Source: Gillisia sp. Hel1_33_143
Lineage (GTDB): Bacteria > Bacteroidota > Bacteroidia > Flavobacteriales > Flavobacteriaceae
Assembly: GCF_900104765.1 (NCBI RefSeq)
Contig: NZ_LT629737.1
Location: 310,001 to 374,000, forward strand
Length of the DNA: 64,000 nucleotides
Direction of reading: 5' to 3'
Shown: positions 1 through 64,000 of the stretch, piece after piece
How the letters are laid out: each line of letters opens with the position of its first letter
Position numbering within the stretch: the first letter of the stretch is position 1
Program-made: the position numbers and the translations under genes
The notes under the pieces: model-generated
What the model saw: the letters and a program-made list of their open reading frames with translations, nothing else
Database searches by the model: none
Told to the model about the DNA's origin: nothing

Positions 1-240
1 ACCATTTTCTGTTATAATATCTATAGCTGATTGTGCCTCTTCGTTCTGGCAGACGAGTTCCAATTTTACCACAGGGCTATCGGTTACGTGAAAATCGAGA
101 GAGGGCCTTGCACCTTTGGCTTTAAACGCCCCGGTCCCTTCAGCCTGTGATAAGGTCATACTTTTAAAACCTTTATCACATAGGGCTTCAATTACTCGCT
201 GTATCCTATTCGGTTTTACAAATGCTTTTATTTCTTTCAT
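1..240 (-). CDS. P-II-like signalling protein, C-terminus cut by window edge
   Basis: The first 80 codons of a P-II family protein; the rest lies outside the window. It starts at the ATG at 240 (MKEIKAFVKPNRIQRVIEAL) and is nearly the same as the complete 112-aa paralogue at 18930-19268. P-II proteins are small trimers that sense metabolites and bind partner proteins. The T-loop part here does not look like GlnB/GlnK, so nitrogen sensing should not be assumed. It lies 33 nt downstream of the adaptor gene of pump 1 and is probably the last or next-to-last gene of that operon. Pump 2 has the same arrangement, which argues that the protein works with the pump. The link to metal sensing is inference. 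Confidence 0.8.
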   Translation of the reverse strand, partial: MKEIKAFVKPNRIQRVIEALCDKGFKSMTLSQAEGTGAFKAKGARPSLDFHVTDSPVVKLELVCQNEEAQSAIDIITENG

Positions 241-273
241 ATTTTGTTTTTTAAATTATTGATGAATGAAAAT

Positions 274-1518
274 TTAGTCGTCATCTCCCAATTCTGATTT
301 AATCATCTCGGAAGAGAGAATGTATGCTCCCTTTGTAACAATGGTTATATCTTTAGATATACCTGAAGGAAGGCTTATTTCCACATAGCCCAAATCACTT
401 ATCCCTATATTTACAGGAACCATATTGAACCTTAATTTATTTTCTTCTTTCTTGTCATTATCCTGTACGAAAATGAACGTTTTTTCACCATTTTTGACAA
501 TTGCATCCTCTGGTACCGCCAAGACCATTTTTTCACCTTGTACTATTCTACCTTCCACATACATTCCTGGAAGTAGGTCCTTATCTTTATTTTCGATATC
601 TGCCAGAACTTCCAGAGCTTTTGGGTCGGTGTTGAAGGTTTTACCTACAGACCGAACGGTCGCTTTAAGCAGTTCATCTGGACGAGAGGCTGTTGAAAAA
701 TGTATCTGTTGCCCTTTCTTGATTTGCTTTATGTCCTTCTCATATACTTTAAAATTGACATAAATCTTTGAATTATCGCTTATTGAGAACATTTTGGATT
801 GTTGTGCCACATAGTCGCCCAGGCTAATCATTACTTCATCCACATAGCCACTTATGGGTGTGGTAATGGGAACAGCGGAATATATCTGGCCTTCAGCTAC
901 TTTGTCTGGATTAATGCCCAACAGTCTCAATTGGGACCGCAAACCATTAACACTGGAGGTTGTTGAACGATATTGAGATTGCGCCATTTGGAACTCCTTA
1001 CCCGAGGAAACCCCTTTATCATAAAGGGTCTGCTTACGTTCAAAATCCTGTTTCAAAAAGACCAGTTCATCATTTTTTTCCTGATATTCCTGTTGCATTG
1101 CTATAATATCTGGATGTTCTATATATGCAAGCACCTGTCCTTTTCTAACATTATCCCCAGGAACAACTTTTATGGAGCTTACATTACCACCAACAAACGG
1201 ACTTATGTTCGCTTGGTCCTGTGGGAACAGTTCCAGCATTCCCGTAACTTTGATGTTATTCCCAAGATTCCTTTCTTCCAAAGTTTTGGTTTCCAAACCG
1301 ATGGTTTCGGCCTGTTGCATTGTAAGTATAACAACGCCTTCTTCTCCTTCTTCTTCTTCATTATGTTCACCTTCCTCAACGTGAGCATCTCCGTTATTTT
1401 TCATTTTTTCAGAGGTTGAACTATTTTCATTATGACCCATTTCCGACTCGGGTTTATCATTGCAGCCTACCATCAAGAATGTTATTATTGCCGCACTTAC
1501 TATTGCTATATTTCTCAT
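274..1518 (-). CDS. CusB/CzcB-type RND periplasmic adaptor (pump 1)
   Basis: 414-aa membrane-fusion protein joining the inner-membrane RND pump to the outer-membrane channel. It begins with a lipoprotein signal ending in LMVGC (Cys19), so it is probably lipid-anchored. Residues about 22-60 are very acidic with several His, a plausible metal-catching tail. Next come the lipoyl half-motif (GDNVRKGQVLAYIEHPDI), a long alpha-hairpin (about 130-205) and the beta-barrel and membrane-proximal domains. The start lies 19 nt after the stop of the upstream pump gene, so the two are co-transcribed. Its segment 941-1299 is almost identical to 20045-20403 in the adaptor of pump 2, while the flanks differ clearly. 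Metal specificity cannot be read from the adaptor. Confidence 0.93.
   Translation of the reverse strand: MRNIAIVSAAIITFLMVGCNDKPESEMGHNENSSTSEKMKNNGDAHVEEGEHNEEEEGEEGVVILTMQQAETIGLETKTLEERNLGNNIKVTGMLELFPQDQANISPFVGGNVSSIKVVPGDNVRKGQVLAYIEHPDIIAMQQEYQEKNDELVFLKQDFERKQTLYDKGVSSGKEFQMAQSQYRSTTSSVNGLRSQLRLLGINPDKVAEGQIYSAVPITTPISGYVDEVMISLGDYVAQQSKMFSISDNSKIYVNFKVYEKDIKQIKKGQQIHFSTASRPDELLKATVRSVGKTFNTDPKALEVLADIENKDKDLLPGMYVEGRIVQGEKMVLAVPEDAIVKNGEKTFIFVQDNDKKEENKLRFNMVPVNIGISDLGYVEISLPSGISKDITIVTKGAYILSSEMIKSELGDDD
941..1299. repeat. near-identical tract shared by adaptor genes 1 and 2
   Basis: These 359 bp match 20045-20403 with only a few differences, such as one base each near 949, 1108 and 1237. 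On both sides the two adaptor genes diverge abruptly. The tract codes for the alpha-hairpin and part of the lipoyl domain. The sharp edges inside otherwise diverged paralogues are the pattern left by gene conversion. Confidence 0.8.
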
Positions 1519-1537
1519 TACTTATTCATTTTTTAGA

Positions 1538-4500
1538 TTATAGGTTACCCAATTGGTATTGCAGCTCAATGGACTGCTGGTTAAACTGATTTATAAATTG
1601 TAAATGGTTTTGCTTGATCCTAATGGCACTATTCAGGATCGTGATATAGTTCACATAATCTATTTCACCTTCCTTTGAAGCTAGTTCTGCTGTAGATATT
1701 TGCTCTTCTGCCAAAAGCAATGCCCCTTCCTGATAGTAATTCAAGGTTTTTTGAGTTTTTTCCAAGGATTTTAAAAGTTGTGAAACCCTGCTTTCAGTAA
1801 CCGCTTTTTGCTCTAAGTATTGATTTTCAGCAACCCTCGCATCTGCCTTGGCAGCCTTGACCCTTGATTTTTGTGGTAAGAACCAAAGCGGGATACTAAT
1901 ACCGGCCTGATAGGAGTTAAAACCAGATATATCATCAACGACTTGCCTTCCATAGGAAAGGTTGAACTTGGGCAAAAACTGTGATTTTTCCACACCAATA
2001 TTTGCCTTGCTTACTTCAGCATTTTGCATTGAATACTGTAATAATGGATTGTCAGCTACGGATGCCGAATCAAGCACTGCCATATAATTCATCGTCTCGT
2101 ACGGCAATCCTACTGTTTCGATTTCTTGATCAATTCCCAAATACTGCTTTAAGGCTCTTTTGGCAATTTCAATATTGTCATAGGCCTGTTGCCGCAATAC
2201 TTGTATTTGTTGATATTCTGAGGAGGCTGCAATAAATTCCAGTTTTCCGGTTTCACCAGTGTCATAGCGCAATTGGGATGCAGTCCTAAAATTGGCATAA
2301 ACGCTGTCCAATTGTTCTGCAAAACGCAATTGTGCCCTATTATAGTTAATTTGGTCATAGGCTTGCATCACATTGCGCACCAACTGTTGCTCATTTAAGG
2401 CATAAAACTTTTCTCCCAATTGAACCCTTTCCTTATAAAACTTGGATTTGGAAAAGCCCGAAAGCAAATCGATATTTCCCTGTTGAAACCCAATTGTGGT
2501 CTGCACTCCAGGAAGTCCATTGCCAATTTCTTCCTTTCCAGTAAACACTTGGGTGTTTCCCAAGTCGAAGCTAGTGCCCTTCATAGCCTGCTCCCGTTCA
2601 ATAAATGCCCGACTTTCCTTTAATGAAGGATAATTCTTTTTGGCCATATCAATAGCTTCCTCCATAGTTATGGTTTGGGCTAGAGTCGTTTCTTGTGCAT
2701 TCGCGGTATTTGAAGATAAAAATCCTCCCAAGCCTAAAAGCACGACAATAAGTGAAGTTCTTTTATTGATATAGCTTACATCGCCATCATTATCTTTTTT
2801 CTCTTTTCGTGCTTCAAGCCAATAATAGAGAACAGGAAGAACCACCAAGGTTAATAAGGTTGCCGTTAGTAAGCCCCCAATAACCACCGTTGCCAATGGT
2901 CGCTGTACTTCTGCACCACCTGATGTGGAAACCGCCATTGGGATAAAGCCCATTATAGCAGCAGTTGCCGTTAAAAGAATAGGGCGCAACCTCTCGTGTG
3001 TCGCTTCATAGATTCGGTCTCTAATGTTTGTCATTCCACTTTCTTTGAGTTCATTGAATTTATTGATGAGGACGAGGCCATTTAATACGGCAACCCCAAA
3101 GAGCACTATAAAGCCTACACCTGCCGAGATACTAAAGGGCATCCCGCGTATCCATAATGCGAACACCCCACCAATGGCGGCAAGAGGAACGGCCATATAA
3201 ATCATAATGGATTGCGAAAATGAACCAAGGGCAAAATATAACAGTATAAATATGAGTGCCAAGGCTATAGGCACTACAATCATTAGACGGTCTGTAGCGC
3301 GCTGGAGGTTTTCGAAAGAACCACCGTAGGTAATATAGTAGCCAGGGGGAAGATTTAATTGGGCATCCAGTTTTTGCTGAATTTCCTCAACCATCGATTT
3401 TACATCACGTCCCCTTACATTGACCCCCACAGAAATACGCCTATAAGTATTATCTCTCGATATCTGCATAGGTCCAGGTTTATAACTAATATCGGCCACT
3501 TCTTTAAGAGGAACTTGTGCACCATTGGGAAGGTCGATATATAAATTCTTTAGACTATTAATGTCTTGACGGAATGACTCCGCAAGACGAATGACAACAT
3601 CAAATCTTTTTTCTCCTTCAAAAACAACACTTGCTTTTTCTCCGGCAAATGATGCGCTTACATAATCGTTCAACTTGTCAATTGTCACGCCGTACTGAGC
3701 CATTTTAGCTCTGTTATATTCCACGGTCATCTGAGGAAGCCCACTGGTTGCCTCCGCTCGAACATCACCGGCTCCGGGGACAGTTTTTATAATTGAAGCC
3801 ATTTCGTTTGCCTTCTCCGACAGTACGTCCAAATTTTCTCCATAAAGCTTTATTGCCACATCTTCTCGTACACCTGTGAGCAGTTCGTTAAAACGAAGTT
3901 CTACGGGTTGTGTGAATACAAAGTTCACACCTGGAATCACAGAAATACTCTCTTGAATTTTTTCGATAAGTTCTTCCTTAGTGTCTGCACTCGTCCATTT
4001 GCTTTTGTCTTTTTCAAGTATGATATAACTATCGGCAATATCCATAGGCATTGGATCGGTGGGTATTTCTGCCACACCAATTCTAGAAATCATTGTTTTG
4101 ACTTCGGGAAACTTTGTAATGATATTCTGTAGCTTTTTTGAAGCTTCAATTGATTCGGTAAGACTACTACCTGGTTTAATAAGAGCTTGCATTGCGATAT
4201 CGCCCTCATCAAATTTCGGGATGAATTCACCACCCATATTACTAAATATAAAGCCGGCTATCAATAATAAAGCAACAGCACTTATGATTACTCCGGCTTT
4301 AAATCTGAGGGCGAATGAAAGTAGGGGTCTATATACCTTATTAAGACCGGCCATAATACGATCACTAAACCTGTCAATCTTATTTTCAAACTTTGCGAAC
4401 CAGCTATCTGGATTTCTTGCAGGTTTAAGGAATAGTGCGGAAATCATTGGGACGTAGGTAAGGCAAAGGATAATGGCTCCAAGAACCGCGAAACCAAAGG

Positions 4501-5941
4501 TAAATGCCATTGGACGGAACATTTTGCCTTCAACGCCCGTTAGGAATAAAATTGGGGTAAATACAATAAGGATTATTAATTGGCCAAAGAATGCGGAGTT
4601 CATCATTGTACTTGCAGATTCATAGGCGATTTCATCCATTTCTGCCTGATTGACAAGCTTGGTGGACTTTTTCATTCTTTGATGAATGTGGAAAACCATT
4701 CCCTCAACGATAATTACGGCACCATCCACGATAATCCCAAAATCAATGGCGCCCAGTGACATTAGGTTTGCCCAAACGCCAAACTGTTTCATTAAAATAA
4801 AGGCGAATAAAAGCGATAAAGGAATTACAGATGCAGTAATCAATCCACCGCGTAAGCTTCCCAACAAGAGAACGAGGACAAATATCACGATCAGTGAGCC
4901 TTCGACCAAATTCTTTTCTACTGTGCTGGTCGTTCTTCCAATAAGCTCGCTTCTGCTCAAAAAGGGTTCAATATAAACACCTTCAGGAAGGGATTTTTGA
5001 ATTTCCTTTATTCGACTTTGTACATTGTTTATTACGTTATTGGCACTTTGCCCCTTAAGCATAAGAATTTGTCCGCCAACGGTTTCCTTTCCGTCTTGGG
5101 TAAACGCCCCATACCGTATTTGGCTCCCATAACCTACTTTTTCAGCCACGTCCCTTATTAATACTGGGGTGCCATTTTGTGTAATAACCACTGTGTTCTC
5201 TAAATCTTCAAGACTACGTGCTAGACCTTCTCCCCTTATAAAATTGGCCTGATGATTTTTTTCGATATAAGCTCCTCCAGTATTGGCGTTGTTCATTTTA
5301 AGGGCTTCAAACACTTCGCTCATCGTAATGCCAAAACTTTTGAGTTTATCTGGATTAAGAGCTATCTCATATTGCTTTACATATCCGCCAAAAGCATTGA
5401 CTTCCACAACACCGGGGACGAGCGCCATTTGCCGTTTTACAATCCAATCCTGTATGGTGCGAAGCTCCATAGCATCATACTGGTCTTCATAGCCCTCCTT
5501 AATTTTTAAGGTGTATTGAAATATTTCCCCCAATCCTGTGGTAATGGGAGCCATAAAAGGCGACCCAAAACCTTCTGGTATTTCTTCACTGACCTCCGCT
5601 AACTTTTCTTGTACCAGTTGGCGAGGAAGATAGGTCCCTGCCTCATCGTCAAAAACGATGGTAACCACAGAAAGACCAAAGCGTGATACAGAACGTAGTT
5701 CTATGACATTAGGCAAGTTGGCCATTGCGAGTTCCACAGGGTAGGTCACAAATTGCTCGATGTCTTCAGTACCCAAGTTTGGGGCAGTGGTTATTACTTG
5801 CACTTGATTATTGGTTATATCTGGAACGGAACCCAGATTAATAGTGGCCATTGACCAAACGCCTGTACCTACAAGGGCTACTATTAACAGACCAATAATA
5901 AATTTATTATTGATTGAAAATGAAATGATTTTATTAATCAT
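1538..5941 (-). CDS. HME-RND metal efflux pump fused to a TolC-like outer-membrane factor (pump 1)
   Basis: 1467-aa fusion. Residues 1 to about 1045 are a heavy-metal RND proton antiporter and about 1085-1467 a TolC/CzcC-type channel. The proton-relay helix reads DFGIIVDGAVIIVE, the form known from CzcA-type divalent-cation pumps rather than Cu/Ag CusA, so Zn/Co/Cd/Ni is favoured. A charged linker (EARKEKKDNDGD) is followed by a hydrophobic stretch ending TANAQ (about 1060-1081) that looks like an internal signal peptide, so the channel is probably released by signal peptidase. The start was set at the ATG at 5941 (MINKIISFSINNKF) because pump 2 starts at the same place and the upstream 13 codons are not conserved. 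The adaptor follows 19 nt downstream. The last 1.7 kb is almost identical to pump 2. Confidence 0.95.
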   Translation of the reverse strand: MINKIISFSINNKFIIGLLIVALVGTGVWSMATINLGSVPDITNNQVQVITTAPNLGTEDIEQFVTYPVELAMANLPNVIELRSVSRFGLSVVTIVFDDEAGTYLPRQLVQEKLAEVSEEIPEGFGSPFMAPITTGLGEIFQYTLKIKEGYEDQYDAMELRTIQDWIVKRQMALVPGVVEVNAFGGYVKQYEIALNPDKLKSFGITMSEVFEALKMNNANTGGAYIEKNHQANFIRGEGLARSLEDLENTVVITQNGTPVLIRDVAEKVGYGSQIRYGAFTQDGKETVGGQILMLKGQSANNVINNVQSRIKEIQKSLPEGVYIEPFLSRSELIGRTTSTVEKNLVEGSLIVIFVLVLLLGSLRGGLITASVIPLSLLFAFILMKQFGVWANLMSLGAIDFGIIVDGAVIIVEGMVFHIHQRMKKSTKLVNQAEMDEIAYESASTMMNSAFFGQLIILIVFTPILFLTGVEGKMFRPMAFTFGFAVLGAIILCLTYVPMISALFLKPARNPDSWFAKFENKIDRFSDRIMAGLNKVYRPLLSFALRFKAGVIISAVALLLIAGFIFSNMGGEFIPKFDEGDIAMQALIKPGSSLTESIEASKKLQNIITKFPEVKTMISRIGVAEIPTDPMPMDIADSYIILEKDKSKWTSADTKEELIEKIQESISVIPGVNFVFTQPVELRFNELLTGVREDVAIKLYGENLDVLSEKANEMASIIKTVPGAGDVRAEATSGLPQMTVEYNRAKMAQYGVTIDKLNDYVSASFAGEKASVVFEGEKRFDVVIRLAESFRQDINSLKNLYIDLPNGAQVPLKEVADISYKPGPMQISRDNTYRRISVGVNVRGRDVKSMVEEIQQKLDAQLNLPPGYYITYGGSFENLQRATDRLMIVVPIALALIFILLYFALGSFSQSIMIYMAVPLAAIGGVFALWIRGMPFSISAGVGFIVLFGVAVLNGLVLINKFNELKESGMTNIRDRIYEATHERLRPILLTATAAIMGFIPMAVSTSGGAEVQRPLATVVIGGLLTATLLTLVVLPVLYYWLEARKEKKDNDGDVSYINKRTSLIVVLLGLGGFLSSNTANAQETTLAQTITMEEAIDMAKKNYPSLKESRAFIEREQAMKGTSFDLGNTQVFTGKEEIGNGLPGVQTTIGFQQGNIDLLSGFSKSKFYKERVQLGEKFYALNEQQLVRNVMQAYDQINYNRAQLRFAEQLDSVYANFRTASQLRYDTGETGKLEFIAASSEYQQIQVLRQQAYDNIEIAKRALKQYLGIDQEIETVGLPYETMNYMAVLDSASVADNPLLQYSMQNAEVSKANIGVEKSQFLPKFNLSYGRQVVDDISGFNSYQAGISIPLWFLPQKSRVKAAKADARVAENQYLEQKAVTESRVSQLLKSLEKTQKTLNYYQEGALLLAEEQISTAELASKEGEIDYVNYITILNSAIRIKQNHLQFINQFNQQSIELQYQLGNL
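1547..3274. repeat. 1.73-kb near-identical tract shared by pump genes 1 and 2
   Basis: It corresponds base for base to 20634-22361 (constant offset 19087). I saw about ten substitutions, all between about 1790 and 2290, and none from there to 3274. Beyond 3274 the two genes drop at once to clearly lower identity, with many third-position changes. The tract covers the whole channel domain, the internal signal peptide and the last RND helices. Confidence 0.88.
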
Positions 5942-5953
5942 AAAAAAAGAAAG

Positions 5954-6074
5954 GTTTAATTCAGTGAAACTTATCGACACGAATTTGCCTTGAGCAAAAT
6001 CATATCAAATTAGAATTGACCTCAAGAAAAAGGTCAAAGAAGGATATAACTATCCTATAAAAACTGAATTAAAC
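5954..6074 (-). promoter_or_regulatory. conserved foldable RNA element between small secreted gene and pump gene (operon 1)
   Basis: Outer arms GTTTAATTCAGT (5954-5965) and its exact complement (6063-6074) enclose two inner hairpins: TTGACC/GGTCAA (6016-6037) and AGGATA-taac-TATCCT (6041-6056). The same plan lies at 25038-25158 in operon 2, with hairpin one read as TTAACC/GGTTAA, a paired compensatory change. The stop codon of the upstream small gene lies inside the outer arm and the pump start is 13 nt beyond the other arm. The element may control read-through, processing or translation of the pump. The function is inference; the pairing is seen directly. Confidence 0.6.
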
Positions 6075-6380
6075 ACGTGGAGGCTGGAATAGGGAGTGAG
6101 AAATATCTTTGCCCGAACCATCAAAATGAAAAAATATTTCAGATGAAATATCAAATGTTGGCACAGAGAATGTCAATATATCGACATTCACAATATTTAC
6201 GTGACAACCACTGCATAGACAAAAATTGACGCATACGGGCTGTTCGGTATTATCTGAATTATGATCTAACTGCGTCAGTAAGTCATTTTGAAAATCGTAT
6301 AAACTAACTTCACTATCATCACAGGGCACACCGTTGAGCACCAAAAAGTAAAGGGATAATATGACCGTTAATATTTTCAC
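6069..6380 (-). CDS. small exported Cys-rich protein preceding pump 1 (DUF6660-like)
   Basis: 103 aa with an N-terminal hydrophobic signal (ILTVILSLYFLVLNGVPC) that could be a Sec signal or lipobox ending at Cys20. The central part has the cysteine cluster CVNFCLCSGCHV, a likely metal or disulfide site, and the tail is SLFQPPRV. It resembles flavobacterial proteins of the DUF6660 type that precede metal RND pumps; I know no experimental function. The start is GTG at 6380. A TATCTTTG promoter box ends only 4 nt before it, so the transcript would be leaderless or nearly so. Equivalents occur at 25154-25549, 36044-36430 and 37464-37823. A periplasmic metal chaperone or sensor for the pump is plausible but unproven. 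Confidence 0.75.
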   Translation of the reverse strand: MKILTVILSLYFLVLNGVPCDDSEVSLYDFQNDLLTQLDHNSDNTEQPVCVNFCLCSGCHVNIVNVDILTFSVPTFDISSEIFFHFDGSGKDISHSLFQPPRV

Positions 6381-6384
6381 TCTG

Positions 6385-6421
6385 CAAAGATAAGAATATT
6401 GTGATGCACAGGTTATGCAAA
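6385..6421 (-). promoter_or_regulatory. promoter and operator-like element of pump operon 1
   Basis: On the minus strand TTTGCATAACCTGTGCA (6421-6405) is followed, 12 bp later, by TATCTTTG (6392-6385), a perfect Bacteroidota TAnnTTTG box. Operon 2 has the identical 17-mer, 12-bp gap and box at 25595-25559. The 17-mer contains inverted TGCA ends (TGCAtaacctgTGCA). The TTG within it lies 25 bp from the box, longer than usual, which would fit a promoter needing an activator. Confidence 0.65.
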
Positions 6422-6449
6422 GATTACTATGACTTAAATATATAACCAG

Positions 6450-6713
6450 TTACCAATTGATATCCTTTTCTCTTTTACCTAAATAATACATCAGCGCTAC
6501 ACTGGCACCTAATAATCCCAAAAGAATATTCTCGAAAATTTGATTCCTATTGATGTTCAAAATTTCAATGAAATTATTTATTAAATATTGCCACCAATCA
6601 ATTTCGTAATTCTGGCTGCTAAACGTGAAAATTGTTATCCCAAAAGGTTGAAGGATAAAAACACCTATGGCAAACCCAATTAGAATGGTAATAAAACTAT
6701 ATATATTATTCAT
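6450..6713 (-). CDS. small two-helix membrane protein, unknown function
   Basis: 87 aa. A first membrane helix lies at about 6-26 (FITILIGFAIGVFILQPFG), then a hydrophilic or amphipathic middle with a WWQYL patch, and a second helix at about 62-80 (ILLGLLGASVALMYYLG) ending in a charged tail. The start is the ATG at 6713, 24 nt after the SpoIIAA-like gene, so it probably ends the permease/58-aa/SpoIIAA operon. It lies just upstream of the promoter of pump operon 1. I do not recognise a family. Confidence 0.6.
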   Translation of the reverse strand: MNNIYSFITILIGFAIGVFILQPFGITIFTFSSQNYEIDWWQYLINNFIEILNINRNQIFENILLGLLGASVALMYYLGKREKDINW

Positions 6714-6737
6714 CGTCTATCTTTTACGGAAATAAGC

Positions 6738-7097
6738 TTACTGGCTCTCAATCCAACTTTTGGCCTCTTCCTTTTGGTCCATATTGAAGTACTTAATTTC
6801 GGCGTTGGTAAAAGGTTTCATAAATTGGGTAATCCAGTCTTGCCATTTTTTTTCACCTACCATTGCTATTTTTTCATAGTCATTGGCGTGAGCAGTATCC
6901 ATTTTCAGGTCCTCCCAAAGCCCAGGTAAATTCCATCCCGTAAAATTTTCCATCTCAAAATACCATCGTACTTTCATTTTCCTATCCAAAATAGCGTGAA
7001 TAAGCGGATGGATTTTTTCGATATCCATATCGGTCAGTTTCCCTTCAGCCCTTGTGGCAATAATATTATTCTTTGTTAGTTCTAATATTTGTAACAT
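6738..7097 (-). CDS. SpoIIAA-like (STAS fold) protein, copy 1
   Basis: 119 aa of the SpoIIAA-like/DUF3478 family, cytoplasmic STAS-fold proteins often found in metal and membrane-stress clusters. The start was placed at the ATG at 7097 (MLQILELTKNNI) rather than a longer upstream reading, because copy 2 (17263-17619) starts MLQITDIKSKN at the same place. Conserved parts shared with copy 2 include EKIHPLIH, KVRWYFEM, WNLPGLWED, KIAMVGEKKWQ and EIKYF. There is no membrane segment. It lies 17 nt after the 58-aa gene. The molecular partner is unknown; SpoIIAA-like STAS proteins are thought to act by protein contact or lipid binding. Confidence 0.85.
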   Translation of the reverse strand: MLQILELTKNNIIATRAEGKLTDMDIEKIHPLIHAILDRKMKVRWYFEMENFTGWNLPGLWEDLKMDTAHANDYEKIAMVGEKKWQDWITQFMKPFTNAEIKYFNMDQKEEAKSWIESQ

Positions 7098-7114
7098 AAT
7101 TTTAGTTTTAATTC

Positions 7115-7291
7115 TTATCCTTCCAAATCGTAAAACCATTCTTCAGCTTGCACAATAGCCTCAGCAATGGCTTTCTTATCTGTGTATTTTTTTTCTATAA
7201 CCAACTGCTTAGCAATTTCAATTGCTTTTTTCCTTATCATCGGATTAAGGGAATCTAGGTCTATTTTAAAATCTTCGAACATCCAATCCAT
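7115..7291 (-). CDS. 58-aa acidic/helical conserved protein
   Basis: Read directly: ATG at 7291, MDWMFEDFKIDLDSLNP, ending AEEWFYDLEG with stop TAA at 7115-7117. The composition is charged and helical (KKAIEIAKQL...KKAIAEAIVQAEEW) with no membrane helix or Cys. It sits 10 nt after the stop of the APC permease and 17 nt before the SpoIIAA-like gene, so it is the middle gene of a tight operon. Small proteins of this look occur next to SpoIIAA-like genes in other flavobacteria (recollection, not checked). Function unknown. Confidence 0.65.
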   Translation of the reverse strand: MDWMFEDFKIDLDSLNPMIRKKAIEIAKQLVIEKKYTDKKAIAEAIVQAEEWFYDLEG

Positions 7292-7301
7292 ATATTTTTA
7301 T

Positions 7302-8618
7302 TTAATGATTGAACAATTCTTTTTCCTTTTCAGGATCTATGTTTTCTTTTGATTTTTTATCCAAAAAATAATCCAGTACAATACCCACAATTATGGCACC
7401 TACGAAAGCGGTGTAAACTTGCCAATTGAATTGGATTATTAAGGAAAGACTTATAAGTATCGCTACAATGGGTAATATTGGTACTCTACCTATATCTACA
7501 GGGACTTTAAAAGGTCGTTCTTGCTCAGGTGCTTTAAACCGTAGTACAATAAGTGCAATATTTACGGCTACAAATACAAGCAAAGCACCTAAGGAAGACA
7601 TACCTGCTACAATTTTAATATCGCCCAAGAGTAAAAACCCAGCAACTGTCGCCATAACCACGAGGGTTGTAACCCAAGGGACCTTTTGGGCATTTATTTT
7701 GGTCATAAACTTTGGTAGCTCTCCAACACTTGCCATTCCAAAAAGCAACCTGCTTATTGAAATAATACCGCTAAAAGCAGCATTAGCTGTGGCAAAAAGT
7801 GCAGCAATTGCTAACACGATAGGCAACCAACTGTTTAGGTTAGATGCCGCAAGTGATAATGGCGAATCCACTCCTGCCAAAGCAGAAGGATCTGCGATAT
7901 TTAAAACCGTAAATGCTATAAACAAGTAAATGATTGTGGTAATTACCATAGTCAATAAAAAAGCACGAGGAATTGTCTTCCCAGGATTTTTAACTTCTGA
8001 ACCTAAAGCTGCCATATGTTCAAATCCTGTATATATAAAGAATAATGTAGCCGTAGCTGCCAAAGTACCGGAAATTGATTCTACTTTAAAAAACTCTGCC
8101 TTGGGTGGACCAGTTTCCATAAGTCCAAACACTATCAATAACAACAACCCCAATAGTTGAATGCTGACCATTATAATATTTGCTGTAGATGATTTTTTAA
8201 TGCCCGTAATACTTACCAATGAGAGCAATATTAAAATGCCATAACTAATCAATAGAGAGGGTACACTAAAAAATGTATTGAAATATCCAGCAAAAGCCAA
8301 TAGTACTGCTGCAATGGTAGCCGAGCTATGAAAAGCAATTGTCCACCCAGTGAGAAATGAGGGTATATCCACCTTTGGAAAAGCTTTTCTTACAAATATG
8401 AATTCTGCTCCTGCATTAGGATAAGTTGAAGATAATTCGGCATAGGACATAGCCGAAACACCTGCAGCAATGGCGGCAAATATGAAACTCAACCAAAGGT
8501 CGGTTCCTGCCTGTCCAGCTGCTGCGCCAATTACAGTATATATTCCAGCTCCGACGATTGTACCAACACCATAAAATGTCAACCGAAGTGTTCCTAAAGA
8601 TTTTTTTAATTCAGCCAT
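7302..8618 (-). CDS. APC-family amino acid/polyamine permease
   Basis: 438-aa inner-membrane transporter with about 12 hydrophobic helices. The N-terminus LTFYGVGTIVGAGIYTVIG carries the G-x-G-x-x-G unwound-helix substrate motif of APC transporters, and FIYTGFEHMAALGSEVKNP matches the helix 6 region (GFE) of amino acid permeases. The C-terminus ends in a short charged tail. It heads an operon with the 58-aa protein and SpoIIAA-like copy 1. The substrate cannot be told. Its place in a metal island is unexplained; cationic amino acids or thiol precursors are possible but speculative. Confidence 0.9.
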   Translation of the reverse strand: MAELKKSLGTLRLTFYGVGTIVGAGIYTVIGAAAGQAGTDLWLSFIFAAIAAGVSAMSYAELSSTYPNAGAEFIFVRKAFPKVDIPSFLTGWTIAFHSSATIAAVLLAFAGYFNTFFSVPSLLISYGILILLSLVSITGIKKSSTANIIMVSIQLLGLLLLIVFGLMETGPPKAEFFKVESISGTLAATATLFFIYTGFEHMAALGSEVKNPGKTIPRAFLLTMVITTIIYLFIAFTVLNIADPSALAGVDSPLSLAASNLNSWLPIVLAIAALFATANAAFSGIISISRLLFGMASVGELPKFMTKINAQKVPWVTTLVVMATVAGFLLLGDIKIVAGMSSLGALLVFVAVNIALIVLRFKAPEQERPFKVPVDIGRVPILPIVAILISLSLIIQFNWQVYTAFVGAIIVGIVLDYFLDKKSKENIDPEKEKELFNH

Positions 8619-8768
8619 AATAATTCCTATTTAATACTCTTATTATTTTTTTCATCTATTTAAGTGTCTTCTTTCTTTTTTGGTTTTCATAATTTCATAC
8701 AGTGCCATACATTAGCTCAATATCCAACACTACTTTTTAGAGCCAAATAGTAATTTTTTAGTCTACCA

Positions 8769-10172
8769 TTATATATGCAACGCTCTGTCTTCGGTAGCGG
8801 CCAGACACGCCTCCTTAAAGGTCTCTGAAAAAGTGGGGTGCCCGTGTGACATTCTTGCAATATCTTCGGCAGATGCCCTAAATTCCATTGCTACCACCGC
8901 TTCGGTATAACTATCTGCAATGCGAGGCCCTATCATATGTACACCCAATATCTCATCGGTCTGCTTATCTGCAATCACTTTGATGAAACCATCTGTATCC
9001 ATACTTATTTTTGCCCTTGCATTAGCCTTAAATGGGAAAGACCCTGTTTTTATACTTCTATTGGCCTTCTTTAGTTCTTCTTCGGTCAAGCCTACGCCGG
9101 CAACCTCTGGCTGGGTGTAAATAATATTGGGTATCAGCGAATAATTGATATGTGGTTTTTGTCCGACAATTCTTTCGGCTACAAAAACACCCTCTTCACT
9201 GGCCTTATGGGCAAGCATTGCTCCTCGAATTACGTCTCCTATGGCATACACCCCTTTGACATTAGTTTCAAGGTTTTCATCTATTGATATCTGTCCCTTT
9301 TCATTGGTTTCCACTCCTATATTCTCAAGTCCTAAATTGTCGGTGTACGGGTTACGACCAATGGCCATAAGGCAAAAATCGCCTTCTAAACTCATTTCTT
9401 TTTTATTGGAAAGGTTTTCAGCTTTCAATTCCACTTTGTTATCTATCGTTCTTGCTTCCGTGACCTTATGTCCCAAATAAAATTCGACACCCTGTTTTCT
9501 TAAGGAACGGTGCAACTGATGTCCCAAAGAGCTATCCATAGTGGCTATGAGACTATCAAAATATTCTACAATAGAAACCTTTGAACCCAAGCGGGCAAAT
9601 ACGGAACCTATCTCTACACCGATAACCCCACCGCCAACGACCATTAAATGTTTGGGGATTTCTTGTAAGGCAAGGGCTTCGGTAGAAGAGATAATCCTCT
9701 TTTTGTCGATTTTGATATTAGGTAACGAAGCGGGTTTGGATCCGGTGGCAATTATGATTTTATCTGTTTCTATGATTTCTGTTTTATCTTTACCCTTAAT
9801 TTCAATCGTATTTTTGTCCTTAATACTGCCATGGCCTTCATATACGGTAACTTTGTTCTTTTTCATCAAATAGTCAACTCCATTGATGATTTCCTTTACG
9901 ACGTCCTGAACCCTTTGGTTCATTTTTACGATATCGACATTTGCTTCTTTTACATCAATCCCAAAATTTTCAAATTGATGCTTGAGTTTGTAATAATGTT
10001 CAGAGGCTTCCAGCCAGGCTTTTGATGGGATACAGCCCACATTTAGGCAGGTTCCTCCCAGGGTGCTATACCTTTCAACAATGGCCACTTTTAAACCTAA
10101 TTGAGCACAACGGATGGCACTTACATATCCGCCCGGGCCAGATCCTATAATAGTTACATCAAATTTTTCCAT
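8769..10172 (-). CDS. lpdA: dihydrolipoyl dehydrogenase (E3)
   Basis: 467-aa flavoprotein disulfide reductase that reoxidises dihydrolipoamide with NAD+. The FAD site is GSGPGGYVSA near the N-terminus and the redox disulfide is in GGTCLNVGCIPSK (about residues 40-52). An NAD-binding GGGVIGVEIGSVFARLG follows at about 175-190 and the catalytic HPTFSE motif lies near the C-terminus. The length is normal and no part of a mercuric reductase is present (no N-terminal HMA domain, no C-terminal vicinal Cys pair). It is probably not the housekeeping copy, since no lipoyl-complex genes adjoin it. Neighbours are a Fur-family regulator and OsmC, which suggests peroxide defence with lipoamide as reductant (inference). 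Confidence 0.95.
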   Translation of the reverse strand: MEKFDVTIIGSGPGGYVSAIRCAQLGLKVAIVERYSTLGGTCLNVGCIPSKAWLEASEHYYKLKHQFENFGIDVKEANVDIVKMNQRVQDVVKEIINGVDYLMKKNKVTVYEGHGSIKDKNTIEIKGKDKTEIIETDKIIIATGSKPASLPNIKIDKKRIISSTEALALQEIPKHLMVVGGGVIGVEIGSVFARLGSKVSIVEYFDSLIATMDSSLGHQLHRSLRKQGVEFYLGHKVTEARTIDNKVELKAENLSNKKEMSLEGDFCLMAIGRNPYTDNLGLENIGVETNEKGQISIDENLETNVKGVYAIGDVIRGAMLAHKASEEGVFVAERIVGQKPHINYSLIPNIIYTQPEVAGVGLTEEELKKANRSIKTGSFPFKANARAKISMDTDGFIKVIADKQTDEILGVHMIGPRIADSYTEAVVAMEFRASAEDIARMSHGHPTFSETFKEACLAATEDRALHI

Positions 10173-10263
10173 AGTTACATAATTTTTTTTAAGTTAGAGA
10201 AGGTGGAAGAAACCTGAACCTGACCATTCGGTGCAAGGATTCAGGGATCTCGAACTCCACCTG

Positions 10264-10698
10264 TTATTTCTCCCTGCATTTTTTACATATCCCTATTAAG
10301 ACTAAATTCACATTGTTTACCTCATATTCGTCCGGCAAGCTTTCTTCCGGTATCTTATTTGGTAAACAGATCGTTTTCCTACAATCGGTACAATGAAAGT
10401 GCATATGTAAATCTGTACCGTATGTATTCGCGACGTTTTCATCAGAAACTGCATATTTCGCAATGGCAGTTCCATCGTCTATTTGGTGTACCATTCGTTT
10501 TTCCTCAAAAAGTTTAATTGCCCTATAAAATGTAGTTTTATCCGCTGTTTTATCTACTTCGCTCTTAAGGACAAAAATTTTTTGCATTTCCCTTAAGGTT
10601 ACGGCACTTTGTTTCCTTTTCAGAAACTTGTATATCTTCGACCGCATTTGAGTAGGTCGAATACCGTGATTTGATAATATTTTTTCCGTTTTGGTCAT
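10264..10698 (-). CDS. Fur-family transcriptional repressor (Zur/PerR-like), copy A
   Basis: 144 aa. The N-terminal winged helix includes GIRPTQMRSKIYKFLKRK and the recognition region DKTTFYRAIKLFEEKRMVHQI. The C-terminal dimerisation domain has a structural zinc site in two CxxC pairs (CTDC and CKKC) and a His-rich LHMHFHC segment. Paralogue B is at 18499-18915. It lies between lpdA and an rpe remnant. A 17-bp perfect inverted repeat lies 16 bp upstream of its start and could be its own operator. Which metal or oxidant it senses cannot be told from sequence. Confidence 0.9.
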   Translation of the reverse strand: MTKTEKILSNHGIRPTQMRSKIYKFLKRKQSAVTLREMQKIFVLKSEVDKTADKTTFYRAIKLFEEKRMVHQIDDGTAIAKYAVSDENVANTYGTDLHMHFHCTDCRKTICLPNKIPEESLPDEYEVNNVNLVLIGICKKCREK

Positions 10699-10714
10699 TT
10701 TAATCTTATCTTAA

Positions 10715-10731
10715 GGGCAAAACCTTTGCCC
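10715..10731. promoter_or_regulatory. inverted repeat upstream of Fur-family gene A
   Basis: GGGCAAA-ACC-TTTGCCC, perfect 7-bp arms with a 3-bp centre, beginning 16 bp before the ATG of the regulator. The 3-bp loop is too short for a good hairpin and there is no T tract, so an operator is more likely than a terminator. It does not match the usual Fur box, and it was not seen upstream of Fur-family gene B, which is internal to an operon. Confidence 0.45.
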
Positions 10732-10794
10732 AAAGTATCTTGAGTATAATCATTGCTTACAACAAGCTTTTTGGAACGGCCATATTCATATATC

Positions 10795-11011
10795 CTAACT
10801 AAACTTATGCCCGCCAAAACCCGGTTTTACAGACATCAGTGCTTCTGAATAGCTTGTAAAACAGGTGTTCCAAAGGAAATATTGGGAACAAACATGCCGT
10901 CCATGATATCCGCATGCAGCCAGTCTGCTTCACTCCTGTCAACAGTTTCAAAAGTTTTGCCGAGGCAAAATCAGTCGAAAGAATGGAGGGAGCAACCATA
11001 ATATTTTTCAT
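10795..11011 (-). pseudogene. rpe: ribulose-phosphate 3-epimerase remnant
   Basis: From the ATG at 11011 the reading MVAPSILSTDFA is the N-terminus of ribulose-5-phosphate epimerase. One frameshift near 10965 then moves the match to another frame: FETVDRSEADWLHADIMDG, then MFVPNISFGTPVLQAI, ending in a stop. About 90 codons are missing, and the next frame gives MSVKPGFGGHKF, the later conserved loop of the enzyme, then a stop. The gene therefore has a frameshift, an internal deletion and a lost C-terminus. It cannot give a working enzyme and marks rearrangement in the island. Confidence 0.85.
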
Positions 11012-11075
11012 GTAAATTATGTTTTATCGCCTGTGTTCTAATGTTTCTTAAATCTTTAAACCTCCCCGAAGGAAA

Positions 11076-11528
11076 TTATAAAATTGGTTCCACTATTACC
11101 TCTGTTAATACAGAGTTGGAGATAAAACATTCAGCATGTGCTTTATGGTGCATTTTTTTTATTTCTTCTTCATCAGGTATATGTTCGCCGGAGAATTCTA
11201 CTTTAGGTCGTAAAAAAACCCTGGTCACAGCCTGTTTACTTTCCTTATTTTTCTCAACCACAGCAACGGTTTCATCCTTATAACTCTTTATAATATACTT
11301 TTTAAAAGAGGCAATAGCTAGAAAAGTCAATAAATGGCAGCTGGAAAGGGAAGCAGCGAAGGCTTCTTCAGGATTGACAAATTCAGCTTTCCCCAAATAA
11401 TCCGGAGCTGCAGATGCAGTGATTTCAGAGCCTCCTCCAAAAATCCATTGATGGGTACGGTTATAATTCTTATAGGAGAAATCCTCCGAATCGGGTTTCC
11501 ATTCTAATTTTACCTTGAATTCTGACAT
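11076..11528 (-). CDS. OsmC/Ohr-family peroxide reductase
   Basis: 150-aa cytoplasmic protein. The first redox Cys is in EEAFAASLSSCHLLTFLAIA, the usual OsmC motif, and the second in HKAHAECFISNSV, close to the family consensus (HxxCxxSNS-like). OsmC and Ohr reduce organic hydroperoxides with a Cys pair, and Ohr-type members are recycled by lipoyl proteins and dihydrolipoyl dehydrogenase. The nearby lpdA fits that chemistry. No other thiol system is adjacent. Start at the ATG at 11528. Confidence 0.88.
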   Translation of the reverse strand: MSEFKVKLEWKPDSEDFSYKNYNRTHQWIFGGGSEITASAAPDYLGKAEFVNPEEAFAASLSSCHLLTFLAIASFKKYIIKSYKDETVAVVEKNKESKQAVTRVFLRPKVEFSGEHIPDEEEIKKMHHKAHAECFISNSVLTEVIVEPIL

Positions 11529-11807
11529 AATTTTCTTGTTTTAAATTATAAAATCTACTTTAGACAATCATTCTTAACCATGAACGTTTAATAAAAAAAA
11601 TCTATTATTTATATTGAGTTTAAATAATTGTGCCTGAAGGAAATCCTTGATTTCAGACAAACAGTTTTTAGAATTTCTTTTACAGGACTTAATATTATAT
11701 TTTAAATTTGGTTCGCCCTCTATTTCTCTTCTAACACTTAATTTTTTTTTTGTTTTTTCATTAAGGAAAATATGCGATGCCTTAAACACCGCATACTTTT
11801 CGTTACA

Positions 11808-12152
11808 TTAGCTTAACTGCACATCGCCATGATGCCTATGGCATGCTTCCGCACATTCATTACATGCTTGAGCACATTTCTTACAATGCTCATGATCGTG
11901 TTTTGCACATTCCTCAGCACACATCCTGCAAGCCTTTTCACAGATTAAAAGATATTCATGCGCAAGCGCAGAATTTCTCTGTAGCAACCTAGCTGCTTGT
12001 ATACAAATGTCAGCACAGTCAATGTCCAACGGAATGCATCTTTCCATCATTCTGGTTTCTCCTTCTGCTAAGCTTTGAGCAGCGCAGTTTTCACAAGCTA
12101 AAGCACAGTTTAGCAAGGTTTGAACGAGTTGTTCATGATTTTCATTTTTCAT
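11808..12152 (-). CDS. four-helix bundle copper-storage-like protein (DUF326/Csp family)
   Basis: 114 aa with 15 Cys, most in CxxxC or CxxC spacing along predicted helices: CALACENC, CIPLDIDCADIC, CEKACRMCAEEC, CKKCAQACNECAEAC, ending in His-rich CHRHHGD. That is the pattern of Csp copper-storage proteins, whose Cys line the core of a four-helix bundle and hold many Cu(I) ions. There is no signal peptide, so a cytosolic Csp3-like store is likely. It follows the P1B-4 ATPase gene by 174 nt. Copper as ligand is family knowledge; other soft metals are possible. Confidence 0.88.
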   Translation of the reverse strand: MKNENHEQLVQTLLNCALACENCAAQSLAEGETRMMERCIPLDIDCADICIQAARLLQRNSALAHEYLLICEKACRMCAEECAKHDHEHCKKCAQACNECAEACHRHHGDVQLS

Positions 12153-12326
12153 AATTAAATAGATTTAAATTATATGTAGAACTATTTCTACCCAGATTGA
12201 CAATAAATATCCTTTTCCAGTATTATCTTTCATTCATTTTTGAGACAAAATCAAATGTTCTCCAATTCCCACTTGCTCCGACGATAAGGCGGATAATTCG
12301 CAATATTTTTTTTATTAAGCCATCTT

Positions 12327-14855
12327 TTATTTCTTATACGCCAACAATCTCAAAGCATTGCCCACCACCAATAATGTAGAACCTTCGTGAACTAGTACTG
12401 CAATACCAATATTGGCAAAGCCAGAAATAGTGGCTGGAATAAGTAAAGCAACAATACCGAGACTGACCCAAAGGTTTTGCTTGATAATGGACTTTGCCTT
12501 CCTGCTTAAGCCTATGGCAAAGGGCAGGGTTTCCAGCTTATCGGCCATTAGGGCAATATCAGCAGTTTCCAACGCCACATCACTGCCCGCCGCGCCCATT
12601 GCGATTCCCACAGTACTGTTTGCCATTGCAGGGGCATCGTTTACTCCATCTCCTACCATGGCGACTTTGGATTCCTGTTCTTTTAATTTTTTGATAGCCT
12701 CTACCTTTTCTTCGGGTAATAAACTACCCCAGGCATCGGTCAATCCAATTTCTTTGGCAACGGCATCGGCAACCTTTTGATTGTCCCCGGTTAGCATTAC
12801 CATCCGCTTGATACCGATTTCCTTTAATTTTTTAAGGGTTTCCTTGGCCGCTTCCCGTGGGGTGTCCATTAGGGCGATGATACCGATATATTCTTTGTTT
12901 CTTCTTATGAGCATCGTGGTATTTCCGCCACCTTCAAGTTCTTTTACTTTATTCGATATTTCTTCGGATGGTTTTGCCTCATCTAGGTCATCGTACAAGT
13001 CAAGGTTCCCAATATAGATTTTATCCTTGCCCAAAGAAGCTTTGATACCTTTTCCGAGAACGGCTTCCAAATCGGACGCATCGGTAATATCAGTACCTTT
13101 CAGACGCTCTTTCCCATCCCTTACGACAGCTTTGGCCAAAGGGTGGTCGCTCAGGTTTTCAACGGCAACGGCTATCTTCAACAGTTCATTTTCTTCAATA
13201 TCCCCCAATGGTACTACTTCCGTAAGTTTGGGCTTGCCTTCTGTAAGCGTGCCTGTTTTATCAAAAGCCAAGGCGGTAATGACCCCTAAATCCTCAAGTG
13301 GTCGCCCGCCTTTGATAAGAACACCGCCTCGTGCGGCTCTTGCCACACCACTTAGAACTGCGCTCGGGGTGGAAATTGCCAGTGCACAAGGACTTGCAGC
13401 AACCAATACTGCCATAGCCCTGTAGAAGCTTGCACTAAATGGCTCATCGATTACCAAAAAAGCAAAAAGTAAAATACCTACGAGAATAAGTACAGAAGGC
13501 ACAAAGTACTTTTCAAACTTATCGGTAAGCAACTGAGTCGGGGATTTTTGTGTTTGTGCCTCGTTGACCAATTTGACCAATCGCGACAGGGTAGAATCTT
13601 TTGCTTCCTTGATGACTTTTACTTCAAGCGTGTTATTACCGTTGATAGTTCCAGCAAAAACACGGTTTTCATCTTTAATCTCATCATCCTGAGAATATTC
13701 CTTGCTTGTGTCTTCTACGGGAACTTTATCCACTGGCACGCTTTCCCCTGTAATTGGGGCTTGGTTGACACTACTTTTTCCATTTACCACAACACCATCG
13801 GCAGATATTTTGCTGTTGGGTTTGACCACAATAATATCACTAATACTCAATTTTTCAATCCCCACTTCTTCGGTCTTGCCACCCTTTTTCAACAAGGCCG
13901 TTTTTGGTGCAAGGTCTGCAAGCGCGGCAATGCTTTTTCTTGCCTTGTTCATTGCATAATGTTCTAGGGCGTGCCCAAGGCTAAATAGGAACAACAACAG
14001 TGCACCTTCTGCCCATTCTCCCAGAATGGCGGCACCAATGGCCGCGACCAGCATCAAAAAATCAATCTCAAAACCACCCTTTGCCACGGTCTGAACGGCT
14101 TCCTTAGTGGTAAAAAATCCTCCAAAGAAGTACGCGCCTATATACAGAACAAGGCTAACCCAATCAGGGATGGAATCCACATACGAGAACCCAAAGCCTA
14201 TCCCGAGGAGTGCCCCACAGATAATCGAGAAAATAAGTTCGGTGTTCTTTCCAAAAATTCCGCCATGGGCGTGCCCTTCTCCTTCCTCGTGGATATCGCC
14301 CTCTTTATGCTCGTGCCCCTCTGTGGCAGTTTGCTCTTTAGTCTCTTCCTTATTCGAACGCTCCTGTTTTTTTCTGGATGCTTCGGTGTAATCATTTTCG
14401 TTTGAAGCACTCCTTTGAATCTGAAGGTCTTCCTTTTCAATTTGTTTGCTTATTTCATCAAAATTTGTTTGCTTTTTATCAAACTCAAGACGTACCATTC
14501 CAGAGCCTGAAACGGAAGCCTCCAAAACCCCATTGATTACCAAAAGGCTTTTCTCTATGGTGCGTGCTTGCCTTGTGTGTCTGATTCCTTTAACCTCTAT
14601 GAGCAAATGCCCGTATTTTTCGGTAATCTCGGCACCAGTACTTTCGGCGAGGGATTGGACGCGGTCTATAGAAATGATATCGGGGTCATAATGAAAACAG
14701 AGCTGTGGCGTGGCATCTTCCATTGTATCTGCAACGTGCACTTTTTCAATACCTTCTTTGGCCTGTAGTTCATTGATAAGCCGTTCAACACAAGTATCTT
14801 TTTCGTTAGGAACTTGCGGAAGGATTACTGGGATTTTTAACTGTAGTTTTTTCAT
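12327..14855 (-). CDS. P1B-type metal-transporting ATPase, P1B-4 signature with N-terminal metal-binding region
   Basis: 842 aa. The N-terminal 165 residues look like two degraded HMA-type folds without CxxC (for example IPVILPQVPNEKDTCVERLI). A His/Glu-rich linker (about 170-200, with GHEHKEGDIHEEGEGHAHGG) follows, then the transport core. The TM4 motif is SPC (ASPCALAIS, about 487), not CPC. DKTGT is near 530, SDHPLAKA near 568, GDGVNDAP near 733 and the last helix pair has HEGST near 820. SPC plus HEGxT is the signature of P1B-4 pumps, which export Co, Fe, Zn or Ni. P1B-4 members usually lack an N-terminal metal domain, so this one is unusual. It lies 12 nt after the bestrophin gene. Confidence 0.92.
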   Translation of the reverse strand: MKKLQLKIPVILPQVPNEKDTCVERLINELQAKEGIEKVHVADTMEDATPQLCFHYDPDIISIDRVQSLAESTGAEITEKYGHLLIEVKGIRHTRQARTIEKSLLVINGVLEASVSGSGMVRLEFDKKQTNFDEISKQIEKEDLQIQRSASNENDYTEASRKKQERSNKEETKEQTATEGHEHKEGDIHEEGEGHAHGGIFGKNTELIFSIICGALLGIGFGFSYVDSIPDWVSLVLYIGAYFFGGFFTTKEAVQTVAKGGFEIDFLMLVAAIGAAILGEWAEGALLLFLFSLGHALEHYAMNKARKSIAALADLAPKTALLKKGGKTEEVGIEKLSISDIIVVKPNSKISADGVVVNGKSSVNQAPITGESVPVDKVPVEDTSKEYSQDDEIKDENRVFAGTINGNNTLEVKVIKEAKDSTLSRLVKLVNEAQTQKSPTQLLTDKFEKYFVPSVLILVGILLFAFLVIDEPFSASFYRAMAVLVAASPCALAISTPSAVLSGVARAARGGVLIKGGRPLEDLGVITALAFDKTGTLTEGKPKLTEVVPLGDIEENELLKIAVAVENLSDHPLAKAVVRDGKERLKGTDITDASDLEAVLGKGIKASLGKDKIYIGNLDLYDDLDEAKPSEEISNKVKELEGGGNTTMLIRRNKEYIGIIALMDTPREAAKETLKKLKEIGIKRMVMLTGDNQKVADAVAKEIGLTDAWGSLLPEEKVEAIKKLKEQESKVAMVGDGVNDAPAMANSTVGIAMGAAGSDVALETADIALMADKLETLPFAIGLSRKAKSIIKQNLWVSLGIVALLIPATISGFANIGIAVLVHEGSTLLVVGNALRLLAYKK

Positions 14856-14867
14856 TATACTGATATT

Positions 14868-15758
14868 TTAGAGTATATAGTATTCGTTCGACTTCTCTCT
14901 TTTAGGAACCTCTTCGCTATTAATCATTTGTTTGAGATTTATTTCAATGGTTGTTGCCAAATCGGTTACCGGGGTATCCATAGGTTGGTTTTCAAAAGGA
15001 TCCTGCATCAAAGTGGATGTTTTTTCAATGGCAACAAAAATGATCGGTATAAAAAAGGTAATAGCGATTTCAACAACCACGTTCTTATCATCCAGTCCAA
15101 ATGGCAACATTGTGGCGAATACATAGATGATCAAATGGATTAATAGGCTATGTGCTTTCGGGAAAACCGTGTTTTTTATTCGTTCGCATTTGCCCATAGA
15201 ATCGCAGAGCCTTACTATCGTGCTATCTAGTTGAATTTGTTGAAACTCGTTCACTGTTTTTTCGCTTCTTGCATTGGTCAATGCCTGTGAATGTTTCAAA
15301 AGAATTGCATTGGGGACATTTTGGTCAGAGATATCTTCAAATTTTATGTAACCGGCAACATTGGGCGAAAACGGGAGGTTTCTTAAAGATTCACCCAGGG
15401 CATAGCACCAGATTATTTGACGGTTTACCGTTTCTTTTACATTATGCAAATATTGCTCATCTACCTTGTCATAAAAGGAAATTGTCTGCCTGATTAATGT
15501 ACGGGAATCATTGACAATGGCGCCCCATATAATACGGGCTTCCCACCAGCGCTCATAGGCTTGATTAGTACGAAAACCCAATAATAATGCTACAGCGGTA
15601 CCAAAAACCCCAGTTAACGAAATGGGAATCGAGATTTTTGCTAAAAAGCCATATTGGTCCATATAACCCACGAGAATTGCGTAGCTACCTAAAAATAATA
15701 CATCATATTTTATGGTATTGAGGAAGTGGAAAATTGAAATACGTTTGTTCAGTAGCAT
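14868..15758 (-). CDS. bestrophin-family ion channel
   Basis: 296-aa inner-membrane protein of the bestrophin/UPF0187 family. The N-terminal hydrophobic region is followed by the hallmark FRTNQAYERWWEAR and later membrane segments (LLIHLIIYVFATMLPFGL and VVVEIAITFFIPIIFVAIE). DPFENQPMDTPV matches the bestrophin Ca-clasp/tail consensus (DPFg.d..D.p). Bacterial members form pentameric channels; some conduct cations. It is 12 nt upstream of the ATPase gene and 62 nt downstream of mgtC, suggesting an ion-homeostasis operon. The ion is unknown. Confidence 0.9.
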   Translation of the reverse strand: MLLNKRISIFHFLNTIKYDVLFLGSYAILVGYMDQYGFLAKISIPISLTGVFGTAVALLLGFRTNQAYERWWEARIIWGAIVNDSRTLIRQTISFYDKVDEQYLHNVKETVNRQIIWCYALGESLRNLPFSPNVAGYIKFEDISDQNVPNAILLKHSQALTNARSEKTVNEFQQIQLDSTIVRLCDSMGKCERIKNTVFPKAHSLLIHLIIYVFATMLPFGLDDKNVVVEIAITFFIPIIFVAIEKTSTLMQDPFENQPMDTPVTDLATTIEINLKQMINSEEVPKREKSNEYYIL

Positions 15759-15820
15759 TTTTATTGTTTAAAAGGTTATTCGATATATTACCCGCTTTAT
15801 ATGTAGATTGTTTTATAGAT

Positions 15821-16258
15821 TTAAGTTTTATTCTTGAAATTTTTTCTTATTTTAAAATAGGGCAATTTTCGGGCGATCAGCAATAGGATTATAAGTAATG
15901 TGCTTGTAATACTAAGTAAGTACATCCCGAACCCCAACGCAATACCTACCCCTGCAGTTGCCCATACGGTAGCTGCCGTGGTCAACCCCACTATAGAGTT
16001 GGTTGAATTGTCCTTAAAAATAATACCGGCCCCCAGAAAACCAATGCCGGAAACGATATTGGCAACAATCCGAGTTTGGTCTGCCACATCAATATGCGTA
16101 TTGATGATTGTTAAAAGTGCGGCTCCCAGACATACAGCTGCATATGTTCTGATACCGGCGTCGTGGCCATCAGTTTCCCTGTCGATGCCAATCAAAATCC
16201 CCAATAAAACTGCCAACCCTAATCTTGGCAATAACAGTAGTTCAGTTTGAAGGTCCAT
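15821..16258 (-). CDS. MgtC/SapB-family membrane protein
   Basis: 145 aa with about four membrane helices. The conserved MgtC segment is present: LGILIGIDRETDGHDAGIRT, with the R-E...H-x-A-G-x-R-T pattern, followed by LGAALLTI and GIGFLGAGIIFKD. It lacks the long C-terminal cytoplasmic domain of Salmonella MgtC and so is SapB-like. MgtC proteins restrain F1Fo ATPase or affect Mg and membrane-potential homeostasis; the role here is not known. It starts 19 nt after the stop of the YceI-like gene. Confidence 0.88.
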   Translation of the reverse strand: MDLQTELLLLPRLGLAVLLGILIGIDRETDGHDAGIRTYAAVCLGAALLTIINTHIDVADQTRIVANIVSGIGFLGAGIIFKDNSTNSIVGLTTAATVWATAGVGIALGFGMYLLSITSTLLIILLLIARKLPYFKIRKNFKNKT

Positions 16259-16277
16259 TTTTTATTTTTTTAAAAGG

Positions 16278-16820
16278 TTATTCCAATTTCAATACTAATT
16301 GTGCAAACTGTACTTGTATGGTCTTATCCAAACCTTGTATTAAGGAAGCCATACCAGTATCTGCCAATAAGACCTGTCCTGTTGCACTTATCAGGCAAGA
16401 CATACTTATGCCCTGTTCTATATGGGTAATGGTTGCTTTAAATTGTGATTTAAAGGTCCTTCCTTGAAATTTAATATCTAGCGGCCAATTAAAGTCAATA
16501 GGGTCGTGGCGTTTTGATAAAAAATCCTGAGAAGGAATAGTGCCCGTGAACCGGAGTATTAAAGGGTTTTCCTGTTCTTGTAAAATGGAATTGATTTCAG
16601 GAATATCTGTTGATAAAGTCTTAAGGTCTAGTACACCGCTAACCACTTTGGATTCATAATCAAGATATAGGGCCAACTTATGGCTTTCTGCTTTGAAAGG
16701 TTTATCATCAACCAAAGTCATCATCATTATATGACCTTCTTCCGTTGTATAAATTTTTTGGGCGTTTGTCTGATAATAACTAACCAATATGATTATTAAA
16801 ATTAAATGTTTAACATTCAT
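16278..16820 (-). CDS. YceI-like exported protein
   Basis: 180 aa. The signal peptide MNVKHLILIIILVSYYQTNAQ gives a clear cleavage site after NAQ. The mature part has the YceI lipocalin-like plan: VSGVLDLKTLSTDIPEINS, a central PLILRFTG strand and a C-terminal FKATITHI strand. YceI proteins bind isoprenoid-type lipids in the periplasm and respond to base or membrane stress. It heads the group YceI-like, mgtC, bestrophin, ATPase. Sequence match to the family is moderate, so the name is a family call only. Confidence 0.75.
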   Translation of the reverse strand: MNVKHLILIIILVSYYQTNAQKIYTTEEGHIMMMTLVDDKPFKAESHKLALYLDYESKVVSGVLDLKTLSTDIPEINSILQEQENPLILRFTGTIPSQDFLSKRHDPIDFNWPLDIKFQGRTFKSQFKATITHIEQGISMSCLISATGQVLLADTGMASLIQGLDKTIQVQFAQLVLKLE

Positions 16821-16927
16821 AATATCTTCTTTATTTGTATAATTTAAAAAAAGTAGCTTCTACATTTGCTTTTAATGCTATTAATCAACTTTTGACATAA
16901 ACCCATAGATGCAGCAATCTCTTCTAT

Positions 16928-17197
16928 TTAAACCTTGATGCCACAATTAGGGCAAAACTTGGCATCCATAGGGATATCCTGCCCGCAATTGTCACATTTT
17001 CCCTTACCCAATGCTGAACCACATTTTTGACAAAAGGCCGCACCTACTTCTTTTTTCTCATCACATTTTGGGCATCTAATCTTAACCCGTGAATCTGAAT
17101 AAACATCTCTGTTTTCATAATCGTGTTTGCGGTTATGCCTCCTTGAATGATGGCCTCCTCTGCCTTTTCCTCCTAACAAATGTTTTAAAAACCCCAT
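16928..17197 (-). CDS. double zinc-ribbon protein
   Basis: 89 aa. A basic, His/Arg/Gly-rich N-terminus (GGHHSRRHNRKH) is followed by four CxxC pairs: CPKC, CQKC, CDNC and CPNC. They make two zinc ribbons of the DZR type. There is no membrane helix. Such proteins are general zinc-bound adaptor modules, so no biochemical function can be given. It lies between the YceI-like gene and SpoIIAA-like copy 2, 65 nt after the latter. Confidence 0.8.
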   Translation of the reverse strand: MGFLKHLLGGKGRGGHHSRRHNRKHDYENRDVYSDSRVKIRCPKCDEKKEVGAAFCQKCGSALGKGKCDNCGQDIPMDAKFCPNCGIKV

Positions 17198-17262
17198 AAT
17201 ATTTCGTTACTATTATTATTACTGTTATTTGAATTTTAAAGCGATAGATGGTTCCATTTTGA

Positions 17263-17619
17263 CTAAATTTCAATCCATTTTTTGGCTTCCTGTTTTTGGT
17301 CTGGAGCGAAATATTTAATTTCGGCATTGCAAAACGGTTTCATAAATTCTGATGCCCACTTTTGCCACTTTTTTTCACCTACCAATGCTATTTTTTCATA
17401 TTCCTTTTCGTGGTCAACAACTTTAGTGAAATCTTTCCATAGTTCTTCTATGTGCCAACCTTGAAAATCGTTCATCTCAAAATACCATCGTACCTTTAAT
17501 CTTTTTGTAAGAATATTATGGATTAGCGGATGTATTTTTTCAAAGTCCTGTTGGTTGAGCTCACCTCTGGCAATCGTGGTAATTACGTTTTTACTTTTTA
17601 TATCTGTAATCTGTAACAT
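17263..17619 (-). CDS. SpoIIAA-like (STAS fold) protein, copy 2
   Basis: 118 aa, the closest paralogue of copy 1 (6738-7097). Shared segments are EKIHPLIHNILTKRLKVRWY, EMNDFQGWHIEELWKDF, KIALVGEKKWQKWASEFMK and NAEIKYF. Cytoplasmic, no Cys clusters. It is followed by the zinc-ribbon gene and preceded by broken genes at 17680-18052. The recurrence of this family beside the metal pumps suggests a shared role in the stress response; the biochemical role is unknown. Confidence 0.85.
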   Translation of the reverse strand: MLQITDIKSKNVITTIARGELNQQDFEKIHPLIHNILTKRLKVRWYFEMNDFQGWHIEELWKDFTKVVDHEKEYEKIALVGEKKWQKWASEFMKPFCNAEIKYFAPDQKQEAKKWIEI

Positions 17620-17679
17620 CTGATAAATTTAATATTGATCTTCTTCCAATGGAAGGGCAAGTATCAAGTTGACCTACAC

Positions 17680-17802
17680 TTACTTTTCCTTTTTTAATTT
17701 TAAAGTGCCTTCTCTTTTTCCTGTATGTAATATTGCTTCTGGCAAATCGAGTTCAAGCATACCATTACCCGTACGGATATAAATAAAGTGACCTTGCATC
17801 AT
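17680..17802 (-). CDS. 40-aa reading frame, possibly a gene fragment
   Basis: ATG at 17802 (MMQGHFIYIRTGNGMLELDL) to TAA at 17680-17682, ending KLKKEK, with an in-frame stop just upstream. The reading looks protein-like (balanced, charged C-terminus). It has no clear relative that I recognise and lies next to a frameshifted SHOCT gene, so it may be a remnant rather than a live gene. Confidence 0.35.
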   Translation of the reverse strand: MMQGHFIYIRTGNGMLELDLPEAILHTGKREGTLKLKKEK

Positions 17803-17833
17803 GGCTCACATAGACTGGGCATTCTGGCCGAGC

Positions 17834-18052
17834 CTATTTTTTATCGGCCTCGACTACTTTTTTGCGTTTTTCAATTTCCTCTTCATCGATTTCACCACGT
17901 GCAAAAACGATCCCTCAGGATTTCCACTGCACTGTCTTTTTCCGCTTTTGTCCAGGGGTAGGGTAAGGAATTAGGAATATCCAAAAGATGAGGATTATCC
18001 ATAGTCCCCACCAAATCCAGTGCATTCCTCCAAAATACCAATCGCCCATCAT
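17834..18052 (-). pseudogene. SHOCT-domain small membrane protein, two frameshifts
   Basis: From the ATG at 18052: MMGDWYFGGMHWIWWGLWII, a Trp-rich membrane helix, then IPYPTPGQKRKK and a stop in frame at about residue 46. Another frame continues the normal protein with DSAVEILRDRF, and a third gives RFARGEIDEEEIEKRKKVV, the SHOCT motif, to a stop at 17834. One base is missing near 17933 and one extra T occurs in a run of five near 17913. Either the gene is dead or the assembly has homopolymer errors. The intact relative would be about 70 aa. Confidence 0.78.
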
Positions 18053-18094
18053 AGCGTTGCTGTTTTTAAATTAATATTTTATCCGTTTTTTATG

Positions 18095-18448
18095 TTATTC
18101 TTTTTCTGTCCATTCTTTAGCCAATTCTTTTTCGTTAGGACTAAAAAATTTTATATGCGCCCTGGTAAACATCATCAAAACTTCCGTAAATTGCTCTTGC
18201 CATTCAACACTTCCTACCAAAGCCACTTTTATTAAATGTTCTTCATTGGGAAGTTCAAGTTCAATGCCTTTCCAATACATACTTGCCGTCCAACCTTCAA
18301 AATTTTTCATCTCTATGTACCACTTAACCTCTTGATGAGCCATTATTTGTTCTGTTAAGACTGGTATCAGGTTTTCATAATCCTTGGCATCCAGCTTAAA
18401 CTCTGCCACCATATATACAGTAGCTTCTCTTTTATAAATTGTGACCAT
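18095..18448 (-). CDS. SpoIIAA-like (STAS fold) protein, copy 3
   Basis: 117 aa, more diverged from copies 1 and 2. Matching segments are LIPVLTEQIMAHQEVKWYIE, MKNFEGWTASMYWKGIE, KVALVGSVEWQEQ and HIKFFSPNEKELAKEW. It starts 50 nt after the Fur-family gene B, at the end of pump operon 2, so it is probably expressed with that pump. Function unknown beyond the STAS fold. Confidence 0.83.
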   Translation of the reverse strand: MVTIYKREATVYMVAEFKLDAKDYENLIPVLTEQIMAHQEVKWYIEMKNFEGWTASMYWKGIELELPNEEHLIKVALVGSVEWQEQFTEVLMMFTRAHIKFFSPNEKELAKEWTEKE

Positions 18449-18498
18449 TTCTTTCTGCTTATAAATTATATTCGTAAGTCAAAAACTTGATGTTTAGT

Positions 18499-18915
18499 TT
18501 AGTTTAGATTGTGACTGCATTTCTCGCAAATACCCTTAACAACCAGGTTGATATCTTTCGTGATATAGCCTTCGGGCAAATTAATATGCGGGATTTTATG
18601 CTCTGTCAAGCAAACTGTTTCCTCACAGTTATTGCAATGAAAATGTAGATGTAGGTCATTGCCGACCTCACATTTTGCTTCACATAGAGCGTACTTTATA
18701 ACTCCAGTTCCATCTTGGATTTGATGTACAATACCTTTTTCTTCAAATGTTTTCATAGTTCTAAAAAGAGTACTCCTTTCAGAAATTTTAAAATCCTTTT
18801 CCAAATCGCCTAGACTAATGGCCACCTCCAATTCTGCAAGTCTCTTGTAGGTCATCAAGCGCATTGCAGTAGGCCTTATTCCCATACTTTCCAATATTTG
18901 AACTATTTTTTCCAT
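18499..18915 (-). CDS. Fur-family transcriptional repressor, copy B (in pump operon 2)
   Basis: 138 aa. The winged helix contains GIRPTAMRLMTYKRL and ERSTLFRTMKTFEEKGIVHQ. The metal-binding C-terminus has LHLHFHCNNCEETVC and a final CEKC, two Cys pairs for structural zinc as in copy A. It starts 14 nt after the P-II-like stop, so pump 2, P-II-like protein, regulator and SpoIIAA-like copy 3 are one transcript. That arrangement suggests feedback control of the pump by metal level (inference). Overall similarity to copy A is clear. Confidence 0.9.
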   Translation of the reverse strand: MEKIVQILESMGIRPTAMRLMTYKRLAELEVAISLGDLEKDFKISERSTLFRTMKTFEEKGIVHQIQDGTGVIKYALCEAKCEVGNDLHLHFHCNNCEETVCLTEHKIPHINLPEGYITKDINLVVKGICEKCSHNLN

Positions 18916-18929
18916 TTACTATAAAGGGT

Positions 18930-19268
18930 TTATAGGTCGTATCTTTTTAATGAATCGCCTGTTTTTATTTGAAAGGCATCCTCTATATTAGATAGATAAA
19001 TAATACCATCTCCAGGCTCTTCGGTTTTTCCATTGGCCATTATTATTTCAATAGCAGCTTGAGCTTCTTCATTTTGGCACACCAACTCTATTTTTACTAC
19101 GGGACTATCGGTTACATGAAAATCAAGTGAGGGTCTTGCTCCCTTTGCTTTGAATGCTCCTGTACCTTCAGATTGTGACAGGGTCATACTTTTAAAGCCG
19201 TTTTCACTTAAGGCTTCAATTACTCTTTGAATCCTATTTGGTTTTACGAATGCTTTAACTTCTTTCAT
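18930..19268 (-). CDS. P-II-like signalling protein (pump 2 operon)
   Basis: 112-aa complete P-II family protein. It has the N-terminal strand MKEVKAFVKPNRIQRVIEAL and the C-terminal family motif EPGDGIIYLSNIEDAFQIKTGD, which resembles the GDGxIFV...IRTGE signature of GlnB. The T-loop lacks the usual YRG Tyr site for uridylylation, so it is not a classical nitrogen regulator. The paralogue at 1-240 is nearly identical over the visible part. It lies 106 nt after the adaptor and 14 nt before the Fur-family gene. The most likely role is sensing a ligand, perhaps a metal, for the pump. Confidence 0.85.
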   Translation of the reverse strand: MKEVKAFVKPNRIQRVIEALSENGFKSMTLSQSEGTGAFKAKGARPSLDFHVTDSPVVKIELVCQNEEAQAAIEIIMANGKTEEPGDGIIYLSNIEDAFQIKTGDSLKRYDL

Positions 19269-19374
19269 ATTATAAATTTTTAATAGATTTTGAACCGAGC
19301 CTGTTTTTCATTTTTTAACTAACTAATTAAGACGATAAACAAACCCGGAATCAAAATCCTTGATTATTATTGAA

Positions 19375-20604
19375 TTAATGACCGTGTTCCAGTTCTCCTT
19401 TGACCATTTCAGAAGAAAGGGTATAGGCCCCACTTGTTACTATTTTAACATTTTTGGCAATTTCTGCTGGAAGGTTTACTTCTACAAAACCAAGATCGTT
19501 CAAGCCAGTACTAACAGGAATTCTCTTAAACTTCATCCTATTTTCTTCTGGCGCTTCATCCTCATCTACAATAAAAATGTAGGATTGTTCTCCTTCTTTT
19601 ACAATAGCTTCTTCTGGTACTGCATAACCAGATTTTTCTCCCTGAACGATCCTTCCCTCCACGTACATTCCTGGCAATAAATTCTTGTCTTTATTTTCGA
19701 TATCTGCTAATATCTCTATTGCCTTTGGATCACTCTCGAAGGTCTTACCTATAGAGCGTACAGTAGCTTTTAAAAGTGCATCAGGTCTTGAGGTGGTAGA
19801 AAAATAGATCTGCTGGCCTTCCTTTATGTGTTTTATGTCTTTTTCGTACACCTTAAAATTCACATAGATTTTTGAATTATCACTTATCGAAAACATTGTG
19901 GACTGAGGAGCCACGTAGTCTCCAAGACTTACCATCACTTCTCCCACATATCCGCTTAAAGGAGTGGTAATGGGTATTGCGGAAAAGATTTCGCCTTGGG
20001 CTACCTTGTCTGAATTAATACCCAACAAACGCAACCTTGATCTCAAACCATTTACACTGGAGGTTGTTGAACGATATTGAGATTGCGCCATTTGGAACTC
20101 CTTACCCGAGGAAACCCCTTTATCATAAAGGGTCTGCTTACGTTCAAAATCCTGTTTCAAAAAGACCAGTTCATCATTTTTTTCCTGATATTCCTGTTGC
20201 ATTGCTATGATATCTGGATGTTCTATATATGCAAGCACCTGTCCTTTTCTAACATTATCCCCAGGAACAACTTTTATGGAGCTTACATTACCACCAACAA
20301 ACGGACTTATGTTCGCTTTGTCCTGTGGGAACAGTTCCAGCATTCCCGTAACTTTGATGTTATTCCCAAGATTCCTTTCTTCCAAAGTTTTGGTTTCCAA
20401 ACCAATGGTCTCTATTTGTTGTTTGGTAAGTTCTACCGCACCTTCTTCTCCTTCTTCTTCCTCATTGTGCCCACTTTCCTCGTTCTCCATTGTTCCTGAA
20501 GTCGCGCTTTCTTCGTTATTGCCCAATTCAGAATCGGATTTGTCGTTACAGCCTATCAACAAGAGCGTTAATAAAACCGTAGTAATTATTGCTATATTTT
20601 TCAT
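19375..20604 (-). CDS. CusB/CzcB-type RND periplasmic adaptor (pump 2)
   Basis: 409 aa, paralogue of 274-1518. Lipoprotein signal with LLLIGC (Cys19), an acidic segment (EESGHNEEEEGEEG), alpha-hairpin at about 125-200, and barrel domains. It begins 20 nt after the pump gene. The middle of the gene (20045-20403) is almost identical to the adaptor of pump 1, but the C-terminal third differs (for example GELEHGH at the end, with two His). The different tail may reflect a different metal. Confidence 0.93.
   Translation of the reverse strand: MKNIAIITTVLLTLLLIGCNDKSDSELGNNEESATSGTMENEESGHNEEEEGEEGAVELTKQQIETIGLETKTLEERNLGNNIKVTGMLELFPQDKANISPFVGGNVSSIKVVPGDNVRKGQVLAYIEHPDIIAMQQEYQEKNDELVFLKQDFERKQTLYDKGVSSGKEFQMAQSQYRSTTSSVNGLRSRLRLLGINSDKVAQGEIFSAIPITTPLSGYVGEVMVSLGDYVAPQSTMFSISDNSKIYVNFKVYEKDIKHIKEGQQIYFSTTSRPDALLKATVRSIGKTFESDPKAIEILADIENKDKNLLPGMYVEGRIVQGEKSGYAVPEEAIVKEGEQSYIFIVDEDEAPEENRMKFKRIPVSTGLNDLGFVEVNLPAEIAKNVKIVTSGAYTLSSEMVKGELEHGH
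20045..20403. repeat. second copy of the adaptor conversion tract
   Basis: Partner of 941-1299, with offset 19104. Coding for the hairpin and lipoyl region of the adaptor, it is nearly free of differences, whereas the flanking coding sequence is diverged. Confidence 0.8.
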
Positions 20605-20624
20605 TTTACTTTCCTTTTTTAGGT

Positions 20625-23600
20625 TTATAAATTACCCAATTGGTATTGCAGCTCAATGGACTGCTGGTTAAACTGATTTATAAATTGTAAATGGTTTTGC
20701 TTGATCCTAATGGCACTATTCAGGATCGTGATATAGTTCACATAATCTATTTCACCTTCCTTTGAAGCTAGTTCTGCTGTAGATATTTGCTCTTCTGCCA
20801 AAAGCAATGCCCCTTCCTGATAGTAATTCAAGGTTTTTTGAGTTTTTTCCAAGGATTTTAAAAGTTGTGAAACCCTGCTTTCGGTAACCGCTTTTTGCTC
20901 TAAGTATTGATTTTCAGCAACCCTCGCATCTGCCTTAGCGGCCTTGACCCTTGATTTTTGTGGTAAGAACCAAAGCGGGATACTAATACCGGCCTGATAG
21001 GAGTTAAAACCAGATATGTCATCAACGACTTGCCTTCCATAGGAAAGGTTGAACTTGGGTAAAAACTGTGATTTTTCCACACCAATATTTGCCTTGCTTA
21101 CTTCAGCATTTTGCATTGAATACTGTAATAATGGATTGTCAGCTACGGATGCCGAATCAAGCACTGCCATATAATTCATCGTTTCGTACGGCAATCCTAC
21201 TGTTTCGATTTCTTGATCAATTCCCAAATATTGCTTTAAGGCTCTTTTGGCAATTTCAATATTGTCATAGGCCTGTTGCCGCAATACTTGTATTTGTTGA
21301 TATTCGGAGGAGGCTGCAATAAATTCCAGTTTTCCAGTTTCACCAGTGTCATACCGCAATTGGGATGCAGTCCTAAAATTGGCATAAACGCTGTCCAATT
21401 GTTCTGCAAAACGCAATTGTGCCCTATTATAGTTAATTTGGTCATAGGCTTGCATCACATTGCGCACCAACTGTTGCTCATTTAAGGCATAAAACTTTTC
21501 TCCCAATTGAACCCTTTCCTTATAAAACTTGGATTTGGAAAAGCCCGAAAGCAAATCGATATTTCCCTGTTGAAACCCAATTGTGGTCTGCACTCCAGGA
21601 AGTCCATTGCCAATTTCTTCCTTTCCAGTAAACACTTGGGTGTTTCCCAAGTCGAAGCTAGTGCCCTTCATAGCCTGCTCCCGTTCAATAAATGCCCGAC
21701 TTTCCTTTAATGAAGGATAATTCTTTTTGGCCATATCAATAGCTTCCTCCATAGTTATGGTTTGGGCTAGAGTCGTTTCTTGTGCATTCGCGGTATTTGA
21801 AGATAAAAATCCTCCCAAGCCTAAAAGCACGACAATAAGTGAAGTTCTTTTATTGATATAGCTTACATCGCCATCATTATCTTTTTTCTCTTTTCGTGCT
21901 TCAAGCCAATAATAGAGAACAGGAAGAACCACCAAGGTTAATAAGGTTGCCGTTAGTAAGCCCCCAATAACCACCGTTGCCAATGGTCGCTGTACTTCTG
22001 CACCACCTGATGTGGAAACCGCCATTGGGATAAAGCCCATTATAGCAGCAGTTGCCGTTAAAAGAATAGGGCGCAACCTCTCGTGTGTCGCTTCATAGAT
22101 TCGGTCTCTAATGTTTGTCATTCCACTTTCTTTGAGTTCATTGAATTTATTGATGAGGACGAGGCCATTTAATACGGCAACCCCAAAGAGCACTATAAAG
22201 CCTACACCTGCCGAGATACTAAAGGGCATCCCGCGTATCCATAATGCGAACACCCCACCAATGGCGGCAAGAGGAACGGCCATATAAATCATAATGGATT
22301 GCGAAAATGAACCAAGGGCAAAATATAACAGTATAAATATGAGTGCCAAGGCTATAGGCACCACGATCATCAACCGGTCGGTCGCGCGTTGTAGATTCTC
22401 AAAAGAACCTCCGTAGGTTACGTAATATCCAGGTGGAAGTTTTACTTCAGCATCGAGTTTTTGTTGAATTTCCTCAACCATCGATTTCACGTCACGACCT
22501 CTAACATTGACCCCCACAGAAATACGCCTATAAGTATTATCTCTCGATATTTGCATAGGTCCAGGTTTATAGCTAATCTCCGCCACCTCTTTTAAAGGAA
22601 CTTGGTTACCACTGGGCAAATCGATATAAAGATTTTTTAAGCTATTGATGTCTTGTCGGTATTCTTTTGCTAGGCGGATAACCACATCAAATCGTTTTTC
22701 ACCTTCAAAAATTACTCCTGCTTTCTCTCCAGAAAAAGCTGCGCTTACGTAATCATTGAGTTTATCAACAGTAAGTCCATATTGTGCCATTTTTGCCCTG
22801 TTGTAGTTCACCGTAATCTGCGGTAGACCACTTGTAGCCTCCACATTAAGATCTGCAGCCCCAGGAACTGTTCTGATAACTGCAGCAATTTCTTGGATCT
22901 TATCTGACAGTACTCCCATATCTTCACCATATAATTTTATGGCAACATCTTCACGAACTCCTGTCAATAATTCATTGAAGCGGAGCTCTACGGGTTGTGT
23001 AAACACAAAGTTAACCCCAGGAATGACTGAAATTTTTTCTCGAATTTTCTCAATTAATCCCTCTTTGGTTTCGGCAGTTGTCCACTTGCTCTTGTCTTTT
23101 TCCAGAATTATATAGCTATCGGCTATATCCATAGGCATTGGATCTGTTGGAATTTCTGCTACACCAATACGCGAAATCATTGTTTTAACTTCCGGAAATT
23201 CTTTTATGATGTTTTGAAGCTTTTTGGAAGCTTCTATAGATTCTGTAAGACTGCTACCTGGCTTAATAAGAGCTTGCATCGCAATATCACCTTCATCAAA
23301 TTTTGGAATAAATTCACCACCCATATTGCTGAATATAAAACCAGCAATCAATAATAAAGCAACCGCTCCAATAACAACACCTGCTCTAAATCTAAGCGAG
23401 AAAGATAATAAAGGCTTATATGTTTTATTAAGCCCACCCATAATTCGATCACTGAATTTATCTATTTTATTCTCAAATTTTGCAAACCATCCATCTTGGT
23501 TTTTGGAAGGTTTTAGAAATAGAGCAGAAATCATCGGCACATAGGTCAAACAAAGTATTATAGCTCCTAAAACTGCAAAACCAAAAGTAAAGGCCATTGG

Positions 23601-25028
23601 TCGGAACATTTTTCCTTCAACCCCCGTTAAGAATAATATAGGAGTAAACACAATAAGAATAATTAATTGACCAAAGAATGCAGAATTCATCATTGTACTT
23701 GCCGACTCGTATGCTATCTCATCCATTTCAGCTTGATTAATAACTGCTTTGGATTTTTTTATCCTTTGATGAATATGGAATACCATTCCTTCCACAATAA
23801 TTACCGCACCATCTACGATGATTCCAAAATCAATAGCGCCCAAGGACATTAAATTTGCCCATACCCCGAATTGTTTCATTAATATAAATGCAAACAATAG
23901 GGAAAGTGGAATTACCGAGGCGGTTATCAAGCCTCCACGAAAACTTCCCAAAAGTAAAATCAAAACAAATATTACGATTAACGAACCTTCTATTAAATTT
24001 TTTTCTACCGTACTTGTTGTACGACCTATCAAATCACTTCTATCCAAGAAAGCTTCGATATACACCCCTTCAGGTAAAGACTTCTGAATTTCCTTGATAC
24101 GGGTTTTTACGTTTTCAATAACTTCGCCTGGGCTTTCACCTTTAAGCATTAGAATTTGCCCCCCAACGCTTTCCTTTCCATCCTGAGTAAATGCACCATA
24201 GCGTACTTGATTTCCGAATCCTACTTTTTCAGCGAGATCCCCAACTAAAACAGGTGTGCCATTTTGAGTGGTCACCACGGTATTTTCCAAATCTTCAAGA
24301 CTTCTGGCTAATCCTTCCCCCCGAATAAAGTTGGCCTGATGGTTTTTCTCTATATAGGCACCTCCAGTATTTGCATTATTATTCTTTAATGCTTCAAAGA
24401 CCTCACCCATAGTGACACCAAAACTTTTAAGTCTGTCTGGGTTAATAGCGACTTCATATTGTTTTACAAATCCTCCAGCTGCATTTACTTCCACAACGCC
24501 TGGAACCAATGCCATTTGTCGTTTTACAATCCAGTCTTGTATGGTTCGGAGTTCCATGGCGTCATATTGCCCTTCATAAGCCTTTTCTACTTTTAGAGAG
24601 TATTGGTAAATTTCTCCAAGCCCAGTTGTAATTGGCGCCATAAAAGGCGTACCGAAACCTTCAGGAATTTCTTCGCTTACCGCAGTCAGCTTTTCCTGAA
24701 CCAGTTGTCTGGGAAGATAGGTTCCCGCATCATCTTCAAAAACGATGGTTACCACAGAAAGTCCAAAACGAGATACGGAACGTAGCTCTATCACATCGGG
24801 AAGGTTGGCCATTGCCAGCTCTACAGGATATGTCACAAATTGCTCAATATCTTCAGTCCCAAGGTTGGGAGCTGTGGTAATTACTTGTACTTGATTATTT
24901 GTAATGTCTGGAACTGAGCCCAGATTTATAGTGGCCATCGACCAAATACCGGTACCGATAAGTGCTACTATTAAAAGACCCACAACAAATTTATTGTTGA
25001 TGGAAAATGAAATGATTTTATTAATCAT
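20625..25028 (-). CDS. HME-RND metal efflux pump fused to a TolC-like outer-membrane factor (pump 2)
   Basis: 1467-aa RND-channel fusion, the same length as pump 1. It keeps DFGIIVDGAVIIVE in TM4, the divalent-cation type. The internal signal-like helix is at about 1060-1081 ending TANAQ and the channel domain runs from about 1085 to the end. The N-terminal 890 residues differ from pump 1 at many positions in the periplasmic loops (for example DINSLKNLYIDLPSGNQ against ...PNGAQ), while the C-terminus is almost identical because of a shared 1.73-kb tract. Start at the ATG at 25028, which is 99 bases from the start codon-side arm of the conserved RNA element's far end. It is followed by adaptor, P-II-like, Fur-family and SpoIIAA-like genes. 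Confidence 0.95.
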   Translation of the reverse strand: MINKIISFSINNKFVVGLLIVALIGTGIWSMATINLGSVPDITNNQVQVITTAPNLGTEDIEQFVTYPVELAMANLPDVIELRSVSRFGLSVVTIVFEDDAGTYLPRQLVQEKLTAVSEEIPEGFGTPFMAPITTGLGEIYQYSLKVEKAYEGQYDAMELRTIQDWIVKRQMALVPGVVEVNAAGGFVKQYEVAINPDRLKSFGVTMGEVFEALKNNNANTGGAYIEKNHQANFIRGEGLARSLEDLENTVVTTQNGTPVLVGDLAEKVGFGNQVRYGAFTQDGKESVGGQILMLKGESPGEVIENVKTRIKEIQKSLPEGVYIEAFLDRSDLIGRTTSTVEKNLIEGSLIVIFVLILLLGSFRGGLITASVIPLSLLFAFILMKQFGVWANLMSLGAIDFGIIVDGAVIIVEGMVFHIHQRIKKSKAVINQAEMDEIAYESASTMMNSAFFGQLIILIVFTPILFLTGVEGKMFRPMAFTFGFAVLGAIILCLTYVPMISALFLKPSKNQDGWFAKFENKIDKFSDRIMGGLNKTYKPLLSFSLRFRAGVVIGAVALLLIAGFIFSNMGGEFIPKFDEGDIAMQALIKPGSSLTESIEASKKLQNIIKEFPEVKTMISRIGVAEIPTDPMPMDIADSYIILEKDKSKWTTAETKEGLIEKIREKISVIPGVNFVFTQPVELRFNELLTGVREDVAIKLYGEDMGVLSDKIQEIAAVIRTVPGAADLNVEATSGLPQITVNYNRAKMAQYGLTVDKLNDYVSAAFSGEKAGVIFEGEKRFDVVIRLAKEYRQDINSLKNLYIDLPSGNQVPLKEVAEISYKPGPMQISRDNTYRRISVGVNVRGRDVKSMVEEIQQKLDAEVKLPPGYYVTYGGSFENLQRATDRLMIVVPIALALIFILLYFALGSFSQSIMIYMAVPLAAIGGVFALWIRGMPFSISAGVGFIVLFGVAVLNGLVLINKFNELKESGMTNIRDRIYEATHERLRPILLTATAAIMGFIPMAVSTSGGAEVQRPLATVVIGGLLTATLLTLVVLPVLYYWLEARKEKKDNDGDVSYINKRTSLIVVLLGLGGFLSSNTANAQETTLAQTITMEEAIDMAKKNYPSLKESRAFIEREQAMKGTSFDLGNTQVFTGKEEIGNGLPGVQTTIGFQQGNIDLLSGFSKSKFYKERVQLGEKFYALNEQQLVRNVMQAYDQINYNRAQLRFAEQLDSVYANFRTASQLRYDTGETGKLEFIAASSEYQQIQVLRQQAYDNIEIAKRALKQYLGIDQEIETVGLPYETMNYMAVLDSASVADNPLLQYSMQNAEVSKANIGVEKSQFLPKFNLSYGRQVVDDISGFNSYQAGISIPLWFLPQKSRVKAAKADARVAENQYLEQKAVTESRVSQLLKSLEKTQKTLNYYQEGALLLAEEQISTAELASKEGEIDYVNYITILNSAIRIKQNHLQFINQFNQQSIELQYQLGNL
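20634..22361. repeat. second copy of the 1.73-kb pump conversion tract
   Basis: Partner of 1547-3274. The boundary at 22361 is sharp: after GGCAC the two genes differ at once. It codes for the last RND helices, the internal signal peptide and the whole channel domain. Confidence 0.88.
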
Positions 25029-25037
25029 GTAATGAGA

Positions 25038-25158
25038 TTTAATTCAGTTAAAATTGTCGAAATGATTATTAGCAATCGCGAAATCATACGAAACAGGAAT
25101 TAACCCTATGAGTAGGTTAAAAGAGGATATAGCTATCCTAAAAAAAAACTGAATTAAA
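25038..25158 (-). promoter_or_regulatory. conserved foldable RNA element between small secreted gene and pump gene (operon 2)
   Basis: Outer arms TTTAATTCAGTT (25038-25049) and AACTGAATTAAA (25147-25158), inner hairpins TTAACC/GGTTAA (25100-25120) and AGGATA-tagc-TATCCT (25124-25139). It has the same order and nearly the same spacing as 5954-6074. The TTGACC/GGTCAA stem of operon 1 is TTAACC/GGTTAA here, so both strands changed together. The stop codon of the small gene is inside the outer arm, as in operon 1. Confidence 0.6.
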
Positions 25159-25549
25159 CTTTAGGTGGTTGGAAAAGAGATTCCAGGTATCTGGAATTTA
25201 ATTGAAAATTATAGGAATTATACTCATTCTGTGACTCGGAGAATATCGGACTAATAGATGTTGGTTGAAAAGGGGACAAGAATACAAAATGCAAACAACA
25301 TTGATGATTTGTATGCACAGGCGCATTTTCGTGGTCCGGATCTGGATGGTGGTTATCCAATTTGCCATCATCTTTTAAGTAATCTTGATAAACGTAATCG
25401 ATGAATGAATATCCATCATCTTGTCTGTGATCTTTAAAATGCTCAACAAAATGGGATATTTCTTCAATTTGTTCACAAATTTCCATATTGGCGGCTATTC
25501 CTTGAAAAAAGAATAAAAAAGACATTGATATGGAAATGATTATTTTCAT
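25154..25549 (-). CDS. small exported His/Cys protein preceding pump 2
   Basis: 131 aa. N-terminal signal MKIIISISMSFLFFFQGIAA. The mature protein has an acidic/His segment (LDNHHPDPDHENAPVHTNHQ), then CCLHF, and ends SLFQPPKV, almost the tail of the pump 1 counterpart. The His-Cys cluster is a plausible periplasmic metal site. It lies directly upstream of pump 2, separated by the conserved RNA element. The family is small and uncharacterised as far as I know; a role as metal chaperone or sensor for the pump is inference. Confidence 0.75.
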   Translation of the reverse strand: MKIIISISMSFLFFFQGIAANMEICEQIEEISHFVEHFKDHRQDDGYSFIDYVYQDYLKDDGKLDNHHPDPDHENAPVHTNHQCCLHFVFLSPFQPTSISPIFSESQNEYNSYNFQLNSRYLESLFQPPKV

Positions 25550-25558
25550 AAAGTTTCA

Positions 25559-25595
25559 CAAAGATAATTTAATTGTAGTGCACAGGTTATGCAAA
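25559..25595 (-). promoter_or_regulatory. promoter and operator-like element of pump operon 2
   Basis: TTTGCATAACCTGTGCA (25595-25579), a 12-bp gap, then TATCTTTG (25566-25559), 9 nt before the ATG at 25549. The 17-mer, gap length and box are the same as at 6385-6421, although the 12 bp between them differ at several positions. Confidence 0.65.
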
Positions 25596-25608
25596 TTAGC
25601 TATCAATA

Positions 25609-25761
25609 TCAATTCACGAACTTTTTCTTTATTGATAATATTTTTTTCTGTTGCCAAAATGAAACTCGAACCAATAAAATCAATGCAGGCACTTCAACCA
25701 ACGGCCCAGTTACTCCTGCAAATGCTTGTCCTGAATTTAGTCCGAAATCAATTGAAATCAT
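25609..25761 (-). pseudogene. 3' fragment of an ACR3-type arsenite efflux carrier
   Basis: The reading [20 protein letters not shown], then [11 protein letters not shown] and a basic tail, is the last helix and C-terminus of ACR3 carriers (usual form NSGQAFAxVxGPLVEVPVLI). Only about 45 codons remain; the nine other helices are absent. The remnant lies just upstream of the pump 2 promoter, with 190 bases beyond it (to 25954) that hold nothing I can name. The island once carried arsenic resistance here, or the fragment came with a rearrangement. Confidence 0.75.
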
Positions 25762-25954
25762 AGTTGAGGGCTATTCCGAACCATGTAAGTAAATAAATGG
25801 CATATCCAATCTTACTTTGATGTGTTCTGTTTTAGGGTAAACCGCTCAAAGAGCAAACAAAGTATCTTTCACCAAACAATAGAAAGAATGGTTGCCGCTA
25901 ATCCAATATTTCAAGGAAGCATAAAACAGTCGCTAAACGTATAACTCAATAAAT

Positions 25955-26530
25955 TTATTTCCTCGCTTTGTTTTTCATGCGTTTTGGCCCATACCAGAGC
26001 CAGAAACCAGTTACTGAGAACAGAAAGAGGGAAACGCCCATAATGCTGGTATAACTCACTTTTATGATTCCATTAGGCGTTTTAAAATAATCGTCCAGAA
26101 TAGAGCCGTCGTGAACCTGCTCTACAAAGTCGGCTCGTCGAATTCCTATCTGCAACAAATCTCCGGTGGCACCATCCAGTTGAATACTGTTGAGATGCTC
26201 TGCAAAAATGAATTTCACAATGCCTTTTTCTTTTCTTATATCTATGCGGTCCAGTTCTAGGGAAAGTGTTTTTCCTACAGAGTCATGAAGCACTTTAAAG
26301 GCTTTCTGCTCTAAATCTGCCAGAGGCAGCCATTCTACCAATTTCGAAGAAGTTCCCTTAGTAGTTGCCGGCAACAACACCCCGCCGCTGTGCTTCTTCC
26401 ATCCCAATAATACACCAGATACCGATATAAAAATAAAAAATACGAATAGGAAAATACCCATAATGCGATGTATTTTTCGCGTATTGCGTAGCAGTTTGGC
26501 TTGTTTCTTTCGCGTATTTTTTACTGCCAT
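25955..26530 (-). CDS. PepSY-associated membrane protein
   Basis: 191 aa. Cytoplasmic basic N-terminus, first membrane helix at about 23-46 (IMGIFLFVFFIFISVSGVLLG), a periplasmic PepSY-like domain of about 110 residues, and a C-terminal helix (IMGVSLFLFSVTGFWLWYGP). The pattern RKIHRIMGI...SGVLLGWKKH is that of the PepSY-TM family, which includes iron-siderophore reductases and heme or metal handling proteins. It is a short member, having two helices instead of four. It stands alone between two gene remnants, so its operon is unclear. Confidence 0.82.
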   Translation of the reverse strand: MAVKNTRKKQAKLLRNTRKIHRIMGIFLFVFFIFISVSGVLLGWKKHSGGVLLPATTKGTSSKLVEWLPLADLEQKAFKVLHDSVGKTLSLELDRIDIRKEKGIVKFIFAEHLNSIQLDGATGDLLQIGIRRADFVEQVHDGSILDDYFKTPNGIIKVSYTSIMGVSLFLFSVTGFWLWYGPKRMKNKARK

Positions 26531-26588
26531 TTCAATGTATTTATATTTGTCGCACGGCTGACTTTATTTATATTGCCTTTTTCAGGAA

Positions 26589-26690
26589 CTACCAATTGAG
26601 TACACAAGGAATTACAACCAAATTTAAAACTTTAGTGGAAAACAAACCACCTAAAATAACCACAACCATTGAGCTTTGAAATTCAAAATA
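26589..26690 (-). pseudogene. 3' fragment of another RND pump
   Basis: The minus-strand reading EFQSSMVVVILGGLFSTKVL, then NLVVIPCVLNW and a stop at 26589, matches the last helix of HME-RND pumps (compare EVQRPLATVVIGGLLTATLL in the intact pumps). Only about 33 codons remain. It is evidence for a fourth RND gene that was lost. The rest of the gap up to 26914 holds a stem-loop (26858-26901) and nothing else that I recognise. Confidence 0.65.
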
Positions 26691-26857
26691 AAGTTCTTTA
26701 TGCTTATGTACTTTAAAACCTATTTGTTTCAATTTGGAAACAATACAACCGAAAATAGTGATTTAGATAAATTATTATAAAATCATTACTAATAATATAT
26801 CTCAATTTCAATGAGGAATCTGTTATGAATCTATATAAACATAATTTGTGCCTGCTA

Positions 26858-26901
26858 AATGGAAGGCTATTTCAAGTGGGGTCAGAAATTGACCTTCCAT
26901 T
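26858..26901 (-). terminator. possible stem-loop terminator of pump operon 3
   Basis: AATGGAAGG (26858-26866) pairs with CCTTCCATT (26893-26901), and an alternative inner pair GGTCA/TGACC (26880-26894) overlaps it. It lies 14 nt after the stop of the last gene of the operon. There is no clear T tract, so it may instead be an mRNA-stabilising hairpin. Confidence 0.35.
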
Positions 26902-26914
26902 ACAGGACTTAAAA

Positions 26915-27547
26915 TTATAATGCATACTGACCTTTCAGTCTTAAATTTACTTCAACATCCTCATCACTGGTATTTCTAAAAAACCATCCATGTTTTCCTT
27001 CATAAGGAGCAAAAAAAGTACCCACCATATTGTTGGAGTTGGCAATGGTATAACTTTCAAAGTAGACTTCCTTTACCTCTTTTTCTTGCTTTACTTCACC
27101 GTGAAAATCGAAATAGAGTATCTCCCCATTCGTGGTAGTCCACTCGTATTTCATTTTTCCATGCTTAAGCATATTTATTTTAAATTCAATTCCTTTTCCT
27201 GCTGGTACAACTACTTTGGTTTCATCTTCCTGTAAACTTAATTGAGTAGTTGGAGGAGGATTATCGGCCTCTTTAGGTCTTTCCACAGTAGGCCCTGAAC
27301 CTGCTTTTTCTAGCTTGATTATTTGGGTAGAAGGATTTGCGGCAATAACTCCTAAACTATTTGTTTCGGCTTCTTCGGGAACGTAAAGCTTGCTAAATCC
27401 CAACAGTTCTCCAGCCCCTGTAGGATCCATTCCAAATTCTGCTGGTAATACTGCTATTATTAATAACAGCGCACCAACAAGAAGTGAAATTAGGGTCGCT
27501 TTAATAATTTTACTTTTTTCCAATATTGGATGTTTCATTTCTGACAT
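26915..27547 (-). CDS. transmembrane-anchored periplasmic protein linked to HupE/UreJ
   Basis: 210 aa. One N-terminal membrane helix (about 16-36, ATLISLLVGALLLIIAVLP), then a periplasmic domain with a Pro/Thr-rich linker (about 85-105) and a beta-rich C-terminal part with YEWTTTNGEILYFDFHGE. The end, HGWFFRNTSDEDVEVNLRLKG, is typical of proteins annotated transmembrane anchor protein beside hupE. It lies 11 nt after the hupE stop. Translation could begin at Met1 or Met4. Function unknown; a partner of HupE is the natural inference. Confidence 0.78.
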   Translation of the reverse strand: MSEMKHPILEKSKIIKATLISLLVGALLLIIAVLPAEFGMDPTGAGELLGFSKLYVPEEAETNSLGVIAANPSTQIIKLEKAGSGPTVERPKEADNPPPTTQLSLQEDETKVVVPAGKGIEFKINMLKHGKMKYEWTTTNGEILYFDFHGEVKQEKEVKEVYFESYTIANSNNMVGTFFAPYEGKHGWFFRNTSDEDVEVNLRLKGQYAL

Positions 27548-27558
27548 AGTTATTTTTT

Positions 27559-28248
27559 TTAAGATGTAAAGTAGCCTGTTAATTGAAAGCCGAGCAGTAA
27601 AAATCCAGCGGCCATAAGTGCTGTATTTGTAATTGTTGAAAATTTCATAAAACTAGGTTGTCTTCTCCATACCGTTATAAGAATCAATACTACCGCTAAA
27701 GCAATAAATTGTCCTATTTCTACACCAATATTGAAGCCTATGAGGTTGGTAAACAATCCTTCTCTATCAAATTTGAATTCTTGTAATTTACTCGCAAGAC
27801 CAAAACCGTGAAACAGACCGAATATCAAAACCGCTGCCTTTGTATTGGGTTGCTTACCAAAGAATTGCTTAAATCCGCCTAAATTATCGAATCCTTTGTA
27901 TACGATAGATAGCGCTATAATTGCATCGATTAAGTATGCATTAATGTTGATATCGGCTAAAACACCTAAAAGTAAAGTGGTACTGTGACCAATTGTAAAA
28001 AAACTAACATATAATAGCACTTCTTTTGGTTTATATAGAAAGAATATAACACCAACTAAGAATAGTAAATGATCATAACCTGTAATCATATGTTTTGCTC
28101 CTATATACAAAAAGGGTCCGAAGGCAACACCATTGTTTCCTAGCAAAAAGGTTTGTGTGTTTTCATCGACACCGTGCGCAAATGCGGTAGTGCAAAGTGC
28201 GCAAACGACAGTCAATACCAGAAAGGATATTATCTTTTTTATTTTCAT
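27559..28248 (-). CDS. HupE/UreJ-family membrane protein
   Basis: 229 aa. N-terminal signal (MKIKKIISFLVLTVVCALCT...AHG) followed by about six helices. The family features are GYDHLLFLVGVIFFLYKP, FTIGHSTTLLLGVL, LFGLFHGFGLASKL and NIGVEIGQ, with His and Asp in the membrane that are thought to bind nickel or cobalt. HupE/UreJ proteins are secondary metal permeases for uptake. It lies at the end of pump operon 3. An uptake protein beside an export pump would give two-way control of one metal (inference). Confidence 0.88.
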   Translation of the reverse strand: MKIKKIISFLVLTVVCALCTTAFAHGVDENTQTFLLGNNGVAFGPFLYIGAKHMITGYDHLLFLVGVIFFLYKPKEVLLYVSFFTIGHSTTLLLGVLADININAYLIDAIIALSIVYKGFDNLGGFKQFFGKQPNTKAAVLIFGLFHGFGLASKLQEFKFDREGLFTNLIGFNIGVEIGQFIALAVVLILITVWRRQPSFMKFSTITNTALMAAGFLLLGFQLTGYFTS

Positions 28249-28301
28249 AATAAATTAGATTTAATCCCATTGCAACTTGAGGCACAATGGGATTTTAATT
28301 A

Positions 28302-28517
28302 TTAATGTGCGTGCCCGTGGGATTTAACCTGCTCTAAACTATCCATTTTCATTTTGCGGGCCATTTGGATGCTATCCTGCGTACTCATCATTTCCACATT
28401 GTTGTCTCTATTAACATTTTCTTGGACATTTGGAGTAGCTTCCTCCTTTTTTGTTTCCTTGCAAGATGCGAATAGGGTCGTCAATGCAACTGCTGTAATA
28501 AAAAATACTCTTTTCAT
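28302..28517 (-). CDS. small lipoprotein with His tail
   Basis: 71 aa. Lipoprotein signal ending TLFASC (Cys19), a charged helical middle (STQDSIQMARKMKMDSLEQ) and a C-terminus SHGHAH. The His tail could bind a metal in the periplasm. It lies 53 nt upstream of hupE and 71 nt after the ferredoxin gene, within pump operon 3. Not recognised as a named family. Confidence 0.75.
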   Translation of the reverse strand: MKRVFFITAVALTTLFASCKETKKEEATPNVQENVNRDNNVEMMSTQDSIQMARKMKMDSLEQVKSHGHAH

Positions 28518-28588
28518 AATTTATTGATTTTTGATATTAGTGTTTAAAATTTGTTAATCTATGTTCCTTAATTTGATTACATAAAAAT

Positions 28589-28846
28589 CTAATTGGATTT
28601 TTTATTTAGAATATATCTCTTAAAGATTGTTCCTAAATCTTTTTCCGAAAACCATATATCGCTTGGATGAAGATGAAGTACAGGAGCCTGTTGGCATCTA
28701 TCGTTGCAATCCATTTTATCAACTTCAATTTTATCTTTCAAGTTATATTTCTTTATATAGTATTCTAAACGCTTTCCTTTTTTCTTTCGGCAGTTTGCAC
28801 CGTTACACTGATAAATGACGGGTTTATTATTGTTAGAATCTTCCAT
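28589..28846 (-). CDS. thioredoxin-like [2Fe-2S] ferredoxin domain protein
   Basis: 85 aa. It has CNGANC (C-x4-C) near the N-terminus and CNDRC (C-x3-C) about 30 residues later, followed by QQAPVLHLHPSDIWF. That is the cysteine pattern of the thioredoxin-like 2Fe-2S ferredoxins and of the NuoE-type domain. Soluble, no signal. The cluster may serve electron transfer or sensing; the partner is unknown. It lies between the MFS gene and the lipoprotein gene of pump operon 3. Confidence 0.8.
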   Translation of the reverse strand: MEDSNNNKPVIYQCNGANCRKKKGKRLEYYIKKYNLKDKIEVDKMDCNDRCQQAPVLHLHPSDIWFSEKDLGTIFKRYILNKKSN

Positions 28847-28904
28847 AATGCTATTGTTTATCGTGAATACTCATTTTTTTGTTGTTACATTTTTTATAGG
28901 AATA

Positions 28905-30176
28905 TTAATGTATAATTGCCTTTGATTTTATTTGATCTGAATTTCTAACATTTTCTTTTGGTCTAAGAAACAGAAAAACAATTATAAGTAAGGACAGCGT
29001 AATAATTCCACCATATAGAAATTCTTTTTCAGGGAAGTAAGTTCCCAAAAATCCGGCTATGGGATATGCGAATGCCCACCATAGATGTGAAAAGGCAAAA
29101 TGGGAGCCATATACTTTCCCCTGTTCACTATCTGGAATATTTTCTCCAATAAGTGTTTCTGAAGGTATTTCTGCAAGACTTTGTCCCAAACCAGCAAAGA
29201 TCCAAAAGACAAAGAGCAGGGAAAAATTCAGGTAATTTGCGGCACTAATTGCTAGAGCCAATACTAATGCTCCCAATACTAAGGAAACCTCCCTCGATTT
29301 AGATTTATCTATAGCACCAGAAATGAAAGCAGCGACTGTTGCACCAATACCGAAGGCAGCCATAATTAAGCCATAATCCTTATCGGTAAGATCTAGTCCA
29401 CTTTTTACAAGAATGATTGTATTCACCAATATAAAAGCTCCGGCCATCGCTGTTACCAGTTCTATGAAAAGCGCAAAACGTATGTATTTGTTTTGAAACA
29501 AAAGTCTGATGCCCTTGGTTACATCTTGCCAAGTTGTAAGTTGTTCCTTCGGAATATCTTCCTTAGGTACATTCAAGAAATCTTTTGGAAGGGTTAAAAG
29601 CAAAATGCCCGCGACAATAAATGTAGCTGCATCAACCAAAAATATTTCGCGAGCACCCAACCAAACTGCAAGGATACCTGCCAATCCTGGCCCTAAAACT
29701 CCCAATAACTGATACGTGGCAGCCGATAGACCAATAGCTTGCCGATATAATTTCTTGTCAACTATCTGTGGAATTATAGACCTATAAGTAGGACTAAAAA
29801 AAGCATTAAAAACATTCATAAGGAATACCAAGACATAGATTTGCCATTCGGCGGTAATGAACGGTAGCAAGGCGACAAGTCCCATCCTAATAAAGTGGGC
29901 CGTGTACAGAATCTTTTTTCGATCTATCCGGTCTGCAAGTACACCTGCAAAAGGTGAAAAGATGATAAAGGCGGTTACCCGCAATGTGAGTGCCGTAGCC
30001 AAAATTATAGCTGCCCTTCCTTCCCCAAATTGATAGGCTAATAATGCCAATCCAACCCAAGTAAAGGCATCACCCAACAGGCTAATGGTCTGTGCGAGAT
30101 ACACTTTCGCAAACAACTTATTTTGCAGCGCCTGAAAGGGTTCTGTTAATCTGGATATTACCTTGTCAATTTTCAT
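28905..30176 (-). CDS. MFS exporter (DHA3/EntS-like)
   Basis: 423 aa with 12 hydrophobic helices. Motif A is in the loop after helix 2: FAGVLADRIDRKKIL. Other DHA3 features are LGPGLAGILAVWLGAREIFL and a long cytoplasmic centre (about 205-225). Close relatives are EntS-type and tetracycline/macrolide-type exporters (MFS_3). It starts 33 nt after the stop of the adaptor gene, so it is in pump operon 3. In such operons these exporters are often annotated for metals, but the substrate here is unknown. Confidence 0.88.
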   Translation of the reverse strand: MKIDKVISRLTEPFQALQNKLFAKVYLAQTISLLGDAFTWVGLALLAYQFGEGRAAIILATALTLRVTAFIIFSPFAGVLADRIDRKKILYTAHFIRMGLVALLPFITAEWQIYVLVFLMNVFNAFFSPTYRSIIPQIVDKKLYRQAIGLSAATYQLLGVLGPGLAGILAVWLGAREIFLVDAATFIVAGILLLTLPKDFLNVPKEDIPKEQLTTWQDVTKGIRLLFQNKYIRFALFIELVTAMAGAFILVNTIILVKSGLDLTDKDYGLIMAAFGIGATVAAFISGAIDKSKSREVSLVLGALVLALAISAANYLNFSLLFVFWIFAGLGQSLAEIPSETLIGENIPDSEQGKVYGSHFAFSHLWWAFAYPIAGFLGTYFPEKEFLYGGIITLSLLIIVFLFLRPKENVRNSDQIKSKAIIH

Positions 30177-30209
30177 CTTGGTATCACAAAATTATTTTTT
30201 AAATTAAAA

Positions 30210-31409
30210 CTATTCCTCTTCTTCAGAATTTCGCAAAGCAGACAAGATGGAATAAGCGTTTTTAACCACTGGCTTAAAATTGTTAACATCAAAACTTTCG
30301 GCAAAAGTTATAGCTGTATAGCCTTCTTGTTCAATTCCTTTTTTAACCTGTTCCAATATAAATTTATAACCACCTTCAGTTTCTTCGGTTTGAAGGATTA
30401 CAAAATCTTTTCCTTCGTATTGAACGATAGCTTCAGAGGCAATTGCATTTTGCTTATTGGTACCGCTTTCTATCCAAGCTTTTACGTACATACCGGGCAA
30501 AAGGCCTTTCTCGTCCCCTTCATTTATATGGGAATAAACCGGTGTCATACGGTCAATACCAGTGGCTTTTCCAATTAAGAAAACCTCGGCAGTGCGGTCA
30601 AAAGTATTGTCATTGGAAAGGGAAAACTTAACGGTTTGGCCAACCTCTATAGTTTCTAAATCCTTTTCAAAAGCATTTAATGCCAAATGAACATCGTTTA
30701 AATTAACTAGTTCAAATAGAACATCCTGTGGCGATACATAATCCCCAATATTTACATTGCTTGCCTTCACAAAACCTGTAATTGGAGCATAAAGGTTTGC
30801 AGTTCGCGATATATTGCCGTTTTGTACAGAATTCTTACTGATTCCAGCAAGCGCAAGTTGTTGTTCATATGCCTTAACCCGCCCTTGTGTTATTCTATAA
30901 TCTGAAGAAACCTGTTGAAACGTTTTTGCAGAATTTATGTCTTCTTCCCGCAATTGTTTTTGGCGGTTATATTCTTCTTCAAGAAATTGGAGTTTGCTTA
31001 AACTTTCCAAATAATCCTGTTGGATTTGGATAAATTCAGGATTTTCAATTGTGGCCAAGACTTGGCCTTTTTTAATCTCTTCACCAGGTAGTCTCCCTGC
31101 AGTTTTTAAATAACCTCCTAAAGGTGCAGATACAGAAGCCATACTTTCAGGCTCTACATCAATGACTCCATTCAGTTTGATAATATTACTAAGATTTCTC
31201 ATTTCAATCTCCCCGGTTTCAATTCCGGCAAGATTGTATTGGTCTTTGGTAAAAGTGATTTGTTTGGATCCGTTTGCAACTGGTTGTTCTTCTTTTATCG
31301 AAGATTTTTCGGAAGATTCCATTTTTTCGGAATCCTTGTTGCCACAAGCCACTATGAATAGGCTAGATAAAATGAGCAGCGATATTTTTGTTCTAAATTG
31401 AATTTTCAT
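30210..31409 (-). CDS. CusB/CzcB-type RND periplasmic adaptor (pump 3)
   Basis: 399 aa, lipoprotein signal ending FIVAC (Cys22), then a Lys/Glu/Ser linker. The lipoyl half-motif is GEEIKKGQVLATIENPEFI, with a hairpin at about 125-195 and barrel domains. It lacks the very acidic N-terminal tail of the adaptors of pumps 1 and 2. The start is 30 nt after the pump 3 stop. It is clearly more distant from the other two than they are from each other, and shows no sign of conversion. Confidence 0.93.
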   Translation of the reverse strand: MKIQFRTKISLLILSSLFIVACGNKDSEKMESSEKSSIKEEQPVANGSKQITFTKDQYNLAGIETGEIEMRNLSNIIKLNGVIDVEPESMASVSAPLGGYLKTAGRLPGEEIKKGQVLATIENPEFIQIQQDYLESLSKLQFLEEEYNRQKQLREEDINSAKTFQQVSSDYRITQGRVKAYEQQLALAGISKNSVQNGNISRTANLYAPITGFVKASNVNIGDYVSPQDVLFELVNLNDVHLALNAFEKDLETIEVGQTVKFSLSNDNTFDRTAEVFLIGKATGIDRMTPVYSHINEGDEKGLLPGMYVKAWIESGTNKQNAIASEAIVQYEGKDFVILQTEETEGGYKFILEQVKKGIEQEGYTAITFAESFDVNNFKPVVKNAYSILSALRNSEEEE

Positions 31410-31439
31410 TTTTATATATTTTAATGTGAAATCACTTTT

Positions 31440-34400
31440 TTACAAGCCCAATAAGGCTTCGATTACTATGATAGACTGGTTATATTGATAAAGTGTGTTT
31501 AAATAATCTGTTTGAATACTATTCGCCAAAGTGAGGTTTTGCAGGTATTGCGTGTAAGAAACATCTCCACTTTTAAAGCTCTTTTCTGAATTGTTAATAA
31601 TAAGTTCCGCCTGTGGCAACGCTTCATTTTGATAGTAACTCAAAGTTCCCTGAAGTTTGTAATATTCTTGTAACAAATTTTGTAGTTCCCCTTGTAACTG
31701 GGTTTGGTTCAACTCAATTTGAGATTGGGCGATCTCCTCTTCAATTTTTGCTGCCTTGATCTTGGAACGATGCCCCCCAGGAAAAATGGGAATTGCAACC
31801 CCTACCTGAAAGGATGAAAATAAGTCATCATCACTAAAATTTTGGTTTGCTAACCCGCTACTTTGAGCATTATTAAAGGTTTGGCTGTTATAACCGAACA
31901 TAATATCAGGTAAAACTTTGTTCCTTTCCACATTTGTCTCCCGTTTTCTTACCTCTAATTGTTGTTTTAGATAGGCGTAAAACGGGCTTTGTTCTACAGA
32001 TTGACTTTCAATATCGAAATTTATCTCACTAGGGATTAATTCAGTGGATTTAACACTAATATTCTCCTTAGTGTTCAAGACTACTTGTAGTCGGTTTTGT
32101 GCGATTCTCAAATCGGCTTCGTTCTGTTGAAGCTTATTTTTTATTTGCATCGATTGAGCTGCTGAGGTTACGCTTTCCAATTTTGTGGATTCTCCTGTTT
32201 TATAACGCATCAAACTTGACTTATTCAGATTGCCGTAAAGGCTATCTTGACGTTGTAATAATCGTTTATTTTCCATTAAAAACACAGTTCTTAAATAGGC
32301 AGCTTTTACATCGGCAATTAGTCTATTTTCTTCTATAACTTTCAGTTGCTCACTACTATTGACCTTAGCTTTCGCAAGCTTGAACTGACTGGTATAAACT
32401 GTAGGAAAATTGATTCGTTGCGTAACACCATAAAGATTATCTTTTACCGCAGGCGTATTAAATTCGCCGCCTGAGTAGGAAAATTCTGTTTTAGGAATGC
32501 TTATCGCGCCATACTTTCCTGTTTCTTCAACATCTATTTCATATTGCGCAATCTTAATTCGGTTATTGTTTTTAAGTGCAAGTTCAATAGCCTCAGGTAA
32601 TGTAAGTTCACGCTCCTGTATTTGGTTAATTTCTTGTGCTTGAAGCTGCATTGCCGGAAAGAATAAGCCTCCAATGACGATTAAAGTAGCTAATTTCTTT
32701 CTTCCGAAATTGAATTTAGCTTTTCTATCAGTAAAATAAATGTACAGAACGGGTAGAACGATTAGCGTTAATGCAGTTGCCGTAATCAAGCCACCAATAA
32801 CCACTGTAGCCAATGGCCTTTGTACTTCTGCACCGGATGAATTTGACAATGCCATAGGTAAAAACCCTAATGCTGCAACGGTAGCAGTCATTAGTACTGG
32901 TCTCAATCTCACGCGTGTTCCTTTAAGGACACGTTCATAAATATCAGTTACACCTTCTGCATCTAGCCTGTTGAATTCTGCAACCAATACGATACCGTTT
33001 AAAACGGCCACACCAAATAATGCAATAAATCCGATTCCAGCCGAAATACTGAATGGTAAATCTCTTATGATTAGTGCAAAGACACCTCCAATAGCAGATA
33101 ACGGGATCGCCGAAAAAATAAGCAAACTTTGTTTTATTGAGCCAAAAGCAAAATAGAGCAAAATTAAAATCAGCAACAAGGCTACTGGTAAGGCGATCAT
33201 CAATCGTTGATTGGCCTCTTGCAGGTTTTGAAATTGACCGCCATAGGTTACATAATAACCTGCTGGCATATCAACATTCGAAGCCATAATTTGTTTGATA
33301 TCCTCAATGATACTTTGTACATCCCTATCACGTACATTGAAGCCAACAATAATTCGACGTTTTGCATTATCTCGCTGAATTTGTACAGGTCCGGGTTCAA
33401 AGGAAACGCTTGCTACTTCACTTAGCGGAATTTGCCTTCCTTCCGGGGTGCTCACATATAAATTCTGTACATCGGTAATATCAGTTCGGTAATCTTTATC
33501 CAATCGAACCACTAGATCAAAACGGCGTTCTCCTTCATATACAAGTCCAGCCGAAGTACCCGCAAACGCAGTTTCAATAGCATTGTTTACATCCTCGATA
33601 TTCATCCCATATTGAGAAATCTTATCACGGTTCATTTGAATATTGATTTGTGGTAATCCAGTCACTTCCTCAACATACAAATCTGCAACTCCATCTACCG
33701 ATTTTATTTTGCTCCCAACATTGCTGGCTAGATCTGAAAGAATATTAAGATCCTCGCCATAAATTTTGATTACAACATCTTGTTTTGCACCTGTCAAAAG
33801 TTCATTGAAACGCATTTGTATGGGCTGTTGAAAGCTAAAAGTAGCATTAGGGATTGTTGACAGGGATTCTTTCATCTCTGCTGCCAGTTCTTCTCTTCCG
33901 CCAGCTTTTGTCCATTCCGATTTTGGACTCAAAATAACCATCATATCTCCTGCTTCAATTGGCATAGGATCCGTTGGTATTTCTCCCGAACCGATTTTGT
34001 TCACTACTTGCAATACTTCATCTGGATATTCTTTTAATAGTATAGTTTGCGCCTTCTGAGAAACATCAATCATTTGGTCGATGGAACTTCCAACAGGAAC
34101 TCGTGTCTCTACTGCAAAATCTCCTTCGTCCAACTGCGGAATAAACTCGCCCCCCATATTGGCAAATACTACTAGTGTAATAACAAATAACCCTATTGCC
34201 AATCCAATTACCAAAAGTTTTGCATGAAGCGCAGCTTTTATAATAGGATTATAAATTCGCTGAAAGAAATCCATCATTTTATCAGAAAAATTTCTTTTAT
34301 GTTCCGTCTTTCGACCGAGTACCAGAGCAGACATCATAGGAACATAGGTAAGCGATAAAATTAATGCGCCCAGAATAGCGAACATTACCGTTTGCGCCAT

Positions 34401-35837
34401 GGGGTGAAACATTTTCCCAGCTACCCCAGTCAATGCTAAAATAGGTAGATATACAATTAGAATAATTATTTGCCCGAACGCTGCAGAATTCATCATTTTT
34501 CCAGCAGATCGTTTCACTTCGGTATCCATCTGTTCAGAAGATAACTTTTCCACTCCGGCATACTTCTTTTTACCCGTATGGATCCCGAACATTACAGATT
34601 CAACAATAATTACCGCTCCATCTACGATAAGACCAAAGTCTATGGCACCCAAACTCATCAGGTTCCCCGAGACTCCAAAAAGTTTCATCATTGATATTGC
34701 AAAAAGCATTGAAAGAGGTATAACGGAAGCCACGATCAATCCACCCCTTAAGTTCCCCAGAAAGAGGATTAATACAAAAATTACAATCAACGCCCCTTCC
34801 GTAAGGTTGGTGGTTACCGTTCCTATCGCGCGATCCACCAATTTTTTCCTATCGAGATAAGGTTCAATAGTAACTCCTTCTGGTAAAGTTTCCTTAATCT
34901 GTTCAATTTTATCCTTAACAGCATTTATAACTGCAGAAGAGTTTGCACCTTTTAACATCATCACAATTCCCGTAACCACTTCGCCTTCTCCGTTTCGAGT
35001 AGCAGCTCCATATCGAACTCCGTGACCGAATTGAACTTTAGCAACATCCCTAACAAGTATTGGTGTTCCATTACTCACTTTAACAACTATCTTCTCTAGC
35101 TCTTGCAAATTATTCACGAGGCCTTCACTACGTATGAAATATGCATTGGGTCCCTTGTCGATATAAGCCCCACCGGTATTTTGATTGTTTTTTTCTAGCG
35201 CAGTAAAAATTTCTTCAATAGTAATATTCATACTTTGAAGTTTATTAGGATCTATAGCTATTTCATATTGCTTAACAAATCCACCAAAACCACTAACTTC
35301 CGCAACCCCAGGTGTTCCCAATAGCTGTCTTTTAATAATCCAGTCTTGTATTGAGCGTAACTCGGTAGCATCGTATTGATCCTCATACCCTTCTTCGGGA
35401 TGTATTACATATTGATATATTTCACCCAAGCCAGTGGTAACAGGTGCCATTTCAGGCTCTCCCACACCTTCAGGTATATCTTTTGCTGCCAAAGACAAGC
35501 GTTCTTGAACTTGCTGTCGAGCCCAATAGAGATCAGTATCTTCTTCAAATACTATGGTCACAATGGAAAGCCCAAAACGAGAAAAAGATCGCATATCCTT
35601 TATACCAGGTATGCTTACCATTGTTTGTTCAACTGGAAATGTAACAAGTTGCTCCACTTCTTGTGCTGCAAGGGTAGGGGAAACTGTTATAACCATTACC
35701 TGATTATCTGTAATATCCGGTACGGCATCTATGGGTAATTGTGTTAAGGAATAGGTTCCCCAACCAATTAAGAATAAGGTTAATATTCCGACAACAAGTT
35801 TATTGTTGATCGAAAACTGAATGATTTTATCTAACAT
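31440..35837 (-). CDS. HME-RND metal efflux pump fused to a TolC-like outer-membrane factor (pump 3)
   Basis: 1465-aa fusion. The RND part (about 1-1030) has AIDFGLIVDGAVIIVES in TM4, again the divalent-cation form. The linker and internal signal-like helix lie at about 1046-1067 (TLIVIGGLFFPAMQLQAQ). The channel domain then starts with ERELTLPEAIELALKNN. It is the most diverged of the three pumps. Start at the ATG at 35837. Upstream lie two small secreted proteins, DoxX and DsrE; downstream follow adaptor, MFS, ferredoxin, lipoprotein and HupE, so the operon is far richer than those of pumps 1 and 2. Confidence 0.95.
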   Translation of the reverse strand: MLDKIIQFSINNKLVVGILTLFLIGWGTYSLTQLPIDAVPDITDNQVMVITVSPTLAAQEVEQLVTFPVEQTMVSIPGIKDMRSFSRFGLSIVTIVFEEDTDLYWARQQVQERLSLAAKDIPEGVGEPEMAPVTTGLGEIYQYVIHPEEGYEDQYDATELRSIQDWIIKRQLLGTPGVAEVSGFGGFVKQYEIAIDPNKLQSMNITIEEIFTALEKNNQNTGGAYIDKGPNAYFIRSEGLVNNLQELEKIVVKVSNGTPILVRDVAKVQFGHGVRYGAATRNGEGEVVTGIVMMLKGANSSAVINAVKDKIEQIKETLPEGVTIEPYLDRKKLVDRAIGTVTTNLTEGALIVIFVLILFLGNLRGGLIVASVIPLSMLFAISMMKLFGVSGNLMSLGAIDFGLIVDGAVIIVESVMFGIHTGKKKYAGVEKLSSEQMDTEVKRSAGKMMNSAAFGQIIILIVYLPILALTGVAGKMFHPMAQTVMFAILGALILSLTYVPMMSALVLGRKTEHKRNFSDKMMDFFQRIYNPIIKAALHAKLLVIGLAIGLFVITLVVFANMGGEFIPQLDEGDFAVETRVPVGSSIDQMIDVSQKAQTILLKEYPDEVLQVVNKIGSGEIPTDPMPIEAGDMMVILSPKSEWTKAGGREELAAEMKESLSTIPNATFSFQQPIQMRFNELLTGAKQDVVIKIYGEDLNILSDLASNVGSKIKSVDGVADLYVEEVTGLPQINIQMNRDKISQYGMNIEDVNNAIETAFAGTSAGLVYEGERRFDLVVRLDKDYRTDITDVQNLYVSTPEGRQIPLSEVASVSFEPGPVQIQRDNAKRRIIVGFNVRDRDVQSIIEDIKQIMASNVDMPAGYYVTYGGQFQNLQEANQRLMIALPVALLLILILLYFAFGSIKQSLLIFSAIPLSAIGGVFALIIRDLPFSISAGIGFIALFGVAVLNGIVLVAEFNRLDAEGVTDIYERVLKGTRVRLRPVLMTATVAALGFLPMALSNSSGAEVQRPLATVVIGGLITATALTLIVLPVLYIYFTDRKAKFNFGRKKLATLIVIGGLFFPAMQLQAQEINQIQERELTLPEAIELALKNNNRIKIAQYEIDVEETGKYGAISIPKTEFSYSGGEFNTPAVKDNLYGVTQRINFPTVYTSQFKLAKAKVNSSEQLKVIEENRLIADVKAAYLRTVFLMENKRLLQRQDSLYGNLNKSSLMRYKTGESTKLESVTSAAQSMQIKNKLQQNEADLRIAQNRLQVVLNTKENISVKSTELIPSEINFDIESQSVEQSPFYAYLKQQLEVRKRETNVERNKVLPDIMFGYNSQTFNNAQSSGLANQNFSDDDLFSSFQVGVAIPIFPGGHRSKIKAAKIEEEIAQSQIELNQTQLQGELQNLLQEYYKLQGTLSYYQNEALPQAELIINNSEKSFKSGDVSYTQYLQNLTLANSIQTDYLNTLYQYNQSIIVIEALLGL

Positions 35838-36043
35838 TATAGTAGAAGAATTTTAAGATGGAAAACGAAAATGGAAAACATCAAGAGCTGACCTTATAGG
35901 CCCTTGAAAAAAAGGCATATAGTTTTAATGCTAAAGATGAATTAGGGAAATAGTTATAACAAAGAATTATGTCATAACTAAATAGGGATATAAATATCAT
36001 CAAGTTCAGTTGAAGCTTGAATAGTATATATCACCTTAAGAAA

Positions 36044-36430
36044 TTAACAAGACGGAGGTCCCCGAAGGGTATGGGAAGGTAATGCTGAAAAATATGGAAT
36101 TATAGGATAATCCCGAAAACGTTGCTTTTCAAAATTCGCGAACCAAATTTCTTGATTGTCAATGTGAACATTTAAAGGCGAGTTTTGAAAAATTTTAATT
36201 TTTACATCTAGATTTTTAACGGTGCCCGTTACATACTTTAAACTTCTTTCATTCAAGGAATGCTGGAAGTGCTCAAAAATATGGCCAAGCTCTAGATGTT
36301 CTTGAGCTATTTGTTGAGAACCTATTTCAGAAGCATTAGAAACGTGCTCAGCATCAATATGAGGTACGATGTCGTGACCTATCATATTGAAGGCTGCTGC
36401 AAAGAACAGTATATTTCTAAATAGCTTCAA
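36044..36430 (-). CDS. small exported protein preceding pump 3
   Basis: 128 aa. It starts at TTG (36430): KLFRNILFFAAAFNMIGHDI looks like a signal peptide, and no in-frame ATG lies upstream before a stop; the first internal ATG is codon 17. The mature part has several His (HIDAEH, HLELGHIFEHFQHS) and ends SHTLRGPPSC, with the Pro-Pro tail seen in the other small pump-linked proteins. It lies 206 nt upstream of the pump 3 start. That gap holds a weak inverted repeat but not the structured element of operons 1 and 2. Likely the same functional class; low identity makes this an inference. Confidence 0.65.
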   Translation of the reverse strand: MKLFRNILFFAAAFNMIGHDIVPHIDAEHVSNASEIGSQQIAQEHLELGHIFEHFQHSLNERSLKYVTGTVKNLDVKIKIFQNSPLNVHIDNQEIWFANFEKQRFRDYPIIPYFSALPSHTLRGPPSC

Positions 36431-36474
36431 AGCAATTGTTTGATAAAGCAGCGAATTTATGAAATTTTTTTTTA

Positions 36475-36496
36475 CACTTTAAGTAAATATAAAGTG
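36475..36496. promoter_or_regulatory. AT-rich inverted repeat upstream of the pump 3 small gene
   Basis: CACTTTA, 8 bp, TAAAGTG: perfect 7-bp arms 45 nt upstream of the TTG start. A regulator-binding site is possible. There is no T tract, so it is not a terminator. Confidence 0.35.
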
Positions 36497-36517
36497 CAAA
36501 AATTTTAACAATTCGCA

Positions 36518-36548
36518 ATCCCCTCTGATTTTATTATACACAGGGGAT
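36518..36548 (-). terminator. GC-rich stem-loop after dsrE-like gene
   Basis: ATCCCCTCTG (36518-36527) and CACAGGGGAT (36539-36548) pair with one mismatch across an 11-base loop, 20 nt after the DsrE stop. The stem is GC-rich in a very AT-rich region. The following T run is weak, so it may be only a partial terminator separating doxX-dsrE from pump operon 3. Confidence 0.4.
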
Positions 36549-36568
36549 TACAAATTAGTTGTCTGTTA

Positions 36569-36991
36569 TTAAAGCTCAATGCTCAAATAGCCTTTTTTCT
36601 GAAGTTGAAAATTATGCAACAAGCCATTGTCCACTACTACTAGCTCATGTGGAATATCTTCTTTATTGACTTTGAATTTTTTTAAAGATAATCCACAAAC
36701 TACAATTTTTACGTGGGCTTTTTTTGCTTTTTCTATAAAGCTCTTCATCATTTCTTTATCTGTAAGGTTTTCAACAGTTTTTCCACAAATGATCGCTTGA
36801 AAATCGCCAAAACTCTTTCCATCTTCTTCCGCTAGAGCCTCTGCTGTTAAAATAATAGGCTGAAGTTGAGGGATCTTTTTTGTAAGCACTACATAATTAT
36901 GTGAATGCTGTTCTTGTTTAGTAGTTTGTGCATTTAGAGAACTGGTAAATGTTAGTGCTAGAATAGTTAAACCTAAAATTAGCTTTTTCAT
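36569..36991 (-). CDS. exported DsrE-family protein
   Basis: 140 aa. Signal peptide MKKLILGLTILALTFTSSLNA, with cleavage after NAQ. The mature part has the DsrE/F fold (parallel strands: YVVLTKKIP, GDFQAIICGKTV, HVKIVVCGLSLKK) and two Cys at IICGK and VVCGLS, the positions used for sulfur relay in this family. Most DsrE proteins are cytoplasmic, so a secreted one is notable. It begins 2 nt after the DoxX stop. A role in sulfane-sulfur or thiol handling in the periplasm is inference. Confidence 0.83.
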   Translation of the reverse strand: MKKLILGLTILALTFTSSLNAQTTKQEQHSHNYVVLTKKIPQLQPIILTAEALAEEDGKSFGDFQAIICGKTVENLTDKEMMKSFIEKAKKAHVKIVVCGLSLKKFKVNKEDIPHELVVVDNGLLHNFQLQKKGYLSIEL

Positions 36992-36993
36992 AG

Positions 36994-37395
36994 TTATTTT
37001 TTTTGAAATGTTTGTATATCGTTTAATATAAAAAATAGCAATCCCCCTAAAATTGCAATATTCTTAAAAAGAGGGCCTAAAGTATGTATTTGTCCAACCT
37101 GCACGGTCAAGGTTATTGGAACTAAAACAGCCGCTAGTGCCATTGCAGCCCATTTGGTTTTATAACCAACTAAAAGCAAAAATCCTGCAATCATCATTAT
37201 AACTCCAGATATGATTATTAAATATTCGGGATTGCCTAAAAAATAGGCAATTCCTTTAAACCTAGCTTGGTCAATTCGGTTTATAGTCTTTTCGAGGTTT
37301 AAAATATGATTAAAACTCGCCACCAAAAATATACCGCTCAATAAAATACGGAACAGCTGAACCGATCTATAGGAAACTGAAATAGTTGTTTTCAT
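36994..37395 (-). CDS. DoxX-family membrane protein
   Basis: 133 aa. The start was moved to the ATG at 37395 (MKTTISVSYRSVQ), since the longer reading begins at a TTG. Four membrane helices: FRILLSGIFLVASFNHI, YLIIISGVIMMIAGFLLLVG, MALAAVLVPITLTVQVG and IAILGGLLFFIL. DoxX/DoxD proteins are linked to quinone or thiosulfate redox and, in some bacteria, to oxidative stress complexes. It is 68 nt after the small secreted gene and 2 nt before dsrE. Confidence 0.85.
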   Translation of the reverse strand: MKTTISVSYRSVQLFRILLSGIFLVASFNHILNLEKTINRIDQARFKGIAYFLGNPEYLIIISGVIMMIAGFLLLVGYKTKWAAMALAAVLVPITLTVQVGQIHTLGPLFKNIAILGGLLFFILNDIQTFQKK

Positions 37396-37463
37396 AAGAT
37401 TCAATAGTTATTGTGAATAAATTTGTCTGGAAAATCAAATATTTCCAAACCTTTTATCAAGCA

Positions 37464-37823
37464 TTATACTACTGAATATTTTGGAGGAGGATATAATTTT
37501 CCGGGATGTATACTTATAACCAATGGCCTTATATATACGAATTTCGTAAAATCCAGGTCTCGGGTTTCAGGAATTTCAATTTCTTCTGTAAACTGATAAT
37601 TATTTGAACAGATCCTGGCCAGTTTCAAGATTTGAATTGGAGAGGAGGTTTCTATATTGTCGACCGTTTTATTCAAACTATTATGTTTCTTTTCACAGAA
37701 AGGATTAAGCAGAACTACCTCATCGGTTTTCAGTATTAAACCTATTATATCAGAATCTACCGTGATCAGCTTTCCTGAAAAAACCATCACCAGAACTATC
37801 GCTATATATTGTTTTCCGAGCAT
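37464..37823 (-). CDS. small exported protein heading the DoxX-DsrE operon
   Basis: 119 aa from the ATG at 37823; a longer reading would begin at a TTG that overlaps the promoter box. Hydrophobic N-terminus (YIAIVLVMVFSGKLITV), two Cys (NPFCEKKHN and ARICSNN), and tail KLYPPPKYSVV. The Pro-Pro tail recalls the other pump-linked small proteins, although the rest differs. It is first in the operon that runs through DoxX and DsrE, just downstream of two palindromic sites. Function unknown. Confidence 0.68.
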   Translation of the reverse strand: MLGKQYIAIVLVMVFSGKLITVDSDIIGLILKTDEVVLLNPFCEKKHNSLNKTVDNIETSSPIQILKLARICSNNYQFTEEIEIPETRDLDFTKFVYIRPLVISIHPGKLYPPPKYSVV

Positions 37824-37832
37824 AAAAGTTTT

Positions 37833-37914
37833 CAAATATATATGATTTTACCTCTAATCCATGTAACTATTGTTACATAAAGATTATTCATGGAGCTTGT
37901 GTAACAATGGTTAC
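37833..37914 (-). promoter_or_regulatory. divergent control region with two GTAAC-N4-GTTAC palindromes
   Basis: Site 1 is ATGTAACTATTGTTACAT (37861-37878), a perfect 7-4-7 palindrome. Site 2 is GTAACAATGGTTAC (37901-37914), 5-4-5. Centres are 38 bp apart. On the minus strand a TATATTTG box (37840-37833) lies 20 bp after site 1, so site 1 would be centred about 40 bp upstream of transcription, the usual place for a class II CRP/FNR-type activator. The half-site length and 4-bp gap also fit that superfamily. The region serves the DoxX operon and, on the other strand, the DUF302 gene. The regulator is not in the window. Confidence 0.6.
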
Positions 37915-37972
37915 CGAATGTCTATTCAAATAGCCTTATATTGAAAGGTAATAATCAAAAAGAAAGAAAATT

Positions 37973-38359
37973 ATGGAATATTATTTTGCTAAAACAATAA
38001 CTGGAGAATTTGAAGAAGTTATTAAAAAAGTTACAAATGAATTGGAAAAGGAGGGCTTTGGGGTATTAACGGAAATAGATATTAAAGCAACCTTGAAGAA
38101 GAAATTAGATGTCGATTTTAAGAAGTATCGGATTTTGGGCGCTTGCAACGCTCCTTATGCGTATAAAGCTTTAAAAGCGGAAGATAAGATAGGTGCCATG
38201 TTGCCTTGCAATGTGATTGTCCAAGAATTGGAAAATGGAAAAATCGAAGTCGCAGCAGTAAATCCAATGGCCTCCATGCAGGCTGTGGAAAATAAAGATT
38301 TAGAGAAAATCGCCAAGGAGATTGGACATAAATTAGAAAAAGTGATAAACCAAGTTTAA
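37973..38359 (+). CDS. DUF302-family protein
   Basis: 128 aa, cytoplasmic, no signal. The fold is that of DUF302: FEEVIKKVTNELEKEGFGVL, KKLDVDFKKYRILGACN, then IGAMLPCNVIVQELENG and EVAAVNPMASM. DUF302 proteins occur with thiosulfate, persulfide and DoxX genes in many bacteria, but the reaction is unknown. It is the only plus-strand gene in the island and is divergent from the DoxX-DsrE operon with a shared control region. The two Cys (GACN and LPCN) are candidates for sulfur chemistry. Confidence 0.85.
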   Translation: MEYYFAKTITGEFEEVIKKVTNELEKEGFGVLTEIDIKATLKKKLDVDFKKYRILGACNAPYAYKALKAEDKIGAMLPCNVIVQELENGKIEVAAVNPMASMQAVENKDLEKIAKEIGHKLEKVINQV

Positions 38360-38429
38360 ACTCTAAAATGAAAAAAAAGAGGATCAAGGGCATATAATGA
38401 CCCTTCTACAAACAACAATATGTAAAATT

Positions 38430-38620
38430 TCATCTCCTGAATTTTTTTTCAAGATTTTTTATCCACTCTTTCAAATGTTTTTAACACTTGTATTTTTTTG
38501 GTATTCCTTGTCGATATTATAATCTTGGTCGTATACTGAAACTGCAATGTGATATGAAATGTTCGTTGAATTGATGGCAAAATTGAATAATTCATGGAGT
38601 TTAAGGTCAAATAAAATGTT
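38430..38620 (-). pseudogene. unidentified 3' gene remnant next to the tRNA
   Basis: After a stop at 38621-38623 the minus strand reads FDLKLHELFNFAINSTNISY, then HIAVSVYDQDYNIDKEYQKN, TSVK. After one frameshift near 38497 it continues HLKEWIKNLEKKFRR and a stop at 38430. The text looks coding over 60 codons but has no start and one frameshift. I do not recognise the family; a remnant of a mobile-element gene is possible. The bases 38360-38429 and 38624-38690 show nothing further. Confidence 0.4.
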
Positions 38621-38692
38621 TTAAAATTAATTAGAATGATTTCTTTAAAATCGCATTATTCTGTACCTATTCTGTACCCATTAGAAACAAGA

Positions 38693-38718
38693 AAGGCTCC
38701 ACATTTCTGTGAAGCCTT
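38693..38718 (-). terminator. terminator of the tRNA gene
   Basis: Minus strand: AAGGCTTCACA-gaaa-TGTGGAGCCTT with one mismatch, followed by TCTTGTTTC. It lies 11 nt after the 3' end of the tRNA. Stem and loop are typical of an intrinsic terminator, though the T tract is interrupted. Confidence 0.65.
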
Positions 38719-38729
38719 GTCTTTCCTAG

Positions 38730-38802
<73 letters not shown>

Positions 38803-38928
38803 ATATATCGTGAATTTCAAAATGTCAATTTTTGCGATCTCGTTGTTGATGTTTCCATCGTTATTGCTACGCTATCGGACTGCAAATATACAACACATTT
38901 CTACTTATACAAACATTTTTAAAAAAAA

Positions 38929-39282
38929 TTATTCAGAAATCCAGTTCATCGCTTCCATCCTCTCTTGGTTCTCAAATGCTCTCACATCTGCCTTCATTAC
39001 TAAGTCCTTAAAAATCATCGCGCTAGACATTCTTTTGAGATCAGACACCATTGCGATCTTAGAAAAATGTTTTGCATGATCTAATTTAAATATTAGATCT
39101 TTTAAAATATTAATCAATGAAATTGAATGTCCTTCGGTTATTTTTACGAATAAATTAATGGTTGGATGTGAATCTAGTTTATTTAAGATCTCCTCATGAA
39201 TCTCGTCTAAAGTTTTAGTATCAATATCAGAATCTACCAAAATTCCAACTACTTGTTCTGAGAATTCAAATTTTGATATCAT
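38929..39282 (-). CDS. SpoIIAA-like (STAS fold) protein, copy 4
   Basis: 117 aa. The start was moved to the ATG at 39282 (MISKFEFSEQVVGIL) from a GTG two codons upstream. Family features are LDEIHEEILNKLDSHPTINL, FVKITEGHS, HFSKIAMVSDLKR and a C-terminal VRAFENQERMEAMNWIS. It is the most distant of the four copies and lies on the core side of the tRNA, so it is probably the resident gene from which a general role in the species might be learned. Confidence 0.78.
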   Translation of the reverse strand: MISKFEFSEQVVGILVDSDIDTKTLDEIHEEILNKLDSHPTINLFVKITEGHSISLINILKDLIFKLDHAKHFSKIAMVSDLKRMSSAMIFKDLVMKADVRAFENQERMEAMNWISE

Positions 39283-39361
39283 ATACACTATTTATAATTC
39301 AATTTAAAAATAGTAATTTAAATACAGAATGATTTATAAATGTGTATTCATTAACATTTAG

Positions 39362-39544
39362 TTACTGTTCCAGGTTATTAACCTCAAAACCAGTAAGTTC
39401 ATTATCTGAGAAAGAGACTGATATTTCTATAGGATTACAACATATCTCACAGTCTTCAACATAAGTTTGTCTAGTTACAGAGGTATCCAGTAACATAGAA
39501 ATATCCTCCCAGCAATAGGGGCATTGAAAGAAATGTTCTAACAT
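39362..39544 (-). CDS. CPXCG-motif small cysteine-rich protein
   Basis: 60 aa with CPYCW near the N-terminus and CEICCNP near the middle, the two zinc-binding pairs of the CPXCG family (here W replaces G of the motif). Cytoplasmic, acidic. Function unknown; the family is widespread and single-copy. It lies 79 nt upstream of SpoIIAA-like copy 4. Confidence 0.8.
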   Translation of the reverse strand: MLEHFFQCPYCWEDISMLLDTSVTRQTYVEDCEICCNPIEISVSFSDNELTGFEVNNLEQ

Positions 39545-39658
39545 ATTAAAGGTTTTATACTTAATTAGCTATAAAATTAAGCATCTTAACGCAGCAGAGC
39601 GAGAAGAATTTTTACAAATAAATCCTAAAATTAATTGAGCCGTCCAAAATCTTAAACC

Positions 39659-40987
39659 TTATAGCTCCAAGTTTAACAACTGCCCCGTTAATTGCAACAC
39701 CTGTAATTCTGCAAGTTTGGCATCGTATTTTGCAAGATTCTTATTTGTTCTGGCATTAAGCAAATTGGTTTGAGCCTGACGAAATTCTATGGATGAGATC
39801 TGACCTAATTTAAATTGCTCCTGAGATCTATTAAAATTGTCTTCGTTGGTAATCACATTCTTCTCCTGCACTTCATAGATATATCGCTTATTTTGATAAT
39901 TACCCCATGAGTTCGCAATATCTCGTTTAACCTCTAAAATAATTTGTTCTTTTAGGTATTGCTGATTCTCAAATCTAATTGAAGCGTTCTTAACGTTCGT
40001 TATAGTTCTTCCACTATCAAATAGATTCCATGTTAAATTTAAGCCCGCAGAATAGCCTCTAGATGTATTTGTTTGCACAAAAGAGGTAGAAGGAAGATTA
40101 CTATTATTCCAACCATAAGAACCGGTAAGCCCCAGACTTGGAAGATATCCAGATCTACTAACTTTTATATCGTAATCTGTAATTTGGAGATTACTCTCTG
40201 CCTGCAATAGGCTCACATTGTTAAGATTGGAGGTCTTTATAAAATTCTCTATTTCTAACTCAGATAAAAAATTGATTGTGGTATCTATAGCAATAGACCT
40301 TAAGTCTTTTTGAGGCTCATTGAGTATTACCAGCAGATCTCGTTTCGTATTTTCTAGTTGCTGTTGTGTGTTTAACAATGTAATACTATCATTATTAACA
40401 TCTACCTCCGCATTTAAGATGCCTAATCTAGAAGTCTGTCCATAATCAAATTGATACTGGGCTCTGGTAATACGCTGTTTAGAGATCTCTAACGTTTCAT
40501 TGAGAACGCCTACATTTTCGGTTAGTCTTGCCACTTCAAAATACACGCTCATAAGCTGCAAAATGGTATTCTCTATGGTCTCTCTTGCCTCTAATTTGGT
40601 TAGTTTATATTGTTCCTTCAACTGCTTATAGGTATAGAACCTACCTAAGCCATCAAACAAGGTGTAATTTAAATTAAGCGAGGCATTGTAACGCTTAGTT
40701 TCTGCTCCATTCAAATTACGAGCTTCTCCCTCCTGAAATTGAGCTTCAATATCTTCATTGTTATAATTTGCACCAGCATTGGCAGTTACACTAGGCAAAT
40801 AACCAGAATTTAAAATTCCTTGATTGTTATCTGCAATTTCAACCAGATTATTAGAACGTTGAATCCCAAAATTATTTTCTAAGGTTCTTTGTATTGCTTC
40901 TTCCTTGGTGAGCACTGTTGATTGTGCAAAAACATTTCCGCAAAAGATGAGCAAGATTAATGATAAGATAGGTTTAACTTGCCTCAT
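39659..40987 (-). CDS. TolC-family outer-membrane efflux protein
   Basis: 442 aa from the ATG at 40987; a longer reading from 41035 lies inside the upstream gene. Signal peptide LSLILLIFCGNVFAQ. Two TolC-like halves with long coiled helices follow, opening with LTKEEAIQRTLENNFGIQRS, and ending LQLTGQLLNLEL. The start overlaps the stop of the RND gene by 14 nt, so translation is probably coupled. It is the channel of the adaptor-RND-TolC operon at 45.3-39.7 kb. Confidence 0.92.
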   Translation of the reverse strand: MRQVKPILSLILLIFCGNVFAQSTVLTKEEAIQRTLENNFGIQRSNNLVEIADNNQGILNSGYLPSVTANAGANYNNEDIEAQFQEGEARNLNGAETKRYNASLNLNYTLFDGLGRFYTYKQLKEQYKLTKLEARETIENTILQLMSVYFEVARLTENVGVLNETLEISKQRITRAQYQFDYGQTSRLGILNAEVDVNNDSITLLNTQQQLENTKRDLLVILNEPQKDLRSIAIDTTINFLSELEIENFIKTSNLNNVSLLQAESNLQITDYDIKVSRSGYLPSLGLTGSYGWNNSNLPSTSFVQTNTSRGYSAGLNLTWNLFDSGRTITNVKNASIRFENQQYLKEQIILEVKRDIANSWGNYQNKRYIYEVQEKNVITNEDNFNRSQEQFKLGQISSIEFRQAQTNLLNARTNKNLAKYDAKLAELQVLQLTGQLLNLEL

Positions 40988-43900
40988 GAACTTCTTCTTC
41001 TCTTTGTTCTTTAATAGCTCTTTCAACTTCCTCATTTTTCACTTTTTTTCCTGTAGCCAACCAAATACTACCCACTTTTATATTATTACTGATAGATAGA
41101 AATAGCGGTAGAAGCAGTAATGTTAAGATGGTTGCTATCCCAATTCCGTAAGCAATAGAAATTGCCATTGGTTTTAAGAACTGGGCCTGTCTACTTTTTT
41201 CAAATATTAAAGGAGCTAATCCTGCTATGGTGGTGATAGAAGTTAAAAATATAGCTCTAAATCTGGAGCGCCCGGCCTCATATAGCGCCTTTTCAAACTT
41301 CATTCCTTCCACTAAAAAACTATTGAACTTTCCTATAAATACCAATCCATCATTTACCATGATCCCTATTAAAGCAATGATACCCAGTGCTGATAATACG
41401 TTTATTGGGAACCCATGAATCCAATGCCCCCACGCTACTCCAATAACACTAAATGGTATCATAATCATAAGAAGTAAAGGCTGACTGTAACTTCTAAAAG
41501 TAAATGCGATGGTGGCATAAATAAGGAATAAGACAATAGGTAACACTTTATTTGCAGATGCACTTAATTTATTTGCCTCTCTATTTTGTCCTTCATAAGA
41601 AACAGACAATGAAGGATATTGTGCGAGTATATCTGGCATGATATTATCCTCAATATCTTGTAAAATCTCTGTAGCAGATCCATTTGGATCTTCCATATCT
41701 GCGCTTACCCGAATTTCTCTTTTCCCCTCTAAATGACTTATAGATTCTGTTCCTCTAACGATCTCATAAGTAGCGATCTCTCTAAACGGAACTCTATTTC
41801 CAGACGGAGTTATTAACCTATAATCATCTAATTGTGTGATAGAAGATCGAGCTTCTAGATCATAGCGTACCCATACTCTAATCTCATCCTGTCCGCGTTG
41901 AAAGCGTTGTGCTTGCGCTCCAAAAAAGGCATTTCTAACCTGCCTCATTACGTTGTTGAGATCCAAGCCTAGCGCATAGGCATTGTTCTTTAGCTTAATG
42001 TCTATTTCTTTAATTCCCTTTGGATCGCTGTCTGTAACATCTTTAAGCAATGAGTTGTTCTCAAAAATTTCTTTAAGCTCTTCTTTAGCAGCTTCTAATT
42101 CTGAAATATTATTACCCAGCAATGATACAGAAACCGGACTTCCACCAAAATTTCCTCCAGAACCAAAGGTGAGACTTTCCACGCCAAATACAGGTCCTAC
42201 TTCTTCTCTTATAGAATTTGTTATCTCTGGAGATCCAAAATCTCTCTCTTCTCCCGGAAGTAGATTTACTTGCAAAGAGGCTTTATTATTACCAGGTCCC
42301 ACTTGCTTAATAATATTTTCTACTACTTGCTTATCTCCAGATTGCTTGGCAGAATATTCTTCATTCACTCTCCATGCAGCAGCCTCTACCATGCTAATTA
42401 TAGAGTCTGTTTTGGCAGGATTAGTACCTTCCGCCATCAAAAGGTCTATAGAAACCCTATCACTCGCTATACTTGGGAAAAGTGTGACTCTAATCCATCC
42501 TCCTCCAATTGCTCCTATAGTAAGTATAAAGAATACCAAGAGAATGGAAAAGCTCAATATCTGCTGACTTAGTACGAACTTAAGCACTGGGCTATAGATT
42601 CTATCTCTTAAGTAAGACATTATTCTATCTCCGGTTCTATTAAAACCTCTTAGCTTATCAAATATTTTAGCGAAGCCTTTTTTCTTCTCGTTTAGTACTT
42701 CAGAATCCCTTTTTAAGGCTTTAGAATGTGCTATATGCGCTGGTAATATTACAAGAGCTTCAACCAAAGATACAGTTAAGGTTAAAATAACAACTGTAGA
42801 AACTTCTCCAAAGAATTCTCCAATTCTACTATCTAAGAATAAGAAAGTACCAAATGCTAGTATCGTAGTTATTATTGCTGAAATAATTGGTGGCACTACT
42901 TCCATAGTACCATCTATAGCAGCATTAATAGGAGTTTTACCCATTTCATAATGCTGATAGATATTTTCTGAAATAACAATCCCATCATCTACCAGAATTC
43001 CTATAACGATAATCATCCCAAAAAGCGATAGAACATTTATAGTTACTCCAAATTGTTGTGCAAAAATGAACATCCCTAAAAAAGCAACAGGTAAACCAAA
43101 TGCCACCCAAAACGCCAATCTTGTATTTAAGAAAAATGAGAGAAAGAATAAAACCAATAATATACCAACAAAACCATTTTCCAGCAATAGCATGGTTCTT
43201 TGATTTAAGGTAATAGAAGAATCACTCACAACATCCAACCTTACATTAGTGTTCTTCTCATTAAATGCTGTTATGTATTCACGAACGTTCTCTGCCGTGG
43301 AGACAAGATCTTCACTGTTAGTATTACTAATTTGAATATTTACTGAGTTGTTACCATTAAAATAGGAAGCATTGGGAGTCTCAGAAAAACGATCTCTTAT
43401 CTCTGCAATATCACCTAACCTAACAGTCTGGCCGCTGGCACTAGCTCTTACTACTAGATCATTTAAAGCATCTCCATAGTAAGATCTATTATTAGCACGT
43501 ATTAAGTAATCTTCTGCATTTGTTTTAATGGTACCACCGGTAGAAAGAATGTTCGCATTAGAAACGGTAGCAGCCACTTCTTCAAATGAAAGATTATAGG
43601 CCAAAAGATCTTCTTGACTTACTGCTATCTCTATCTCTTCTTGAGGAAATCCGGAAATACTAATTTGAGAAATACCATCTATTCCTCTAAGGTCGTTCTC
43701 AATTTGTTGGCTAATTTGTTTTAAAGTAGCTAGCGGAATATTTTCTCCACTTACCGAAAAACTAATTGTAGATCTAATTTGCTCCTGTTTTGCAACCACC
43801 AAAGGTTCCATTCCTGATGGAAAATTAGGAACCCTATCTACAGCGTTCTTAACTTCAGCTAGAAGAGCATCAATATTTTCACCTTTTTCTATTTCTACGG

Positions 43901-44177
43901 TTATTGATCCTCCACTCTCACGAGCCGTTGAAGTTACCCGATCTATACCTACCAATCCTTTAAGATTATCTTCAATCTTCAGAATAATTCCCTCTTCGAT
44001 CTCTTCTGGTGAAGATCCCGGATAAGCTACACTAATTGTTATGATCTTAGAATCTACCAATGGAAAGAAGGAAGACTTCATGTTCATAACTCCAATTATT
44101 CCGAAGATCACAAAAGCGAAGATCAAAATATTAACTGCAACCTCGTATTTTATAAAATAACTAATTATTTTTCTCAC
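40974..44177 (-). CDS. RND efflux permease (HAE/MdtC-like group)
   Basis: 1067 aa, 12 helices with two large periplasmic loops. The TM4 motif GILVDDGIVISENIY has the Asp-Asp pair of drug-type RND pumps, not the DGAV form of metal pumps. The loop segment YPGSSPEEIEEGIILKIED is typical of RND N-terminal pore domains. The start codon is GTG at 44177, two nt after the adaptor stop. It is an envelope pump for organic substrates, probably resident core genome. Confidence 0.93.
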   Translation of the reverse strand: MRKIISYFIKYEVAVNILIFAFVIFGIIGVMNMKSSFFPLVDSKIITISVAYPGSSPEEIEEGIILKIEDNLKGLVGIDRVTSTARESGGSITVEIEKGENIDALLAEVKNAVDRVPNFPSGMEPLVVAKQEQIRSTISFSVSGENIPLATLKQISQQIENDLRGIDGISQISISGFPQEEIEIAVSQEDLLAYNLSFEEVAATVSNANILSTGGTIKTNAEDYLIRANNRSYYGDALNDLVVRASASGQTVRLGDIAEIRDRFSETPNASYFNGNNSVNIQISNTNSEDLVSTAENVREYITAFNEKNTNVRLDVVSDSSITLNQRTMLLLENGFVGILLVLFFLSFFLNTRLAFWVAFGLPVAFLGMFIFAQQFGVTINVLSLFGMIIVIGILVDDGIVISENIYQHYEMGKTPINAAIDGTMEVVPPIISAIITTILAFGTFLFLDSRIGEFFGEVSTVVILTLTVSLVEALVILPAHIAHSKALKRDSEVLNEKKKGFAKIFDKLRGFNRTGDRIMSYLRDRIYSPVLKFVLSQQILSFSILLVFFILTIGAIGGGWIRVTLFPSIASDRVSIDLLMAEGTNPAKTDSIISMVEAAAWRVNEEYSAKQSGDKQVVENIIKQVGPGNNKASLQVNLLPGEERDFGSPEITNSIREEVGPVFGVESLTFGSGGNFGGSPVSVSLLGNNISELEAAKEELKEIFENNSLLKDVTDSDPKGIKEIDIKLKNNAYALGLDLNNVMRQVRNAFFGAQAQRFQRGQDEIRVWVRYDLEARSSITQLDDYRLITPSGNRVPFREIATYEIVRGTESISHLEGKREIRVSADMEDPNGSATEILQDIEDNIMPDILAQYPSLSVSYEGQNREANKLSASANKVLPIVLFLIYATIAFTFRSYSQPLLLMIMIPFSVIGVAWGHWIHGFPINVLSALGIIALIGIMVNDGLVFIGKFNSFLVEGMKFEKALYEAGRSRFRAIFLTSITTIAGLAPLIFEKSRQAQFLKPMAISIAYGIGIATILTLLLLPLFLSISNNIKVGSIWLATGKKVKNEEVERAIKEQREEEVHEAS

Positions 44178-44179
44178 AA

Positions 44180-45310
44180 CTAGTTGATGTTAGATAGGTT
44201 GGTATTACTATTTATTTCTACAGGCATACCTACGAATGCTCCAGGTACCGGAGCAGAAATAAGTTCAGTTCCATTTTCTAATCCCGTGATAATTACAGAC
44301 TCTGATGTAAAATGAACTACATTGATTTCTGCAAGTTGAAGCACATTGTTCTCCACTACATAAACCTTGTTTTGAGAGACCAATAGATTTCTGGGAATAG
44401 ATGTAGCATTTTCTACATTTCTTGCCGCTACACTAGCTTCTAAATACATCCCCTCTTTAACTTTAGCATCTTCAATCTTAATAAAGACCTGTACCGTTTG
44501 AGAATTTGCATCTATCTTACTATTAACTCTACTAACTTCCCCTTTAAACTGTTGAGTTCCCTCTAAATTTTTTAAATCTACTTCTTCTCCTACTTTTAAA
44601 AGATCACTAAATGATTTTCTAATTGCAACTTCCAACTCATAAGCTGAAGGATCTATAAATTCTCCTAATCGCTGTCCAGGTCTTACCAAAGAACCCTCTG
44701 TTACAACTGCATCTGTTAGCACTCCGTTATATGGAGCAACAATGATGAACTTATTTAATCTGGTTTCTAAATTCTTTATGTTATAATAACCGGAAACTAT
44801 ACCTCTACCAGATATAAAATAATTTTCCTGATCTGATGAAGGTTTTGGTAAGGGAGCCAAGCTTCTATTAACATCAAAATTATTTAAATAAGTCTCCCAC
44901 TTCTTAAAATCATCTGGATAATCCAGTCTTAGATCTGGCATCACCGATGCAATTTTATTATACAGCTCACTTTTTGAAGCTCTAACATTAGCTGCATATT
45001 CTACCGCATCTATTCTTAAAAGCACCTGCCCTTTGCTATATTCCTGTCCGGGTCTAAATGGTTTAGAACTGCTTCTAAATATACCCTCTACTTCAGAGAA
45101 TAAACTGGTTTTTTGTAGAGCTGTAACGGTTCCATTAGCAGGAATAACGATAGGTACCGTACCATTATCCACTTTTTGAACGTATACCGATTTAATTACT
45201 TTTTTAGCAGGAGGTCTTTCCTTGGTATTACTGTCTATAATAGATTTAGCAACAGAGATGGCTGCAATTACCAGTACTACTCCAAGAATTGATAGTATAA
45301 TTTTACGCAT
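44180..45310 (-). CDS. RND periplasmic adaptor
   Basis: 376 aa. Uncleaved N-terminal anchor (IILSILGVVLVIAAISVA), then a lipoyl domain (EYSKGQVLLRID and APYNGVLTDAVV), a short hairpin and a barrel domain. No lipobox. It heads the three-gene operon; a TACTTTTG box at 45340-45347 on the minus strand, 30 nt upstream of the ATG, is a likely -7 element, but I saw no TTG at the usual distance. Confidence 0.92.
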   Translation of the reverse strand: MRKIILSILGVVLVIAAISVAKSIIDSNTKERPPAKKVIKSVYVQKVDNGTVPIVIPANGTVTALQKTSLFSEVEGIFRSSSKPFRPGQEYSKGQVLLRIDAVEYAANVRASKSELYNKIASVMPDLRLDYPDDFKKWETYLNNFDVNRSLAPLPKPSSDQENYFISGRGIVSGYYNIKNLETRLNKFIIVAPYNGVLTDAVVTEGSLVRPGQRLGEFIDPSAYELEVAIRKSFSDLLKVGEEVDLKNLEGTQQFKGEVSRVNSKIDANSQTVQVFIKIEDAKVKEGMYLEASVAARNVENATSIPRNLLVSQNKVYVVENNVLQLAEINVVHFTSESVIITGLENGTELISAPVPGAFVGMPVEINSNTNLSNIN

Positions 45311-45498
45311 GCTTTACTTTTAATTACCCTTTAGACTCTCAAAAGTAAAAAGCGTTTAATTTATAAAGCTACTAAATTACAGAAATAAGCCAAGTTAATT
45401 GAGTTGCTTGTAAAAAACAGACATAAAAAAAGGCAATCAAATTGTTCTAAAACAATTAATTACCCTTTATACAATGAAAAGAATTTTATTGACTACAA

Positions 45499-45526
45499 GT
45501 CGATTTTAAAATGCTACAAAATCGAC
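45499..45526 (-). terminator. possible terminator of the ABC-F gene
   Basis: GTCGATTTT (45499-45507) and AAAATCGAC (45518-45526), 9-bp arms with a 10-base loop, 11 nt after the stop of the ABC-F gene. No strong T tract follows. The 130 bases beyond it to the next gene show nothing else. Confidence 0.4.
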
Positions 45527-45536
45527 CTCGTAAATA

Positions 45537-47450
45537 TTAAGAAATTGTTTCAAGTTCAGACTGAAGCTTTTCCCATGAAGCCATTAATGACTCTAATTCT
45601 TTTTTGTTCTTTTTATAATTCTCTAAAAAATTAGGTTTAGCAATGGCTTTATTATAATCTGTTGCCATCTCCAAATCTTTAACTTTCAGCTCCTTCTCCA
45701 ACTTGTTGATCTTAGCCTCGGTATTGCTTAATTTATTCTGAAGAGATTTGAACTTCTTTTGATCATTATAAGCCTGCTTATTATCATTATTCTTGTTGTC
45801 TTCTTTCACCACCTTATCTCGCTTTTCTATAGCGCGCATATTCTCAACATTTCGCTGCTCTAGATAAAAATCTATATCACCTAAATATTCTTTTATCTGT
45901 CTATCTTTAAATTCATAAACAGTGCTTGTAAGATTCTGTAAGAAATCTCTATCGTGAGAAACGATAATTAGAGTCCCTTCAAAGCTTTTCAATGCTTCCT
46001 TAAGCACGTTCTTAGATTTTATATCTAAGTGGTTGGTAGGCTCATCCATAATAAGCACATTGAAGGGCTGAAGCAATAATTTACAAAGCGCCAATCTATT
46101 TCGCTCTCCACCAGAAAGTACTTTTACTTTTTTGCTTACTTCATCTCCTCTAAAAAGAAATGATCCAAGCATGTCTCTAACTTTACTTCTGGTAGACTCT
46201 GTGGCAGCATCTATCATTGTATCTAGCACCGTTTTTTCACCATCCAGCTCATCTGCCTGATTTTGTGCAAAATACCCCAATTGTACATTGTGCCCGAGTT
46301 TTAAATTCCCGGTATGATCTATTTCCCCAACTATTATCTTAGCCAATGTAGTTTTACCTTGCCCGTTTTGACCAACAAAGGCAATTTTACTACTGCGCTC
46401 AATAAGCAGGTCTATATCTTCTAGAATCTGTACTTTCCCATAAGCCTTCCCTATTTCTTCTGTCTCCACCACGATTTTACCTGGTTGTACAGAAATAGGA
46501 AAACGCAAATTCATCACTGCATTATCATCTTCATCTACCTCTATTCTATCAACTTTATCTAGTTTTTTGATTAGAGATTGGGCCATAGAGGCTTTAGATG
46601 CCTTAGCACGGAATTTTTCAATAAGCTTTTCTGTTTGCTCTATCTGCTTTGCCTGATTTTTCTGAGAAGCTAATTGTTGTTCTCTTAATTCTTGGCGCAA
46701 GACTAAGTATTCAGAATAAGGTTTCTTATAATCATAGATCTTCCCTAAAGATATCTCTATAGTTCTATTGGTAACATTATCTAAGAACATCTTATCGTGA
46801 GAAACAATGATCACACAACCGGTATAATTATTCAAGAATTGTTCTAACCAGATAATAGATTCTATATCGAGGTGGTTGGTAGGCTCATCCAATAGCAAAA
46901 TATCATTGCTTTGAAGTAATAGTTTTGCCAGTTCAATTCTCATTCTCCATCCTCCCGAAAAGGTATCTGTTAGCTTGTCGAACTTTTCACGGTCAAAACC
47001 AAGACCCATTAAAACTTTCTCTGTATCACCCTGATAGTTATACCCACCTATGATCTCATATTGATGCGTAAGTTCAGTTAGATCATGAATAAGATCCATA
47101 TACTCGTCACTTTCATAATCTGTTCTGATGGCTAGCTGTTCATTAATATGAGCTATCTTTTTCTCTATAACCTTTATTTCCACAAAGGCCTGTTGCGCCT
47201 CGTCAATAACAGTTCTACCCTGAATAAAATCAATATCTTGCTTTAAAAATCCAATTTTAAGCTCTTTATCCTTAGCAATTTGACCTGTATCAGGCTCCTG
47301 TTCTCCAGATAGTATTTTGAGCATCGTCGATTTTCCGGCTCCGTTCTTACCAATAAGTCCTACGCGGTCTCCCGCTCCTAACCTAAAAGTAATTTCATCA
47401 AACAAGTACTCCCCGCCAAATGATATCGATAAATTGTGAATGTTAAGCAT
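45537..47450 (-). CDS. ABC-F family ATPase (Uup/YdiF-like)
   Basis: 637 aa with two ABC domains and no membrane helices. Domain 1: Walker A GKNGAGKST, signature FSGGWRMR, Walker B LLLDEPTNHLD. The linker has basic helical text (QIEQTEKLIEKFRAKASKAS). Domain 2: GQNGQGKTT, LSGGERNRL and LIMDEPTNHLD. The C-terminal about 90 residues form a charged coiled coil. ABC-F proteins act on ribosomes as translation factors or protect them from antibiotics; this subgroup is normally housekeeping. A CATCTTTG sequence just upstream may be the -7 box. Confidence 0.93.
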   Translation of the reverse strand: MLNIHNLSISFGGEYLFDEITFRLGAGDRVGLIGKNGAGKSTMLKILSGEQEPDTGQIAKDKELKIGFLKQDIDFIQGRTVIDEAQQAFVEIKVIEKKIAHINEQLAIRTDYESDEYMDLIHDLTELTHQYEIIGGYNYQGDTEKVLMGLGFDREKFDKLTDTFSGGWRMRIELAKLLLQSNDILLLDEPTNHLDIESIIWLEQFLNNYTGCVIIVSHDKMFLDNVTNRTIEISLGKIYDYKKPYSEYLVLRQELREQQLASQKNQAKQIEQTEKLIEKFRAKASKASMAQSLIKKLDKVDRIEVDEDDNAVMNLRFPISVQPGKIVVETEEIGKAYGKVQILEDIDLLIERSSKIAFVGQNGQGKTTLAKIIVGEIDHTGNLKLGHNVQLGYFAQNQADELDGEKTVLDTMIDAATESTRSKVRDMLGSFLFRGDEVSKKVKVLSGGERNRLALCKLLLQPFNVLIMDEPTNHLDIKSKNVLKEALKSFEGTLIIVSHDRDFLQNLTSTVYEFKDRQIKEYLGDIDFYLEQRNVENMRAIEKRDKVVKEDNKNNDNKQAYNDQKKFKSLQNKLSNTEAKINKLEKELKVKDLEMATDYNKAIAKPNFLENYKKNKKELESLMASWEKLQSELETIS

Positions 47451-47803
47451 GTTATCCTTCTAATATTTTTGCAAAGATGCCTATTTTTAAATTGCTAAAA
47501 AAATGGAAATGAAAATCTTACAAGGAACTGAAATAAATGATAATTTCTGCTATCAAAATATATCCAGTTATATTCAGATTGAACCAACTTTCATTTCGCT
47601 TTAAATCAAAAGTCCCTTTTAATAGATAAGAATCACTTGAGAATATGTATCAAAGTAGCTGGAAACAATTTAAACAATACTAATACATAACTCTACTATG
47701 GTTATAGTAACAGCAATTACATAAATATATCTTAGATGGACAATTCTTAAGCAAACGCAGCAACTCAACTATAAATTAATACATTTCACTGCCTCAAGAT
47801 TGT
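47451..47803. other. 353-base gap without a gene
   Basis: AT-rich intergenic DNA between the ABC-F gene (start at 47450) and the FAD oxidoreductase (stop at 47804). No reading frame of protein-like content, no repeat and no RNA fold was noticed. The end near 47450 contains the promoter of the ABC-F gene. Confidence 0.7.
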
Positions 47804-48865
47804 TTAAGAAGATAATGAAGGAAAATAGTTATAATATCTACTGATATTCACTTCTTCTGAAATATCGGTATCATTTAGTAAATGACCCACTAGCTCTTTT
47901 GCTATGGTTGGCGCTATGAGAACTCCTCTACTTCCAAAACCATTACAGCAATATATAGTAGGGTGGTCTGGATGATTCCCTACCATAGGTTTTCTGTCTG
48001 GAGTTGCAGGCCTTATTCCTGCCATTTGGTCTACTATGGTATAATCACACTTTAGAAAAGCATCTAGCTTCTTTAATAAATATTCTTTAGATGCCTCCTT
48101 AGGTTCAGAAGTATGATCGTGGTTATCATAAGTTGCTCCCACTTTATAATGATCATTTCCAATTGGAAGAATAAATACAGAAGATTTAACAGCAACTTCC
48201 AATTTAAGATCTTCTGCTTTAACAATTATATATTCCCCTTTATTTCCATGCAATGGCAAGCAATTAAAAAATGGATTATCTTTCATTCCATAGCCTTCAC
48301 AAAAAATTACAGCTTTTGCATGAATTCCTTTATATTCTACACCACCCGTTCTAAAATGTAAAAGATCATGTTCAAACTCTTCAGATTCCAGTGCTCCAAA
48401 AGATCTTATATAATTACTGAAATGATTAATTAGCAATTCAGTATTAATAACTCCTGTATGATTTACTTTTCCGAATGAATGATCTGAAGGTATAGATGAA
48501 TTAATAGAAGATACCAGCTTAGGGTCTAAAAATTTTGATAATGAAGGCTTATCTATTGCCTCAAACCAATTATTCTGCTCTTCTACAGAGTTAAATTTTC
48601 TATAGATTGGCATTTCTTTAATAATTGAGACATTTAACTTCTCTTCCAGTTCTTTATAAAATGGAAGTGCCACTTCTAATTGTTTATCGGCATTCCATGC
48701 TAGTGTGAACCTTTTCAGAATAACAGGATTAAAGATTCCCCCTGCTACCACAGAAGACTTTTGAGAATGATTCTCATAAACTTTGATCTTCATTCCTGCA
48801 TTTAGCAATTCTTCTGCTACTGCTATTCCACTTAAACCGGCTCCAACAATTATATAATCTATCAT
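47804..48865 (-). CDS. FAD-dependent oxidoreductase (DAO family)
   Basis: 353 aa. The N-terminus DYIIVGAGLSGIAVAEELL is a GxGxxG FAD site, with the second strand VYENHSQKSSVVAGGIFNP. C-terminal family part: GIRPATPDRKPMVGNHPDHP and FGSRGVLIAPTIA. It resembles glycine/D-amino acid oxidases and the C-terminal oxidase domain of MnmC, without the methyltransferase part. In flavobacteria it usually lies next to gldKLMN, but it is not known to be needed for gliding. The substrate is not known. Confidence 0.88.
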   Translation of the reverse strand: MIDYIIVGAGLSGIAVAEELLNAGMKIKVYENHSQKSSVVAGGIFNPVILKRFTLAWNADKQLEVALPFYKELEEKLNVSIIKEMPIYRKFNSVEEQNNWFEAIDKPSLSKFLDPKLVSSINSSIPSDHSFGKVNHTGVINTELLINHFSNYIRSFGALESEEFEHDLLHFRTGGVEYKGIHAKAVIFCEGYGMKDNPFFNCLPLHGNKGEYIIVKAEDLKLEVAVKSSVFILPIGNDHYKVGATYDNHDHTSEPKEASKEYLLKKLDAFLKCDYTIVDQMAGIRPATPDRKPMVGNHPDHPTIYCCNGFGSRGVLIAPTIAKELVGHLLNDTDISEEVNISRYYNYFPSLSS

Positions 48866-48876
48866 GGTATAAAATT

Positions 48877-48907
48877 AAAAAACGCTCCGAAATATCGGAG
48901 CGTTTTT
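48877..48907 (-). terminator. intrinsic terminator of the gldKLMN operon
   Basis: AAAACGCTCCGA and TCGGAGCGTTTT (minus strand) with a 4-base loop and T runs on both sides, 24 nt after the gldN stop. The symmetry lets it work in both directions, but the gene before it is on the minus strand. Confidence 0.9.
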
Positions 48908-48930
48908 GGAATTAAATATGGAAATAATTA

Positions 48931-49824
48931 TTAATAATTCCACATATCTTGTTCAAAATTACGTATCTGCTCTTGTATACGTTGAGATTCTAATAACTGC
49001 ATAAATGCATTATCTGTTATATAATCATCAACAGTTCTATCTCCTTGTACGTTATCTTCTTTATAAATAACCGCATTAAATCTTCTAGCATTCAAGAGAT
49101 GGTCGAAGGTAATGGAAGAGGCTGTATTGCTTCCATTAAAGGCATCATTATCAAATAACAATGGCCTAGCATCCGGAAACCATACCCAAAACAATTCTAC
49201 TAGATCTGGTTCTTCATCATCAATAAAGTTAACATCTGGAGCCACAGGAGCAATTCCTAAGATTCTATATTTTAACTCTGCCTGACGCTTATCAAAATAC
49301 CACATCCCACGAACATGATACTCTGCTATATCTGCAGAAGTAATATCTCTTCTATCAATAAATTGTTCCTCTATTTGTTCTCCGGCATTATACTGTTCTA
49401 TACCAAGATCTGTAGTATCTACTTTAGAAATAGCTGCACTAATATCATTAAGCGTGCGCTTTTCATTAAAGTAAGAATCTGCATAAATATTTTTGATCTT
49501 TCCAGCCTTAATACCACCCATTAAAACATCATAAAGTGATCTTCTATTCCCACCGATGTTATTGGTGTCTATTGGATAATATAAAGGAAAGTTAACTCTT
49601 TCATCAAGATCTATAATTTCCCAAACATTTTTAGACCATAGTACATCTCTATCATCAACGTAACCATAATCTAATGGTTTATTCTCCTTCGCTACTTTAA
49701 GCTCGGCTGCAGATAATTTCCCTATTTCATCTGGTGTTGTAGCATTCAAAAGATTTGATTGCCCAAAAGATGATGCAGAAAGTAATAATCCAACTGTACC
49801 TAGCAAAAATTGATTCCACTTCAT
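48931..49824 (-). CDS. gldN: gliding motility/T9SS protein GldN
   Basis: 297 aa with signal peptide (LLGTVGLLLSASSFGQ). Body motifs ENKPLDYGYVDDRDVLWSKN and NFPLYYPIDTNN are typical of GldN/PorN. With GldK it forms the periplasmic ring of the type IX secretion system. It is last in the operon gldK-gldL-gldM-gldN, 13 nt after gldM, followed by a strong terminator. Length and order are as in other Flavobacteriaceae. Confidence 0.96.
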   Translation of the reverse strand: MKWNQFLLGTVGLLLSASSFGQSNLLNATTPDEIGKLSAAELKVAKENKPLDYGYVDDRDVLWSKNVWEIIDLDERVNFPLYYPIDTNNIGGNRRSLYDVLMGGIKAGKIKNIYADSYFNEKRTLNDISAAISKVDTTDLGIEQYNAGEQIEEQFIDRRDITSADIAEYHVRGMWYFDKRQAELKYRILGIAPVAPDVNFIDDEEPDLVELFWVWFPDARPLLFDNDAFNGSNTASSITFDHLLNARRFNAVIYKEDNVQGDRTVDDYITDNAFMQLLESQRIQEQIRNFEQDMWNY

Positions 49825-49837
49825 GGTATTGTTTTTA

Positions 49838-51379
49838 TTAATTTGTTAACTCTACAAATACTGGAGATACTTTTTTAAGCTTGTATCCAGAATTTGTAGC
49901 TAATTGTGCTTGAATTTCAAAAATTTGCACTGTTTCTCCTCTACCTGCTCTTCTTAATGCAGCTTTTGCAGAAGCGTCTAAAGAACTTCCTCTAACCTGA
50001 ATGGTTGGTTGCCCAGAAACTTTAAAACTAAATCCGGAAACCCTTAAAGCAAGGTCAAAATCGAAGTCTGGAAGTAATGCTCCAATAGTAGAAGCTTCTA
50101 AACTGTTTCTTTGCATTTTCACAGAACCATCTTCTCCACGAATTGTACCAACTGGAGTTGGGATATCTTTTATTCTGAAAGACTTACTGTCTGAAACTGT
50201 TTCTCCACCAGGAAGTTTACCGCTTACATTAATAGTTACCTCACGTGCCTGAACGGTTGTAACATCCATAACATATTTACCAGCACCTCCAGCAGCTCTT
50301 AAACCTGGAGCATTTGCATTTACACTTCCAACGCCAGGAATAGAGATAGTCATTGGGTTTTGAACCCCACGATACACCACATTCATCTTATCTGCAGATA
50401 TAACGGCAGAATTAGGTTTTGGTATTACAGCATATGAACTTTTAATTGGGATTTTAACAACCGAGTCTCCTTCTTTAAACTGGATCTCCCCATTGATTTG
50501 CTGCTCTCCAACATTTCCTGCAGGAAAATTAAGAACAACTTGCCCAGCTTCGTTGCTGCTTACTTTATTTCCATTAACCACTACATTGTCAAATTTTAAA
50601 GTTTTATCTACACGCCCTAAAACAACTTTCCCTTTGAAGCTCTCTCCAGAGAAGAATGCTGTTTTCTCAGGAACTACAATAGCTTCATAGTTGGTTAAAG
50701 AAACTTCACTTGTTAACTGACCAGATAACATTGCAGAAAGTACTTCACTTTCTGTAGTTTTAATATCTGATTGTATTTGAGTTAACTTGGTAATAGATGC
50801 AACCAAAGGAAATCCTTCGTAGTTATATTTTAACCACTCAACTTTAGCACCATCTACATTTTGTTCTTCTGTAGAAAACTTATCTCGGATATTAGATTTA
50901 ATAGATTCAAAACCTTTTTCGTCTCCAATCACATTTACTACACCTTCGCGATATGCTTTTACCTGATCTAAGAATTCCTGTCCTTTAGGACCAACTCTAC
51001 CACTTTGGAAGAACATTTCGTCAAGATCATTAGATTTATCCATTTCTTCATATTCTTGCTTGTCATCAACATTAGCAAGAAGTTCAGATTTTAGATTTTC
51101 GATATAACTATTAAAGCTTGAAGATAGCTGATCTATCTTTTCAGCTTTCGCTTTTAACGGTGCATATTTTGCAGGTTGCTCCCCTGCCTTTTCATCTAAG
51201 CTTGCCATAAATGCAGCATTACGCTGAGAGGTGGTAGCATTAGACTCGGTTAATTTTTCATTCATTAGTCCAAAAGCAGTAAGTACTTCTTTAGACATAT
51301 TTAAAGCCAGCATTGCGATGAAAACCAGGTACATTAGGTTTATCATCTTCTGTCTTGGTGTTTGTTTTCCAGACGCCAT
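49838..51379 (-). CDS. gldM: gliding motility/T9SS protein GldM
   Basis: 513 aa. One N-terminal membrane helix (INLMYLVFIAMLALNMS) after a short basic start, then a long periplasmic part of four beta-rich domains. GldM spans the periplasm and, with GldL, is the proton-powered rotary motor of the T9SS and gliding. The N-terminal Glu (NMSKEVL) is the conserved acidic residue that pairs with GldL. It lies 55 nt after gldL. Confidence 0.96.
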   Translation of the reverse strand: MASGKQTPRQKMINLMYLVFIAMLALNMSKEVLTAFGLMNEKLTESNATTSQRNAAFMASLDEKAGEQPAKYAPLKAKAEKIDQLSSSFNSYIENLKSELLANVDDKQEYEEMDKSNDLDEMFFQSGRVGPKGQEFLDQVKAYREGVVNVIGDEKGFESIKSNIRDKFSTEEQNVDGAKVEWLKYNYEGFPLVASITKLTQIQSDIKTTESEVLSAMLSGQLTSEVSLTNYEAIVVPEKTAFFSGESFKGKVVLGRVDKTLKFDNVVVNGNKVSSNEAGQVVLNFPAGNVGEQQINGEIQFKEGDSVVKIPIKSSYAVIPKPNSAVISADKMNVVYRGVQNPMTISIPGVGSVNANAPGLRAAGGAGKYVMDVTTVQAREVTINVSGKLPGGETVSDSKSFRIKDIPTPVGTIRGEDGSVKMQRNSLEASTIGALLPDFDFDLALRVSGFSFKVSGQPTIQVRGSSLDASAKAALRRAGRGETVQIFEIQAQLATNSGYKLKKVSPVFVELTN

Positions 51380-51434
51380 GTATAATTAGTTTAGTTTCTT
51401 ATTAATATTTTTAATCGTCATCACAACTAATTAA

Positions 51435-52079
51435 CTATTGTCTTCCATTCATAGCAGTAAGCATACCGCCATAAACACCATTTAATGAAGATAGATTATT
51501 TGCAAGACTTCCCATTTGTTGGTTCAACTTACCAGCATTTTCTGCTACTTCTTCATTAATTTGAGCTTGCTTAGCAGAACTCTCTACCTGAACTTTATAA
51601 AGATTATTCAATGTTTCCATTTGTGCTGCAGCCAATGAAAGCTCTTCACTATATTTTCTTTGAGAAGCCATAGCATCTACTGTAGGTGCAATTCCTTTTG
51701 CTGCACCTTCAAAGTTACGAATGCTAGAACCAAGACTTTCCATAAGGTTAGCATCGATCTTTGCTTCTTTCAACATATTGTCTAATTTTTTAGAAAGAGA
51801 TGCATCCGTTTCTGTAGTTTCTGCTACTAATGCTCTTTCTTTTGCTGAAGCTGGCGCTCCTGCTAATTCCGGGTAAACTAAAGACCAATCTAGTTCGTCA
51901 TCTACCGGCTCAAATGCAGAAACAACAAATACTAATGCCTCGGTAAGTAAACCAACAATTAACATTTCATTTCCAAAAGGCCAGTGCATGATTTTGAAAA
52001 GGGCTCCGATAATTACTACCGCGGCTCCTAGACCATACACCATATTCATTATTTTCATTCTAGTTTTTGACTGTGCCAT
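51435..52079 (-). CDS. gldL: gliding motility/T9SS protein GldL
   Basis: 214 aa. Two N-terminal helices (VYGLGAAVVIIGALFKIMHW and MLIVGLLTEALVFVVSAFE) with the conserved Glu in TEAL used for proton transfer, then a cytoplasmic coiled part. GldL forms the pentamer around the GldM dimer in the inner membrane. It is 58 nt after gldK. Confidence 0.96.
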   Translation of the reverse strand: MAQSKTRMKIMNMVYGLGAAVVIIGALFKIMHWPFGNEMLIVGLLTEALVFVVSAFEPVDDELDWSLVYPELAGAPASAKERALVAETTETDASLSKKLDNMLKEAKIDANLMESLGSSIRNFEGAAKGIAPTVDAMASQRKYSEELSLAAAQMETLNNLYKVQVESSAKQAQINEEVAENAGKLNQQMGSLANNLSSLNGVYGGMLTAMNGRQ

Positions 52080-52137
52080 AATACAATAAGATTAGTTTTT
52101 GTTTAGTTGATTGAATAGGTTATATAAAAATGGGTTC

Positions 52138-53499
52138 TTATTTAGCAGGTTGATTTAAAGTAACATCTGTACCAAGATAATCCTGAACAGTTCTAAAACC
52201 TATGTAACTTCTTGCTGTATCTGCATATTCGTAATCTCTGGTACTTACCTGTAAGAAGTAAGCAACATCTTTCCATGATCCACCTCTAACCACCTTTCTA
52301 AGGTCGTCTTCATTGTTAACGGTAGGGTTCATAGAAGACATATATTCATAAGCTGCAGGATCATAGGAAGAATTTACCCACTCTGCTACATTACCAGCCA
52401 TATTATACAAGTTATAATCGTTAGGCTCGTAAGATTTTGCTTCTACAGTATACAAAGCTTGATCTGCTGCGTAATCTCCTCTTAAAGGTTTAAAGTTCGC
52501 CATAAAACAACCTCTGTCATTTTTTGCATAAGGACCACCCCAAGGATACGTTGCAGATTGTAAACCACCTCTGGCAGCATATTCCCACTCTGCTTCTGTT
52601 GGTAATCTAAATGATGGAACATCTTGATCTCCCTTGCTCTTTCTGTAAGCATTTTTATTAAGAGTTCTCCACTGTGTAAAAGCTTTAGCCTGTTTCCAGG
52701 TTACTCCTACTACCGGATACTCATCAAAAGCAGTATGCCAGAAATAATCGTTATGCATAGGCTCATTATACGAGTAATTAAAATCTTTTATCCATACTGC
52801 GGTATCAGGGTAGATCTTTACCTCTTCGGTAACTATAAAGTCACTTCTTTTTTGAGTTTTAGAACGTGCAGCTTTTTGGATATCCATCCATCTATACTTA
52901 AAAGTAAGTTTTTGAACATCTATAGTACGTTGCCCATTATAAGATTCTTCTAATGGAATGTACATAGAATCCATAACTCTAGCATAAGCTTCATCCGGAT
53001 AGTCTCTAGTATCCCAGATAACATCTATATCATGATTCAGTTTTCGCCCTTGATAATCTTCAGAAAAAGAAGTGTAATTGTCATACATGTATTTTTCATA
53101 TACAGACATATCTTCTTCATTGGCATCTACAAATGCATATTCTCCAATACCGTCATCTCCAGGAGTTGCACCCTCTAGATCTGCTTCTATAGCTAATCTC
53201 ATTCTTACGATAGAATCTCTTACCCAATTTGTAAATTGGCGATATTCCGAGTTAGTGATCTCAGTTTCATCCATATAAAAGGTTCTAACGGTAACTGTTT
53301 TAGTAGGGGCATTCTTCATATCGGCTAAATCATCATCAGATTTACCCATAATAAAAGCTCCACCAGGAATTAATGTCATGCCAAAGGGTTTCTCCGGATT
53401 CCATTTTTTTCCTTTCGCACCTACAAGTTCGCCTCTATCACCGCTGCTACAGCTAGAAAGTAATGCAAGAACAGCAACAAGCGAAATAAATTTCTTCAT
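52138..53499 (-). CDS. gldK: gliding motility/T9SS lipoprotein GldK
   Basis: 453 aa from the ATG at 53499; a longer reading adds 8 residues before the signal and is unlikely. Lipoprotein signal ALLSSCSSG. The rest has the FGE/SUMF1-type fold: GGAFIMGKSDDDL near the N-terminus, FRLPTEAEWEYAARGG in the middle and VVRGGSWKDVAYF near the end. GldK forms the outer-membrane-linked ring of the T9SS with GldN. First gene of the operon. Confidence 0.96.
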   Translation of the reverse strand: MKKFISLVAVLALLSSCSSGDRGELVGAKGKKWNPEKPFGMTLIPGGAFIMGKSDDDLADMKNAPTKTVTVRTFYMDETEITNSEYRQFTNWVRDSIVRMRLAIEADLEGATPGDDGIGEYAFVDANEEDMSVYEKYMYDNYTSFSEDYQGRKLNHDIDVIWDTRDYPDEAYARVMDSMYIPLEESYNGQRTIDVQKLTFKYRWMDIQKAARSKTQKRSDFIVTEEVKIYPDTAVWIKDFNYSYNEPMHNDYFWHTAFDEYPVVGVTWKQAKAFTQWRTLNKNAYRKSKGDQDVPSFRLPTEAEWEYAARGGLQSATYPWGGPYAKNDRGCFMANFKPLRGDYAADQALYTVEAKSYEPNDYNLYNMAGNVAEWVNSSYDPAAYEYMSSMNPTVNNEDDLRKVVRGGSWKDVAYFLQVSTRDYEYADTARSYIGFRTVQDYLGTDVTLNQPAK

Positions 53500-53536
53500 A
53501 ATTCTCTCGGGGTTATGACACAATTGATTTAAGCGG

Positions 53537-53567
53537 TAAACCTATCTAAATAATTTATAAAAAACAA
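53537..53567 (-). promoter_or_regulatory. promoter of gldK
   Basis: Minus strand: TTG (53567-53565), 20-bp spacer, TAGGTTTA (53544-53537), one base off the TAnnTTTG consensus, 37 nt before the gldK ATG. Confidence 0.5.
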
Positions 53568-53614
53568 TAGTTTTAATAAAAATAGCTAAAATCAAGCTTA
53601 TGCCGGTAATATAA

Positions 53615-54775
53615 TTAAATTTCGTTTTTCCTTTTTGTCTTATACCAACGTTCAGGAATAACCTGATTACATGCCTCGAGATAATCTTCTTGGCTGCAAG
53701 GTAATAACGTATGCCTTTTTAATTTATTATTAGAATTTGAAACAAATGGAATTTCTATCCACCATCGTCCGCTAATAGGGCTTTTGAAAAATACTAAAAT
53801 TTCATCTTCAATTGGCACTAAATATTTAATAAAATCCTGTTTTGCAGCTTTAGTGTTCTCATTGGTTCTATAATTCACACCTTCAATGAAATACCATATG
53901 ATCTGAGCACAAAGCATATTACCAGCTTCCGGATAATTAGAATGATATTCATAAATTCCCATAGATGAAACTTTATCGCTTATCCCAGCATAACGGGCTA
54001 GCGCACAAATTTCCTTTCCATCAAAACCGTTTGGAGATCTATAATTACCTCCTATTGCTGCTGCATTTATAGCACCAAGATCTAATCCTACAATATTAGC
54101 ATCTCGCATAACAGGCTCTATAACTTTCAAATTATTAGAAACCTCTCCCAATCTATAAGCATCAAAAAATAATCTTTCCATCAACTCTATCTCATCTTGT
54201 GAATTAAAATAAGTTTGATAGCCCACATTGGAGTAATTAAAAAGATTATATGGTTCATTTACCACTGCCTTTCCAATATAAGACCTGTTGGTTATAGGTT
54301 TATCTGCATCTCCAAGATCAAAACGGCTGTCTATATTCACAATATTCACCATTTGCTCATACCTATCATAAGCCCTGTATTGAGCATATATTAGATCCTG
54401 ACTCCCTCCTAAAATTAATGGAATTATATTCTTTTTAAGTAGGGCTAAAACAAGAGTTTGTAAGGCAAAATAAGAATCTTCTACAGATTCTCCCTTAACA
54501 ATATCGCCTAAATCTGCAATATTAAGATGCCAATTTCCAGGAAAAAGCCCATAGAAAGAAGATCTTAGTTTATTAAAATTTAGGTATTCATCTTCATGAT
54601 CTTCTGCAAGTCTGTTTTCTCTTACACCAACTATGGCAATTTTCACTCCTTCAAGATCTGGTAATCCATGTTCTAAAGAGTGGATCTTTACTTTATCTTT
54701 AAGGGTATGCACATTATAATTAGAAATCTCTTCGAGCACAGAGGCATCAACAGGACTTAAAAACTCAAAATCCAT
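53615..54775 (-). CDS. ureohydrolase-fold protein with degraded metal site
   Basis: 386 aa, annotated in relatives as formimidoylglutamase or arginase family. The fold motifs are present but the manganese ligands are replaced: GGSQDLI where arginases have GGDHS, NIDSRFDLG where they have DAHxD, and VGLDLGAINAAA where they have D-x-D-xx-D-P. At least four of six usual ligands are missing, so arginase-type catalysis is unlikely. It starts 3 nt after the topA stop and is conserved beside topA and gldK in flavobacteria, suggesting a structural or regulatory role. Confidence 0.85.
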   Translation of the reverse strand: MDFEFLSPVDASVLEEISNYNVHTLKDKVKIHSLEHGLPDLEGVKIAIVGVRENRLAEDHEDEYLNFNKLRSSFYGLFPGNWHLNIADLGDIVKGESVEDSYFALQTLVLALLKKNIIPLILGGSQDLIYAQYRAYDRYEQMVNIVNIDSRFDLGDADKPITNRSYIGKAVVNEPYNLFNYSNVGYQTYFNSQDEIELMERLFFDAYRLGEVSNNLKVIEPVMRDANIVGLDLGAINAAAIGGNYRSPNGFDGKEICALARYAGISDKVSSMGIYEYHSNYPEAGNMLCAQIIWYFIEGVNYRTNENTKAAKQDFIKYLVPIEDEILVFFKSPISGRWWIEIPFVSNSNNKLKRHTLLPCSQEDYLEACNQVIPERWYKTKRKNEI

Positions 54776-54778
54776 TAA

Positions 54779-57313
54779 TTATTTCTTTTTAGGGGTCTTT
54801 TTCTTTGTAGCTGTAGTTTTCTTGGCAGCAGCTTTTTTAGGTGCTGCTTTTTTCTTTGCAGGCTTCTTTTTAGTATTCTTTTCTATAATTCCTTTTACTT
54901 CTTCCAGAGTTAATTTGGTAGCATCTACAGTTTTTGGAAGTTCAATTTTTGTCTTTCCTTTTATAATGTTAGATCTTCCCCAGCGCGCTTTTTCTACTCT
55001 AATACCCTCTTCTTCCCAATTATGAAGAACCTTTTCTTTCTCTTTCCTGATCTTATCTTCAATAAGCTCTTCAATATCTCCGTCTGTAAGGTTATCAAAA
55101 TCATATTTCTTGTTCACGTTAATGAACATGCTATTCCATTTTAAATAAGGTCCAAATCTCCCTACTCCTTTTTGAACAGGCAGCTCCTGAAAATGATATA
55201 TCGGAGCATCTGCTTTTTCCTTTTCTTCTATAAGCTCTAAAGCTCTATCAAAATCTATACTTAGCGGATCTTCTCCCTTTTCTAAAGAAACATATTTTTT
55301 ACCGTAACGAACATAAGGACCAAATCTACCGTTATTTACCTCAACTTTTTCTCCTTCCCACTCTCCTATTTCTTTAGGCAGCTGAAAAAGATCCATTGCC
55401 TCTTCATAGGTAATAGAATCTAAAGTTTGATCTGGACTTAATCCTGCAAAACGAGGTTTTTCATCATCTTCTACAGATCCTATCTGAACCATCGGTCCAA
55501 ATTTACCTAACCTTACACTTACAGGTTTCCCGGTTTCTGGATCTTCCCCCAATATCCTTTCCCCAACTTCTCTCTCGGCATTCTTAGCAACATCAAGAAC
55601 TTGTGGATGAAACTCTGAATAGAAATCCTTCATCATTTTAGTCCACTCTTCATTCCCTTCAGCTATATCATCAAAGCTCTGCTCCACTTTTGCGGTGAAG
55701 TTATAATCCAGAATGTTAGCAAAATGCATTACTAAAAAGTCATTTACTACTTGCCCGACTGCGGTTGGCACTAATTTCCCTTTATCGCTTCCTACTGTTT
55801 CTGAAAGCGCTTTTTCTGAAAACTTATCATTTTTAAGCACAAGCTGAGCATAATTACGCTCAACCCCATCTACAGTACCTTTTTCTATATAATTTCTATT
55901 TTGAATAGTAGAAATAGTTGGTGCATACGTAGATGGTCTACCAATACCCAATTCTTCTAACTTCTTCACCAAAGATGCCTCTGTATATCTATATGGAGGT
56001 CTCGTAAATCTTTCGGTTGCAGTTATATATTCATTATCTAAAGGCTCATTTACCTTAAGTGCAGGCAGCATTCCTTCTTGCTCTTCATCTTCATCATCAC
56101 TTCCTTCAAGATATACCTTTAAGAAACCATCAAAGATCAAAACCTCTCCATTAGCTGTAAAAGTTTTATCATGCTTATCTGCCTCTATCTTAACATTGGT
56201 ACGTTCCAATTGTGCATCACTCATTTGAGAAGCTATGGCTCTTTTCCAGATAAGATCATACAAACGTTGCTCATCTCTATCTGCATTTACAGAATGATTT
56301 TCAAAATGTGTAGGTCTTATTGCCTCGTGAGCTTCTTGAGCTCCTTTACTCTTACCTTTAAACTGGCGAGATTTTGAATATTTATCGCCATATGCTTTAG
56401 ATATCTCTTTCTTAGCACCTTTTCTAGCATCATCAGATAAATTTACACTATCTGTTCTCATGTAAGTAATATGCCCCGCTTCATATAAACGCTGCGCCAT
56501 GGTCATGGTCTTACTTACAGAATAGTATAATTTTCTTGCTGCTTCCTGTTGCAACGTAGAAGTTGTAAATGGTGGCGCTGGAGATTTCTTAGCTGGTTTG
56601 GTAGAAAGATCTGCAACTTTAAATTTTGCACTAATGTTCTTTTTTAAGAATTTCTCTGCCTCTTCTTTGGTATCGAAATTCTTCGGAAGTTTTGCTTTAA
56701 AGCTTTTTCCTTCTTCATTTGTGAATTCTGCATCTATTCTATAAGAAGCTTCCGCAGTGAAATCCTGAATCTCACGCTCTCTTTCTACAATTAATCTTAC
56801 AGAAACAGATTGTACTCTACCGGCCGATAACCCTCCTTTAACCTTCCTCCATAGAACTGGAGAAAGCTCATACCCTACTAATCTATCTAATACACGTCTT
56901 GCCTGCTGTGCATTTACAAGATTGTAATCTATACTTCTTGGATTATCTATTGCCTTTAAAATTGCAGTCTTGGTGATCTCATGAAAAACGATACGTTTAG
57001 TCTTATCTTTATCTAAATGTAGCTCTTCTGCCAAGTGCCAGGCAATAGCCTCACCCTCTCGGTCTTCATCACTTGCTAACCAAACCATCTCTGCGGTTTT
57101 AGCTAACTTCTTCAGTTTGCTTACTACATCTTTTTTATCTTTCGATACTATATATTTAGGTGTAAAATTTCCCTCGGTATCCACCCCTAATTCTTTGGTA
57201 GGAAGATCTGCGATATGCCCAAAACTGGAGGCTACCGTATAATCTTTACCCAAAAATTTTTCAATGGTTTTTGCCTTGGCTGGAGACTCTACAATCACTA
57301 AATTCTTTGCCAT
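54779..57313 (-). CDS. topA: DNA topoisomerase I (type IA)
   Basis: 844 aa. TOPRIM domain at the N-terminus (LVIVESPAKAKTIEKFLG, with DEDREGEAIAWHL), the active-site Tyr in HITYMRTDSVNLS (about 290), and repeated C-terminal domains with GRFGPYVRYGKKY-type motifs in place of zinc fingers. The end is a Lys/Ala-rich tail of about 30 residues that binds DNA. It relaxes negative supercoils. A TACTTTTG box (57334-57341) lies 20 nt upstream on the minus strand. Confidence 0.97.
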   Translation of the reverse strand: MAKNLVIVESPAKAKTIEKFLGKDYTVASSFGHIADLPTKELGVDTEGNFTPKYIVSKDKKDVVSKLKKLAKTAEMVWLASDEDREGEAIAWHLAEELHLDKDKTKRIVFHEITKTAILKAIDNPRSIDYNLVNAQQARRVLDRLVGYELSPVLWRKVKGGLSAGRVQSVSVRLIVEREREIQDFTAEASYRIDAEFTNEEGKSFKAKLPKNFDTKEEAEKFLKKNISAKFKVADLSTKPAKKSPAPPFTTSTLQQEAARKLYYSVSKTMTMAQRLYEAGHITYMRTDSVNLSDDARKGAKKEISKAYGDKYSKSRQFKGKSKGAQEAHEAIRPTHFENHSVNADRDEQRLYDLIWKRAIASQMSDAQLERTNVKIEADKHDKTFTANGEVLIFDGFLKVYLEGSDDEDEEQEGMLPALKVNEPLDNEYITATERFTRPPYRYTEASLVKKLEELGIGRPSTYAPTISTIQNRNYIEKGTVDGVERNYAQLVLKNDKFSEKALSETVGSDKGKLVPTAVGQVVNDFLVMHFANILDYNFTAKVEQSFDDIAEGNEEWTKMMKDFYSEFHPQVLDVAKNAEREVGERILGEDPETGKPVSVRLGKFGPMVQIGSVEDDEKPRFAGLSPDQTLDSITYEEAMDLFQLPKEIGEWEGEKVEVNNGRFGPYVRYGKKYVSLEKGEDPLSIDFDRALELIEEKEKADAPIYHFQELPVQKGVGRFGPYLKWNSMFINVNKKYDFDNLTDGDIEELIEDKIRKEKEKVLHNWEEEGIRVEKARWGRSNIIKGKTKIELPKTVDATKLTLEEVKGIIEKNTKKKPAKKKAAPKKAAAKKTTATKKKTPKKK

Positions 57314-57427
57314 AAATCTATTTTTTCTAGTTGCAAAAGTAGGGCAAATTTTAAATATGCTAAGTAATTAAGCAAAAATCCATAATCTTAGCATTAAATA
57401 TAGATAGATATTTTTTAATCTGTCACT

Positions 57428-57457
57428 TTGTCACATCTTAACTAAAAGCTATCTTTG
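57428..57457 (+). promoter_or_regulatory. promoter of miaB operon
   Basis: TTG (57428-57430), 19-bp spacer, TATCTTTG (57450-57457): an exact Bacteroidota promoter, 33 nt before the ATG. Confidence 0.75.
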
Positions 57458-57490
57458 CACGCTAAACTACTTTAAGGTACCGTTGGAATT

Positions 57491-58936
57491 ATGGAGAAGA
57501 TAATAGATGAAAAATCACAAGGAAATGCCCTTGTTTTAGAACCTAAAGCTGAAAATAAACGCAAATTATTTATAGAAAGCTACGGCTGTGCTATGAATTT
57601 TAGCGATAGTGAGATTGTAGCTTCCATTCTTCAAAAAGAAGGATTTAATACCACTCAAAATCTTGAAGACGCAGATCTAGTTCTAGTAAATACTTGCTCA
57701 ATTAGAGATAAAGCCGAACAAACAGTAAGAAAACGTCTTGAAAAATATAATGCAGTAAAACGCATTAATCCTAAAATGAAGGTGGGCGTTCTTGGCTGCA
57801 TGGCCGAACGTCTAAAAAGTAAGTTCTTAGAAGAAGAAAAGATAGTAGATCTAGTTGTAGGCCCAGATGCTTATAAAGATCTTCCTAATCTAATAAGTGA
57901 AGTTGAAGAAGGTAGAAATGCGGTGAATGTTATTCTATCTAAAGAAGAAACTTATGGAGATATTTCTCCGGTTAGATTGCAAAGTAACGGTGTTTCTGCT
58001 TATGTTTCTATTACCAGAGGTTGCGATAATATGTGCACTTTTTGTGTTGTTCCTTTTACTAGAGGAAGAGAACGCAGTAGAGATCCACAAAGTATCATTG
58101 AAGAAGTAAATGATCTGGCTGAAAAAGGGTTTAGAGAGATCACTCTTTTAGGACAGAATGTGGACAGTTATTTATGGTATGGCGGCGGACTTAAAAAAGA
58201 TTTTAAAGATGCTTCTGAAATTCAAAAAGCCACGGCTACAGGTTTTGCAGATCTTTTAAAAATGGTTGCTGAAGCGCAGCCAAAAATGAGAATTAGATTT
58301 TCTACTTCCAATCCGCAGGATATGACCATGGACGTAATTCGAGTAGTAGCAGCTCATAATAACATCTGTAACTATATTCATTTACCGGTACAAAGCGGAA
58401 GTGATCGCGTATTGAAAAGGATGAACAGATTACATACCCGAGAAGAATATTTTAACCTGATAGATAATATCAAAAAAATAATTCCAGATTGCAGCTTCTC
58501 TCAGGATATGATTGCAGGATTTTGCGGCGAGACCGAAGAAGACCACCAAGACACACTTTCTCTTATGGAGCATGTAAAATATCATTTTGGATACATGTAT
58601 GCCTATTCCACCAGACCTGGAACTTTAGCAGATAAGAAGTACGAAGATGATGTACCGGAAGAGACCAAGAAAAGAAGACTTGCGGAGATTGTTGCTTTAC
58701 AGCGCAAACATGGTTTGCTTAGAACTCAAGAGCAAATTGGAAAAACCTTGGAAGTGCTAATTGAAAGAGAATCTAAAAAGTCTGACCAGGAATGGAGCGG
58801 AAGAACTCCACAAAATATTGTGGCTGTTTTCCCAAAAGGCCATTATAAGATCGGAGACCTTGTAAACGTAAAAATAAAAGATTGTACCAGCGCTACCTTA
58901 AAAGGAGAAGCCGTGGGTTACAGTGAAAATAATTAA
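57491..58936 (+). CDS. miaB: tRNA-2-methylthio-N6-dimethylallyladenosine synthase
   Basis: 481-aa radical SAM methylthiotransferase modifying A37 of tRNAs that read UNN codons. N-terminal cluster Cys in SYGCAMNFSDSE, VNTCSIRDKAE and LGCMAERL; radical-SAM cluster CDNMCTFC; C-terminal TRAM domain. Start at the ATG at 57491. First plus-strand gene after topA, with its own promoter. Confidence 0.97.
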   Translation: MEKIIDEKSQGNALVLEPKAENKRKLFIESYGCAMNFSDSEIVASILQKEGFNTTQNLEDADLVLVNTCSIRDKAEQTVRKRLEKYNAVKRINPKMKVGVLGCMAERLKSKFLEEEKIVDLVVGPDAYKDLPNLISEVEEGRNAVNVILSKEETYGDISPVRLQSNGVSAYVSITRGCDNMCTFCVVPFTRGRERSRDPQSIIEEVNDLAEKGFREITLLGQNVDSYLWYGGGLKKDFKDASEIQKATATGFADLLKMVAEAQPKMRIRFSTSNPQDMTMDVIRVVAAHNNICNYIHLPVQSGSDRVLKRMNRLHTREEYFNLIDNIKKIIPDCSFSQDMIAGFCGETEEDHQDTLSLMEHVKYHFGYMYAYSTRPGTLADKKYEDDVPEETKKRRLAEIVALQRKHGLLRTQEQIGKTLEVLIERESKKSDQEWSGRTPQNIVAVFPKGHYKIGDLVNVKIKDCTSATLKGEAVGYSENN

Positions 58937-59019
58937 TAATTTTTAACCTCATTTTATTTAAATAAACTTTTACTCTTTAATTAAAAGTGAAATTAAAAAA
59001 ATGATCTTTAGTACTGTAT

Positions 59020-60291
59020 ATGGAATCAGTTCAGGCAACAAAACAAAGATTTGAAATTATTGGGAATGATCCCAAATTAAATCGCGCAGTAGAAAAAGCA
59101 ATTCAGGTTGCACCTACAGATATTTCGGTATTAGTTACCGGAGAAAGTGGGGTTGGAAAAGAAAGTATTCCTAAGATCATCCATTCCCTATCTCATAGAA
59201 AGCATGGCAAATATATTGCTGTTAACTGTGGAGCTATTCCAGAAGGGACTATAGACAGTGAATTATTTGGCCACGAAAAAGGATCTTTTACTGGAGCCAA
59301 TCAAACAAGAAATGGATATTTTGAAGTTGCCGACGGAGGTACTATTTTTTTAGATGAAGTAGGAGAACTTCCTTTAACCACTCAGGTAAGATTACTACGG
59401 GTTTTGGAAAATGGCGAGTTCATAAAAGTAGGATCATCAAAGGTTCAGAAAACAGACGTAAGAATTGTTGCCGCGACCAACGTGCAAATGTTCGAAGCTA
59501 TCAAAAAGAATAAATTTAGGGAAGATCTATATTATAGATTAAGTACGGTAGAGATCAACTTACCACCTCTTAGAGATAGAAAAGAAGACATTCACTTATT
59601 GTTTAGAAAATTTGCTGCAGATTTTGCGCTTAAATATAAGATGCCTACCATAAGGTTGGAAGATGATGCGGTAGAACTTTTACTGAAATATCAATGGGGT
59701 GGTAATATCCGTCAGTTAAGAAATATAGCGGAACAAATTTCAGTCTTAGAACAAGAGAGAAGCATTAATGGCAATAAGCTTAAGGGGTATCTCCCTAATA
59801 TTGGAAGTAACCTTCCTGCTGTGATCTCAGACAAAAAAAGCGATGCAGATTTCAGCAATGAAAGAGAGATCTTATACAAGGTTCTTTTTGACATGAAAGG
59901 CGATCTTAATGATCTAAAAAAGCTAACCTTGAAATTAATGGAAAGTGGAAACTATCAAAAAGTTCAGGAAGAGCACGAAGGACTTATTGAAAAGATCTAC
60001 GGAGAAGAAGATGATAAAGAGGAGACCGAAGATATTAGCGAAGAAAAAATGGAAGTTCTTCAGCTAGAAGATCATCAAGCCAGAGAGCGAGAAAGTGAAA
60101 GAGAACGAGAAGACAAATATTATTTTGCAGAAGAGATCGAAGAAGAAGAAACCCTTTCGCTACAGGATAAAGAATTGGAGCTAATAAAAAAATCTTTAGA
60201 AAGACATAACGGTAAACGTAAGAATGCTGCAGAAGAATTAGGCATAAGTGAAAGAACCCTGTATAGAAAGATAAAACAATATGATTTGTAA
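59020..60291 (+). CDS. sigma-54-dependent activator without sensor domain
   Basis: 423 aa. The AAA+ domain begins within the first 20 residues: Walker A GESGVGKE, the sigma-54 contact loop GSFTGA (usual GAFTGA), Walker B GGTIFLDEVGE, and LRQLRNIAEQI-type C-helix. A charged low-complexity stretch (about 330-375, many Glu/Arg) precedes the Fis-type HTH (AEELGISERTLYRKIKQY). There is no receiver, GAF or PAS domain, so control must come from its level or from a partner. It is conserved between miaB and lptE in flavobacteria. Confidence 0.93.
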   Translation: MESVQATKQRFEIIGNDPKLNRAVEKAIQVAPTDISVLVTGESGVGKESIPKIIHSLSHRKHGKYIAVNCGAIPEGTIDSELFGHEKGSFTGANQTRNGYFEVADGGTIFLDEVGELPLTTQVRLLRVLENGEFIKVGSSKVQKTDVRIVAATNVQMFEAIKKNKFREDLYYRLSTVEINLPPLRDRKEDIHLLFRKFAADFALKYKMPTIRLEDDAVELLLKYQWGGNIRQLRNIAEQISVLEQERSINGNKLKGYLPNIGSNLPAVISDKKSDADFSNEREILYKVLFDMKGDLNDLKKLTLKLMESGNYQKVQEEHEGLIEKIYGEEDDKEETEDISEEKMEVLQLEDHQARERESEREREDKYYFAEEIEEEETLSLQDKELELIKKSLERHNGKRKNAAEELGISERTLYRKIKQYDL

Positions 60292-60328
60292 GTCTTTGAC
60301 ATTAAAATTTAAATAAAATTCTATTACA

Positions 60329-60835
60329 ATGAAAAGATTAAGTATACTGGTTTTATCTATAATTTTTATGATGAGCTTTCAGTCTTGCGGAATTTACTCT
60401 TTTACAGGAGCAGATACAGGTGGGGCTTCCACCTTTCAGGTAAATTACTTCCAGAACGCAGCAGATCTTGTAGAACCAGGAATAGATAGAACTTTTACTC
60501 TAGAATTACAGGATCTTATTCAAAATCAGACTAATTTGAGCCTTACCAATTCTGGAGGGGATCTGGTATATGAAGGAGAGATCATAGATTATTATATTGC
60601 TCCAATGTCTGCAACAGCACAAAATACTGCAGCACAAAACAGATTAACAATTTCGGTAAATGTTAGGTATTTTAATACCATAGACCCTGAGAAAGATTTT
60701 GAAAGAAGATTTTCTTTCTATTATGATTATGATGCTAATGCGCAATTACAAGGAGCAGTTCTAGAAACCGCATTGAGTGAGATCTTTACAAGAATTACTC
60801 AGGATATATTCAATGCTTCATTAACAAATTGGTAA
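60329..60835 (+). CDS. lptE: LPS assembly lipoprotein LptE
   Basis: 168 aa. Lipoprotein signal ending MSFQSC (Cys20), then GIYSFTGADTGGASTFQVNY and a C-terminal half of alternating strands. In Bacteroidota LptE sits at the outer membrane and plugs the LptD barrel. It lies 37 nt after the regulator gene and its stop overlaps the next start (TAATG). Confidence 0.9.
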   Translation: MKRLSILVLSIIFMMSFQSCGIYSFTGADTGGASTFQVNYFQNAADLVEPGIDRTFTLELQDLIQNQTNLSLTNSGGDLVYEGEIIDYYIAPMSATAQNTAAQNRLTISVNVRYFNTIDPEKDFERRFSFYYDYDANAQLQGAVLETALSEIFTRITQDIFNASLTNW

Positions 60836-61710
60836 TGAATTCACAAGATCTTGCATATTTACTGGAAAATTCGGCTTCTGTTACTCGCGAGAGCACCACT
60901 GAACTGGAAAGTATTTTAAAAAAATACCCATTTTTTCAGGCGGCACGTGCAATTCATTTAAAGGGCCTTTACAGTAAAGAAAGTGATACGTATAATACCA
61001 ACTTAAAAAAGACGGCAGCCTATACTGTAGACAGAAGCGTGCTTTTTGATTTTATCACTTCGAAAGATTTTAATCAAGACAGAATTGCACTGCAGATCAA
61101 GAAACAAGAAGATTTTCTTAACAATATCACAGTTTTTGAGCCTCAAGAAGTTTTTGGTCATAGAAGCATAGCCATAGATGAGGCCATTAAAATGAAGAAA
61201 GATGAGTCTGACAAGGTTATGGACCCATTTCTTTTTGAAAGAGCAGAATCTAATGCTACAGAAGTTGGTACAGACACTATAGAAGAACCTAAAGAAGTTG
61301 CAGCCCCTGCAGAGCTAGGAACTCCGCTTAATTTTGATGATTCTGAAGCTCATTCCTTTTCAGAATGGTTACGTTTAACTTCAGCAAAACCTATCGAAAG
61401 AGAATCAGAAGAAAATGTTAAAAGCAGAGACCGTAAATTTGAGCTTATTGATGATTTTATTGCAAAAAGTCCGAAGATAAAACCTAACAAATCTACTACT
61501 TCCACCAACATTGCCCTAGATCGCACCATACCACCTGAAGCCTTAATGACAGAGACTTTAGCTCGAGTTTACTTAGAACAAAAAAATTATAAAAAGGCTA
61601 TTCAGGCTTATAAAATTTTAATTTTGAAAAATCCCGAAAAAAGTGGTTTCTTTGCAGACCAAATTCGGGCAATTAAGAAATTACAAGAAAATAATACAGG
61701 ACAAGGATGA
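60835..61710 (+). CDS. TPR-containing protein
   Basis: 291 aa from the ATG at 60835, which overlaps the lptE stop; the longer reading from a TTG at 60829 is unlikely. The N-terminal part is helical (LESILKKYPFFQAARAIHLK). The middle is acidic and unstructured. The C-terminal end has one clear TPR (LARVYLEQKNYKKAIQAYKI) followed by LKNPEKSGFFADQI. No signal or membrane helix. It is conserved between lptE and secG in flavobacteria; function unknown. Confidence 0.82.
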   Translation: MNSQDLAYLLENSASVTRESTTELESILKKYPFFQAARAIHLKGLYSKESDTYNTNLKKTAAYTVDRSVLFDFITSKDFNQDRIALQIKKQEDFLNNITVFEPQEVFGHRSIAIDEAIKMKKDESDKVMDPFLFERAESNATEVGTDTIEEPKEVAAPAELGTPLNFDDSEAHSFSEWLRLTSAKPIERESEENVKSRDRKFELIDDFIAKSPKIKPNKSTTSTNIALDRTIPPEALMTETLARVYLEQKNYKKAIQAYKILILKNPEKSGFFADQIRAIKKLQENNTGQG

Positions 61711-62072
61711 GCACATTCACTATTTTTTTAGCATTGATTATTATTGTAGCATTTTTACTAGTTGTAGTAATCATGGTTCAAAATCCTAAAGGTGGCGGAC
61801 TTTCATCTTCCTTTGGAGGTGGCGGAGGTCAGCAATTAGGAGGAGTAAAGAAAACTACAGACTTTTTAGATAAAAGTACATGGACTTTAGCTACATTATT
61901 ATTGGTTCTTATTTTACTTTCTAATGTTACTATTTTAGATGGTAATGGAACTGCAGAATCTAGAATTATAGATGGTAATGCACCTGCACAAAATGCAATT
62001 CCTGCAACCAACCAAACTGCACCTGCAGCTTCTCCTGTTCAACAACAGACGGAGGCTCAAGACAACCAGTAG
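61707..62072 (+). CDS. secG: preprotein translocase subunit SecG
   Basis: 121 aa. Two membrane helices (IFLALIIIVAFLLVVVIMVQ and LATLLLVLILLSNVTILDG) around the SecG loop NPKGGGLSSSFGGGGGQQLG. A Gln/Ala/Pro-rich tail of about 40 residues follows. Starts inside the stop of the previous gene (ATGA), indicating coupled translation. Followed by a strong terminator. Confidence 0.95.
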   Translation: MSTFTIFLALIIIVAFLLVVVIMVQNPKGGGLSSSFGGGGGQQLGGVKKTTDFLDKSTWTLATLLLVLILLSNVTILDGNGTAESRIIDGNAPAQNAIPATNQTAPAASPVQQQTEAQDNQ

Positions 62073-62097
62073 ATCATTCAAAAGCTTTATATACAGG

Positions 62098-62128
62098 AAT
62101 GCCAGCTTATGACAAGCTGGCATTTTTT
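62098..62128 (+). terminator. intrinsic terminator after secG
   Basis: AATGCCAGCTT-atgac-AAGCTGGCATT followed by TTTT: 11-bp perfect stem, 5-base loop, 25 nt after the secG stop. Confidence 0.93.
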
Positions 62129-62218
62129 GTTTATATATGTCAGTAATATGGTAGTGGCATAATTTTAGTCAGTTATAGCAATACGAGATAAAAACTAATT
62201 AAATAAAAATAATTACAC

Positions 62219-62494
62219 ATGGCATTAAACATTAAACCGCTTTCAGACAGAGTTCTTATTGAGCCTGCTGCAGCCGAAACCAAAACCGCTTCAGGAATTT
62301 ACATTCCAGAAACTGCAAAAGAAAAACCTCAAAAAGGTAAAGTAGTAGCTGTTGGGAAAGGATCTAAAAAGCATGAAATGACTGTTAAGGTTGGAGATGA
62401 AGTACTTTATGGTAAATATGCTGGAACCGAGCTAAAACTAGAAGGTAAAGATTATCTAATTATGCGAGAAGACGATATTCTTGCAATTGTGTAA
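62219..62494 (+). CDS. groES: co-chaperonin GroES
   Basis: 91 aa, full length. [19 protein letters not shown], then [18 protein letters not shown] (mobile loop) and a C-terminal [14 protein letters not shown]. Caps the GroEL ring. I saw no CIRCE repeat upstream, so heat control is not by HrcA at the usual site. Confidence 0.98.
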
Positions 62495-62564
62495 ACTTCA
62501 CAAAAATTCATACCACTGTTATAAGTTGGATATGAAAAAAACCAAATAAAATACAATTAACTAA

Positions 62565-64000
<1,436 letters not shown>

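Follow-up and report, generated by a model that had tools for sequence, protein, structure and literature searches.

A conserved branched RNA lies between the gene for a small Cys/His-rich protein, presumably exported, and the gene for a metal-efflux pump in many marine bacteria. The closing stem of this RNA begins at the stop codon of the small gene, suggesting that the ribosome finishing the small protein probably decides whether the pump is made. The element was examined in a window of 64,000 nucleotides from Gillisia sp. Hel1_33_143 (contig NZ_LT629737.1, positions 310,001 to 374,000), which contains two copies, each in a pump operon read from the minus strand (Table 1). We propose that the small protein acts as a nascent-chain metal sensor and the RNA as a lineage-specific translational switch, by analogy with the CutF and CruR systems. 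Both ribosome arrest and the response to metal are inferred.

Structure of the RNA element

A sequence-only reading had identified 12-bp outer arms enclosing two hairpins in the same order and spacing in both gaps, with a compensatory change in one stem, and had proposed a conserved RNA element kept by pairing while leaving its role open. That observation is confirmed and its interpretation supported. The arms of copy 1 are exact, while copy 2 has 12-bp arms in the same register (TTTAATTCAGTT/AACTGAATTAAA). The two named hairpins are P2 (AGGATANYTATATCCT) and P3, the stem of the latter being TTGACC/GGTCAA in copy 1 and TTAACC/GGTTAA in copy 2, a G-C to A-U change on both sides. Folded as RNA on the minus strand, the gaps reach -43.5 and -29.3 kcal/mol (z = -7.3 and -4.8 against dinucleotide shuffles), with 0 of 200 shuffles as stable for each. 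The plus strand also folds better than shuffles (z = -5.3 and -3.5). Two corrections to the earlier description are needed. A third hairpin, P4, lies in the same loop, making copy 1 a four-way junction, and the sequence between the stems is not entirely free, since the P2 loop reads NYUA in all 31 loci first examined, in a search that left the loop open. The earlier reading also missed that the element starts at the stop codon of the upstream gene, and that this gene ends in an arrest-like QPP motif.

The two copies are 74% identical and could on their own be paralogues. Neither a DNA search nor a covariance model, R1, finds a further copy in the genome (R1 scores 97.7 and 89.9 bits for the two copies; next hit 27.1 bits, E 0.36). 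No Rfam family matches either copy: at gathering scores only a tRNA is found in the window, and the best permissive hits (E 0.87 at copy 1 and E 2.7 at copy 2) all fall far below gathering scores.

Table 1. Features of the pump operons, with positions in the 64,000-nucleotide window.
Feature	Position	Strand	Description
Adaptor, operon 1	274..1518	-	Periplasmic adaptor; HlyD_D23, TIGR01730
Pump 1	1538..5941	-	CzcA/CusA-type RND pump fused to a TolC-like domain (ACR_tran, OEP, TIGR00914); ATG at 5939-5941; best PDB match ZneA
Pump 1 first codons	5925-5941		AUGAUUAAUAAAAUCAU; self-complementary around the start codon
P1 3' arm, copy 1	5954..5965	-	ACTGAATTAAAC; 12 nt before the pump start codon
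P4 hairpin, copy 1	5974..6008	-	Ends approximate
P3 hairpin, copy 1	6016..6037	-	TTGACC...GGTCAA
P2 hairpin, copy 1	6041..6056	-	AGGATAGTTATATCCT; loop GUUA
P1 5' arm, copy 1	6063..6074	-	GTTTAATTCAGT
Stop codon, leader 1	6069..6071	-	TAA
Leader gene 1	6069..6380	-	103-aa DUF6660 protein (PF20365, E 8.8e-24); hydrophobic N-terminus; GTG start; ends SLFQPPRV-stop
TGCA-N7-TGCA, operon 1	6405-6419		Upstream of the leader start
Adaptor, operon 2	19375..20604	-	Periplasmic adaptor; HlyD_D23
Pump 2	20625..25028	-	Same architecture as pump 1
P1 3' arm, copy 2	25038..25049	-	
P4 hairpin, copy 2	25057..25091	-	Ends approximate
P3 hairpin, copy 2	25100..25120	-	TTAACC...GGTTAA
P2 hairpin, copy 2	25124..25139	-	Loop GCUA
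P1 5' arm, copy 2	25147..25158	-	
Leader gene 2	25154..25549	-	131-aa Cys/His-rich protein without a Pfam match; ends SLFQPPKV-stop
TGCA-N7-TGCA, operon 2	25579-25593		Upstream of the leader start
Gap, operon 3	35838-36043		No recognisable copy of the element
Leader gene 3	36044-36430	-	His-rich 128-aa protein; ends LRGPPSC-stop

Distribution and covariation

A DNA search of 149 genomes of the family listed matches in 98 at E up to 0.1, many of them short and weak. Loci were retrieved for the best of these, from 29 other genomes, and all 29 have the same architecture before the same pump. Of 119 hits to a sequence pattern of the element, 101 have a 3' arm (at least 8 of 11 bases) and the pump downstream, five are cut by the end of the locus, and 13 have no pump and are taken as chance. 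Most of these 13 are in unrelated taxa, and three of them have an 8-9 of 11 arm match 130-259 nt away. The arms were thus not found before unrelated genes. In 397 genomes of the family, 88 carry the pattern (73 of 237 genera), whereas the pattern read backwards occurs in one. Of 20 of these hits, chosen mostly for odd variants, 17 are real and three are chance, so at least two of the 88 genomes hold only a chance hit. Named holders include Winogradskyella, Maribacter, Aquimarina, Leeuwenhoekiella, Gillisia, Salinimicrobium, Tenacibaculum and Polaribacter. A search with R1 over 395 genomes of the class found the element in only four, all of the window's family, though this is a weak negative because the stricter filters scored nine candidates per genome.

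Over 108 distinct elements, P1 pairs in 105-108 at each of ten positions counted from the first base of the stop codon, with G-C 102, G-U 3 and A-U 2 at one pair, and G-U 3 where the stop is TAG. P2 (GGAUA-NYUA-UAUCC) shows U-A 99, U-G 5, C-G 3 and C-A 1 at one pair, and A-U 80, U-A 5, G-C 2 and G-U 1 at its base, where 20 of 108 do not pair. In this count the inner 5' arm, the P2 frame and the loop bases YUA were fixed by the search pattern and the 3' arm was chosen as the best match. On the alignment behind R1 (28 rows, comprising 29 non-redundant elements less four, with three short forms added), P1 and P2 show almost no covariation because they hardly vary: 90.6% of cells are paired against 90.2% shuffled, with 105 of 500 shuffles as high, and two pairs show double changes (15 of 500).

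The middle hairpins differ freely in sequence but fold, 29 non-redundant middles having a mean z of -3.23, with 26 of 29 below -2. Where both sides of a pair differ, the pair is kept in 1122 of 1751 cells against 3318 of 8373 in slid controls, while single changes keep it in 3693 of 8634 against 23400 of 59304. These counts derive from 1848 ordered pairs of related sequences and are not independent events. In a sample of 32 of 96 elements the mean z is -5.38, against -0.44 for 90 stretches further downstream in the same loci, 6 of which fall below -2. The antisense strand folds nearly as well (mean z -4.70), the sense strand being lower in 21 of 32. A compact form without P4 exists in four loci.

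The leader genes

In 96 of 96 distinct elements P1 begins at the stop codon of the upstream ORF, 93 TAA and 3 TAG, the TAGs keeping a G-U pair. The base before the stop pairs in only 39 of 108 elements, copy 1 among them. The ORFs are of two main types, DUF6660-like and a 131-aa type with no Pfam family, with a hydrophobic N-terminus seen by eye. By profile comparison (7 against 5 sequences) the two types share only their last 15 residues, yet they have the same RNA. CxxxCxCxxC is invariant in the 7 aligned DUF6660-type leaders and QCC in the 5 aligned leaders of the other type. One of five members of the 131-aa type matches DUF2946, the family of CutF and CruR, weakly (E 0.0052).

The leaders typically end (F/L/W)QPP(R/K/Q)(V/A)-stop. 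Distinct C-termini read PP in 86 of 86 and Q before it in 83 of 86, followed by R/Q/K and V/A/I, and PP is followed by exactly two residues in 91 of 91 Flavobacteriaceae leaders. The last CC lies 40-43 residues before PP in the 87 of 91 that were counted automatically. Only one of the 91, leader 1 of the window, has no CC at all, its last motif Cys lying 40 residues before PP by manual count. In one further locus the element is intact before the pump but the reading frame into its stop does not end in QPP (a damaged leader or another frame).

TGCA-N7-TGCA lies upstream of the leader start in both operons and in 87 of 96 homologous loci, and in 15 examples inspected it is followed by a TAnnTTTG promoter-like box. 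It is probably a shared transcriptional operator. The third pump operon of the window has no recognisable copy of the element, but its leader ends in an RGPP arrest-like motif and the stretch 35838-36060 folds well (z = -3.8). Homologues of this leader were found in only 2 of 120 family genomes, the window's included.

Stop-anchored pairing in other families of the class

PF20365 was found in 51 of 247 genomes of the class, with 59 matches listed. Of 50 loci examined, 45 gave a leader, gap and pump start. The C-termini of these leaders read WQPP(K/Q/R) in 34 of 45 and (W/F/L)xPP in 45 of 45, the latter partly by choice since ORFs with PP were preferred. The distance from the last CC to PP is 39-44 residues in 44 of 45, the exception being leader 1 of the window. 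In two other genomes a DUF6660 leader ending WQPP stands before what by eye looks like a TonB-dependent receptor instead of a pump, as CruR does (retrieved loci L182:1889-3313 and L188:1-1398).

Eight of the 45 gaps are longer than 185 nt and were left out of the pairing tests. In the remaining 37, the arm starting at the stop pairs better with its own partner before the pump start than with the partners of other genomes (12.95 against 9.32, sd 0.42, 0 of 5000 permutations). The same holds for the 34 gaps outside the window's family (12.71 against 9.20) and for the 26 of them without the TAATGA class (11.69 against 8.56), both 0 of 5000. The test does not correct for relatedness, and one by one only 12 of 34 gaps reach p < 0.05 for a stop-anchored helix, with 3 reaching p < 0.01. 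Arms such as TAATGAAT/ATTCATTA, TAATCGTT/AACGATTA, TAAGTCAGT/ATTGACTTA and TAATTCAAC/GTTGAATTA show that the pairing, not the sequence, is kept across families. Two genomes of the window's family, of one genus, have DUF6660-pump gaps with the TAATGA-type arm used elsewhere in the class instead of this element. By eye, P2-like hairpins with a (N)NYUA loop but other stem bases (e.g. AGGGCA...UGUCCU) appear near the stop codon in three gaps outside the family.

Proposed mechanism

P2 starts 13-20 nt after the first base of the stop in 95 of 95 elements, and the P1 3' arm ends 9-15 nt before the pump ATG in 94 of 95, the exception (34 nt) being an element whose arm we take to be misplaced. Assuming a footprint of about 13 nt from the stop, a ribosome with the stop in its A site would cover the P1 5' arm but not P2. 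In a partition-function model over 94 elements, masking the ribosome lowers the cost of opening -22 to +14 around the pump start from 11.3 to 4.8-4.9 kcal/mol once its edge is 6 nt or more past the first base of the stop. The first codons of the pump gene are themselves self-complementary around the start codon in many homologues, which may reflect coding constraint or a second lock.

We therefore propose, with moderate confidence and in the absence of expression, ribosome or metal data, that P1 closes the initiation region of the pump at rest. When the ribosome reaches the last codons of the leader it would cover the 5' arm of P1 while P2 stays outside and folded, so that the 3' arm is freed and the pump can be initiated. 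The distance of about 40 residues between PP and the Cys/His motif, roughly one exit tunnel, fits a nascent chain whose putative metal motif has just emerged. Binding of metal at that moment is proposed to lengthen the pause at QPP(R/K/Q)(V/A)-stop, so that the pump is made when periplasmic metal is high, the sign expected for a detoxifying pump and that of CutF. The leader protein itself may be expendable. Several points weigh against this model. QPP(R/K/Q) does not appear to be a known strong arrest sequence, and a C-terminal motif could instead serve the mature protein. If arrest occurs with both prolines in the P and A sites, as for CruR, the modelled ribosome edge reaches only +3 and opens P1 partly (7.1 kcal/mol). 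Nor does the model explain why P1 and P2 are nearly invariant in sequence.

The identity of the metal is not certain, though a divalent cation (Zn, Co, Cd or Ni) is more likely than Cu(I). The best solved relative of the pump is ZneA (675 bits), ahead of CusA (570 bits). At the presumed positions of the three CusA methionines the aligned pump residues read Q, I and E, and the fourth helix reads DFGIIVDGAV as in ZneA.

Alternative explanations

Plain translational coupling, in which the stem only makes pump translation depend on leader translation at a fixed ratio without metal sensing, is the strongest alternative, though we consider it unlikely. It explains the position of P1 at the stop codon, the start-proximal 3' arm and the opening model. 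It does not explain the QPP end shared by two otherwise dissimilar leaders, the nearly constant distance from the Cys motif, or the near-invariant P2.

Binding or cleavage of P1/P2 by an RNA-binding protein or nuclease, setting the stability of the leader and pump parts of the transcript, is less likely still. The sequence of P1 and P2, with the NYUA loop, is far more constant than pairing alone needs, although part of it was fixed by the search pattern. Such a site does not, however, explain the fixed register with the stop codon or the shared leader C-terminus.

A metal- or metabolite-binding riboswitch is improbable. The junction architecture upstream of a metal pump and the near-invariance of P1 and P2 would be consistent with one, the NiCo and yybP-ykoY classes seemingly also being multi-way junction RNAs before metal transporters. 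However, the conserved bases lie in helices and one hairpin loop rather than in the junction strands, P3 and P4 vary freely and the compact form has no P4, no Rfam family matches either copy, and other families of the class keep the stop-anchored stem with different sequence.

A DNA-level element (an operator, or inverted repeats of a mobile element) is very unlikely, since although the inverted repeats let both strands fold well, G-U pairs are used in P1 and P2, the NYUA loop is not symmetric, unlike a dimer's operator, the register with stop and start codons is fixed, and the 101 complete elements all stand before the same pump.

Relation to known systems

Exported metal-sensing leaders that act on the next gene are already known. 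CutF of Rhodobacter capsulatus (cutFOG; mBio 2023, PMC9973294) is likewise a small exported Cys-motif protein with a proline-rich end, followed by an RNA stem-loop and a gene whose protein is produced in response to metal. Its proline-rich end did not act as a strong stalling sequence by itself in the published assay. The RNA there is a stem-loop hiding a Shine-Dalgarno sequence before a multicopper oxidase, while here a multi-branched RNA starts at the stop codon before an RND pump, and leader 1 is a DUF6660 protein. The published list of CutF-like proteins is 40% Bacteroidota after normalisation (19% without) and has ACR_tran pumps among the downstream genes of the whole list. In the parts of that paper consulted, gap lengths but not RNA structures are compared across the list, and no conserved RNA of this form appears.

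CruR of Bordetella pertussis (mBio 2022, PMC9426467; EMBO J 2025, PMC12992588) has a CXXC motif and a C-terminal RAPP 45 residues apart and acts on the next gene. It arrests at RAPP in vitro, and changing the spacing by five strongly reduced the copper effect. Copper there lowers expression through Rho-dependent termination before a TonB receptor. Bacteroidota are named in the EMBO J paper among the groups where Cu-related RAPP/RGPP leaders were not found, and leaders 1 and 2 end QPP(R/K). SecM, VemP and MifM (named in PMC9973294) are exported arrest peptides that control the next gene through the stalled ribosome, but they appear to sense export rather than metal, and their arrest sequences seem unrelated.

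No description of this RNA was found in Rfam or in the literature searched, although an earlier sighting in a 224-candidate RNA survey is possible and a 104-candidate survey and the Flavobacterium psychrophilum transcriptome were covered only in part. The term DUF6660 was found in none of the papers searched. A more speculative and rather doubtful reading is that many RND pump operons across Bacteroidia are led by DUF6660-type sensors read by the ribosome, each with a lineage-specific stop-anchored RNA, and that in Flavobacteriaceae this RNA has become a second input because the invariant P1/P2 with its NYUA loop is recognised by a dedicated factor or contacts the paused ribosome itself.

Metal control in Bacteroidota appears to be little known, and in the papers consulted the metal-sensing nascent chains tested are from Proteobacteria and one Actinomycete. 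Our analysis places a likely member of that kind, with an undescribed conserved RNA, before pump genes across Flavobacteriaceae, and the same stop-anchored design is seen in other families of the class.
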